This document shows, piece by piece, positions 1 to 42,939 of a stretch of 42,939 nucleotides of DNA; position 1 is the first letter of the stretch, and every line of letters begins with the position of its first letter. The translations under genes and the position numbers were made by a program. The notes below the pieces were generated by a model. It saw nothing but the letters and a program-made list of their open reading frames with translations. It was not told the origin of the DNA and did not search any database. Source of the stretch: Spirochaetae bacterium HGW-Spirochaetae-2 (GTDB lineage Bacteria; Spirochaetota; Spirochaetia; Sphaerochaetales; Sphaerochaetaceae); the NCBI GenBank assembly GCA_002839355.1, contig PGXW01000022.1, positions 1 through 42,939 on the forward strand. The letters are read 5' to 3'.

Positions 1-504
1 ATGGGACTTCACATATTCCTGTTGGGCGTCGCGCACGGTCTTGGCAAGGATATACCCCGGATTGACCAATGGGATCCAAATGGCATCGGGAAACAGCTTT
101 CGGGCCCATTCCTTTCCACTTTGGCCACAGGTAAGCCCATTGACCATGGCGGGATGCAAATGGACAACGTAGGTGAACGGGATAATTCCGTGCAACAGGG
201 CCTCGACGCTGGGACGGCCCGTCTGGCCCTCGCTGCGTGCGCCCATAAGATCGGCGAGCACTTCCTCTTCACGCTTCTTAGTATCGGCAGGGTATGTCTT
301 TTCCCAAATCGCCATGAGGCGGGGCATCGACATGGCAACGAATCCGTCTTCGGCAATCGTTCCCAATGCATGGCCCGAGGCTTTGACGTACATGACATCG
401 TCTATCTTGTACGAGGTGTTGCCACCGCCAAGCAGCACATACCGTGCGTCGGTACCGTATCTGCGTGAGATCTCCAGCAAAGCTTCAATATCGTGTTGTG
501 CCAT
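1..504 (-). CDS. Class II aldolase, probable rhamnulose-1-phosphate aldolase (C-terminus cut off by window edge)
   Basis: The first 168 residues of a class II aldolase/adducin-fold enzyme are present. It probably cleaves L-rhamnulose 1-phosphate to DHAP and L-lactaldehyde, since it directly follows rhaA. Visible motifs are GGGNTS (residues 26-31), the SVEALLHG segment with an acidic residue at 102, and the metal-binding HLH at 115-117. GGGNTS followed by a lysine resembles the two-domain aldolase/dehydrogenase proteins more than short E. coli RhaD, so the full gene may encode a bifunctional protein of about 700 residues; the missing part would decide. The ATG at 504 overlaps the rhaA stop by one base (TAATG), which suggests translational coupling. 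AAGGAG lies upstream inside the end of rhaA. The substrate is inferred from context. Confidence 0.8.
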   Translation of the reverse strand, partial: MAQHDIEALLEISRRYGTDARYVLLGGGNTSYKIDDVMYVKASGHALGTIAEDGFVAMSMPRLMAIWEKTYPADTKKREEEVLADLMGARSEGQTGRPSVEALLHGIIPFTYVVHLHPAMVNGLTCGQSGKEWARKLFPDAIWIPLVNPGYILAKTVRDAQQEYVKSH

Positions 505-1760
505 TATGCGCGCTCCTTGAGGGTCTTTTGTTCGTATGCAGCGACCGAATCGATGATCGCCAGGTCGTCCGGGGCAGAGAATCTTTCACAATACCGGTTC
601 CATACCGCACCGAAGGGCATGGTGTGCAAGGCCTCCAACAGCCCCATCTTGGCATACCCGCTACCCGACTCTTCGAGCTCGACCAGCTTTTGTTGCGGCT
701 GAAGCAGTGCGAAAAGCAGGGCTTTTCGCATGGAACGGGCACCGGTGGACCATGCCCCGACCCGGTTTATCGATGCATCGAAGTAGTCGAGTCCGATATG
801 TACCTGTTCCAGTTTTCCGCTTCGGACCAATTCCTCGGCGACATTGCGGACCCTATCGGTGAAAAGCACCACATGGTCGCTGTCCCAATGGAGTGACCGG
901 CTCACATGCAGCAACACCTCGTCCTGGAAGAGCAGGATCGAAGACAACTTGTCGGAGATATCCTCTTCGGTGTGGAAATGTCCCATGTCGATGCAGAGCA
1001 TCTTGTTGTTGCGGGCGGCATAGTTCATGTAGAACTCATGGCTGCCCACTACGAATGCCTCGCTGCCGATACCGAACAACTTGGTTTCTATGGCGTCACG
1101 CATATGGTCCGCTGAATAGGGGGTACTGAAGATCTCGTCGAGCGAATCCTTGAGTATCTGCCGGTATCCGATCTTGTCCACAGTCAGGTCCTTCGCACCG
1201 TCGGGAATCCACGTGTTGAGGATACACGGCGAGCCGAGTTGCTCGCCGATCCAAGCTGAAATCGCCCTGCACCGCTTGGCATGTTCGATCCAGAAGCGCC
1301 GGATGGCAGGGTCCTTGCTCGCCAAGGTATAACCGGAATCGGCCAAGGGGTGGCTGAAGAAGGTTCCGTTGAAATCAATGCCGACGCCGAGTTTCCTTGC
1401 CCATTCGACCCAACCGGCGAAATGTTTCGCTTCTATCATGTCTCGGTCGACGAATTCTCCACCGAATTCCCCGTAGCTGGCATGAAGGTTCAACCGGTGG
1501 GGGCCGGGAACCAGGGAGAACACCTGTTCCAGATCGCTTCGGAGCTCTTCGATCGAGCGGGCTTTTCCCGGGTGGTTTCCAGTCGCTTGGATACCGCCAC
1601 CAGAAAGCGTTGCGCCGGGACGTTCGAAACCACCGACATCATCACCTTGCCAACAATGTATGGAGATGGGAATGGCTGCAAGTCGGTCGATCACCGCATC
1701 CGTATCTATTCCGAGCAGCGCGTAAGCCTCTCGTGCCGTATCGTATGATTTCGTATCCAT
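504..1760 (-). CDS. rhaA: L-rhamnose isomerase
   Basis: This cytoplasmic enzyme converts L-rhamnose to L-rhamnulose, the first step of rhamnose catabolism. The 418-residue protein matches the family's usual length of about 420. Family-typical segments include PISIHCWQGDDVGGFE near the N-terminus, LNLHASYGEFGG, and the metal-site regions around GSHEFYMNYA and CIDMGHFHTEEDISDK. I chose the ATG at 1760 because GGGAGG lies 5-6 bases before it; an upstream in-frame ATG at 1784 has no such site. It is the first gene of a rhaA-aldolase operon and is divergent from the AraC-type regulator at 1859, the usual arrangement for rhamnose regulation. Confidence 0.95.
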   Translation of the reverse strand: MDTKSYDTAREAYALLGIDTDAVIDRLAAIPISIHCWQGDDVGGFERPGATLSGGGIQATGNHPGKARSIEELRSDLEQVFSLVPGPHRLNLHASYGEFGGEFVDRDMIEAKHFAGWVEWARKLGVGIDFNGTFFSHPLADSGYTLASKDPAIRRFWIEHAKRCRAISAWIGEQLGSPCILNTWIPDGAKDLTVDKIGYRQILKDSLDEIFSTPYSADHMRDAIETKLFGIGSEAFVVGSHEFYMNYAARNNKMLCIDMGHFHTEEDISDKLSSILLFQDEVLLHVSRSLHWDSDHVVLFTDRVRNVAEELVRSGKLEQVHIGLDYFDASINRVGAWSTGARSMRKALLFALLQPQQKLVELEESGSGYAKMGLLEALHTMPFGAVWNRYCERFSAPDDLAIIDSVAAYEQKTLKERA

Positions 1761-1820
1761 GTGTTCCTCCCAGTGGATCATCACCTGTACTCATGCTACC
1801 CCCGTTTTCGCAAACCCGCC

Positions 1821-1849
1821 TTGACAAATCGGCCAACTTTTAGCATTAT
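1821..1849 (+). promoter_or_regulatory. Sigma-70-type promoter of the AraC/RhaR-like gene
   Basis: TTGACA (1821-1826), a 17-base spacer, then CATTAT (1844-1849). The predicted transcription start falls at about 1856, only a few bases before the ATG at 1859, so the message would be nearly leaderless. The region also lies upstream of divergent rhaA, so a regulator bound here could act on both genes. Confidence 0.55.
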
Positions 1850-1858
1850 TTTATCATC

Positions 1859-2740
1859 ATGAACCTTAAACTGCTTGCATCGGATTATTTTTACGATCCT
1901 TCGTTCAAAATGAAAGTCATCGAACGGGCCCCAGAACTTCCCTACCCGTTGCATAGCCACGACTTCTTCGAGTTGGTGGTGATCGTCTCCGGCAAAGGGA
2001 CGCACTTCACCGAATCGAACTCCTTTACCCTGGTTCCGGGAAATGTGTTTGTCATCACTCCGGGTTTGGAACACGGGTATCGGGAGGTCCAGGACCTGCA
2101 CCTCTACAATATCCTGTTCGACAACAAGCTGTTCGAGGAATCGTTCTACGATCTACGCAACATGCCCGGCTACCACGCCCTGCTAAGGATAGAGCCCAAT
2201 TTTCGCAACGACACGGGTATCTCGACGCTCATGCAACTGACACCTGCGCAACTGGCCGAGATTTTGCCTCTGCTGGAGCATATGCAGATGGAAGCCGATT
2301 CCATAGAAACCGATATCGGGTCGCAGAGCCAAGCGTTCGCCTATCTGATCCACCTGCTGGTGCTGCTCTTCAGGATCTATGCGGAACATCCGCGCAAGGA
2401 CAACCAGACCATCATGCGCATTGCCGACGCCCTCAGCTACCTGGAGGCACATACCGACCGTCCGGTGAGCACCAAGGAACTGATGGAGTTGACGAACATG
2501 TCCTCCAGTACGCTCAACCGGCATTTCCAGAATGCCACCGGCCTCTCCCCCGTCGAGTTCCATATCCAACGACGGATCGAGCAGGCTTGCCGCCTGATCC
2601 GTGCCAGTGACCTGACCATGGGAGACATCTCGGAGGCGACCGGGTTCAACGATGCCAACTACTTCAGCCGACAATTCAGGAAAGTCATGGGCATGAGCCC
2701 CCGCCAATACCGCAACAACCGTACCTTCTGGTACCGTTGA
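1859..2740 (+). CDS. AraC-family regulator with cupin sensor domain, RhaR/RhaS-like
   Basis: A 293-residue transcription factor. The N-terminal cupin half (about residues 10-110) contains PLHSHDFFELVVIVSG and a VPGNVFVITPG turn, the usual sugar-sensing fold. The C-terminal 100 residues carry two helix-turn-helix motifs, ending with the AraC signature (GFNDANYFSRQFRKVMGMSPRQYR). It is divergent from rhaA, so it most likely activates the rhamnose genes in response to L-rhamnose. No good Shine-Dalgarno site precedes the ATG, and the promoter sits almost on it. The start fits the family, whose proteins begin just before a DYFYDPSF-like segment. The effector sugar is inferred. Confidence 0.85.
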   Translation: MNLKLLASDYFYDPSFKMKVIERAPELPYPLHSHDFFELVVIVSGKGTHFTESNSFTLVPGNVFVITPGLEHGYREVQDLHLYNILFDNKLFEESFYDLRNMPGYHALLRIEPNFRNDTGISTLMQLTPAQLAEILPLLEHMQMEADSIETDIGSQSQAFAYLIHLLVLLFRIYAEHPRKDNQTIMRIADALSYLEAHTDRPVSTKELMELTNMSSSTLNRHFQNATGLSPVEFHIQRRIEQACRLIRASDLTMGDISEATGFNDANYFSRQFRKVMGMSPRQYRNNRTFWYR

Positions 2741-2748
2741 CGATTTAC

Positions 2749-2777
2749 TTGACATGACCGTTGTCGACCGATATCGT
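2749..2777 (+). promoter_or_regulatory. Promoter of the galK-EIIC pair
   Basis: TTGACA (2749-2754), 17 bases, TATCGT (2772-2777), beginning 9 bases after the regulator's stop. It suggests galK can be transcribed apart from the upstream regulator. Confidence 0.45.
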
Positions 2778-2802
2778 CCAATAGGTATATGGGAGGGACG
2801 CT

Positions 2803-4095
2803 ATGGCTGAACAGGACCGCTTGGAAGCCTTCTTACGGAGTGATCGTTTCATCGAATTGTTGCCCAGACTCTATGGCGACGGTTACGACGCACAAAAACA
2901 GGTTTCCCGCTTCTCGAAGCTCCTGTCTGCACATCGCGAGACCTCCAGTACCGGTGTGACTGCGCAAACCGGACTGTTCAGCACAGCTGGTCGCTCCGAA
3001 TTGGCCGGCAACCATACCGACCACAACCTCGGCAAGGTCATTGCCGCCACGATCAATCTCGATACCATAGCGGTGGCGACACCGGTTTGTGAACCGGTGG
3101 CGACACTGGTTTCGGAAGGATTTCCTCCAGTTACCGTGGATTTGCGGGACACCTCGTTCCGAAAGGAAGAGAGGGGAACGACCGATGCCCTTGTCCGTGG
3201 CATTGCCGCAGGGTTTCTTCAACGGGGCTTGAAGATCGGCGGATTTGTGGCCAATACCAGCACGAGTGTCCTCAAAGGTTCGGGACTCAGCTCATCCGCC
3301 GCAATCGAGGTGTTGGTCGCGACACTGTTCAACAATCTGTACAACCGGGATATCCTCGAACCTATCGATTTGGCCATGTTGGGCAAATTCGCCGAGAACA
3401 ACTATTTCGGAAAACCTTCGGGACTCATGGACCAGATAGCTTGCGGACAAGGCGGCGTGGTCGGTATAGATTTCGCCCACCCCGAGCATCCTACCATCAC
3501 CCCCATCTCCTGCAATTTCCGGGAGCTGGGCTACGACCTGCTGGTTGTCGATACCGGTGGCAACCATGCCGACCTGACCCCCGATTATGCCGCTATTCCC
3601 CAGGAAATGCGTTCTGTTGCCGCATGCTTCGACCGGGATGTCCTGCGCGATGTTCCCTTCGGCCTGTTCATGGACTCGCTTGCGGCAGTGCGGCAGCATG
3701 TACAAAACGATCGGGCCATACTCCGCGCATACCACTATCTTTCCGAGAACGAACGGGTGGACAAGATGCTCTCGGCCTTGCAGAACCGGGATATGCGAAC
3801 CTATCTTGGTTTGGTGAACGAATCGGGCGACAGTTCATTCAAATTTCTCCAAAACCTCTATAGCACGAGCGTCGCAAGGGAACAGGGCTTGCCCGTGGCA
3901 CTTGCCATGACCGAACGGTTCCTGGAGGGAGCCGGTGCCTGCCGGGTCCACGGCGGAGGGTTTGCCGGAACCATACAGGTGTATACACCGATTGAACGGA
4001 CGCAAGACTATATCGACTATATGGAAGGAGTGTTCGGCGAGGGATCGGTTACGGTCTTGGCGATCCGGAATCTTCCCACGACCCGTCTCGACTGA
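2803..4095 (+). CDS. galK: Galactokinase (GHMP kinase family)
   Basis: It phosphorylates galactose to galactose 1-phosphate with ATP in the Leloir pathway. The 430 residues show the galactokinase signature GRSELAGNHTDHN (63-75), the GHMP phosphate-binding loop KGSGLSSSAAIE (about 155-166), GLMDQIACG, and the C-terminal HGGGFAGTI motif. The start is ATG preceded by GGGAGGGACGCT. It is slightly longer than E. coli GalK (382) because of an N-terminal extension of about 40 residues. It is followed after 25 bases by a PfoR-like EIIC membrane protein, probably in the same transcript. No galT or galE is nearby. Another GHMP sugar substrate cannot be excluded. Confidence 0.88.
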   Translation: MAEQDRLEAFLRSDRFIELLPRLYGDGYDAQKQVSRFSKLLSAHRETSSTGVTAQTGLFSTAGRSELAGNHTDHNLGKVIAATINLDTIAVATPVCEPVATLVSEGFPPVTVDLRDTSFRKEERGTTDALVRGIAAGFLQRGLKIGGFVANTSTSVLKGSGLSSSAAIEVLVATLFNNLYNRDILEPIDLAMLGKFAENNYFGKPSGLMDQIACGQGGVVGIDFAHPEHPTITPISCNFRELGYDLLVVDTGGNHADLTPDYAAIPQEMRSVAACFDRDVLRDVPFGLFMDSLAAVRQHVQNDRAILRAYHYLSENERVDKMLSALQNRDMRTYLGLVNESGDSSFKFLQNLYSTSVAREQGLPVALAMTERFLEGAGACRVHGGGFAGTIQVYTPIERTQDYIDYMEGVFGEGSVTVLAIRNLPTTRLD

Positions 4096-4120
4096 GACAA
4101 GCGCCACAGAGGAGTTCCCT

Positions 4121-5140
4121 ATGACCCAACACAAAGCTGCAGCATATATTGTCCGGGTACTCGGCGGCATGGCCCATGGATTGTTCGCCTCCTTGATAAT
4201 CGGTCTGATCATCAAGCAAATCGGCCACTACACCAACTTCCTCCTGCTGGAGCAGATCGGCATGGTGACCCAATACCTCACCGGTCCCGCTATCGGAGTC
4301 GGTGTCGCGATCGCCGTGGGAGCTCCACCGTTGGGTATCATCTGCAGCGCCGTCACCGGAGCGATCGGTGGAGGAACCTTCGTCATGGGTGAAGGAACCG
4401 CGATCATCCGCATGGCACTCGGCGAACCGGTCGGAGCGATGCTTGCCGGACTGGCCGCCGCCGAAGCCGCGAAGAGGGTCGTAGGCAGAACCGGAGTCGA
4501 TATCATCGTAGTTCCGTTGACAGCCATACTGTTCGGTTCGCTCGTCGGCCATTTCATCGCTCCACCGATTGCGGCACTCATGACCTATCTGGGAAATTTC
4601 ATCAATGTGTTGACCACGTTGTATCCTTTGCCGATGGGCATACTCGTATCCACAGTCGTGGGAATGATCCTCACGCTCCCGATCAGCAGTGCCGCGATAT
4701 GCATCAGCCTCGGCCTGAGTGGGCTGGCTGCAGGGGCTGCGGTCGTCGGTTGCAGCAGCCAGATGATCGGATTCGCTGTCAGTTCCTACAAGGAGAACAA
4801 GGTCGGCGGGTTGATCAGCCAGGGAATCGGAACGAGCATGCTGCAGATTCCCAATATCGTCAAGAATCCGTTGATCTGGATTCCGCCTACCCTGACGGCT
4901 GCGATCCTCGGTCCGATCAGTACCGTGGTATTCAAAATGGAGAACAACAGCTCCGGTGCCGGAATGGGCACCAGCGGATTGGTCGGCCAATTCAATGCGA
5001 TCGCGGTCATGGGCGCCCAAGCCTGGCCGCAAATCCTTCTGATGCATATCGTATTGCCAGCCCTATTGTCCCTCATGTTCAGTTATGCCATGCGCAAGAA
5101 GGGCTGGATCAAGGACGGGGACATGTTGTTGGCCAAGTAA
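4121..5140 (+). CDS. PTS_EIIC_2 / PfoR-like integral membrane protein
   Basis: A 339-residue, very hydrophobic protein with about nine or ten membrane segments, many rich in glycine and alanine (for example ITGAIGGGTFVMGEGTA). It resembles the EIIC-like family typified by PfoR (COG3641), which usually occurs without partner PTS IIA or IIB domains. None is encoded here. It has its own GAGGAG ribosome binding site before the ATG at 4121. Being immediately behind galK, it could import unphosphorylated galactose or a related sugar for GalK; this is inference. Some family members were annotated as toxin regulators on weak grounds. Confidence 0.75.
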   Translation: MTQHKAAAYIVRVLGGMAHGLFASLIIGLIIKQIGHYTNFLLLEQIGMVTQYLTGPAIGVGVAIAVGAPPLGIICSAVTGAIGGGTFVMGEGTAIIRMALGEPVGAMLAGLAAAEAAKRVVGRTGVDIIVVPLTAILFGSLVGHFIAPPIAALMTYLGNFINVLTTLYPLPMGILVSTVVGMILTLPISSAAICISLGLSGLAAGAAVVGCSSQMIGFAVSSYKENKVGGLISQGIGTSMLQIPNIVKNPLIWIPPTLTAAILGPISTVVFKMENNSSGAGMGTSGLVGQFNAIAVMGAQAWPQILLMHIVLPALLSLMFSYAMRKKGWIKDGDMLLAK

Positions 5141-5152
5141 CCGGATTGTCGA

Positions 5153-5608
5153 TCATAGCCAGGGAATCCGTACCTTGCCGACATAATCGTCCCAGGCTTT
5201 GCCAAAAATCTTCGAGAGCATGGCCTCTTCACGTGGTGAAAACAGTCTGGAACCGACATATATGACAATGCCTACCAAAACTCCCAGCCATGTGTTGCAC
5301 AAGAAACCGAGCCAGGGCAAAACACATACTGCCATATTCGTATACAACGGATGCTTGACCCACGAGTACGGTCCGGTGGTTATCAATTCCTTTTTGGGCA
5401 CATGGATGAGAATCAAGGCTACAGTCCAAATCCAGATTGCGATACCTGGGATCAGGATGATGATAGAAATCACCCGCAACCAACTTGGAGGACCGCCGAC
5501 GCCAAACAGCGAAGGAAAGAGCATATTCAGGATCAAACCAATCACCAGAAATGGCAACGTCAACAGACCAATCCTATCGCCACTTCCGACCAACACCATC
5601 AGTTTCAT
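5153..5608 (-). CDS. Isoprenylcysteine carboxyl methyltransferase-like membrane methyltransferase
   Basis: A small membrane protein of 151 residues with four or five hydrophobic segments. The C-terminal half carries GPYSWVKHPLY and REEAMLSKIFGKAWDDY, signatures of the ICMT/PEMT (NnrU-like) family that uses S-adenosylmethionine. The substrate in bacteria is usually unknown. The start is the ATG at 5608, seven bases after TTGGAGG. The gene ends 12 bases from the convergent EIIC gene and has no obvious operon partner. Confidence 0.75.
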   Translation of the reverse strand: MKLMVLVGSGDRIGLLTLPFLVIGLILNMLFPSLFGVGGPPSWLRVISIIILIPGIAIWIWTVALILIHVPKKELITTGPYSWVKHPLYTNMAVCVLPWLGFLCNTWLGVLVGIVIYVGSRLFSPREEAMLSKIFGKAWDDYVGKVRIPWL

Positions 5609-5740
5609 ACCGGTTCCTCCAACCATCGGTCACACCGGATGATTGTACCGCTCCATTTTCAAATTTTCAATTCCTATTTTTTACCATCATCGCCAATGCA
5701 AATTGCCTTGACTCTGTTACAAGCTATTTTGTTAGATATT

Positions 5741-5769
5741 TACATAGTAACATATTAATTGAAAAACAA
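5741..5769 (-). promoter_or_regulatory. Possible promoter of the ICMT-like gene
   Basis: On the minus strand TTGTTT (5769-5764), 17 bases, TATGTA (5746-5741). It would give a 5' leader of about 125 bases. The surrounding AT-richness makes chance matches likely. Confidence 0.3.
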
Positions 5770-5892
5770 CGATTATTCAAATTTCTCTCTAATTCCAACC
5801 GGTCTTGTTGCCGATGTATGATTGGGATATTCAATCCTCTAGGTCAATTTTGCTATGTTTGCACGAGCAACGACATGCTCGTCATACTACGT

Positions 5893-5924
5893 GAAAAACC
5901 TCCGCCATCTCAGTGGCAGAGGTT
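5893..5924 (-). terminator. Rho-independent terminator of the copA-csoR operon
   Basis: Read on the minus strand, AACCTCTGCCA, a 6-base loop and TGGCGGAGGTT form an 11-bp stem with one mismatch, followed by TTTC. It lies 47 bases beyond the csoR stop. Confidence 0.75.
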
Positions 5925-5970
5925 CTCGATCGAGCTGAGATCTGAAAATGCGGATAAGGACAAAGACCTG

Positions 5971-6237
5971 TCAGTTGACCAACTTGTCGAGCAGTTTCAG
6001 GATCTCGGAGATCTTCTGGTCGACATCGGTTCCGGTCTCGAACGATTCCTTCACACAACTTTGGAGATGGGCCTGCAGTACGATCTTGTTGGTCTTTTTC
6101 AGCAAAGCTCCCGTAGCGAGCAACTGGTTGGAGATATCGACACAGTAGCGGTCCGCCTCCACCATCCGCAAGATCCCATCGAGTTGTCCGCGTGCGGTCT
6201 TCAACGCCTGGGTCACCTGTTTGTGGTCAGCCTTCAT
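5971..6237 (-). CDS. csoR: CsoR-family copper-sensing repressor
   Basis: An 88-residue all-helical DUF156 repressor that binds Cu(I) and then releases its operator. The copper ligands are visible as C32, H57 and C61, with the same 25- and 4-residue spacing as Cys45, His70 and Cys74 of B. subtilis CsoR. This pattern argues for copper rather than the formaldehyde-sensing FrmR or nickel-sensing RcnR branches. It starts one base after the copA stop with AAGG upstream, so it is co-transcribed with copA and would autoregulate through the operator near 8802-8857. Confidence 0.88.
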   Translation of the reverse strand: MKADHKQVTQALKTARGQLDGILRMVEADRYCVDISNQLLATGALLKKTNKIVLQAHLQSCVKESFETGTDVDQKISEILKLLDKLVN

Positions 6238-6238
6238 A

Positions 6239-8785
6239 TCAGGCCTTCTTCGCTATCTGGACAACCTCGTATCCAGCTTCGGTCACCGCATCACGCAGCA
6301 TGGCGTCGGTCACACCGTCCGCGACAGTCGCACTGGCCTTCTTGCCTTGCAGGTCGACCGTAGCACGTACCCCTTCGATCGCATTGAGCGCCTTCTCTAC
6401 CCGGCCAGAGCAATGCATGCAGGTCATGCCCTCGATCAGTATCGTCTTTTCCATGGATTTCACTTCTCCTTTGCCAATCTTGGCACGTTGTATATGTCGA
6501 CTATAGGTAGGTTTGAACCGTTTCAGCCGCAATGCGTTGGTCACCACGAACACACTGCTCAAACTCATGGCGGCGGCGGCGAACATGGGATTCAGGCGCC
6601 AACCGAAGAATGGGAAGAAGATACCGGCGGCCAACGGTATTCCCAGTGTATTGTAGAACAAAGCCCAGAACAAGTTCTGCTTGATATTCCTCAGCGTAGC
6701 CTTGCTGAGCGAAATCGAAGTGGCCACCTCCTGCAAATCGCTGCGCATGAGGATGATATCGGCGGACTCGATCGCGATATCGGTACCGGCACCGATCGCC
6801 ATACCGACATCGGCACGCACGAGGGCCGGTGCATCGTTGATTCCGTCTCCGACCATGGCAACCTTGCGTCCCTCGTCCTGCAAGCTCCTGACAGCAGCTT
6901 CCTTGCCATCCGGCAGAACCGAAGCAAACACCCGGGAGATTCCCACCCTGTTTGCAATCGCATGGGCCGTACGTTCGTTGTCCCCCGTCAACATGACGAC
7001 CTCGAGGCCCATCTCCTGCAACTGTTGGACTGCGGCGAGACTGGACTCCTTTACCACATCGGCCACTGCGATCAAGCCCAACAGCGCAGACCCGCGGGCA
7101 AAGTAGAGCGGAGTCTTTCCCTCGTTCGAAAGGGTGTTGCCCTGCTCTTCCAAAGGGGATATGTCTATACCCATTTCACGCATATAGGTCGCGTTGCCAC
7201 CGAACAGGGTCACCGAATCGACTACTCCACGCAACCCCTTGCCGGGAATCGCCTCGAAGGATTCGATTTCGCGGATATCCAGATTCTCATCCCTCACCTT
7301 CTCCAGGATCGCAAGCGACAGGGGATGCTCGCTCGCTGCTTCAAGCGCAGCGGCGGTGGACAACAAGTCCGTCCGCTCCATGGTGGGTGCAACGAGGATA
7401 TCGGTCACCCGCGGTTTGCCCTCCGTGATCGTACCGGTCTTGTCCAGCACCACGGTATCGACCGATTGTGCCGTCTCCAACGCCTCGGCCGAGCGGATAA
7501 GGATTCCATGTTCGGCTCCCTTGCCTGTCCCGACCATGATGGCTGTCGGGGTAGCCAAGCCCAATGCGCAGGGGCAACTGATCACCAACACCGCGATACC
7601 GAAGGCCATTGCCGATTCGATCGGCTGTCCTGCAAGTATCCATACGAACACGGAAACCGAGGCGATCGCTATGACGATGGGCACGAACACCGCACTGATC
7701 CTATCGGTCAGTTTTGCGATCGGAGCCTTCGATGCGCTGGCATCCTCCACCAGTTTGATGATCTGCGCGAGAGTAGTGTCCTCACCGACCCGATCCGCCC
7801 GGTAGGATAGCCGTCCGGTGGTGTTGATACTGGCGCTGAGCACCTGGTCTCCCTCCCCCTTCGCGACAGGCAGGCTCTCACCGGTCAATGCGGATTCGTC
7901 AACCGCCGAGGTTCCGGAGATCACGGTTCCATCCACCGGGAACCGGCCGCCGGGACGAACGATGACCGTATCGCCGACAACCACCTGCTCAACCGGCACT
8001 TCCTGCTCCTTTCCATCACGCAGGACAAGCGCCGTCTTGGGAGAGAGGTCGATCAGTTTCGAGACCGCATCGCTGGTACGTCCCTTGGCCTTCAATTCCA
8101 AATATTTCCCCAACAGGACCAGTGAAAGGATCATGGCGGCCGCCTCAAAGTAGATGTCCATGGAAAAGCGCATGACGGAAGCCATATCCCCATGCCCCAA
8201 ACCTATCCCAATCTTGTAGATGGCATAGATCCCATAGACCATCGCCGCCGAAGAACCGAGGGCAATGAGCGAATCCATGGTGGGGGCCCGTTTGAGCAAC
8301 GTCTTGAAACCGGTCCTGAAGTATCGTCCGTTCACGATGAACACGGGAATCGTCAGCAGTATCTGGGTGAAGGCGAAGGTCATCGCGTTCTGTGTTCCAT
8401 GGAAAAAACCGGGCAACGGCCAATTGAACATGTGTCCCATTGCCAGATACAGCAACGGGATGGAGAAGGCGAAGGATACGATCAAGCGCGAACGCATCGA
8501 TTTCAGCTCCTTGGCAACATGGACTCGGGGGTCGTTGGCTGAACTCACCGACTCGGAGGCATCGTGTTTCACTTTGGGTGATGCCCCGTAGCCGGCATCC
8601 TCCACGGCCTTAACAATCCTCTGGTCATCTATATCCACCGAATCTCCATCCATATCGATGGAGAGTGTATTGGTCAGCAAGTTCACCCTGACTTCCCCGA
8701 GACCGTCGATCTTGCGTACACTTTTTTCCACGTGTATGGCGCAAGAGGAACAGGTCATACCGGAGACATCGAACTCTTTCTTCAT
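6239..8785 (-). CDS. copA: Copper-exporting P1B-type ATPase with an extra C-terminal HMA (CopZ-like) domain
   Basis: An 848-residue copper-transporting ATPase. In order: an N-terminal heavy-metal domain with GMTCSSC, eight expected membrane segments including the CPC metal site (ISCPCALG), the phosphorylation motif DKTGT, the SEHPLS motif, TGDN and GDGINDAP, and then an unusual second HMA domain of 71 residues at the C-terminus with GMTCMHC. The typical CopA end ([11 protein letters not shown]) is followed by a short linker into this domain in the same frame. The ATG at 8785 lies six bases after AAGGAG; the overlapping ATG at 8788 is only three bases away. It heads the copA-csoR operon and exports Cu(I) from the cytoplasm. 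Confidence 0.93.
6452..6472 (-). promoter_or_regulatory. Internal ribosome binding site and ATG at the CopZ-like domain of copA
   Basis: Inside copA, AAAGGAG is followed after about 11 bases by an in-frame ATG at 6454, exactly at the start of the C-terminal HMA domain ([15 protein letters not shown]). Starting here would give a free 71-residue CopZ-like copper chaperone ending at 6239. Whether ribosomes use it is not known. Confidence 0.4.
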
Positions 8786-8801
8786 CATCCACTCCTTATT
8801 C

Positions 8802-8825
8802 TACCCCTCCCCCGGAGGGGTGGTA
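8802..8825. promoter_or_regulatory. CsoR-type operator
   Basis: ACCCCTCC and GGAGGGGT form an 8-bp inverted repeat around CCC, extended on both sides by TA (TACCCC...GGGGTGGTA). GC tracts flanked by TA are typical of CsoR operators. It lies between the copA promoter and its ribosome binding site. A second ATACCCCTT half-site overlaps the promoter spacer near 8838-8846. Confidence 0.6.
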
Positions 8826-8834
8826 TCAGATACA

Positions 8835-8863
8835 AACATACCCCTTCCCTGCTGTTTCGTCAA
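8835..8863 (-). promoter_or_regulatory. copA promoter
   Basis: On the minus strand TTGACG (8863-8858), 17 bases, TATGTT (8840-8835). The spacer contains GGGAAGGGGTA, which resembles a CsoR half-site, so bound repressor would cover the promoter. Confidence 0.6.
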
Positions 8864-8900
8864 GGTTGGGGATGCATATGGGCAAAAGGAAGCACGGACT

Positions 8901-10169
8901 TCAGGAAAAGAGCAAGGTATGGTCGGGTGGAATGCTCTTGTAGGCACTCGGCTTGTCCAACAATTCGGCAAGTTGTGGAGGAACGGGCACCGTTTCACCG
9001 ATGACCGGTTCGACAACCGTATCGAACTTCGCGGGATGGGCTGTCGCATACACGACCGTCGGTTCCGGCAGATCCAGGGACGTGCGTACGAACTCGCCGG
9101 TTGCGGTATGGGGACATACGATATAGGAATGCTTCTCCCACACATGCCTGATCGTATCGGTTATAGTCGCATCGTCCACGCTGAAAGCGGAGACTTCCGC
9201 ACTGAACTGTTCGAAATCGCCGAACAGATGTGTCAAGCGCTCCATATTGCTCGGATCGCCGACATCCATGGCATTCGCCAAGGTCGCCCGGCTCGAGCGC
9301 TTCTCGTATGTTCCCGACTCGAGATAGTCGAGGATTGTCCGGTTGGCGTTCAGGGCCAATACGATCCGGGAAATGGGAGCTCCCATGACCTTGGCCCAAT
9401 AGGAGCCACAGCTGTTGCCCACATTGCCGCTGGGAATGACCATCACCGGTTCATTGCCGGTCCGGGCCAACACTTCCAGCGAAGCGTGGAAGGCATACAC
9501 CATCTGGGGCAACAATCGGCCGAGGTTGATACTGTTGGCCGAGGATAGCCCGTGCTCGGCGACCAGTGCCGGGTCCATGAAGGCCTGCTTCACCATCCGC
9601 TGGCAATCGTCGAATACCCCGTCCACTGCATAGGCATCGACATTGTCGGCCCAGCAGGTCAACTGTTGTTGCTGACGCTTGGAAACCTTACCCTCGGGGA
9701 AGAGGACCTTCACATCGATTCCGGGACGCTTGTGGAACGCGGCGGCAACCGCTCCACCCGTATCGCCACTGGTGGCGACCAGAATGGTCAACTTGCGATT
9801 CCTGTGTTTCAGCAGTCTTTCCATGGATGCGGCGAGGAACCGGGCGCCGAAATCCTTGAAGGCGGCAGTTGGTCCCCAATACAACTCCAGGACCGAATCC
9901 TTCCCGTCATGCCAATGCAACGGTACGGGAAAATCGAAAGCCTCGACACAAATTTCGGCCAATTCCGACTCCAGCTCGTCGTCGACAAAGAAGGGAGCCA
10001 ACACCTCATAGGCCAATTCGGGATACGAGGTGACCGACGCAAGCTTCTCGAGTGCGATATGTGGGAAGTATTCGGGGACATACAACCCTCCATCGGGTGC
10101 AAGTCCCTGCAGGATAGCCTCGGATGCACTGATTGCGGGTGATTTCCCGCGGGTACTTACAAATAGCAT
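8901..10169 (-). CDS. thrC: Threonine synthase
   Basis: A PLP enzyme that converts O-phosphohomoserine to L-threonine. The 422 residues include the N-terminal SASEAILQGLAPDGGLYVPE segment, the PLP lysine in AAFKDFGARF, ATSGDTGGA, and the phosphate-binding PSGNVGN loop. The length matches the E. coli-type (short) enzyme. I chose the ATG at 10169 because TAGGAGG lies six bases before it and the family begins there; in-frame codons upstream run into thrA. It follows the ThrA-like gene by 10 bases, so the two form a threonine operon. No thrB (homoserine kinase) is in the window. Confidence 0.93.
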   Translation of the reverse strand: MLFVSTRGKSPAISASEAILQGLAPDGGLYVPEYFPHIALEKLASVTSYPELAYEVLAPFFVDDELESELAEICVEAFDFPVPLHWHDGKDSVLELYWGPTAAFKDFGARFLAASMERLLKHRNRKLTILVATSGDTGGAVAAAFHKRPGIDVKVLFPEGKVSKRQQQQLTCWADNVDAYAVDGVFDDCQRMVKQAFMDPALVAEHGLSSANSINLGRLLPQMVYAFHASLEVLARTGNEPVMVIPSGNVGNSCGSYWAKVMGAPISRIVLALNANRTILDYLESGTYEKRSSRATLANAMDVGDPSNMERLTHLFGDFEQFSAEVSAFSVDDATITDTIRHVWEKHSYIVCPHTATGEFVRTSLDLPEPTVVYATAHPAKFDTVVEPVIGETVPVPPQLAELLDKPSAYKSIPPDHTLLFS

Positions 10170-10179
10170 GTCCAGCCTC

Positions 10180-12582
10180 CTACAGCCGTGCGCCCAGATA
10201 GGAACTGAGGCGCAACAGGTCGGCGAACACACCGCCAGCGGTCACCTCGGGACCGGCCCCCGGTCCTTGGATCACCAACGGCTGCACATGGTAGCGGTCG
10301 GTGGTGAAAGCGACCACATTGTCGGTTCCCTTGGATTGTGCGAACGGGTGGCTCTCCGGATAGGCGGCCAACTCCACATCGCAACTTCCATCCTTGGCTA
10401 CCCTACCGACATACCGCAACCGTTTGCCCGTCGCCTCGGCATCGCGATAGAGCTTCAGGATATGGTCGTCCATCAGTTCCATCTTCTCCATGAACTGTGC
10501 AAGCGGCACGTCCTGCAACGCCTCGGGCACCAGGGAGGTGACGGCAATATCTGACACTTCGACCTGATACCCCATCTCACGGGCAAGGATTACGGTCTTG
10601 CGGGCCACATCCATACCGGAAAGGTCGTCGCGTGGATCGGGTTCGGTGTATCCCATGTCCTTCGCTCCCCGAACCAGGGTGCTGAAGGGTACGGTCCCGT
10701 CATAATTGGCGAACAGGTATGCCAAGGTGCCTGAGACGATTCCCTCGACACTGCGCACCCTGTCGCCGGTCTGGATCAGGTCCTTCAAGGTGCCGATCAC
10801 CGGCAATCCGGCTCCAACGGTGGTTTCATAGAGGAAATGCTTGCCGAATTGGCGTCCCGCGTCCATGAGCTTGCGGTATTCGGGATACGCTGCGGTCCCG
10901 GCCTTCTTGTTCGGGGTCACGATATGGATGCCACGCTCGATCCAACCGACATAGTGGGTCGGTAGCGATGCGCTGGTGGTGCAGTCGATCAATACGGCAT
11001 GGGGGAAATAGGATGCGCTGACATGTTTCACCATGGCCTTCACATCGAGTTTCTCCGCTTTCTCGGCAAACAGCTGCCGCCACCTGGTCACGTCGATCCC
11101 CTGTTCGTCCAGCAACATCTTGCTCGAATTCGCAATGGCACGGATTCGGATATCGACCCCGAACTCACCATTGAGACGATGCATTTCCGCCGCGATCTGG
11201 TCCAGAAGGGTTCCGCCGATATTTCCCGGTCCGAACAGACCTACGCTGAGGGCCTGGTTGGAGAGGAAGAACCCGGCATGCAATGCCCTGAGCGCTTTTC
11301 GCGCATCCTCTTCCTTGATGACCGCACTGATATTCCGTTCGGAGGAGCCCTGGGCTATGGCACGCACGTTCACATGCGCCTTGCCCAATGCTCCGAAAAA
11401 GGTACCGGCTATTCCGGGAACACCCGGCATCCTCTCTCCGACCGCGGCAAGGATCGCACAACCCATCTCCACTTCGATACTGTGGATGCGGTGGGCTCCG
11501 ATCTCCGGGTTGAAGGTGCTCCTTGCGATCGCACAGGCCAATGCCGCCTGTTCCGAGGGAACGGCGAAACAGATCGAATATTCGCTGGAAGCCTGGGATA
11601 TGAGGACGACGGATATGTCGGATTCATGCATTGCGGCGAACAGCCGCTGGGCAATACCGGGAACACCGATCATGCCGGCTCCCTCCACATTTATGAGGGC
11701 GATTTCCCTGATGACCGAGAATCCTTTCACCGGTCGGCTCGATTCCATACCCTTTTCATCGTCGATGGTTGTACCGATATGGTCGGGGTGCGCGAACGAC
11801 CGCAAAATCAGCGGAATCCGTTGCGCCATGGCCGGAACCATGTGCTGGGGGTGGATGACAGGAGAGCCGAAGAACGAGAGTTCGGTGGCTTCGGCATAGG
11901 TAAGGCAGTCGATCACAGCTGCGCTGGGGACATCGTCGATATCTGCGGTGGTGACCAGGTGGTCCAAATTCCAGAAGGTGATGGACGATGCCTTGAGCAT
12001 GCTGCCGACCAACGCGGCGGCGAATTCGGCATCCCGGTCGCGCGGTGCGGCTTCGCTTTGCACCAGTTCGCCGGTAAGGAGAATCGTCTCCTGTGCACCG
12101 ATCTCGATTGCGGGATTGTCCAGGACTTCCCGGATATTGAGGATCCGACAGGAGTGTCCGTGACTTCTGAACGCTTCGCGCAGCAATGCGGCGGCCCATC
12201 CCCCCACGATAGCATCCACATACCTGCCGGAACCAGGGGAAATGTCTCCGACAAGCCAGATGGCACGCAGGATATCCTCAACCGCACCGAACCCCTGCTT
12301 GATCTCGTCTTGCACTTCGGGACGATAGGTGACCGGAATCAACGTTTCGACCAGTGAATTCCAAGCATTTGTCCGACTTTCCATCATACCCCACAGACGC
12401 TCGTCGTGGTCCTTGGCGGCCCCTAGCAGGTGGGACAGTTCGAGTTCACCGTCACATACGGGGGCAATGACCAGAACCATCGCTTGCCCATGGGCTTCCT
12501 TGCGGATCGCCAACAACTTGTCGGTTCCCTTGGGAGCCACAATCATCGAGCCTTCGATGGCATGTACCTGAATTCCGTTCAC
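10180..12582 (-). CDS. thrA: ThrA-type aspartokinase/homoserine dehydrogenase fusion with degenerate kinase domain
   Basis: An 800-residue protein with the E. coli ThrA layout: kinase-fold region (about 1-285), two ACT domains (about 288-435) and homoserine dehydrogenase (about 445-800). The dehydrogenase half is intact: the Rossmann motif GLFGPGNIGG, TPNKKA, and the catalytic block DPRDDLSGMDVARK ending at K662. The kinase half has lost the KFGGTS motif (here VHAIEG), the GEKMS-like loop, the GRNGSDYSA loop (here PRDRDAEFAAA, 180-190) and TDVDG (here WNLDHL, 204-209), while the ELSFFGSPVIHP segment remains. It is therefore probably only a homoserine dehydrogenase, perhaps with threonine control through the ACT domains. 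The start is GTG, seven bases after GGGAGG; no upstream start would restore the missing motif. Confidence 0.85.
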   Translation of the reverse strand: MNGIQVHAIEGSMIVAPKGTDKLLAIRKEAHGQAMVLVIAPVCDGELELSHLLGAAKDHDERLWGMMESRTNAWNSLVETLIPVTYRPEVQDEIKQGFGAVEDILRAIWLVGDISPGSGRYVDAIVGGWAAALLREAFRSHGHSCRILNIREVLDNPAIEIGAQETILLTGELVQSEAAPRDRDAEFAAALVGSMLKASSITFWNLDHLVTTADIDDVPSAAVIDCLTYAEATELSFFGSPVIHPQHMVPAMAQRIPLILRSFAHPDHIGTTIDDEKGMESSRPVKGFSVIREIALINVEGAGMIGVPGIAQRLFAAMHESDISVVLISQASSEYSICFAVPSEQAALACAIARSTFNPEIGAHRIHSIEVEMGCAILAAVGERMPGVPGIAGTFFGALGKAHVNVRAIAQGSSERNISAVIKEEDARKALRALHAGFFLSNQALSVGLFGPGNIGGTLLDQIAAEMHRLNGEFGVDIRIRAIANSSKMLLDEQGIDVTRWRQLFAEKAEKLDVKAMVKHVSASYFPHAVLIDCTTSASLPTHYVGWIERGIHIVTPNKKAGTAAYPEYRKLMDAGRQFGKHFLYETTVGAGLPVIGTLKDLIQTGDRVRSVEGIVSGTLAYLFANYDGTVPFSTLVRGAKDMGYTEPDPRDDLSGMDVARKTVILAREMGYQVEVSDIAVTSLVPEALQDVPLAQFMEKMELMDDHILKLYRDAEATGKRLRYVGRVAKDGSCDVELAAYPESHPFAQSKGTDNVVAFTTDRYHVQPLVIQGPGAGPEVTAGGVFADLLRLSSYLGARL

Positions 12583-12617
12583 GTTTCATCCTCCCGTCCA
12601 CCTGTTGTGGCTCTTAG

Positions 12618-12645
12618 ATACTAGGTAATTGAGTTGAAAAAACAA
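12618..12645 (-). promoter_or_regulatory. Possible thr operon promoter
   Basis: On the minus strand TTGTTT (12645-12640), 16 bases, TAGTAT (12623-12618). The -35 overlaps the T-tract of the rpmB terminator. The whole rpmB-thrA gap has little room for any other promoter. Confidence 0.35.
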
Positions 12646-12667
12646 AAAAGAGCCCTTGCAGGGCTCT
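12641..12667 (-). terminator. Rho-independent terminator of rpmB
   Basis: On the minus strand AGAGCCCT, loop GCA, AGGGCTCT (8-bp perfect stem, 12649-12667), followed by a run of T. It separates rpmB from the thr operon. Confidence 0.9.
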
Positions 12668-12699
12668 CGTCTGGTTTTACCAGTATGATGAAGGTATGG

Positions 12700-12930
12700 T
12701 TATACCACCTTCTGGACCCTGCCGCTTCTCAAGCATCGCGTACAAATCTTGATCGTCCGGGGCGTTCCATTGATGAGAGTCTTGACTGATACGATGTTCG
12801 GTCTGAACACACGTTTGGTGGTCACACCAATATGCTGACCTACGCCACCCTTCTTCTTTGCCTGACCCTTACGGGTGACACTGTTTCCAGCGACGGTTCC
12901 CTTTCCACAAATATCACATCTACGTGCCAT
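12700..12930 (-). CDS. rpmB: Ribosomal protein L28 (bL28), zinc-binding form
   Basis: A 76-residue basic protein of the large ribosomal subunit. It carries the family start MARRCDICGKG and the segment KRVFRPNI. Two CxxC pairs (CDIC near the N-terminus and CTRC near the C-terminus) mark the zinc-ribbon form. The ATG at 12930 follows AAGGTGG. An open frame continues upstream, but L28 proteins begin at this methionine. It is a single-gene unit with its own promoter and terminator. Confidence 0.93.
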   Translation of the reverse strand: MARRCDICGKGTVAGNSVTRKGQAKKKGGVGQHIGVTTKRVFRPNIVSVKTLINGTPRTIKICTRCLRSGRVQKVV

Positions 12931-13028
12931 GTTTATATCCACCTTGTCCTTGACATTCACACTTGGGGCGAGCGCCTCGAACCCGTATTTCAGAGCATTG
13001 TTGCACGAGACATCCCACAACTCACAGA

Positions 13029-13057
13029 AACATAGCAGAATATCTTGGATGTGTAAA
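13029..13057 (-). promoter_or_regulatory. rpmB promoter
   Basis: On the minus strand TTTACA (13057-13052), 17 bases, TATGTT (13034-13029). It predicts a leader of nearly 100 bases before the rpmB ATG. Confidence 0.6.
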
Positions 13058-13077
13058 TACCTATACGCAAAAGGAAC

Positions 13078-13106
13078 TTGAAATTTCCCGAGTACTCCCC
13101 TACGAT
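13078..13106 (+). promoter_or_regulatory. Promoter of the unrecognised 13135 gene
   Basis: TTGAAA (13078-13083), 17 bases, TACGAT (13101-13106), about 28 bases before the ATG at 13135. Confidence 0.5.
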
Positions 13107-13134
13107 ACGAACCGGTAGGAACCAAGGAGAATCG

Positions 13135-13647
13135 ATGAAAAAACTATTTGCAATAGCACTGGGCCTCTCCGAAACAGCTTCGGCGCATGTGCGACGGCTG
13201 CAAAATTCTTTTTGGAAAAAAACCGGGGACATCTCTCCGATCAGCCTCCCCCCCCTGGTTCCCATCGCGTGGAGTTCCCACCTGTTCGCCCCGTTCGAAC
13301 AACTTTCCATACCACCCATGCCACAAGAAGTCTCGTTCTCGCACCTCATGTCCGTTGGCGGGCACCTCTTCCTCGCATCCTCCGACGACGGGTGGCTGCA
13401 CACCGTGGAGGAGATACGCCGATTGTGCGTGCCGGCACATGAGGAGCACCCGTTGGAGATTCCGTTCCCCTGCGCACCGGGCATCTACCTGGGAAAAAAC
13501 TTCGACCACGACGGGCAAATCACACCGGTGACAAATTCCGATTGGAGATTGCTCCATCTCACGATCGAGTGGGAAGAGCACGAAAACAATCTCCGTTCGT
13601 TGCGCTACGGAATCACCAGCGACCGCCATGTGGTCAATTGTCGATAA
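13135..13647 (+). CDS. Hypothetical protein, 170 residues
   Basis: I do not recognise this protein. The ATG at 13135 has a strong AAGGAG six bases upstream and a promoter in front, so it is probably a real gene. The sequence is rich in proline, histidine and tryptophan, with a segment GWLHTVEEIRRLCVPAHEEHP near the middle and LLHLTIEWEEHENNLRSLRYGI near the C-terminus. There is no clear signal peptide or membrane segment, although the first 18 residues (KKLFAIALGLSETASA) are mildly hydrophobic. It is divergent from rpmB and about 80 bases before the decarboxylase gene, which has its own promoter. Confidence 0.6.
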   Translation: MKKLFAIALGLSETASAHVRRLQNSFWKKTGDISPISLPPLVPIAWSSHLFAPFEQLSIPPMPQEVSFSHLMSVGGHLFLASSDDGWLHTVEEIRRLCVPAHEEHPLEIPFPCAPGIYLGKNFDHDGQITPVTNSDWRLLHLTIEWEEHENNLRSLRYGITSDRHVVNCR

Positions 13648-13672
13648 TTTGATTTGTTTGACCCGATGAATA

Positions 13673-13701
13673 TTGACACAAGCCACTATTGACCCCATAG
13701 T
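13673..13701 (+). promoter_or_regulatory. Promoter of the decarboxylase-MFS pair
   Basis: TTGACA (13673-13678), 17 bases, CATAGT (13696-13701). The predicted start at about 13708 coincides with an in-frame ATG at 13709. Confidence 0.55.
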
Positions 13702-13726
13702 CAGCCCTATGGAAAGAACTGAAATA

Positions 13727-14866
13727 ATGACCGATGAACGGCTGCAGCGTGTACTGGATTTCTCCCGCACAAGGGAGACACCTTTTCAATTGATCCTCTC
13801 CGATATTATCGAGGAAAAGTTCGCCGAATTACAGGAGGCGTTACCGTTTACGAAGATTTACTATGCGGTAAAGGCAAATCCGGCCGTCGACGTGCTGCGG
13901 TTGCTCGACCGCTTGGGATCCAACTTCGATGTAGCCTCGATCTACGAGCTCAGACGCCTGCAGGATTTGGGCATTTCAGCCAGTCGCATGAGTTGCGGCA
14001 ATACCATAAAGAAATACGAACATATCAAGGAATTCCACGCGGCGGGCATAGACCTGTTTGTCACCGACAGCGAGGGGGATCTCCGCAATATCGCCAAAGC
14101 GGCTCCCGGATCCAGGGTGATGGTCCGACTCATGGCCGAAGGTGCCCAAACCGCCGATTGGCCGCTGTCGCGGAAGTTCGGGTGCAGTCCCGACTTAGCC
14201 GGGGACCTGCTCATACTTGCCCGGAAACTCGGACTGGTGCCCTGGGGGCTTTCGTTCCATGTCGGTTCCCAGCAACGCGATATCACCGCCTGGGACAGTG
14301 CCCTGTCCAAGGTCAATTACCTGTTCACCTGGTTGAAGGAAAATGAGGAACTGGAACTCAAATGCATAAATATGGGTGGCGGATTCCCGGCAACCTATCG
14401 CGAGAAGACCAACACGGTCCAAACCTATGCCGAGGAGATAAAACGGTACCTTTACGAGGACTATGGTGACGACCTTCCCGAGATCTTCATCGAACCGGGC
14501 CGTTCCCTTGTGGGAGATTCCGGTGTCCTGGTCAGCGAGATTGTCCTGATATCGCGAAAATCGCGTACTGCCCTGGAACGTTGGGTGTATCAGGATTGCG
14601 GACGGTTCGGCGGTCTCATGGAGACTTTGGGCGAAGCGATCCACTACCCTATATTTTGTGAACGCAGCGGTCCGACCGAACAGGTAGTACTAGCCGGTCC
14701 GACATGCGACTCGATGGACACCTTGTACGAGGATTACCGCTATGACCTGCCGTTGAGCCTCGCGGTAGGCGACCGGCTCTACTGGCTCTCCACGGGGGCA
14801 TATACCAGCAGCTACTCCGCCATTGAATTCAATGGCTTCCCTCCGCTAGAAACCTACGTGCTATGA
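13727..14866 (+). CDS. Ornithine decarboxylase-like PLP enzyme (alanine racemase fold, group IV)
   Basis: A 379-residue PLP decarboxylase. The N-terminal barrel has the PLP lysine K49 in YYAVKANP, then SFHVGSQ, MGGGFPA and EPGRSLVG. The C-terminal domain has GPTCDSMD, matching the catalytic cysteine motif of eukaryotic-type ornithine decarboxylases, and the closing YTSSYSAIEFNGF. It would remove CO2 from ornithine (putrescine synthesis), though lysine or another basic amino acid is possible. The ATG at 13727 has a weak GGAAAG upstream. An in-frame ATG at 13709 sits at the predicted transcription start and would give a leaderless message, so the start is uncertain. The stop overlaps the next gene by four bases. 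Confidence 0.82.
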   Translation: MTDERLQRVLDFSRTRETPFQLILSDIIEEKFAELQEALPFTKIYYAVKANPAVDVLRLLDRLGSNFDVASIYELRRLQDLGISASRMSCGNTIKKYEHIKEFHAAGIDLFVTDSEGDLRNIAKAAPGSRVMVRLMAEGAQTADWPLSRKFGCSPDLAGDLLILARKLGLVPWGLSFHVGSQQRDITAWDSALSKVNYLFTWLKENEELELKCINMGGGFPATYREKTNTVQTYAEEIKRYLYEDYGDDLPEIFIEPGRSLVGDSGVLVSEIVLISRKSRTALERWVYQDCGRFGGLMETLGEAIHYPIFCERSGPTEQVVLAGPTCDSMDTLYEDYRYDLPLSLAVGDRLYWLSTGAYTSSYSAIEFNGFPPLETYVL

Positions 14867-16074
14867 ACAGCCGGACGAAGGATATCTACGTCGATTCAAC
14901 ACGTGTGTACAGATTCCTGTTCGTCATGCTGCTTGTCGGCCTTACCCATGGTCTGTACAAAGGCATCCAAGACAACTATCTGGCCGAGATTGTACGGATC
15001 AACGAATTCGAGCGGGGCATAGTCGAATTCTTCCGCGAGTTGCCGGGTTTGATGCTTATCTTCATCCTGGCAACCATGTATCGGTTCAGCGAGACCAAGG
15101 TGTTCAAATTGGGCACAGCCATTACCCTTACCGGTACCTTGGGCCTGCTCCTGTTCGGAACCGGCAAGGTGGTGGTGGTCCTGTTCATGGTACTCTACAG
15201 CCTGGGCGAACATATCGTCATGCCGGTCAAGAGCACGATTTCCCTGCACCTGGCCAAAAGCGGCAACGGTGGAGCCTCGCTCGGCATCACCTCGGCCATC
15301 AGCCATGGCGGAAATATCATCGGTTTCCTGTTGGTTACCGGATTGTTCCTCATGTTCCCCCGGCTCGGTATCGAGAAGGGGTCCTTGGGAAGCTTCAAGA
15401 TCATCTTTTTCCTCGCAACGATCCTGTTGGTCGGGGCGACCCTGGTCGTCCTTGCCATGAAGGACAAGGGGGAACCGGTGAAGCGGAGACAGCTCTACTT
15501 CAATCGGAAATTCGGCAAGTATTATGGCCTGGAGATTTTCTACGGATCACGCAAACAGGTGTTCATCACCTTCGCACCCTATGTGCTTATTCTCCAATAT
15601 GGTGCCGACACATCCGTAATATCCTTGCTGTTGGGCATCTGTGCCGTGTTCGGCATGGTGTTGTCCCCCCTGGTCGGCAGACTCATCGACCGTCTCGGGT
15701 ACAAGTTCATCATGGTCACCGATACGTTGCTGCTCATAGTGGTCTGCTTCTTCTACGGGTTCAGCCACAGGTTGTTCTCCTTCGAGGTGGCCTATATCGT
15801 CGTGTGTGTCAACTTTGTGCTCGACTCCATCCTATCACTGGGGAGCCTCGCCTCGACAGTCTACGTGCAGGATATCTCCGACAACCCGCAGGAGATCACC
15901 TCCACCATCACCACCGGGATTTCGGTGAACCATCTGATCAGCGTTATCATCGCCCTGCTCGGAGGCTTCATCTGGCAAAAGACCGGGATCGAGATGCTGT
16001 TCACCATGTCCGCCCTTCTGGGGTTGGCGAACTCCATATTCGCCATGACGATCAAAGTACCCAAGAAGGCTTGA
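14863..16074 (+). CDS. Major facilitator superfamily transporter
   Basis: A 403-residue protein with about twelve hydrophobic segments and a central basic loop (KGEPVKRRQLYFNRKFGK), the usual MFS layout. Its ATG overlaps the decarboxylase stop (ATGA), implying translational coupling. A VGRLIDRLGYK segment after the loop resembles the MFS inter-helix motif. The substrate cannot be read from sequence; the coupling suggests it moves the decarboxylase substrate or product, for example a polyamine. Confidence 0.8.
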   Translation: MNSRTKDIYVDSTRVYRFLFVMLLVGLTHGLYKGIQDNYLAEIVRINEFERGIVEFFRELPGLMLIFILATMYRFSETKVFKLGTAITLTGTLGLLLFGTGKVVVVLFMVLYSLGEHIVMPVKSTISLHLAKSGNGGASLGITSAISHGGNIIGFLLVTGLFLMFPRLGIEKGSLGSFKIIFFLATILLVGATLVVLAMKDKGEPVKRRQLYFNRKFGKYYGLEIFYGSRKQVFITFAPYVLILQYGADTSVISLLLGICAVFGMVLSPLVGRLIDRLGYKFIMVTDTLLLIVVCFFYGFSHRLFSFEVAYIVVCVNFVLDSILSLGSLASTVYVQDISDNPQEITSTITTGISVNHLISVIIALLGGFIWQKTGIEMLFTMSALLGLANSIFAMTIKVPKKA

Positions 16075-16174
16075 CGAGCCACCTGGTGCAGGTGACATGG
16101 GACTGTTTTCACCAATATCCTCAACCATATTGCAATTTCTAGCACAATACTTGTCATTAAACCGCCAATATTCA

Positions 16175-16202
16175 TTGATTTCTCCATAAACCTCGATAAT
16201 AC
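16175..16202 (+). promoter_or_regulatory. Promoter of the outer membrane protein gene
   Basis: TTGATT (16175-16180), 16 bases, TAATAC (16197-16202). It predicts a leader of roughly 65 bases. The rest of the 200-bp gap after the MFS gene holds a weak CACCTG/CAGGTG inverted repeat at 16080-16094. Confidence 0.45.
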
Positions 16203-16274
16203 TGATACTGTCGATGGGATAGCACAGGGCATCCCATTTCGTTGCAGTCACTTCAGGATAGGAGGATGCGAACC

Positions 16275-17462
16275 ATGAAGAGAATCGTATTGGCTGTGTG
16301 TCTTATTGTAGCCGGAATCGGATTGATATCGGCGGCGGCTTCAACCGGATTGTACACGTTGGTGATTCCGGAGCAGTACAGCACCATGGAGGTCCAAGGT
16401 GGTGTTGGAGGAGTTCCTGGCTCGGACGTCATTCGTCTCGAATTGGACACTACTCCATCCGACGCCCGATTCAGAATCGGTGCGGACGCCGATTACCAAT
16501 GGTATCGCAGGACCGAGGATACCACGATGAATATCGATGCGGGCGGGACATTGTCGTTTGGAAACAATCTGCTTAGCTTCGACTTCGACGTGGATCCTTC
16601 CTACAAGAGCTATACGTTGGACCTAGGCTCGATGAATGGGTTTTTCACTGTAGGCGCTTCGTTCGGCTTGTGGGGGTTCGTTCCTTTCTCTGGGACTTCG
16701 GAAATCGAGTTGGATGTGTTTCCATATGGAGAGGCTGGTGTTGGAAGACTCTATAGCATCTACACCCTCAAGCGGATCGAAACCATCATGAAGTATCTCG
16801 GAGTGACACCGACCGAAGAGAATGTCCGTCAGGTCGCGCAGATCATGTACCAGCAAAACCAGCGGCTCCTGGAATTCAACGACGATTTCAGTCGGAACTA
16901 CCTCAAATACTTCACCGATATCGCCACTGCGATGGGAGTTCCGGAGAAAGTCCTCGATCTGGCAGTCCTGGGGTATTCCCAGCGCTATGTGTTCGAAATG
17001 GCACGGTATATTGGACTTCAACACGGTTGGGAAGCGGGTATCCGACTTACTCCGGGTGTCTCGTACGATAAGGGGTTCACTACCACCACGACCGATTTCC
17101 GCGGAGCGTTTGAGCTGTTTGGCGAATATGGCGGGTTCCTGATCGAGGACATGCTTCACCTAGGTGCGGAGGCCGGTGTGAGACTTGCATACGAGACCGA
17201 CCATACCGACAAGTTCTATGCGGAGATAAGGACTTCGGGAACCGTACGGTACCTTCCAGACAACTACCGTCTCTGGGCAGAAGGTGTCTTGGACATACGC
17301 TATTCCACTTCATCCACATGGGCCGATCCATTCGACTTGGATATACGGGCGCAATTGAACTACATGATCAATCCGAACTTCACCACCTACGGTGGGGTGT
17401 CCCTGTTGAACACATTCAAAAATCTTGCCGTCTATGCAGGGGGAAGCATCCGGATTTGGTAA
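16275..17462 (+). CDS. Secreted, probable outer membrane beta-barrel protein
   Basis: A 395-residue protein beginning with a signal peptide (KRIVLAVCLIVAGIGLISAAAS). The mature part is rich in alternating hydrophobic and aromatic strands, glycine and tyrosine (for example AELRTS-like strands and NYRLWAEGVLDIRYS) and ends in IRIW. A C-terminal aromatic is the usual signal for insertion by the BAM machinery. A helical stretch (about residues 160-245) interrupts the strands. I do not recognise a named family. The ATG at 16275 lies nine bases after AGGAGG; an ATG directly abutting that site at 16266 is less likely. It ends directly against the convergent EAL gene. Confidence 0.7.
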   Translation: MKRIVLAVCLIVAGIGLISAAASTGLYTLVIPEQYSTMEVQGGVGGVPGSDVIRLELDTTPSDARFRIGADADYQWYRRTEDTTMNIDAGGTLSFGNNLLSFDFDVDPSYKSYTLDLGSMNGFFTVGASFGLWGFVPFSGTSEIELDVFPYGEAGVGRLYSIYTLKRIETIMKYLGVTPTEENVRQVAQIMYQQNQRLLEFNDDFSRNYLKYFTDIATAMGVPEKVLDLAVLGYSQRYVFEMARYIGLQHGWEAGIRLTPGVSYDKGFTTTTTDFRGAFELFGEYGGFLIEDMLHLGAEAGVRLAYETDHTDKFYAEIRTSGTVRYLPDNYRLWAEGVLDIRYSTSSTWADPFDLDIRAQLNYMINPNFTTYGGVSLLNTFKNLAVYAGGSIRIW

Positions 17463-19382
17463 CTACTTGGCATTGTCATAGCGAAGCAGGTTGAGAAAAT
17501 GGTCCTCGGGCACGGGTTTGGAGAAGAAATACCCCTGCATGCAGTCTATCCCGGCTGCCCGGACAAATTCAACCTGCTCTTGGGTTTCCACGCCCTCGGC
17601 GATCATGCGTTTACCCAACCGCTCCAGCACGACACTGATCAGTGTGATCAGTTCGAAGTTGTTGGTGGAGTTCGAGACCACGCTCCGGTCAATCTTGACA
17701 ATATCGAACGGCATGTTCACCAGGGCCTCCAGATTGGAGTACCCGGTCCCGAAGTCATCCAGTGCCAACGTGACACCGCGTTGTGCGAAAGCTCCCCACG
17801 AATTCTTTACCGTTTCATACGATTCGAGCAGCAACGATTCGGTCATTTCGAAACTGATGCGTGAAGCCCTCACCCCCGAATTGTCGATGATATCCAGCAA
17901 ACGTTTCGACATTTCCATAGAGGAGAAGTCTTCCGCAGAGACATTGATCGAGATATGGTTCAGGTGCCTGAAAGCCGTTTTGTGGTTTGTCAGGAAGGTG
18001 CAAACCCTCCGCAGCATGATTTCCGTCAGATTTACAATGAGACCGGCATGTTCGGCGAACGGTATGAACTCGCCGGGCATCAGCAACCCCAACTGGTCAT
18101 CCTGCAATCGCATGAGGGCTTCGGCAGATACCAAGTGTCCACTCGAGGTATCGTAGATCGGTTGATAATGGACCACCACCATCGATTCGTTGCTGATCGC
18201 ATTGCGCAGTGCGGTCAATATATCCAGTCGCCGTTGCCGCAATAGCATAAGCCTCTTGCTGTAGATCACTATCGATTGCCTACGCCGGGACTTGATCTCG
18301 GATAAGGTGAAATCAATGGTATCCACAACCTGGTCTTTTGCATCGGCGTGGTCCGGCAGTTCGATAATCGCAACATTCACATGGAAGGAGATGGTGGTAT
18401 CCGCCACCTCCCATGGTTGTTTTATTTTGACCTTGAACCGATTCACCACCCGGACAATCTCGTTGTGGGAGAGCTTGGGTGCTACGACAGCGAAGCGGTT
18501 GCCGGCGACCCTGTAGATAACTCCGTCTTGGACCAATGTGGAAAGGTACGTTGCGAACGATTGCAGCAACGCATCACCCACCGCGATACCGTAGCGATGG
18601 TTGATAAACCGGAAATTCTCGATATCCAGCACGAATACCGTCGCTTCGTGTCCTTGCCTGAGTATCCACTCGAGACGGGTCATGAAAGCTGTTTGGTTCG
18701 GCACCCCGGTCAAAGAATCGATTTCCAAGCGTTTTCGCAGGAGGAACAGGTAGTTCATGAGCAGGACGAAGGACGTGCCCAGCGTAAAGAGGTTGTGTTG
18801 TTCGAACAGATAGAAGAATACCATGGAAACCATGAGGAGCAGGGGAATGATAATAAAGAGCAGATGGTTGCCCATTTCGATCTTCTTCCAAGATATCGCG
18901 ATAATTGCCAGAGCCAACACACAGTAGGCGACACTGAGCAGTACCGTGGTGATGAAACCGTTCCCTCCGATTGCTTTCAACGTATCGTCAAGTATATAGG
19001 CTCGCCCCAAGAGGATATCCGCCAACGAATATATGGCATATACCGCCAATACTCCGATCTGGAGGATACCCAAGATCACAAACGGTTTCCGTTCGAGCAG
19101 TTGCGATTCAATCGACAAGAGCCACAAGAGGATAAATAGGGGAAACGTGACAAGGTGGACGATGGTGATGCTTCGTTCCAAGAGAAGTGGGAATTTGACC
19201 ACTTGGAGTATGCTCGCATGATTGAACAGTGCAATGACGAGAAATCCGGTGTATGCCACCAGCAGTTTAAAAAAGGCTTTGTCGGCAGGAAGCGAACTGT
19301 TTTGCTTCTGCACTTTCCACCTGTCGAAGAGAATTGCGGCGACAACGATGATGGAAAAAAATTCAGCTCCGATAAGTTCCAT
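17463..19382 (-). CDS. Membrane c-di-GMP phosphodiesterase: 7TM, degenerate GGDEF, EAL
   Basis: A 639-residue protein. About seven membrane segments (residues 1-215) precede a GGDEF domain whose active motif is lost (RVAGNRF at 291-297). A complete EAL domain follows: EAL at 421-423, then INVSAEDF, FEMTES, DDFGTGYS, VKIDRS, EGVET and QGYFFSKP, so the metal and catalytic residues appear present. It should hydrolyse cyclic di-GMP, with the GGDEF domain perhaps binding GTP as a regulator. The ATG at 19382 has CGGAG five bases upstream. It lies 60 bases downstream of a second c-di-GMP gene on the same strand. Confidence 0.88.
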   Translation of the reverse strand: MELIGAEFFSIIVVAAILFDRWKVQKQNSSLPADKAFFKLLVAYTGFLVIALFNHASILQVVKFPLLLERSITIVHLVTFPLFILLWLLSIESQLLERKPFVILGILQIGVLAVYAIYSLADILLGRAYILDDTLKAIGGNGFITTVLLSVAYCVLALAIIAISWKKIEMGNHLLFIIIPLLLMVSMVFFYLFEQHNLFTLGTSFVLLMNYLFLLRKRLEIDSLTGVPNQTAFMTRLEWILRQGHEATVFVLDIENFRFINHRYGIAVGDALLQSFATYLSTLVQDGVIYRVAGNRFAVVAPKLSHNEIVRVVNRFKVKIKQPWEVADTTISFHVNVAIIELPDHADAKDQVVDTIDFTLSEIKSRRRQSIVIYSKRLMLLRQRRLDILTALRNAISNESMVVVHYQPIYDTSSGHLVSAEALMRLQDDQLGLLMPGEFIPFAEHAGLIVNLTEIMLRRVCTFLTNHKTAFRHLNHISINVSAEDFSSMEMSKRLLDIIDNSGVRASRISFEMTESLLLESYETVKNSWGAFAQRGVTLALDDFGTGYSNLEALVNMPFDIVKIDRSVVSNSTNNFELITLISVVLERLGKRMIAEGVETQEQVEFVRAAGIDCMQGYFFSKPVPEDHFLNLLRYDNAK

Positions 19383-19397
19383 AATGACTCCGCGCAT

Positions 19398-19426
19398 ATA
19401 ATAGCATCAAATCGGAGAATACAGAA
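19398..19426 (-). promoter_or_regulatory. Possible promoter of the EAL gene
   Basis: On the minus strand TTCTGT (19426-19421), 17 bases, TATTAT (19403-19398), 15 bases before the ATG at 19382. The -35 is weak. Confidence 0.35.
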
Positions 19427-19442
19427 TCATATCCGGTCGTGA

Positions 19443-21944
19443 TTACGAAATTTCACGGGACATCATGGTAACAAACAACGTAGCCAGATCGGGATCGAAT
19501 TGGGTTCCACGGAATTCCATGATTTCCTGCAGTGCCTCCGATTTTCCTTTAGCGTTAGCATAGGGCTTTGTCCCAACCATAGCGTCGTAGGCATCGCAAA
19601 TACTGAGCATGCGTGAATACAGGGGAATGTCATTCCCTGCCAGTCCTTTCGGATATCCATTGCCATCCCACCGCTCGTGGTGATACAGGACAGTTTCCGC
19701 AATATCAAAGTATTCCGGAACGGAGCGGAGGACGTTGTACCCGACTTCGGAGTGGCGCTTCACGTCATACCACTCGTGCTCATTCAGGGAACTTGGTTTT
19801 TCCAGGATGGTCTGATCCATGGCGATCTTGCCCAAATCATGGTACAACCCCGCCCGTCGCATCGTTTCGGTATCGCTTTCACTCAATTCCAGCATCCTGG
19901 ACAACTTGGCGCACAACATGCTGACGTGTTCGCTATGGATCTTCATCCGAGGATAGTTCTGGTGTTGCACCGACAGGAGCGTCTCGATGATCACCTTTTT
20001 TCTTTTCGGACTTTCCGTCAACTTCTGTCGATACATTCTCCTTTCGGCCTGTCGGTAAGCCAGTAGCGGATCCATATCGCCAGTCTCCAACACGGCTATG
20101 CCGGTCGAAAGGGAAATGGTCATGTGGCCGACCTTCTCCCCCCGCAGGGTTTCATTGATGGTGAGAACACGATTCTCCGCAAGTTCCAGTGTCGCCTGGT
20201 GCATGAGTATCAGAAATTCATCTCCCCCGACCCGCGCGACCAGATCGCCAGGATCAGAAACATCCCTCAGTACCTTCGCGACACACTGCAACAACAAGTC
20301 TCCGGTGTCATGGCTGAACGCATCGTTGGCCAATTTCAGGCCGTCCACGTCGGCCAGGATAAAGGCGATGGGGAACAGATTTGCCTGACGCATCTTTTCC
20401 AGTTCCAGATCATAGGCCCGACGATTCTGCAGCTGAGTCAACTGGTCGGTGAATCCGAGCCGAAGGATCGTCTCACGTTCGGTTCGATGGTGCGAGCTGT
20501 CCCTGAAAACCAATACCACCCCATTCATCGATCCTTGTTCATCCTTGATGGGCGACGCACTGTCGTTGATAAAATGCTCGATACCATCCTTCGCCACCAG
20601 GATGGAGTCGTCCCACAATTCCACCGCGACCCCCGATTCCAGTACCCGCTTCACCGGATTGTCACCCGGGGCACCCGTATTGGCATCCATCGTGCTAAAA
20701 ACATCACCGAAATCCTCTCCCTTCGCTTCATCGATAGTCCAACCGGTCAGGTTCTCCGCAACCTTGTTGAGCATGACAACCTTCCCATGCATGTCGGTGG
20801 TTATCACGCCGTCGCCAACAGACATCAAGGTGGCCTCCAATCGGTTCTTCTCAACAAATAGCAAATGCTCCATCCGTTTGCGCCCGCTGATGTCATCATG
20901 GGTACCCGCCATTGAAAGCGGTACATTGTCAGGGGACCACAAAACCACCTTGCCGCGTCCCAACACCCAGACCCAGTGCCCATCCTTATGTTTCATCCTA
21001 CATTCCAATTCGTAATAATCCACATCCAGTGAAAAGACCTTCTCCAACAAACTCTCGGAGACCTTCAGGTCCTGCGGATGCATCAGATCCTTCCAGACCT
21101 GGACATGCAATGGTTCAAGTTCCTCGAGGGAATAGCCAAGCATCTGCGCCCACCGTTCGTTGAAACTCATGATTCCGGTCGGGATATCCCATTCCCATGT
21201 CCCTACCCGCGTCGCTTCGATCAAACTCGAGAGGCGATCGTGATTTTCCCCCAACTCCCTGTCGAACCGCTGTTGTTCACTCTCTGCTTTCCTGATCCGG
21301 TTGGTGGTGAGCCTGTACAGCGAATAGATGATGGACAAGACGATCACTGTTGCCAAGATGTTCAAGAACCACCCTATGGTAGCCAATCGGTTGTTGGCGA
21401 TGACGACAGCTTGTATGCGTTGCTCCTCTTCCCGGTTTATCGCAGTGACCAGACGGGTCATCTCATCGAGATAGAAACGGCTCTTGCTCGAAATGTTTTG
21501 GAATACCTCTTGGTCAAGAGGAGACATACCCTGCATAGTGTACGCTGACTTGTATTGCAGCAATGGATCGACAACGTCTGCTTTCATTGCCAGGAAGCTG
21601 GTATCGACATGTGCAAGCCGCTGCACGTGCATGGGATTGTCGGATACCTCCCGCTTCAATTCAGTCATGCTGGATCCATAGCGCAAGGAGGCTTCCTCAA
21701 CTCTTCGCAGGTTGAGGTCCAGCCCGGAAAGGAGATACCCCCTCACCGAATTGACCAGGTCATTCAAATGAATCAAAACTGCGCCGGAATGATTGAGAAT
21801 ACTCCCGGTCCGATCGATTTGATTCTGCAAGAGCTCCGATCTCTCGGTATTGGTGTACACAAGAACTCCAAGCCCTACGACAAGTAGTGCGATTACAAGA
21901 AATCCGTATCGGACAATATGTAGGACTTTCGAACCTTTTGCCAT
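19443..21944 (-). CDS. CHASE3-PAS-PAS-GGDEF-HD-GYP cyclic di-GMP signalling protein
   Basis: An 833-residue membrane sensor. In order: a membrane helix (about 9-30), a periplasmic helical CHASE3-like domain, a second helix (about 190-212), two PAS domains, a GGDEF domain with intact RVGGDEF (571-577), and an HD-GYP domain with YHDLGK (701-706) and HHERWDGNGYPKG (about 754-767). The GGDEF domain should make c-di-GMP and the HD-GYP domain should degrade it, so one sensor may control both directions. I chose the ATG at 21944 because GGAGGAAGG precedes it and the first helix follows directly; an open frame extends 42 codons upstream without a site. Confidence 0.88.
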   Translation of the reverse strand: MAKGSKVLHIVRYGFLVIALLVVGLGVLVYTNTERSELLQNQIDRTGSILNHSGAVLIHLNDLVNSVRGYLLSGLDLNLRRVEEASLRYGSSMTELKREVSDNPMHVQRLAHVDTSFLAMKADVVDPLLQYKSAYTMQGMSPLDQEVFQNISSKSRFYLDEMTRLVTAINREEEQRIQAVVIANNRLATIGWFLNILATVIVLSIIYSLYRLTTNRIRKAESEQQRFDRELGENHDRLSSLIEATRVGTWEWDIPTGIMSFNERWAQMLGYSLEELEPLHVQVWKDLMHPQDLKVSESLLEKVFSLDVDYYELECRMKHKDGHWVWVLGRGKVVLWSPDNVPLSMAGTHDDISGRKRMEHLLFVEKNRLEATLMSVGDGVITTDMHGKVVMLNKVAENLTGWTIDEAKGEDFGDVFSTMDANTGAPGDNPVKRVLESGVAVELWDDSILVAKDGIEHFINDSASPIKDEQGSMNGVVLVFRDSSHHRTERETILRLGFTDQLTQLQNRRAYDLELEKMRQANLFPIAFILADVDGLKLANDAFSHDTGDLLLQCVAKVLRDVSDPGDLVARVGGDEFLILMHQATLELAENRVLTINETLRGEKVGHMTISLSTGIAVLETGDMDPLLAYRQAERRMYRQKLTESPKRKKVIIETLLSVQHQNYPRMKIHSEHVSMLCAKLSRMLELSESDTETMRRAGLYHDLGKIAMDQTILEKPSSLNEHEWYDVKRHSEVGYNVLRSVPEYFDIAETVLYHHERWDGNGYPKGLAGNDIPLYSRMLSICDAYDAMVGTKPYANAKGKSEALQEIMEFRGTQFDPDLATLFVTMMSREIS

Positions 21945-22097
21945 CCTTCCTCCAATTGTATATCGGAAATGCCATACGTGCATGCCATGGAACATCGATG
22001 AAAACCATCCGCCACCCGATTTACCATGGGGAGGTATGGAATCTAAGTGCTTTGTTGCTTGTGCTAACACAATTTAGGTGTGATTACCACTTTTTAA

Positions 22098-22126
22098 TTG
22101 ATGGTAATTGTGTACTATTATATATT
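22098..22126 (+). promoter_or_regulatory. Promoter of the ABC-F gene
   Basis: TTGATG (22098-22103), 17 bases, TATATT (22121-22126), inside an AT-rich stretch. It would start a transcript at about 22133. Confidence 0.5.
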
Positions 22127-22132
22127 ATTAAT

Positions 22133-22410
22133 AGTAAAAAGTATATATCAACTTCTATCAATCATATTTACTATTCCATCAGGCATTTTGCAAACCGATA
22201 GACGAAAACCCGAGTCTATGGTATCACAGAAGCATTCCAACACAAGGAGACAAGCTGGTCCGATGAAGAACTGAAGATCGAAAGGCAAACAGGACACCCA
22301 CACACAATTCGAAGGTAGCGGGGTCAGGTGCATTCGGTCGGTTCGAGGATCACTGTCTATCCACGTCCAGCCGAATTGTGCCTACCCCTGAACAAGAGGA
22401 AGCAAACAAT
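22133..22410 (+). other. Leader region of about 280 nt before the ABC-F gene
   Basis: There is no protein gene of normal size between the likely promoter and the ABC-F ATG. Its 3' part contains a perfect 9-bp inverted repeat CACAATTCG/CGAATTGTG (22303-22311 and 22372-22380), the second arm ending 30 bases before the ATG. An 18-codon open frame (22218-22274) lacks a convincing ribosome binding site. The 22-188-base stretch between this promoter and the upstream divergent gene (21945-22097) shows nothing else I can support. Confidence 0.4.
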
Positions 22411-23931
22411 ATGGGCATACAATCAATACATTTTTCAGTGGTCGGATTTCAGTATCCACAGCAGACAATCCCTCTCTTCGAGCACGTGGACTTGGTATTC
22501 ACGGAAGGCTGGACAGCTGTACTGGGTGGAAACGGAGGAGGAAAAACGACACTTCTCCAACTGGCGACCGGAAGCCTCACACCTGATTCCGGTTTTATCA
22601 CGCGAGCCGGGACAAGTCTGTATATCGCACAGCGCACCGACGAACCACCCGTGAAGTATGAAGATTTCGCCTATGCGTACGATAAGGAAGCCTGTCGGTT
22701 GCACGGCAGTCTGCAGGTACAGCGGGATTGGCTCTACCGATGGGATACCTTGAGCCATGGGGAACGCAAACGGGCACAAGTGGCATACGCATTGTGGCAG
22801 GATCCAGAGGTCATGGCGGTGGATGAACCGACCAACCACCTCGACAGTACCGCTATACAGCTGGTGACAAACGCCCTGGGTTCGTACCGGGGGATCGGCA
22901 TCCTGGTCAGCCACGACCGTACCTTTGCCGACATTCTCTGCAAGAGGACAGTGATCGTCCATGCCCCCCATATCCGCATGATGAATTGTGCCCCCTCGAA
23001 TGCCTTGGATGAATCCAGTCGCATCGCCAGTGCGGCATACCAGAGTTTGCGCAGCGAAACCCGGAACCTCAGCCAAGTCTCTTCGGAACTCTCCCGCCGT
23101 TCGACTCTCGCCTCCCGACAGGATGCATTGCGTTCAAAGCGAAACCTTTCGCCGAAAGACCACGACGGAAAGGCTAAGATCGATGGTGTCCGGGTATCGG
23201 GAACGGATGGCAAGGCCGGCCGGTTGAAAAGCCAATTGGAGAAGCGCGCCTTGAGGGTCCTGGATACCGCCCAGGCTATCCGTGGGGATTTGGCTGTCGC
23301 CAGGATGCTTGATTTGCAGGGTCCTGTCGCCGGCATCACCTTTGAAAGTGTTCCGCTCAAGCGGGATTTCATTGCCCGGCTACCCAAAGGGTTCTTGCGA
23401 TTGGGCCCCGATCGGACTGTCGCGTACGGTCCGCTTGAGATTGGCCCCTACGATCGCATAGGGATCACCGGTGACAACGGAAGCGGGAAATCGACCCTTA
23501 TGCGCCACCTGTTTTCTGTGGTGCACGATCAGGACATCCCGGTGACCCATGTTCCCCAAGAACAGGATAGCAGCTCCTGCCGGGAATGCCTGGAAAAGTT
23601 GGATTTGTTGGATGCCTCCACGAAAGGCAGGGTCGTTTCGAGTCTTGTGCGGTTGGGAAGCGACCCGCAGCTGATCCGTTCCTCGGCCATGGCAAGTCCA
23701 GGCGAGGCGAAGAAATTGTTGTTGAGCCTCCTGATCGAGCAACCGGTATCTGTGCTGATGTTGGACGAACCGACGAACCATCTGGATCTTCCTGCCCGCA
23801 TCGCGTTGGAACATGCCTTGGCGGAATATCGCGGAGCCCTTATCTGCATCAGCCATGACCAAACGTTCTTGGACACCCTGTGCACTACACGGTGGCATAT
23901 CGATGCACATGGCACGGTCTGCCTAGCGTAG
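22411..23931 (+). CDS. ABC-F family ATPase
   Basis: A 506-residue soluble protein with two ABC ATPase domains and no membrane segments. Domain 1 has Walker A GGNGGGKTT (39-47), signature LSHGERKR and Walker B VMAVDEPTNHLD; domain 2 has GDNGSGKST, a divergent signature SPGEAKKLL and VLMLDEPTNHLD. The linker between them is basic and helical, as in ABC-F proteins that act on the ribosome. Members include translation factors and antibiotic-resistance proteins of the Msr/Vga/Lsa type; which type this is cannot be told by eye. The ATG at 22411 follows AAGAGGA. A GTG at 22378 is in frame but lacks a site. Confidence 0.88.
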   Translation: MGIQSIHFSVVGFQYPQQTIPLFEHVDLVFTEGWTAVLGGNGGGKTTLLQLATGSLTPDSGFITRAGTSLYIAQRTDEPPVKYEDFAYAYDKEACRLHGSLQVQRDWLYRWDTLSHGERKRAQVAYALWQDPEVMAVDEPTNHLDSTAIQLVTNALGSYRGIGILVSHDRTFADILCKRTVIVHAPHIRMMNCAPSNALDESSRIASAAYQSLRSETRNLSQVSSELSRRSTLASRQDALRSKRNLSPKDHDGKAKIDGVRVSGTDGKAGRLKSQLEKRALRVLDTAQAIRGDLAVARMLDLQGPVAGITFESVPLKRDFIARLPKGFLRLGPDRTVAYGPLEIGPYDRIGITGDNGSGKSTLMRHLFSVVHDQDIPVTHVPQEQDSSSCRECLEKLDLLDASTKGRVVSSLVRLGSDPQLIRSSAMASPGEAKKLLLSLLIEQPVSVLMLDEPTNHLDLPARIALEHALAEYRGALICISHDQTFLDTLCTTRWHIDAHGTVCLA

Positions 23932-24006
23932 CGCAAGAAAAGTCCTGTCTGACCCGCCGTAACCAGGGGATGCTGTCACGTACTACGAATCATGGAGGAT
24001 TTACGA

Positions 24007-24474
24007 ATGAAAACAGAATTCATGGAAATTGGACACATCCGTACGGATGGGGAGTATCGGATAGAAGTTATCCCCCGATTGCGAGACGGGTTGGCAGGAT
24101 TGGAGGACTTCGGCCATGTGGTCGTCTTGTGGTTTGCGAACAAAACATCTCAAATTGCAGTGGACCAGTGGATGTTCGATTCACCCTACCGGTCTTGCAC
24201 CCATCAGTTGGGCATCTTCGCGACAAGAGGCCCGATCAGACCGAACGCTATTTGTTCGAGTGTGGTCAAACTGCTCTCGGTCGACAGGGAGAAGGGAACG
24301 GTGACTATCGATTGGATAGATGCCGATGCGGATACGCCTGTATTGGATATCAAGCCGTATCACCCCAGCATGGATAGGATACGGGAGGTAGCAATGCCTT
24401 CGTGGTGCAGCCATTGGCCATTGTGGGCGGAGGACAGTGGTACGTTCGACTGGGAAAACGAATTCCGGTTCTAA
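24007..24474 (+). CDS. TrmO/YaeB-like tRNA methyltransferase (UPF0066)
   Basis: A 155-residue single-domain protein of the TsaA/TrmO family, whose E. coli member N6-methylates N6-threonylcarbamoyladenosine in tRNA using S-adenosylmethionine. Motifs seen are GIFATRGPIRPNAI and DIKPYHP, the usual family pair. It lacks the C-terminal domain of E. coli YaeB (235 residues), so the exact substrate is less sure. The ATG at 24007 lies eight bases after GGAGG; an ATG at 23992 overlaps that site. It follows the ABC-F gene by 75 bases on the same strand and may share its transcript. Confidence 0.82.
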   Translation: MKTEFMEIGHIRTDGEYRIEVIPRLRDGLAGLEDFGHVVVLWFANKTSQIAVDQWMFDSPYRSCTHQLGIFATRGPIRPNAICSSVVKLLSVDREKGTVTIDWIDADADTPVLDIKPYHPSMDRIREVAMPSWCSHWPLWAEDSGTFDWENEFRF

Positions 24475-24476
24475 CT

Positions 24477-25340
24477 CTATACCAATGCAATGGGGATATG
24501 GATTTCGATCAGGTCCCCATTTTCCGGATATCGCTGAAACTCCCAACATAGCGATGCTTTCAGATCATGGGTGGCAAACCATTGGCCATAGATGTATTGG
24601 TACGTCAAGGCAAGGTTCTTGGGACCACCCTCGTGTCTGAACACCACATATTCGGCGGCTGGTACGGTACGCAACGTGAAGATCGGAGGTTGCGTGCTGT
24701 GTTCGGCCACACGTCTCGCGCAAAGCACGGACAAACCGTGCAGCTCAGCATCGTCATTCCATGCCGAGAATTGATGGAATGCAGTATCGTCGGAATCCCT
24801 AAGATTCATGCGATCCTGTACGTGCATGAAGGATGCCCAATGCTTGTGGAACGACTTTTCGCCAAGTTCGATGAAAAAAGGCAAACCACAGAGTACGAAA
24901 GCCTCTTTTCCGACCAGATCTCCACCGGAAATGGAAGTGGTGGTCCGCTGTGCGGGAACCTGTGGTTCCCACCGTTGCAGGCACCCGTGGGGAACAAACC
25001 GATCTTTCCGGACCGCGCTCGGGGCAATATGGAATCGGCTCTTGAAGGCTCGTGCGAAGGTCTCGTAATCGACATACCCATAGTTTTGCGCCAGATGGGT
25101 TATGGGACTATCGGTCTCGGAAATCTCGGTGGCCAACCTGGAAAGCAGCCGTCCCTGGATATACGCTTTCGGAGGCATTCCTGCTATCGCGGAGAATAAC
25201 CGGGAAAAATGGAATGGCGAATACCCTGTCCTTTCGGCGAGTTCGGCAACCGATCTGATGGGAGGAGCTCCTGGTGAACTGCCCTCCATCGAGCGTTCGA
25301 AAAGCGCGATCGCATCGCATATACAATCATATCCAAGCAT
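24477..25340 (-). CDS. AraC-family regulator with C-terminal GyrI-like effector domain
   Basis: A 287-residue regulator. An N-terminal AraC DNA-binding region (two helix-turn-helix motifs, with YGYVDYETFARAFKSRFHIAPSAVR) is followed by a GyrI-like small-molecule-binding domain (about 130-287). Proteins of this shape, such as Rob and BmrR relatives, sense drugs or other hydrophobic compounds. It is divergent from an EamA transporter, which it probably controls. I chose the ATG at 25340; a TATACT -10 box sits only six bases before it, so the transcript would be leaderless. An open frame extends upstream, but that part reads through the promoter of the divergent gene. Confidence 0.8.
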   Translation of the reverse strand: MLGYDCICDAIALFERSMEGSSPGAPPIRSVAELAERTGYSPFHFSRLFSAIAGMPPKAYIQGRLLSRLATEISETDSPITHLAQNYGYVDYETFARAFKSRFHIAPSAVRKDRFVPHGCLQRWEPQVPAQRTTTSISGGDLVGKEAFVLCGLPFFIELGEKSFHKHWASFMHVQDRMNLRDSDDTAFHQFSAWNDDAELHGLSVLCARRVAEHSTQPPIFTLRTVPAAEYVVFRHEGGPKNLALTYQYIYGQWFATHDLKASLCWEFQRYPENGDLIEIHIPIALV

Positions 25341-25346
25341 GGAATC

Positions 25347-25352
25347 AGTATA
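25347..25352 (-). promoter_or_regulatory. -10 element of the AraC/GyrI gene
   Basis: TATACT on the minus strand, ending six bases before the ATG at 25340. No clear -35 is seen; TGC directly before it may be part of an extended -10. Confidence 0.45.
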
Positions 25353-25404
25353 GCACCTACCACATACTGAATGAAAGGTTTCAAGACCTCGGGACAACCA
25401 TTGT

Positions 25405-25433
25405 TTGACATCGCTCCGTTTGTCCCCTACTCT
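25405..25433 (+). promoter_or_regulatory. Promoter of the EamA transporter gene
   Basis: TTGACA (25405-25410), 17 bases, TACTCT (25428-25433), about 30 bases before the ATG at 25464. Confidence 0.5.
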
Positions 25434-25463
25434 AGGAATACGGATGAATCGGGGAGAGATACC

Positions 25464-26417
25464 ATGCATGACCGAGGACAAACACGACCGGCTTCGTCAT
25501 TGAAAGCAAAATTACCTATGATCAAACTGTTTTTGGCCCCGGTTATCTGGGGAGGAGCCTTGACCGCCGGACGTATCGTTTCAGCCGAACTTCCCGCTTT
25601 CACCACCAGCTGCATCAGGTTCATCATAGCCAGCCTGATCATGATACCGGCCCTTTGGATGAAGGAGAAGCGGTTCCCGAAACCGACGAAACAGGACCTG
25701 GTTTGGATATTCCTCCTCAGTCTGGTCGGGGTGGTCATGTTCAACGCCCTGCTTTTCACCGGTCTGAAGACCATAACCGCGGTCCGCAGTTCTGTGATGC
25801 TCGCTTTCACCCCCGCGGTTGTCAGTATCATCGCCTTCGTGCTGTTCAGGGAGCGGATAACGCTCATGGTCGGATTGGGAATCATCGCTGCGACGATCGG
25901 AGCTGTGTTGACCATCACCAACGGGGACATCGCAGGGATAATCGAGTCGGGAATCGCGATCGGGGACCTGTACATGCTGGGGGCTGTGGTGGCGTGGGCC
26001 GCCTATTCCATAATCATCAAATCCGCCATGTCAAACCTCTCTCCCCTCGCCCTGTTGGCCTACGGATCGGTCATGGGGGTGGCAATATTGATTCCCATCA
26101 CCTTTTTCGAACACAGCTGGTCGACTGTACCGACACTCTCGACGCAGGCTATCTGGAGCCTCCTCTACCTGAGTATCGGAGCCGCCGGGCTGGCATACCT
26201 CTGGTACTACGAGGGAATCGCCGTTGTCGGCAGTTCGAAAGCCTCCGTATTCTTGAACGTCGAGCCGGTTGCCGCGATATTCATCGGAGTCGTGGTACTG
26301 GGGGAAACATTGACGGTAATTATCGCCATGGGAGCCATTCTGGTGATCGGTGGCCTGTTGCTGACCAATTACCGTCCACGGAAAAAAATGGTAACTAGAA
26401 ATCGGGATCGAGGGTGA
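25464..26417 (+). CDS. EamA/DMT-family membrane transporter
   Basis: A 317-residue protein with about ten membrane segments in two related halves, each an EamA domain (first half from APVIWGGALTAGRIV, second half from LYMLGAVVAWAAYSIIIKSA). The family exports metabolites or drugs; the substrate is unknown. GGGGAGAG lies five bases before the ATG at 25464. The divergent AraC/GyrI regulator suggests induction by a small molecule. Its last 23 bases overlap the end of the convergent pseudouridine synthase gene. Confidence 0.85.
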   Translation: MHDRGQTRPASSLKAKLPMIKLFLAPVIWGGALTAGRIVSAELPAFTTSCIRFIIASLIMIPALWMKEKRFPKPTKQDLVWIFLLSLVGVVMFNALLFTGLKTITAVRSSVMLAFTPAVVSIIAFVLFRERITLMVGLGIIAATIGAVLTITNGDIAGIIESGIAIGDLYMLGAVVAWAAYSIIIKSAMSNLSPLALLAYGSVMGVAILIPITFFEHSWSTVPTLSTQAIWSLLYLSIGAAGLAYLWYYEGIAVVGSSKASVFLNVEPVAAIFIGVVVLGETLTVIIAMGAILVIGGLLLTNYRPRKKMVTRNRDRG

Positions 26418-27702
26418 ACTGCATTGTCTGGCCAGTGGTCGGATGGGTGAATTGCAGCGTGTAGGCGTGGAGCATCAAGCGTGAAGTCTCCGAACCCGAG
26501 CCGTACAAGCGGTCCCCCACAATAGGGTGTCCCAGCCCCTTGGCATGTGCGCTATGCAGACGCAGCTGATGCGTCCGACCGGTCAGCGGTTCGAATTGGA
26601 CGCGTGTGACCAGAGCTTTGTCCTCGCCAAACGGTTCGACCCTGATCTTCTGCCACACCGTCGTGCCCCATTTGCCGAGCACCGGATCATACTTCTGGCG
26701 CGGCCGGTTGTCGGGATCGTAGCGGAATGCCAGCTCGATGTGTCCCAAATCCTTGGGAACCACCCCTTCGAGCAGCGCCAAATAGCGCTTGTGGACCTGG
26801 CGCTTGATAAACTGTATCGACAAGTCCCGGTGGGCCTCCTGGGTGAACGCCAACACCAACAAGCCCGAGGTGTCCATATCGAGCCGATGCACAGACGGTT
26901 GTTCCAGACAATCGGGAAACAATCGTTTTACCCGGGCGACAATGCAATCCTGCTTGTCCTCTCCCCGTCCGGGAACCGACAATAGTCCAGCCGGCTTGTT
27001 CACCACGATGATCGAGTCGTCACGGTAGACGATATCGAGACCCAGCATGGCACCCAGCAACGGCTTGCACCGTTCGTCACACGGTTCGTAGAACTGCTTG
27101 TGGATTCTGCTGTTGGACTTGTTCGATGCGCCGTAATAGAATTCGGCCATACTAAACGGGTGGAGCCCTGTCTTAAAGGCGTGGTTAAGCAATTTGGGGG
27201 CACAACAATCCCCGGTGCCGGTCGGAGGAATTCGATTGCCGAATATCGCTTCCATCGATACAGTCGATCCGTCGATACAATGGAATGTGTAGTGTCCGAA
27301 CAATTCGCGCTGGATGGCTTGTGAACGTTCCTTCCGCCGGTTCCGCACGGTCTCGGCAACTTCTCCACTGGCCTGTGCAATGGCTTGCGATAGTACGGCG
27401 ACAGCCTGCGCACCGTCTGCGGCGATACGTTCGAATTCCGCGGCATCGACCACCGGGGGAACCCATCCCTCGATTTCCCAAAGACCATCGTATTGCCCGC
27501 TGAAGGCCTTGAGTACGACCTCCTTTCCGTCCGAATCGCAACATACCAGCACCCCGAACATCTGCCCCAAGGCAGATCCGAACAGGTAGTCCGTGCCGAC
27601 AAGCCCCTGCCCCTCGAAATCGAGGCTGCCATGTGTATCGAGATCGTGTTGCAATTGCAGGCAATAGTGGCGGGCTTTCTCGGTGGGCAATGGGTTGGTC
27701 AT
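26395..27702 (-). CDS. RluA-family RNA pseudouridine synthase with N-terminal extension
   Basis: A 435-residue protein. The C-terminal half is an RluA-type synthase with VNKPAGLLSVPG, the catalytic aspartate D275 in HRLDMDTSG, and the closing GRTHQLRLHSAH motif. It isomerises uridine to pseudouridine in rRNA or tRNA. The first 215 residues form the extension of an RluA subgroup with a cysteine-rich GTGDCCAPKLL segment and a CDERC pair. The target uridine is unknown. The start at 27702 has AGAGGA upstream at a rather long spacing. Confidence 0.85.
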   Translation of the reverse strand: MTNPLPTEKARHYCLQLQHDLDTHGSLDFEGQGLVGTDYLFGSALGQMFGVLVCCDSDGKEVVLKAFSGQYDGLWEIEGWVPPVVDAAEFERIAADGAQAVAVLSQAIAQASGEVAETVRNRRKERSQAIQRELFGHYTFHCIDGSTVSMEAIFGNRIPPTGTGDCCAPKLLNHAFKTGLHPFSMAEFYYGASNKSNSRIHKQFYEPCDERCKPLLGAMLGLDIVYRDDSIIVVNKPAGLLSVPGRGEDKQDCIVARVKRLFPDCLEQPSVHRLDMDTSGLLVLAFTQEAHRDLSIQFIKRQVHKRYLALLEGVVPKDLGHIELAFRYDPDNRPRQKYDPVLGKWGTTVWQKIRVEPFGEDKALVTRVQFEPLTGRTHQLRLHSAHAKGLGHPIVGDRLYGSGSETSRLMLHAYTLQFTHPTTGQTMQFTLDPDF

Positions 27703-27947
27703 GCTATGGTATTTCCTCTGTGGTGAGTCTACCAGAGTACCTTCGGGCAACTCAAGGTGTTCCGTACAGGTGAGCTTAGAAATACTTTCAGGCCGTTTTG
27801 TCGGCAGGATAAGGTTTTACCACCTGCCACTCCATTCGGGAGACACGAAAAACCCAAATTCCATGCAATTGCCTGTACTAAGACGGCTGTTTGTTCTATT
27901 ATTACACAAACTCGAATTTGTGTCTAATTTGACAAAAGGAATACAAA

Positions 27948-29351
27948 GTGAAAGAATGGACATTCGAAAATTTTCAAAAGCTGATCGCTTCACTGAAGAT
28001 CAAGCTCCCCTCATTCGACCTACCAAAACTGACTATTGGAAATAAAACGGCTCCTATCGCGATCGTACAAGGTGGCATGGGCGTCGGCATCTCCCTCTCA
28101 TCGCTCTCCTCCGCGGTGGCGAACCAAGGTGGCATCGGTATTATCGCAGCGAACGGAATCGGCATGATCGAACCAGACTATTTCAAGGATGGACGGGCCG
28201 CCAATATCAAGGGGTTGCGCAGCGAAATCAGGAAAGCCAAAGCCCAAAGTGCCGGAATCATCGGCGTGAACATCATGGTCGCGCTGGAGGATTTCCAGGA
28301 ACTGCTCAAGACAGCTATCGAGGAGAAAGTCGATGCGGTATTCTTGGGTGCGGGGCTCCCGATCAAGAATCTCCCTGTCGCACAATTGCGGGAAGCAGGT
28401 GTGCAGGTGGTGCCGATTGTCAGTTCAGCCCGGGCCACCAACCTCATCTTCTCCATGTGGAAGCGGATTTACCACGATGTGCCCGATGCGGTGGTTGTCG
28501 AAGGTCCGAAAGCCGGAGGGCATCTTGGTGTTGCCCAAGCGGATTTGGAGGACGATGCCTTCTCGCTTGAGACTGTTGTCCCCCAGGTGAAGGAAGCTCT
28601 CGCCCCCTACGTCGAGGAATTCGGCAAGCCGATTCCCCTGATCGCCGGTGGTGGTATCTTCACCGGTGAGGATATCTACAAGATCATGAAGCTTGGCGCC
28701 GATGGCGTGCAAATGGGTACCCGTTTCGCCGCCACCGATGAATGTGACGCCGATATCCGCTTCAAGGAAGCTATCGTCGCCTGCTCGCAGGAGGACATTG
28801 GCATCATCAAGAGTCCGGTCGGACTTCCCGGTCGTGCGATCATCAATGATTTCCTCACTTCCACAACCGAAAGGAAACGCAACTTCTCCTGTCCCTGGCA
28901 GTGTCTTGCAGGATGCCAGGCGGAGGAATCGAATTACTGCATCTCCATGGCTTTGAACAATGCCCGCAAGGGAAACCTGAAAAGCGGTTTCGTATTCGTC
29001 GGTTCCAACGCCCACAGGGTCTCCGCGATCACTTCGGTCGGAGAGTTGATCCACGAATTGCGACAGGAGTATGCCGCGGCCCTCTTCGCGGACAAGAAGA
29101 CCATATTCACCGAAGTGGCGGAACTGGCTGCCCGGTTGAAGCACGAGTATAAGGTCACAGAACAGCGGGCCCGGGAGTTGAAGGATTCGTACCTGCAGGC
29201 ACTGGCCAATGGTCCGATTCCCGATACGATCGCATCGGCCAAAGCCGAGCTGAAAGTAGTAAATGCCCGGCTTTCGCATATCCAACATGCCATTACCGAA
29301 AAATTGTCCGAGGTGTTCCAGGACGGCTCGCAGCAAACGGCCAATTTCTAG
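27948..29351 (+). CDS. Nitronate monooxygenase / FabK-like FMN flavoprotein
   Basis: A 467-residue TIM-barrel flavoprotein of the NMO (2-nitropropane dioxygenase) family. Features are IVQGGMGVGISLSSL at the start, GVNIMVALEDF, VEGPKAGGHLGV, the flavin-phosphate region IAGGGIFTGEDIYKIMKLGADGVQMGTRF, and a cysteine cluster CPWQCLAGC (about 320-330). An added C-terminal region of about 100 residues looks helical. It may oxidise nitronates, but many members have other or unknown roles. The start is GTG, seven bases after AAAGGA. It stands alone. The 245-base gap before it shows no other gene. Confidence 0.82.
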   Translation: MKEWTFENFQKLIASLKIKLPSFDLPKLTIGNKTAPIAIVQGGMGVGISLSSLSSAVANQGGIGIIAANGIGMIEPDYFKDGRAANIKGLRSEIRKAKAQSAGIIGVNIMVALEDFQELLKTAIEEKVDAVFLGAGLPIKNLPVAQLREAGVQVVPIVSSARATNLIFSMWKRIYHDVPDAVVVEGPKAGGHLGVAQADLEDDAFSLETVVPQVKEALAPYVEEFGKPIPLIAGGGIFTGEDIYKIMKLGADGVQMGTRFAATDECDADIRFKEAIVACSQEDIGIIKSPVGLPGRAIINDFLTSTTERKRNFSCPWQCLAGCQAEESNYCISMALNNARKGNLKSGFVFVGSNAHRVSAITSVGELIHELRQEYAAALFADKKTIFTEVAELAARLKHEYKVTEQRARELKDSYLQALANGPIPDTIASAKAELKVVNARLSHIQHAITEKLSEVFQDGSQQTANF

Positions 29352-29373
29352 GAGATAGCAGGAAGCGGCGGGT

Positions 29374-30153
29374 CTAGAGGCGTATGCAGATAGACTCGTC
29401 CAAGCCTTCATCCCAGGGAGCTTCCTCGTAATTGCTGTCGAGGGCATACTCGCCGGTGGGGTTGGTTGCGTCGAAATCGATCCAAGCGGTACCAATGAGG
29501 ACCTCGGGACGATAATGTGCGTACGTTTCGACCATGGCATTCCTCAGGGATTCCTCGGGTATGCTGAAGCCCAACAGTGCCAATCGGCTTCGCATGGCAC
29601 TCGATTCCTCCGGACCCATTCCGCGCTCCGGACCATCGTCTATACCGTCCCCCGGTGCAGTACTATCCGAAATGTATATCTTGTAGGCTGTGATGCGTAC
29701 TTCCAAACCGAAATATCGGGCAATCGCGGCAAACACCGCCGCGTGGTCCCAACAGACACCATATATCTTCGTATCGACGCCCTCGCCCATCTGTCGTGTC
29801 TTGATCATGTCTCCGACAGGATAGATGCCCGGCATGATGTTGTTCCAGCGCATGGGATAGGATATGTCGGGCAGGGCCATGGCATCCATCGTCATCTTCG
29901 CTCGTTGCCAAGCAACGAGCGCGTTCGCGATATCCTCGTCGGTCCACGTCGGATTACCATCCACATCGACAGAGTCGAGCAAGCCAAAATTCACATCCAG
30001 ATAGTCGATATCCGCTTGGCTCAAGGCCTCGTAGGGAGAGAACGCCGGAAACTTTTCGAAGGAAACCTGTTGCTCACAGCCAATGCCCAGTGCCAAAATC
30101 AGCAGGATGATGGTTAGGATTATCGCGTAGAACACATATCGCATGCGTACCAT
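29374..30153 (-). CDS. Transglutaminase-like lipoprotein
   Basis: A 259-residue protein with a signal peptide and lipobox LGIGC (cysteine at 26), so it is probably anchored to a membrane outside the cytoplasm. The core matches transglutaminase-like domains: YGVCWDHAAVFAAIARYFG with cysteine 134, AHYRPEV with histidine 213, and WIDFDATN with aspartate 228, the expected Cys-His-Asp triad. Such domains act as peptidases or crosslinking enzymes. The ATG at 30153 follows AGGAGG. It is 77 bases downstream of another lipoprotein gene on the same strand. Confidence 0.75.
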   Translation of the reverse strand: MVRMRYVFYAIILTIILLILALGIGCEQQVSFEKFPAFSPYEALSQADIDYLDVNFGLLDSVDVDGNPTWTDEDIANALVAWQRAKMTMDAMALPDISYPMRWNNIMPGIYPVGDMIKTRQMGEGVDTKIYGVCWDHAAVFAAIARYFGLEVRITAYKIYISDSTAPGDGIDDGPERGMGPEESSAMRSRLALLGFSIPEESLRNAMVETYAHYRPEVLIGTAWIDFDATNPTGEYALDSNYEEAPWDEGLDESICIRL

Positions 30154-30230
30154 ATGTGCCTCCTGCCAAGTAAAACAACCGGGAGGCGCGTATGATACAT
30201 ATTCAGTACATGCAAGATCATGTCAGACCG

Positions 30231-31493
30231 TCAGAACTGGTAATCGGCCTCGGTCAACTCGATTTCCCAGGGATCGCTGCCGGGGTGCCACTCCCTGTGG
30301 TAGAGTTCGTCATCGACATCGACCCCGACAAGATGCAGTTTCAGCTGTGATGGATCCTCCATCAACTCCCACAACAAGGAGTTGTATTTCGGGAACACAT
30401 CGATGTAGTCACCTAAGGCCAGTACATCGTCGTCGAGCAAATCCTCTCCCCATTCATCCAGCAGGTACATCTCGTCGGTCATGAGATACAGGTACCAGAT
30501 GGTATCACCTGTATAGTTGGTGATCCGAACGGCGTCCTCTTGCACCACCGGTTCGTGCGTATCTACAAACGTCAAGTCATCGAGCGTGAATACGATTCCC
30601 CACGGGTCCGTAGTCGGATACCATTCCTTCCGATACTCGTCACCGTCGGTATCTTTCGCGAACACCAGGAGCCTCGCATACGCATCGAATTCCAACAAAT
30701 CGGCGATCCATGGAATATCGGAAACCGCGATCTGTACAGAATTTCCCGAGGTGAGTACGTGGGCTCCCAACAGGTCGGTACCCATTTCCCCCTCGACAAA
30801 TTCGGAAGGATCCACGAAATGCAGGTCCTCCAAGGGATACCCGGTTCTGTTCGTAACCACGATATGTTCGCCGCTGGAAACGGGAACGGAAGGTTGGTAC
30901 GCCATGTCCAGGGCCTCGAACGGTATCGATATGTTCCAGGGATCGATCTCGGGCTTCCAAATCAGATAGTACAAATCCCCATCGGTGTCGATAGCATTGA
31001 GAATAAATTCGCTGCCGTCCTTCACCATGAGCGCCTGCTGCAAATCGGGATAGTCCGCCAGGAATATCTCACGGTACTGCTGGTCATCCAATGGCGATTC
31101 TCCCAGCAGATTCACCATGGCCTCCGACGCAAGGAACATGGAGTCGGAGAACAGGTCCGCCATGAGCAAGGTATACCCGGTGGTATTGGTGAGTATCACC
31201 CTATCGCCATAGGGCACCACCGGCCGGACTTTCACATACCGCTTGGGCTCCACTGGTGTGGCAACGGATTCGGATGCAGGGGGTGCGGAAGGTACTTCGA
31301 CTTCGGGTGCCGGCTCCGGCACAAGTTCCGCCACAGGTGCGGCAGGTTCGGCTTCAGGCACATTTTCGATTGTCGGTACCTGTTCGACGGGAAGGCCCTG
31401 GGGTTCCACTGCGGCGGCCGAAGCACACGATGTAAGCAGAAACAGCATGCCGACGAGAGTAAGAAATACGATGGACAATGCATTTCTTCTCAT
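30231..31493 (-). CDS. Lipoprotein with three tandem copies of an unnamed repeat of about 110 residues
   Basis: A 420-residue protein with a signal peptide and lipobox LLTSC (cysteine at 23), then a low-complexity proline/glutamate/alanine/valine linker (about 30-85). Three similar units follow at about 98-192, 210-302 and 321-413. Each begins with a TNxTG turn (LTNTTGY, VTNRTGY, ITNYTGD), has a hydrophobic L-LG/LLDD middle and a short D-D/G-L/E-Y stretch, and closes with W-P-DPW-I (WKPEIDPWNI, WYPTTDPWGI, WHPGSDPWEI). I do not recognise the repeat. The strongly acidic composition suggests metal or surface binding. The ATG at 31493 follows AAGGAA. Confidence 0.75.
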   Translation of the reverse strand: MRRNALSIVFLTLVGMLFLLTSCASAAAVEPQGLPVEQVPTIENVPEAEPAAPVAELVPEPAPEVEVPSAPPASESVATPVEPKRYVKVRPVVPYGDRVILTNTTGYTLLMADLFSDSMFLASEAMVNLLGESPLDDQQYREIFLADYPDLQQALMVKDGSEFILNAIDTDGDLYYLIWKPEIDPWNISIPFEALDMAYQPSVPVSSGEHIVVTNRTGYPLEDLHFVDPSEFVEGEMGTDLLGAHVLTSGNSVQIAVSDIPWIADLLEFDAYARLLVFAKDTDGDEYRKEWYPTTDPWGIVFTLDDLTFVDTHEPVVQEDAVRITNYTGDTIWYLYLMTDEMYLLDEWGEDLLDDDVLALGDYIDVFPKYNSLLWELMEDPSQLKLHLVGVDVDDELYHREWHPGSDPWEIELTEADYQF

Positions 31494-31546
31494 GATCTTA
31501 TTCCTTATGTATGCGAAAAAAACAGACGGGACAAAGAAAGGTGACA

Positions 31547-31810
31547 CTACCGATAGATTCTTCCAAAATGCCCAATAATCAGATCAACGACAACTGCTTT
31601 GCAATCGATTATTTCAACCAGCAGGCGATAGTCGCCGATTCTATAACGCCAGGAGCCGCTAAAATTACCTACCAAGCCTTTTCCAATCCTTCGGGGATTT
31701 TCACATCCTTGCAAATTCTTACGAATCCAACCGAGAATAAAGGAAGCAGTGTAAGGATCCAATTTCCTCAATTCCTTCAGGGCCTTGTCAGTAAAAACAA
31801 CCGAATACAT
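31547..31810 (-). CDS. RelE/ParE-superfamily toxin
   Basis: An 87-residue protein with the compact RelE fold pattern: AYKELRKLDPYTASFI-like N-terminal helices, GNFSGSWRYRIGDYRLLVEI in the middle, and a final IGHFGRIYR strand. Such toxins cleave mRNA at the ribosome or inhibit gyrase (ParE branch). The GSWRYRIGDYRL stretch with several arginines favours the RelE mRNase branch. Its ATG overlaps the antitoxin stop (TGATG), the usual coupling. It lies in an accessory-looking stretch with the antitoxin upstream. Confidence 0.85.
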   Translation of the reverse strand: MYSVVFTDKALKELRKLDPYTASFILGWIRKNLQGCENPRRIGKGLVGNFSGSWRYRIGDYRLLVEIIDCKAVVVDLIIGHFGRIYR

Positions 31811-32031
31811 CAGAGCAGACCCAAATCCTGTTCGACTTCATCCAGAGAATGGACGACAGGCCGTTTTCGATACTCCTCCAGAGCCCTTTCGTATACGTGC
31901 AGATCATATTCATCTTCAATCTGTCGCATGACAGCTTGCCTGATCACCTCGGAGACAGTCATCATCTTCATCTTCGCATAATTTTTAAGCAATTCTGAAT
32001 CCGCTTCGTTCAAGCGTAAAGAAATCGTCAT
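31810..32031 (-). CDS. Ribbon-helix-helix antitoxin
   Basis: A 73-residue protein partner of the RelE-like toxin. It begins with the RHH DNA-binding strand and helices (TISLRLNEADSELLKNYAKMKMMTVSEVIRQAV) and ends in a charged tail that would wrap the toxin. The ATG at 32031 has GGGAGG seven bases upstream. RHH antitoxins repress their own promoter, and a perfect palindrome overlaps the -10 box here. Confidence 0.85.
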   Translation of the reverse strand: MTISLRLNEADSELLKNYAKMKMMTVSEVIRQAVMRQIEDEYDLHVYERALEEYRKRPVVHSLDEVEQDLGLL

Positions 32032-32049
32032 ATACCAACCTCCCAACTG

Positions 32050-32086
32050 TGTAATACTTTGTATTACATTTCGTATGGCAAGTCAA
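32050..32086 (-). promoter_or_regulatory. Promoter and palindromic operator of the toxin-antitoxin pair
   Basis: On the minus strand TTGACT (32086-32081), 17 bases, TACAAA (32063-32058). A perfect 8-bp inverted repeat TGTAATAC-ttt-GTATTACA (32050-32068, plus strand) covers the -10. This fits autorepression by the RHH antitoxin. Confidence 0.7.
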
Positions 32087-32163
32087 ATACAACCTTACCC
32101 CACCACCCAAAACTTCCACCCCCACTCCAATTCTGGTATTATTGCCCGGGAGGGGGCTTACCA

Positions 32164-32649
32164 GTGCGGGACCGTCGATTCGTTGCATTACATCGGGGTG
32201 GCGAACTCACCCCCACCGACCATCGGTTGCTCATGGTCTGGGCGCTAGAGTGCACCTACCATGTGAGCACTTGTACTTCCCTGGAATTCAGACCTTCCCT
32301 CTTGCAGGCTTTGCGAACGGCCCAGGCGTGGATCGACGGCAAGGCCACCACTGGCGATGCCATGAAGGCATCGAGGGCAGTGCATGCCGAAGCCAAGGGT
32401 ATGGACGATCCAATCGAAAAACTGCTGGCGCGTTGTGTCGGACAGGCGGTCGCCACCGCCCATATGGCCGACCATTGCCTCGGCCCGGCTTGGTATGCGA
32501 TAAAGATTGTCCGTGAAGTCGGAGGGTCCGAGCTGGAACGGGCTTGGCAACTCGAACACCTATCCATTCTCCCCCCCCATTTGGTGAGCCTGATCACCAC
32601 TGCCCAGAAATTCACGGGTAATCGTACCATGCCTGTTCCGACTGACTAA
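32164..32649 (+). CDS. Imm5-like putative immunity protein
   Basis: A 161-residue, helix-rich protein. The pattern WALECTYHV, then AQAWIDGKATTGDAMKASRAVHAEAKG, then GQAVATAHMADHC with regularly spaced histidines, resembles the Imm5 family of polymorphic-toxin immunity proteins. That family is defined mostly by context, and a distinct function is possible. No toxin partner is visible nearby. The start is probably GTG at 32164 after GGGAGGGGG; the open frame extends upstream through the toxin-antitoxin operator, which is unlikely to be coding. Confidence 0.6.
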   Translation: MRDRRFVALHRGGELTPTDHRLLMVWALECTYHVSTCTSLEFRPSLLQALRTAQAWIDGKATTGDAMKASRAVHAEAKGMDDPIEKLLARCVGQAVATAHMADHCLGPAWYAIKIVREVGGSELERAWQLEHLSILPPHLVSLITTAQKFTGNRTMPVPTD

Positions 32650-32697
32650 CCCCTGTTTTAAAACATCAAAAATTATAAAATTTTTCGTAACCATATC

Positions 32698-32759
32698 TTG
32701 ACAGTTTTTTCGGCAAGTGGTATTTCTATTCCCAGTTAAGTAAGTATACGTTTACTTAC
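32698..32759 (+). promoter_or_regulatory. Promoter and TetR-type operator of the DUF2807 operon
   Basis: TTGACA (32698-32703), 17 bases, TATTTC (32721-32726). Just downstream, GTAAGTATAC/GTTTACTTAC (32740-32759) is a 20-bp palindrome with one mismatch per arm pair, typical of TetR-family sites. A repressor there would block the new transcript. The TetR protein encoded two genes on is the obvious candidate. Confidence 0.6.
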
Positions 32760-32779
32760 ATTTAAGGAGAAACAAGAAT

Positions 32780-33430
32780 ATGTTGAAAACAGTACTCGTC
32801 ATTGTGCTCTCGACCGCTGCGTTGGGAGCAACCTATGCCTCGGTGGCACAATCGGTGCAACACAGGACAGTGGCACCATTCTCGGCAATCGCGCTCAACG
32901 GTATGGGCACGGTAAACATCCACCAAGGTCCACAATCGGTTGTGGTCACCGTCGACGAATCCGTTATCGATCGCTATGAGACAATCGTTCAGAACGGCAC
33001 TTTGAACGTCGGATTCGGATGCACCTTCAGCCTGAAGATGCTGCGGGCAATGAAACACCTCGAACACTGCACCGTCGATATCACAGTTCCCGATCTCCAG
33101 CGCATCTCGGTCAACGGCAGTGGAAACCTGGTAGTCGATTCGTTCAGCGGAGATTCGTTGAGAATCGATATCACCGGTGCCGGAACCGTCGTTTTCGCTG
33201 GCTCTTGTGATGATCTGGAGGTAAACTGTACCGGAAGCGCTGTCTTCAAGGGCGGTGAACTGCAATCGAAGAACGCGAAGATCAGCAGCACGGGAGCAGC
33301 CAACATACAGGTCAAGGTTGAGGAGACCTTATCCGTAAAGATATCCGGAGCCGGGGATGTCACCTATTGGGGCAATCCACGCATAACACAACGCATATCC
33401 GGTGCCGGATCATTGCATCACGGAATCTGA
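32780..33430 (+). CDS. DUF2807 (head-GIN) exported protein
   Basis: A 216-residue protein with a signal peptide (LKTVLVIVLSTAALGATYAS). The mature part shows the repeating short strands of DUF2807 proteins, with glycine/serine/threonine turns (VNGSGNLVVDSFSG, ITGAGTVVFAG, ISGAGDVTYWGNP, ISGAGSLHHG). This suggests a beta-helix in the periplasm or at the cell surface. The function of the family is not known. The ATG follows AAGGAG at ten bases. It is the first gene of an operon with a TetR regulator and a flavodoxin. Confidence 0.8.
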   Translation: MLKTVLVIVLSTAALGATYASVAQSVQHRTVAPFSAIALNGMGTVNIHQGPQSVVVTVDESVIDRYETIVQNGTLNVGFGCTFSLKMLRAMKHLEHCTVDITVPDLQRISVNGSGNLVVDSFSGDSLRIDITGAGTVVFAGSCDDLEVNCTGSAVFKGGELQSKNAKISSTGAANIQVKVEETLSVKISGAGDVTYWGNPRITQRISGAGSLHHGI

Positions 33431-33447
33431 AAGAAGGAAGGAATCAC

Positions 33448-34131
33448 ATGCGCAAAGAAACACACCAGCCCAAGCCGCTGGGAAGACCGGTGGCGAAGGT
33501 CGACGATATTCCGATGAAAGAAAAGATCCTATTCGCAGCCATCGAGCTGTTCTCCCTCAACGGGTACACAAAGACCTCCGTACGGCAGATTGCGCGGGCG
33601 GTCGACGTGACCGAAGGGGCGATATACCGCCACTATGCATCGAAAGAGGAGTTGCTGGACGCGGTCTTCTCCTATGCAAGGGAATTCATCTTCACCCCTT
33701 TGCCGATCGAAGACCAGTTGGAGAATCCCTCGGGCATGTCCGTGTTCCGCGGTCTGCTTGCGCCGTTGCCGCAACTGATCACCTCCATGCCGGTGGTGAT
33801 CAAGATTGCCCGGATCATGTACCATGAGATGCAAAGCAATGAGAACATCCGCTCGTACTACCTGCAGGAATTCGTGCAGCCGGCGGATGTGTATATCGAG
33901 CAGCTCTTCACGTCTTGCATAGAGAAGGGATTGGTGATTGCATGTGATGCCAAATCGCTGGCCAATGTATTCAATGCGTTCCGGTCGGAATGGACCTTCA
34001 GGCATTTCATTGTCGGTCGTGATAGTGAGGATGTCGGGAAACTCGAAGCTGAATTGGAACGCCATATCCTATTCTTCGAGCAGATGTTTTCCACATCACC
34101 GAATAAAAAGGGAGCGGTGCACACATCATGA
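33448..34131 (+). CDS. TetR-family regulator
   Basis: A 227-residue regulator. The N-terminal helix-turn-helix carries ILFAAIELFSLNGYTKTSVRQIARAVDVTEGAIYRHYASKEELL in the usual arrangement, preceded by a basic tail; the C-terminal ligand-binding half is variable. The ATG at 33448 lies after AAGGAAGG. It lies 17 bases behind the DUF2807 gene and overlaps the flavodoxin gene by four bases, so it sits inside the operon it probably represses. The ligand is unknown. Confidence 0.85.
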   Translation: MRKETHQPKPLGRPVAKVDDIPMKEKILFAAIELFSLNGYTKTSVRQIARAVDVTEGAIYRHYASKEELLDAVFSYAREFIFTPLPIEDQLENPSGMSVFRGLLAPLPQLITSMPVVIKIARIMYHEMQSNENIRSYYLQEFVQPADVYIEQLFTSCIEKGLVIACDAKSLANVFNAFRSEWTFRHFIVGRDSEDVGKLEAELERHILFFEQMFSTSPNKKGAVHTS

Positions 34132-34640
34132 AACCGATAGTAATCTCCTACTCGCTGACCGGCAACAATGCCGCCTTGGCCAAGCGTATAGCAAGTAAAC
34201 TGCAGGCCGATCTGGTGGTTGTGGCGGAGCCCAAACGACGTACCATGGGAACCACGATCGCCGACTTGTTGTTGAACCGGAGTCCAAAAGTACGCTTCGT
34301 ACTCTATGACGAGTCACAGTACGATTTCGCACTGTTTGTCGGCCCGGTCTGGATCGGTCACCCCGCCACCCCCCTGCGTAGGCCGTTGAAAAAACTCGTT
34401 CCCACGATCGGGTCCTATGGATTCGCCACCATCAGCGGTGGTGCCGATGGACCGAATGCAAAGCTGGGTATGTATCTGAGAAAATTGGTGAATCGCGATC
34501 CTGCGTTGCTGCTCGACCTGAGCATCGCGAAGCTGTTGCCACCAGGGTCGGAGATCTCACGAGAAATCACCTCCGCATACCGCATTACCGACGCCGAAGT
34601 CGAGCAACTTGCACAACAGGTGGTGGAAACTCTGAAATAA
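34128..34640 (+). CDS. Flavodoxin-like protein
   Basis: A 170-residue protein with the FMN phosphate-binding loop SYSLTGNNAALAKRIASKL at the N-terminus and a GPVWIGHPATPLRRPL segment typical of flavodoxin-like proteins. It is likely an electron carrier or an NAD(P)H:quinone-type flavoprotein. The ATG overlaps the TetR stop (ATGA). It is the last gene of the operon. Confidence 0.8.
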   Translation: MKPIVISYSLTGNNAALAKRIASKLQADLVVVAEPKRRTMGTTIADLLLNRSPKVRFVLYDESQYDFALFVGPVWIGHPATPLRRPLKKLVPTIGSYGFATISGGADGPNAKLGMYLRKLVNRDPALLLDLSIAKLLPPGSEISREITSAYRITDAEVEQLAQQVVETLK

Positions 34641-34684
34641 ACGGTTTCAAAAACCACCGTACGTTCCCTGTACCCGCTCGGGTA

Positions 34685-36091
34685 TCAAGTGGTAGGGAAC
34701 CATGAATCCCGAAGCAAGGAAACCGCCTTCCCGATATCATCGATACCCATCGTAGAATACCCCAACAACACCGTGTTGGTGGTTTCCTGTTTCGACAAAT
34801 CGGAATAATACCGGGACATTCCGTACACTTTCACCCGATTCTTCTCCGCTGAAGAAACCAATTCCGTTTCATCCATGCCATTGTATACATGCAAGACGAT
34901 ATGCAAGCCTGCCGCAACGCCATCGATTTCTGAACCCGGTAGCATGTCCCGTATGGCCGAGACCAACGTTTCACGCTTACGCCCGTACGTATTCCTCATC
35001 CGATTGAGATGGCGCTCGAATTGTCCACTGTCCATGAATTCTTGCAGAGCCTTCTGCTCGAAAGTCGGCACCGGACATACATGAAAATTCAATTTCTCGT
35101 CGAATATTCCCACAAGTTTCTCGGGTAACACCATATAGCTGATTCGTAGTGCCGGGGACAATGACTTTGAGAATGACCCGAGATACACAACCGTTCCCTG
35201 CCGATCAAGTCCTTGCAACGATGGAATCGGATTGCCCGAATATCTGAATTCGCTGTCATAATCATCCTCAATGATAAATCTTCCCGTATTCCCATAGGCC
35301 CAGTTGAGCAATTGGATACGTCTTCCGATAGGCATGATGCATCCGGTCGGGAATTGGTGCGACGGGGTGATACATATGACATCGACCGGAGATTGTTCCA
35401 ATGATTCGGGCAGCAATCCCTGTTCATCGAGGGGCAACGGTGTGTAACGTGCACGATTACTCCTAAAGAGCAGACTGAGCTTTTCATATCCAGGGTTTTC
35501 TATGCCATACACGGTCGAAGCCTCGAACAGTTGCATGATCAACTGCAGCAGGGATTCTGTTCCCGAACTTACGACGATTTGTTCCGGTAAGCAGACAACT
35601 CCCCTAGAATACCGAAGATATCTGGCAATACTACTCCGCAATCCAACCTGTCCCTTGGGATTTCCCACTCCCAACAGATCCGTGTCATCCCCATTGATAC
35701 CCTCACGCATGACTTTACGCCAGCGTGCAAAAGGAAAACGCTCCCGATCCACCCCTTGGTAGGAAAAGTCGTAGTCGAATCGCTGCTGTAGGGGGATATG
35801 TTTTGGTATATCCTGGAATCGCTCGCCAAGATCCACCACACCGTCCATTTCTGCTACGAAATAACCGCTCTTTTCCCGCGAAATCAGATATCCTTCGTCG
35901 GCAAGCTGGTCATACGCTGCCTGGACCGTGTTCAGACTGCATTGCAGGCTGGCTGCCAGCTTCCTTTTCGATGGCAATTTTTCATTGCAGGAAAAATTGC
36001 CACAGGTAATCTCGCTTCTCATCCACGAGTATATCTGGTCGGACAGATTCATTGTTCCTTTTCTTTCAAGCTGCAGGAGGACGTGCTTCAT
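34685..36091 (-). CDS. pdxR: MocR/GntR-type regulator of vitamin B6 genes (PdxR-like)
   Basis: A 468-residue protein: a GntR winged helix at the N-terminus (about 1-75, LPSKRKLAASLQCSLNTVQAAYDQLADEGYL) fused to a type I aminotransferase-fold domain with the PLP-lysine motif SFSKSLSPALR. It senses PLP and, in known systems, activates pdxST when PLP is low. It is divergent from pdxS, the standard arrangement. The ATG at 36091 has GGGAG eight bases upstream. Its role as the pdxST activator is from context and family. Confidence 0.87.
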   Translation of the reverse strand: MKHVLLQLERKGTMNLSDQIYSWMRSEITCGNFSCNEKLPSKRKLAASLQCSLNTVQAAYDQLADEGYLISREKSGYFVAEMDGVVDLGERFQDIPKHIPLQQRFDYDFSYQGVDRERFPFARWRKVMREGINGDDTDLLGVGNPKGQVGLRSSIARYLRYSRGVVCLPEQIVVSSGTESLLQLIMQLFEASTVYGIENPGYEKLSLLFRSNRARYTPLPLDEQGLLPESLEQSPVDVICITPSHQFPTGCIMPIGRRIQLLNWAYGNTGRFIIEDDYDSEFRYSGNPIPSLQGLDRQGTVVYLGSFSKSLSPALRISYMVLPEKLVGIFDEKLNFHVCPVPTFEQKALQEFMDSGQFERHLNRMRNTYGRKRETLVSAIRDMLPGSEIDGVAAGLHIVLHVYNGMDETELVSSAEKNRVKVYGMSRYYSDLSKQETTNTVLLGYSTMGIDDIGKAVSLLRDSWFPTT

Positions 36092-36138
36092 ATCTTCAAC
36101 TCCCAATCTGGTACCATATAATATTCTATTTCTGATAC

Positions 36139-36171
36139 TTTTTATACATTCAGTCTTACCCTATAGTAGGG
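36139..36171 (+). promoter_or_regulatory. pdxST promoter with palindrome at the -10
   Basis: TTTTTA (36139-36144), 17 bases, TATAGT (36162-36167). CCCTA-TAG-TAGGG (36159-36171) is a perfect palindrome over the -10 and may be a PdxR site. A poor -35 fits activator dependence. Confidence 0.5.
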
Positions 36172-36213
36172 CAATTGTCCAACGGTAGGAATAGTCAAAG
36201 GAGACGCAACGAT

Positions 36214-37086
36214 ATGAACGACCGATACGAACTCAACAAGAATCTCGCGCAAATGCTCAAGGGTGGAGTAATCATGGATGTCACGACACCGGACCAAGCG
36301 AAGATTGCCGAGGATGCGGGAGCATGTGCCGTCATGGCCCTTGAACGGATACCCGCCGATATTCGGGCTGCTGGCGGTGTATCGCGCATGAGCGATCCCG
36401 GCATGATCAAAAGAATCCAAGAGGCAGTCACAATCCCGGTCATGGCGAAGGTGCGGATCGGGCATATTGTCGAGGCACAAATACTGCAAGCTATCGAAAT
36501 AGACTTCATTGACGAAAGTGAAGTACTTTCTCCAGCGGACGATGTTTTCCATATCGACAAGAGCACGTTCGATGTTCCGTTCGTGTGCGGCGCAAAAGAC
36601 CTGGGTGAGGCCCTGCGACGAATCGGAGAAGGTGCATCCATGATCCGAACCAAGGGAGAACCGGGAACAGGCGATATCATCCAAGCTGTCCGCCATATGC
36701 GGCTTATCAACCAGCAGATCCGGAATATCCAAAACATACGAAGCGATGAACTCTTCGAGGCGGCGAAGACATTGCAGGTACCGTACGAACTGATCCGCTT
36801 GGTCTTTGAACAAGGAAAACTTCCAGTCGTCAATTTTGCGGCAGGTGGAATAGCCACTCCGGCAGATGCGGCGCTTATGATGCAATTGGGTGCGGAGGGT
36901 GTCTTCGTCGGTTCAGGTATCTTCAAGTCGGGCAACCCGGCGAAACGCGCCCAGGCGATAGTCAAAGCTGTTACCAACTTCGATGATCCGGACCTGCTTG
37001 CACACGTATCGGAAGGCCTGGGGGATGCGATGGTCGGCATCAATGAGCAAGAAATCAGGCTGCTTATGGCGGAGCGCGGGGCATGA
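36214..37086 (+). CDS. pdxS: Pyridoxal 5'-phosphate synthase subunit PdxS
   Basis: A 290-residue (beta-alpha)8 barrel that joins ribose 5-phosphate, glyceraldehyde 3-phosphate and ammonia into PLP. Markers are the N-terminal [32 protein letters not shown], the lysine in MAKVRIGH and the [11 protein letters not shown] loop with the second lysine. It gets ammonia from PdxT. The ATG at 36214 has AAAGGAG ten bases upstream. It overlaps pdxT by four bases. Confidence 0.96.
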
Positions 37087-37646
37087 AAATCGGGGTACTG
37101 GCGCTTCAGGGGGGATTTGCCGAACACTCTCGTGCCTTGGACACACTGGGTATACCGAACTTTGAAATCAGAAAGGCAACGGACCTGAACAAAGGCCCCG
37201 ACGGATTGATAATCCCCGGTGGCGAGAGCACGGTCATGGGAAGACTCCTCCATGAAACAGGATTGTTCTTTCCACTCAAGAAGATGATCGACACCGGTCT
37301 TCCCGTTTTCGGAACCTGCGCCGGGATGATCCTCCTTGCGAGACAGATAACCCATAAGCCGAAGCCGTATTTCGGAAGCATGGACATATCGGTGAGAAGG
37401 AACGCATTCGGGCGGCAGATGGGAAGTTTCCATACCACCGGCGACTTCTTGGAAATCGGGAAAGTCCCCATGACCTTCATACGTGCCCCCATCATCGAGA
37501 TGGAAGGCCCCGATGTCCAGATACTGGCATCGGTCGACGGCAACAAGGTAGCGGCTCGAAGCAAAAACATGTTGGTGACCGCATTTCATCCGGAATTGAC
37601 CGAAGATTTGCAGGTCTTGCAGTATTTCCTCGCCAAGGTGGTCTAG
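37083..37646 (+). CDS. pdxT: Pyridoxal 5'-phosphate synthase glutaminase subunit PdxT
   Basis: A 187-residue class I glutaminase. Markers are [18 protein letters not shown], the catalytic cysteine in GTCAGM, and HPEL at the C-terminus supplying the histidine and glutamate. It hydrolyses glutamine and channels ammonia to PdxS. The ATGA overlap with pdxS ensures coupled translation. Confidence 0.96.
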
Positions 37647-37689
37647 AAGAGAACATTTTTCCATTATCGTCGGGAGCATTGCGGACAAC

Positions 37690-37718
37690 CGTCAAGGGCA
37701 AAGTTTCTTCCCTTGACG
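37690..37718. terminator. Hairpin between convergent pdxT and ribH
   Basis: CGTCAAGGG and CCCTTGACG (9-bp perfect stem, 11-base loop) lie between the two convergent operons. No T-run follows on either strand, so termination is plausible but not certain. Confidence 0.45.
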
Positions 37719-37732
37719 ATGTCGCCGTACCA

Positions 37733-38206
37733 TCACCTGAGGCTTTCCATAAGATTCACCATCTCAACTGCAGAGGTGCCTGCATCGAACCCCTTGTTGC
37801 CTGCTTTTGTTCCCGCCCTCTCGATCGCCTGCTCGATATTTTCAGTGGTAAGCACACCGAAAACAACCGGCTTCGCATAATCCAGGGAAATCTTGCCGAT
37901 ACCTTTGGCTACTTCATTCGCCACGTAATCGAAATGTGGGGTGCTTCCCCTGATTACACACCCCAGGCAGATGATCGCATCGTACTTGTCACTCATCAGC
38001 ATACGTTTGGCAACCAATGGAATCTCGAAGGCACCGGGACACCATGCCAAATCAATATCCTGTTCATCCGCACCATGTCGCTTCAGGGAATCCAAAGCTC
38101 CGTCGATAAGTCGTGATGTGATGAATTCGTTGAACCGTGCCGCCACAATTCCGAACTTCTTGCCCTTCGCCACCAAATTTCCCGAGTAGGTTTTGATCTT
38201 TTCCAT
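37733..38206 (-). CDS. ribH: 6,7-dimethyl-8-ribityllumazine synthase
   Basis: A 157-residue enzyme that condenses 3,4-dihydroxy-2-butanone 4-phosphate with the ribityl-aminouracil. Motifs are [31 protein letters not shown], and [11 protein letters not shown] with the final basic helix. I chose the ATG at 38206 after GGAGAATC; an upstream TTG overlaps the ribBA stop. It is the last gene of the rib operon. Confidence 0.95.
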
Positions 38207-38220
38207 GTCAATGATTCTCC

Positions 38221-39435
38221 TCAACTGATTTTTATGTCGTACAGATGACCCATCTTTTCCGATTTGATCCGCAAATAGTTCATGTTCGTGGCATTGGGCG
38301 CGATCACCAGTGGCACCCGATCGGCTACCGCAACTCCCTGTATCTCCAAAGCTGCCACCTTATCGGGATTGTTCGTCAACAAGCGAACACTCGAAACACC
38401 CAAATCCTGCAGGATTCTCGCTCCCGCATCGTATGATCGCTCATCGGGTGCGAACCCCAACGCAAGATTGGCTTCGACCGTATCGTGGCCCTGCTCCTGC
38501 AACCGATATGCCTTCATCTTGTTGGGAAACCCGATGCCCCGTCCCTCTTGCCGCAAGTAGACAAGGATTCCCTGGCCTTCGGTGGCAATCATCTCCATCG
38601 CCATGTTCAGCTGGTCTCCACAATCGCAGCGGAGCGAATGGAATACGTCGCCGGTCAAGCACTCCGAATGCATCCGCACCAATGGTATCGGCAAAGTTTC
38701 GGATCCCTTTGGGTTTCCCATGACCAAGGCCATATGATGGTTCCCAGAGGGATACTCCATATAGGTAAATAATCGGAACAGACCATTTTCCGTAGGCAAT
38801 TCCACCTCCGAATCGCGAATGACGAATTGCCTGTTCTGCAATCGCCATGCCACCAATTGATTCACAGAAATAATCGGTAATCCGTGGTGCTTTGCGAACT
38901 CGAACAGATCCTCTGTCCGGGCCATGGTCCCGTCATCTTTGAGTATCTCGCAGATAACCGAAGCTGGGCGCAATCCCGCGAACGTTGCCAGGTCGACAGC
39001 CGCTTCGGTATGTCCCGGCCTATTGACCACTCCGCCCCGCTTGGCTCTGAGGGGGAACATGTGGCCCGGTGCCCTGAACTCCTCGGCGACAGCATCTGTG
39101 GCTGCCAATCTCCGTATAGTCAAGGCACGCTCAGCCGCGGAAATACCAGTGGTCGTATCGCAATGATCGACGGATATGGTGAAAGCCGTCCCCATCGAAT
39201 CCTTGTTTTCCGCAGTCATTGGAGACAACCTGAGGGTATCGATTATCTCTTCCGCCAACGGCACACAGACAAGACCCCTTCCATGCGTGACCATGAAGTT
39301 GACGATCTCAGGCGTTGTCAACTCCGCTGCCGCAATGAGGTCTCCCTCATGTTCCCTATCCTTGTCATCGACCACCACAATGATCTTGCCTGACCGGATC
39401 GCCGACAAAGCTTCCTCTATCGTATTGAATTCCAT
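38221..39435 (-). CDS. ribBA: Bifunctional DHBP synthase / GTP cyclohydrolase II
   Basis: A 404-residue fusion. The N-terminal half (about 1-200) makes 3,4-dihydroxy-2-butanone 4-phosphate from ribulose 5-phosphate ([21 protein letters not shown]). The C-terminal half is GTP cyclohydrolase II with the zinc motif [15 protein letters not shown] and the RQEGRGIG loop. The two activities feed both arms of riboflavin synthesis. The ATG at 39435 follows AGGAG at eight bases. Confidence 0.96.
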
Positions 39436-39457
39436 CGTTTTTGCTCCTATGGGAATG

Positions 39458-40114
39458 TTAAAATCCTTGCTCCATCAAATAATCCATACTCAATTTCTCG
39501 CTTCGGTGCCGAGTTCCATGGGAAGCATTGCCCCCGTATTGGATGGACACCATCTTTTGGATGTATTTGCCTATTTGATCACACTCGACATTGACCGCAT
39601 CTCCAATGCGTTTTAGCGCCAGGGCTGTGGAATTCCTGGTATGTCCGACGAGCGAGACGGTCATTTGCCTATCATCGATATGTGCAACCGTCAGGCTGAT
39701 TCCATCCAGGGCAATCGAGCCCTTGTGGATTATAAAAGCATCCAATCCGGTCGGGATCCCAACCGATACCAACAGTGCATCGCCTTCTTCACGTTTGTCC
39801 AAGATAGGCGCGGTTGCGTCGATGTGGCCGGCAACCAGATGTCCACCCAATCGCTTGTCCAAGGCCATTGCCCGTTCCAGGTTGACCGGTATCCCCGGCA
39901 TCAATCCGCCAAGGTTGGTGGCTCGAAGTGTTACCGGCATCACCTCCGCCTTGAACCGATGGGAAGAAAACGAGACCACCGTGAGGCACACACCGTTCAC
40001 TGCGATACTGTCACCGATGGAAAGGTCACTTTGGATACGCTTGCATTCGATTTCAAGCGAATCCTGTCTGACCGAAACCACTTTTCCAATCTCCTCGATC
40101 AATCCGGTGAACAT
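39458..40114 (-). CDS. ribE: Riboflavin synthase alpha subunit
   Basis: A 218-residue protein with two lumazine-binding repeats: the first opens with MFTGLIEEIGKV and the second with HIDATAPILDKR. It converts two lumazine molecules to riboflavin. The ATG at 40114 overlaps the ribD stop (TGATG) and follows AGGAGG at seven bases; a GTG at 40117 is a less likely start. Confidence 0.95.
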   Translation of the reverse strand: MFTGLIEEIGKVVSVRQDSLEIECKRIQSDLSIGDSIAVNGVCLTVVSFSSHRFKAEVMPVTLRATNLGGLMPGIPVNLERAMALDKRLGGHLVAGHIDATAPILDKREEGDALLVSVGIPTGLDAFIIHKGSIALDGISLTVAHIDDRQMTVSLVGHTRNSTALALKRIGDAVNVECDQIGKYIQKMVSIQYGGNASHGTRHRSEKLSMDYLMEQGF

Positions 40115-41232
40115 CACACCACCTCCTTTACCGATTGTTTCGGATAGGCTTCGATGACGACGTCACCCCCAATTTCCGAGACAACCATTCGTTCCAATCT
40201 GAAGGCAGAAGAGAGTTCATCGAAGCCCGCTCCCTCCACCGGAGTCGGTGCATGTTTTCCTCCGATGACCAGCGGGGCTATATAGACGATGTACTTGTCC
40301 ACTGCATGTGCTTGTATAAAGGATTCGGCCAAGGTGCCCCCTCCCTCGACAAGCAAGCTGTCAATCTGCCTGTCTCCAAGGTAAGCCACCAGTTGCCGAA
40401 CCATTTCCGTCCGATCATCGGTATCCAAGACCACAACCGTCGCTCCCAACTGTTCGTAGGCGCACAATCTCGGCGGGGGGATGAGTCTTGTCGTCACGAT
40501 TGTCACAGGTGCCTGTTCTATTGTCTTGAAAATTCGCGCATCCAATGGCGTCCTACCGGTGCTGTCCATGACAATCCGGGCAGGATTGACGCCGACTGTC
40601 CCGACAAGGCGAGTCGTGAGCGTCGGGTCGTCCTTCAATACCGTTCCGACCCCCACAATGATTGCAGCTACCCTATTGCGAATCGAATGCACCTGTTGCC
40701 GCGATGCTTCGGAGGAAATCCATTGGCTGTTGCCTGACCATGTCGCAATCTTGCCATCGAGACTCATCGCGCTTTTCAGGATGACAAACGGTCTCCTCCT
40801 GGTTATGTAATGGAAGAAAATCTCATTCAATTTCGTTGCTTCTTGCATTGCATGGCCTACGGAAGTTTCCACCCCATGTTCATTGAGATAGGAAATTCCT
40901 CTCCCAGCTACCAATGGGTTGGGATCTTCGACGGCACAAACCACCCGTTTGACTCCTGCCTCGACAACTGCCTGGCAACAGGGTGCCGTCTTGCCATGAT
41001 GTGAACAGGGCTCCAGTGTCACATAGAGGGTGCTGCCTTTTGCCGCGGTACCGGCCATGTGCAATGCATGGATCTCCGCATGGGGACCGCCGAATTGCTG
41101 GTGGTATCCCTCGCCCACGATAGTGCCATCCTTCACCAAGACAGCTCCCACAAGAGGATTGGGACGGGTCCTACCTTCACCAAGTTTTGCCAAGCTCAAG
41201 GCATGATGCATGAATTCCAGATCGTTTTTCAA
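40114..41232 (-). CDS. ribD: Bifunctional riboflavin deaminase/reductase
   Basis: A 372-residue fusion. The N-terminal deaminase has the zinc motif HAEIHAL and PCSHHGKTAPC; the C-terminal reductase has SLDGKIATW and LLVEGGGTLAESFI. It carries out the second and third committed steps. I read a TTG start at 41232, seven bases after GGGGGA, because it matches the family N-terminus (EFMHHALSLAKLGEG...TRPNPLVG). The ATG at 41211 would start a few residues later with no site. The GGGGGA lies in the 3' arm of the terminator hairpin. Confidence 0.95.
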   Translation of the reverse strand: MKNDLEFMHHALSLAKLGEGRTRPNPLVGAVLVKDGTIVGEGYHQQFGGPHAEIHALHMAGTAAKGSTLYVTLEPCSHHGKTAPCCQAVVEAGVKRVVCAVEDPNPLVAGRGISYLNEHGVETSVGHAMQEATKLNEIFFHYITRRRPFVILKSAMSLDGKIATWSGNSQWISSEASRQQVHSIRNRVAAIIVGVGTVLKDDPTLTTRLVGTVGVNPARIVMDSTGRTPLDARIFKTIEQAPVTIVTTRLIPPPRLCAYEQLGATVVVLDTDDRTEMVRQLVAYLGDRQIDSLLVEGGGTLAESFIQAHAVDKYIVYIAPLVIGGKHAPTPVEGAGFDELSSAFRLERMVVSEIGGDVVIEAYPKQSVKEVV

Positions 41233-41263
41233 AAAAAATCCCCCAAAGAGTATTCTTCAGGGG
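41231..41263 (-). terminator. Riboswitch-controlled terminator overlapping the ribD ribosome binding site
   Basis: Read on the minus strand, CCCCUGAAGA, loop AUAC, UCUUUGGGGG (10 bp with two wobble pairs) is followed by A and eight U. The 3' arm holds the GGGGGA of ribD and the U-tract runs directly into the TTG start codon. So the same hairpin could stop transcription and hide the ribosome binding site. Confidence 0.85.
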
Positions 41264-41337
41264 TATGCATACAGGTAAAACCAAACCAAACAGCAGAGGA
41301 CAGAAAATCCTGTCGTACCGTCGATTGCCATCACCTC

Positions 41338-41462
41338 GTTCTTCTTCCATCCAGACTGTAACTGTCGGCTTCGGATTTTGACCGAATCTGCTCTTTCGAG
41401 CTCGCGGGCTTGCGAACGTGTCGCCTACCGCCGGTAAGGTATTTCACCTAACCCTGAAGAAC
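41338..41462 (-). promoter_or_regulatory. FMN riboswitch (RFN element)
   Basis: On the minus strand the RFN core is complete: P1 arms GTTCTTC and GAAGAAC, then AGGGTTAGGTGAAATACC, CCGGCGGTAGGCG, CAAGCCCGCGAGC and the tail GAAGCCGACAGTTACAGTCTGGATG. FMN binding should favour the terminator at 41231-41263. It controls ribD-ribE-ribBA-ribH. Confidence 0.97.
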
Positions 41463-41481
41463 ATGTAATTAATGTTGATTC

Positions 41482-41510
41482 AATAGAACACAACCAGCCG
41501 ATAGTGTCAA
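41482..41510 (-). promoter_or_regulatory. rib operon promoter
   Basis: On the minus strand TTGACA (41510-41505), 17 bases, TCTATT (41487-41482), about 20 bases before the riboswitch. Confidence 0.6.
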
Positions 41511-41588
41511 GATACACTGAGTGCAATAACCGCATCGCCAATTTCGCACGGTGATAAAAAAACATTCGACTTTTTCGTCAAACGATGC

Positions 41589-41594
41589 TATTAC
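41589..41594 (+). promoter_or_regulatory. -10 element before the CPBP-like gene
   Basis: TATTAC ends seven bases before the ATG at 41602; TTCGAC lies 18 bases upstream as a possible -35. It would give a leaderless message. Confidence 0.35.
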
Positions 41595-41601
41595 AAACAC
41601 A

Positions 41602-42300
41602 ATGCCGTATGTAATGTTGTTCTCCCGACTATTCTTCTTCCTTGCTGTACAGGTATTCCTCTACCTGGTTTTCGTCATGACCGGCGTTCCTTCGCCATGG
41701 ATCGAGGCAAGCACATACTGGATCATATTCCCGGTTATTGCGAATGTGGCATCCATTGCCATCTTGTATTATCTGAATAGGTCGGAAGGCACCAACTACT
41801 TCAAGCTGTTCACGTTCCCAAAAGATGGTCGGAAGAAGGACCTGCTGCTCACTATCGGCATATTCATTATTGCGTTCCCATTGGCTATGGTGCCGAATTT
41901 GCTTCTATCAAAGGCCTTGTGGGGGTCTATCGAGGCTTCATCAGGCTTTTTGTTCCAAAAGATACCGATGTGGGTTGTTGCAATAAGTTTCTTGTGGCCA
42001 CTAACCCACCCGTTCGCAGAATTGCCCACCTATTTCGACTACTGTTATAAGCATATCGCTGCGGATACGAAAAGCGGCTGGAGTGCATATATCATCACAT
42101 CGCTGGCGCTGACATTGCAGCACATAACCTTACCGTTGCTTTTCGATCACCGGTATCTCATCTGGCGATTCGGCATGTTCCTGCTTCTTGCCTTCTTTAT
42201 CGGCATATGCATCAAGTTGCGGCCCCGACTCCTGCCATATATAGCCATAGGCCATGGATTGTTGGATTTGCCTGTCGTAATCATGTTTCTGAGCCTGTAG
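41602..42300 (+). CDS. Membrane protein, CPBP-like
   Basis: A 232-residue protein (from the ATG at 41602) with about seven membrane segments. HPFAELPTYFDYCY, TLQHI and IGHGLLD sit where CPBP (CAAX-protease/bacteriocin-processing) proteins carry their three motifs, but the first motif lacks the usual paired glutamates (EExxxR), having AELPTYF instead. So membership is possible and catalysis doubtful. No ribosome binding site is visible before the ATG; a GTG at 41551 is also in frame. The next gene, a small membrane protein, follows on the same strand. Confidence 0.55.
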   Translation: MPYVMLFSRLFFFLAVQVFLYLVFVMTGVPSPWIEASTYWIIFPVIANVASIAILYYLNRSEGTNYFKLFTFPKDGRKKDLLLTIGIFIIAFPLAMVPNLLLSKALWGSIEASSGFLFQKIPMWVVAISFLWPLTHPFAELPTYFDYCYKHIAADTKSGWSAYIITSLALTLQHITLPLLFDHRYLIWRFGMFLLLAFFIGICIKLRPRLLPYIAIGHGLLDLPVVIMFLSL

Positions 42301-42374
42301 GGAGAATTTCATCACGAAACTTCCCGTCACTCCATGGTCAGACGGGAAGAGCGTTCACTTCGAGGAGTCGAATT

Positions 42375-42791
42375 ATGGGCACTCTATTGGCCAAGATATT
42401 GATCGCAACTGGAAGTGCTGCTTCAATCGGCTTCGGTATCTGGCATTTTTTTGTACCAAAAATGTGGAAATGGTATTCCTACATGGATGCACAAGCCACC
42501 GAGTTGATTATTGCGGTAAAAGCGATAAATATCTTTTTTTCTCTCACCCTCGTCCTATTCGGATCGATGAACCTGTTGTTGATACTGGGAAACAATTCGA
42601 ACAGATACTCGTTAATTGTCGTCCTGGGTGCGACATGCGTGCTGTGGTTTACAAGAGTACTTCTACAGATTATCCGCCCCCAGGGTTCGGTGACTCCAAT
42701 CCTTCAGTACTCGATGCTCGCTTCATTCATAATTGTATTGCTTTGTTTTGCCATACCGCTGGTTGTAATGCTGATGAACAAGAGCTTCTAA
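42375..42791 (+). CDS. Small integral membrane protein of unknown function
   Basis: A 138-residue protein with four predicted membrane segments. The first loop carries WHFFVPKMWKWYSYMD, rich in aromatic residues. I do not recognise it. The ATG at 42375 follows GAGGAG at seven bases. It lies 74 bases behind the CPBP-like gene. Confidence 0.6.
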   Translation: MGTLLAKILIATGSAASIGFGIWHFFVPKMWKWYSYMDAQATELIIAVKAINIFFSLTLVLFGSMNLLLILGNNSNRYSLIVVLGATCVLWFTRVLLQIIRPQGSVTPILQYSMLASFIIVLLCFAIPLVVMLMNKSF

Positions 42792-42843
42792 ATTGGAGCC
42801 AACTCCTATCAATAATGTAAACGGAGTCCACAAAAAGCAAGGC

Positions 42844-42939
42844 TCAACTCATTTTCTTGTGGGATTGGTATCTTGCCTTTGGCCTTCTGCTAGCCTCCAT
42901 GATCTTGAGAAAGAAGTATTGGGTATCCTGGAAGCCGTA
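42844..42939 (-). mobile_element. C-terminal fragment of a probable transposase (window edge)
   Basis: The last 31 codons of a minus-strand gene end at 42844. The peptide has YGFQDTQYFFLKIMEAS, resembling the C-terminus of ISL3-type transposases (pattern GFxDxxYFxLK). Only this short end is visible and the terminal repeat was not identified, so the family call is tentative. Confidence 0.45.

Follow-up and report, generated by a model that had tools for sequence, protein, structure and literature searches.

Threonine is bound in the Arabidopsis aspartokinase-homoserine dehydrogenase (AK-HSDH) by Gln443 and Gln524. E. coli ThrA shares with the protein described here its domain order, an ACT pair with both of these glutamines and the homoserine dehydrogenase (HSDH) active site, and the two differ in the kinase active site, which our protein has lost. 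The best solved structural match to its residues 4-440 is the threonine-sensitive aspartokinase of M. jannaschii (3c1n, 3c1m), which, unlike our protein, is an active kinase without an HSDH fusion. The Clostridium acetobutylicum-type aspartokinase (3tvi) represents the class of the separate kinase encoded in the same genome, not that of the fusion.

A regulatory pseudo-amino-acid-kinase domain is known in N-acetylglutamate synthase (NAGS, ArgA type), where a non-catalytic domain of the amino-acid-kinase fold gives the quaternary frame and conveys arginine feedback to the fused acetyltransferase (PMC4490483). The fusion described here may resemble NAGS in having a kinase-fold domain without a catalytic job as a proposed frame and feedback carrier. 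However, NAGS is another enzyme of another pathway, arginine binds its kinase-fold domain whereas the known threonine sites of our fusion lie in the ACT domains, and the fused partner here is ACT-HSDH in place of an acetyltransferase, so that the likeness is by analogy only. For aspartokinase, no description of an inactive domain was found in the open-licence literature, although subscription papers may mention one. A 2007 analysis of ask-hom fusions deals with proteobacteria, and neither "inactive" nor "degenerate" occurs in it (PMC1885841); in a review of pseudoenzymes, neither aspartokinase nor any amino acid kinase is mentioned (PMC10211241).

The thrA-like gene and its product

The window, by which we mean the whole 42,939-nucleotide stretch of Spirochaetae bacterium HGW-Spirochaetae-2 DNA that was analysed, carries the following features.

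10180..12582, minus strand: thrA-like gene for an 800-residue fusion of putative pseudo-aspartokinase, ACT, ACT and HSDH domains (open reading frame and domain profiles)
11743..12582, minus strand: putative pseudo-aspartokinase domain, residues 1-280 (predicted model, structural matches, alignment)
11260..11742, minus strand: ACT domain pair, residues 281-441 (Pfam, structural matches, alignment)
10183..11259, minus strand: HSDH domain, residues 442-800 (Pfam; NKKAG and EPDPRDDLSGMDVARK kept)
12583..12595, minus strand: GGGAGG ribosome-binding site (12590-12595) and in-frame TGA (12586-12588) (sequence reading)
8901..10169, minus strand: threonine synthase gene thrC, its ATG 10 nt past the thrA-like stop, forming a thrA-thrC gene pair

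The first-pass annotation of this DNA had described the dehydrogenase and both ACT domains as well kept, and this was borne out. Pfam recognised a full HSDH domain (PF00742, 172 bits; PF03447, 63 bits) and, strongly, two ACT domains, and the active-site segments NKKAG and EPDPRDDLSGMDVARK supply the catalytic NKK and DPRDDLSGxDVARK segments expected of the ThrA class. The ACT pair is central and, as read from the alignment, retains two glutamines, Gln330 and Gln411, which we take, from their plant AK-HSDH counterparts, to belong to the threonine sites. The match to the kinase profile PF00696 reached 36 bits only and was confined to profile positions 84-233, its rear half, while the NCBIfam ThrA model PRK09436 scored 807 bits (cut-off 726) with its best stretch starting at residue 185.

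The gene is read from a GTG start through 800 residues without an internal stop. The GGGAGG site sits 7 nt before this GTG, the in-frame TGA lies two codons upstream of it, and this start is shared by the closest homologues; an upstream start therefore cannot restore KFGGTS. A hidden upstream start or frameshift was thus ruled out, as was a sequencing or assembly error, since homologues share the kinase loss. The earlier view that the fusion is not a frameshift artefact accordingly stands, and neither a corrected start nor a sequencing error, two of the outcomes named as able to refute the dead-looking kinase, restores the motif. No threonine leader or riboswitch was found by Rfam upstream of the gene.

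Loss of the kinase active site

Alignment of the protein to E. coli ThrA, and to E. coli LysC for residue numbering, located the replaced kinase segments as follows.

12544..12564, minus strand: HAIEGSM at residues 7-13, replacing the ATP-binding (H)KFGG(T/S)S; the Lys8 equivalent is Ala
12016..12042, minus strand: RDRDAEFAA at residues 181-189, where ThrA has GRNGSDYSA; Arg198 to Asp, Asp202 to Glu
11956..11973, minus strand: WNLDHL at residues 204-209, where ThrA has WTDVDG; Thr221 to Asn, Asp222 lost
11848..11883, minus strand: ELSFFGSPVIHP, residues 234-245; the Lys257 equivalent is Pro241

The KFGGTS of E. coli ThrA thus aligns with AIEGSM and RGEKMS with IVGGWA, and changes were seen at 13 of the 14 active-site positions tabulated against LysC. 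All four signatures that the first-pass annotation had listed as gone (KFGGTS, the GEKMS loop, GRNGSDYSA and TDVDG) are indeed replaced. Its further statement that the flanking segments align well held for the ACT part and failed for ELSFFGSPVIHP, where GAKVLHP has become GSPVIHP; because the catalytic lysine of this segment is now a proline, the loss extends into it.

The same positions were compared between 49 full-length degenerate and 27 intact homologues. Among the degenerate proteins, Lys8 is replaced by Ala in 40 and kept in one, and Glu119 is mostly Ser, Gly or Thr. An acidic residue, Glu or Asp, stands in for Arg198 in 41 of them, Glu for Asp202 in 48, Asn for Thr221 in 45 and Pro for Lys257 in 36, and Asp222 is lost. 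From the E. coli LysC structures we take Lys8 and Lys257 to be the ATP lysines and Glu119 and Arg198 to be the residues of aspartate binding, Arg198 presumably holding the substrate carboxylate. The window protein therefore does not have the aspartokinase catalytic residues (Lys8, Glu119, Arg198, Asp202, Thr221/Asp222 and Lys257), and so the fusion is not a bifunctional enzyme, though it is descended from one. Judged by these residues, its N-terminal aspartokinase domain is most likely a pseudokinase within a ThrA-derived monofunctional HSDH. Since all 26 aligned members strongly match the NCBI model of the bifunctional enzyme, annotation is likely to label such genes, wrongly, as aspartokinases and so to mislead metabolic modelling of this group.

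Distribution and single origin of the loss

In 61 genomes around that of the window, full-length homologues were found in six families of the class, that of the window organism and five more, and all those read were degenerate except L034 (genome G040). About 50 homologues from these six families have the matching kinase loss. Further degenerate members came from a sample of 393 genomes across the phylum, which also contained a second, more distant spirochaete fusion group (Treponema-type), whose motifs were intact in those read, except L191. The named-species collection of 84,980 genomes was sampled through its best 80 matches. The degenerate forms among these were all labelled spirochaetes, examples being Spirochaetae bacterium HGW-Spirochaetae-4 (97%) and Sphaerochaeta sp. 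M55B162, and the remaining matches were mainly gammaproteobacteria with the motifs kept apart from small variations. Every non-spirochaete ThrA read among the 80 keeps GSD, and KFGG is likewise kept in all save one incomplete row; in L065, a long N-terminal extension precedes an intact KFGG.

Mapping the loss on a tree, as had been proposed, placed it on one branch. Trees were built from the ACT and HSDH parts only, leaving the kinase trait out of the data. In a quick tree, one branch (support 99) separated all 53 degenerate rows, a count that takes in the window protein and two duplicate pairs, from the rest, and in a careful tree of 68 rows the 42 degenerate rows formed one clade with support 100/100. 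With the loss shared by 53 rows, sequencing error and chance are excluded. The motifs are present in every outgroup, E. coli ThrA included, which makes the change a loss. As the degenerate sequences form one clade on these trees, the kinase disappeared a single time, in the common ancestor, while the domain itself persisted; the loss is ancient, and repeated independent losses are not needed. L028 and L030 branch first within the clade and have kept more kinase-like letters (SADP, WTSVDG, KFDD), whereas shorter members occur in reduced genomes, namely L195 (G016; 653 residues) and L035 (G015) and L036 (G031; both about 705 residues). Here a metabolic kinase has turned into a pseudokinase once only, and intact relatives, less-eroded forms and trimmed forms all exist, so that the steps from a bifunctional to a regulated single enzyme are testable.

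A separate aspartokinase and the pathway genes

The first-pass annotation had also expected a separate aspartokinase elsewhere in the genome, and one was found on contig C78 (L003/L119), with intact motifs and of the C. acetobutylicum-type class (3tvi; PRK09034 class). It is presumed to be the working kinase, and a gene of the semialdehyde-dehydrogenase family lies about 10 kb from it. The genome has only one PF00742 gene, that is, one homoserine dehydrogenase. Each of the 27 relatives that have the dead fusion also carries a separate aspartokinase, its motifs intact in all 26 read, and the dead fusion was thus never alone. G040, the sole relative with an intact fusion of the window type, has no other aspartokinase. 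The idea that a separate aspartokinase is exclusive to the dead form was nevertheless refuted, as additional aspartokinases accompany most of the intact spirochaete fusions too; a separate kinase therefore permits the loss and is not a sufficient explanation of it. A search for canonical thrB gave nothing above the family cut-off in the window genome, nor in 25 of the 26 genomes searched, and no TIGR02535 homoserine kinase exceeded its cut-off in the window genome, although thrC is present.

Predicted fold and proposed role of the dead domain

An AlphaFold model was computed from a 26-row alignment as a single chain, and is silent on quaternary structure. Its mean pLDDT was 89.7 and stayed at about 90 across residues 1-280. 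VIA-align matched residues 4-440 to the threonine-bound M. jannaschii aspartokinase (3c1n, Z 34.4; 3c1m, Z 33.0), residues 442-796 to yeast homoserine dehydrogenase (Z 41.7) and residues 1-283 alone to UMP kinases (Z about 16). From the matches to 3c1n and the UMP kinases, the amino-acid-kinase fold of the ThrA class is predicted to be kept at the N terminus, which agrees with the earlier suggestion of a kept kinase fold without its catalytic residues.

The domain is also under purifying selection. Five pairs with unsaturated dS gave dN/dS values of 0.067, 0.118, 0.053, 0.082 and 0.078 in the dead domain, and the degenerate N domain measures 282 +/- 8 residues without internal stops, about 25 residues shorter than that of intact fusions. 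Motif loss, a predicted fold and purifying selection taken together would make it a pseudoenzyme.

We consider it rather likely, from sequence conservation and the model, that the pseudokinase domain of this ThrA-derived HSDH packs on the ACT pair, aids the oligomer and relays threonine inhibition. The ACT pair, lying between the dead domain and the dehydrogenase, would need the former as a platform, which would be why the domain remains. Threonine bound at the two ACT glutamine sites would signal via the dead domain to the dehydrogenase. Control would in this way be split, threonine acting on its own branch only while the separate aspartokinase sets entry to the pathway. As Gln330 and Gln411 are both invariant in the 49 full-length degenerate homologues, threonine feedback on the window-type dehydrogenase is probably intact. 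Regulation by the dead domain, which the first-pass annotation had suggested, is what we infer from these glutamines, from purifying selection and from precedent. An old question, that of the non-catalytic contribution of the ThrA kinase domain to threonine inhibition of the dehydrogenase, is thereby made testable.

At an HSDH identity of 55-60%, the N part is 24% identical among dead fusions against 42% among intact kinases, and the ACT pair is equally conserved in both at equal HSDH identity, so that constraint on the dead domain is relaxed, not absent. Such relaxation would also suit a structural remnant, which the ACT pair and HSDH dimer need in order to fold or assemble and which erodes slowly without a feedback role. 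The more kinase-like early branches L028 and L030 and the trimmed L035, L036 and L195 are in keeping with this, the trimmed forms hinting that the dead domain is not indispensable. We regard it as unlikely, however, given the dN/dS range of 0.05-0.12, the near-constant length, the two invariant threonine-site glutamines and a set of clade-specific residues, several of which fall in the following element.

12250..12402, minus strand: two-helix hairpin, residues 61-111, with clade-specific near-invariant E61, W64, E68, E102 and W109 (model and alignment)

H7, E61, W64, E68, E102, W109 and E186 are near-invariant in the degenerate clade only, each in 48 of 49 members; in the AlphaFold model, E61-E68 fall on one long helix and E102-W109 on the next. 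That the retired pocket and this conserved Trp/Glu hairpin make up a new ligand or partner site, serving as a second HSDH sensor or as a subunit of the separate aspartokinase, seems rather unlikely. A new function in general, with either the old active site or the hairpin patch binding another ligand or a partner such as the separate aspartokinase, draws on these new residues and on the conservation of the replacements themselves (Asp202 to Glu, Thr221 to Asn, Arg198 to an acidic residue, Lys257 to Pro). There is also precedent in trypanosomes, where catalytically dead paralogues that activate their partners are documented (PMC5201418). The separate aspartokinase gene is, however, on another contig, and such a sensor or subunit role appears distinctly unlikely. 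Although the equivalents of G11 and S39 often persist and some pseudoenzymes prove active, phosphorylation of aspartate by a rearranged active site is extremely improbable, as Lys8, Lys257, Arg198, Glu119 and Thr221/Asp222 are all replaced, the charge at Arg198 is reversed and a separate aspartokinase is always present. A pseudokinase domain that relays threonine inhibition thus remains our preferred reading.

Other observations

In L035 and L036 the second threonine-site segment, AIAQGSSERNI, is altered, and these proteins and L195 suggest that in small genomes decay has gone further or regulation has changed. L191 (G407:C23:13500-16600), of the other spirochaete fusion group, is partly eroded, with KFGGSV and WSARDG yet GRGGSD kept, and may represent the beginning of a separate loss of the kinase; its genome has other aspartokinase genes. 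The otherwise intact ThrA fusions L078 and L080 (Wenzhouxiangella) have WTNVDG for WTDVDG.

Elsewhere in the window, the sole Rfam match is an ordinary FMN riboswitch (41335-41465, minus strand, 112 bits), and a 406-residue open reading frame at 16242-17462 (plus strand) has no Pfam or NCBIfam match. A LysA-like decarboxylase is encoded at 13673-14866 (plus strand) and followed by an MFS transporter at 14863; it scored 166 bits against a lysA cut-off of 298, and possibly acts on another substrate.
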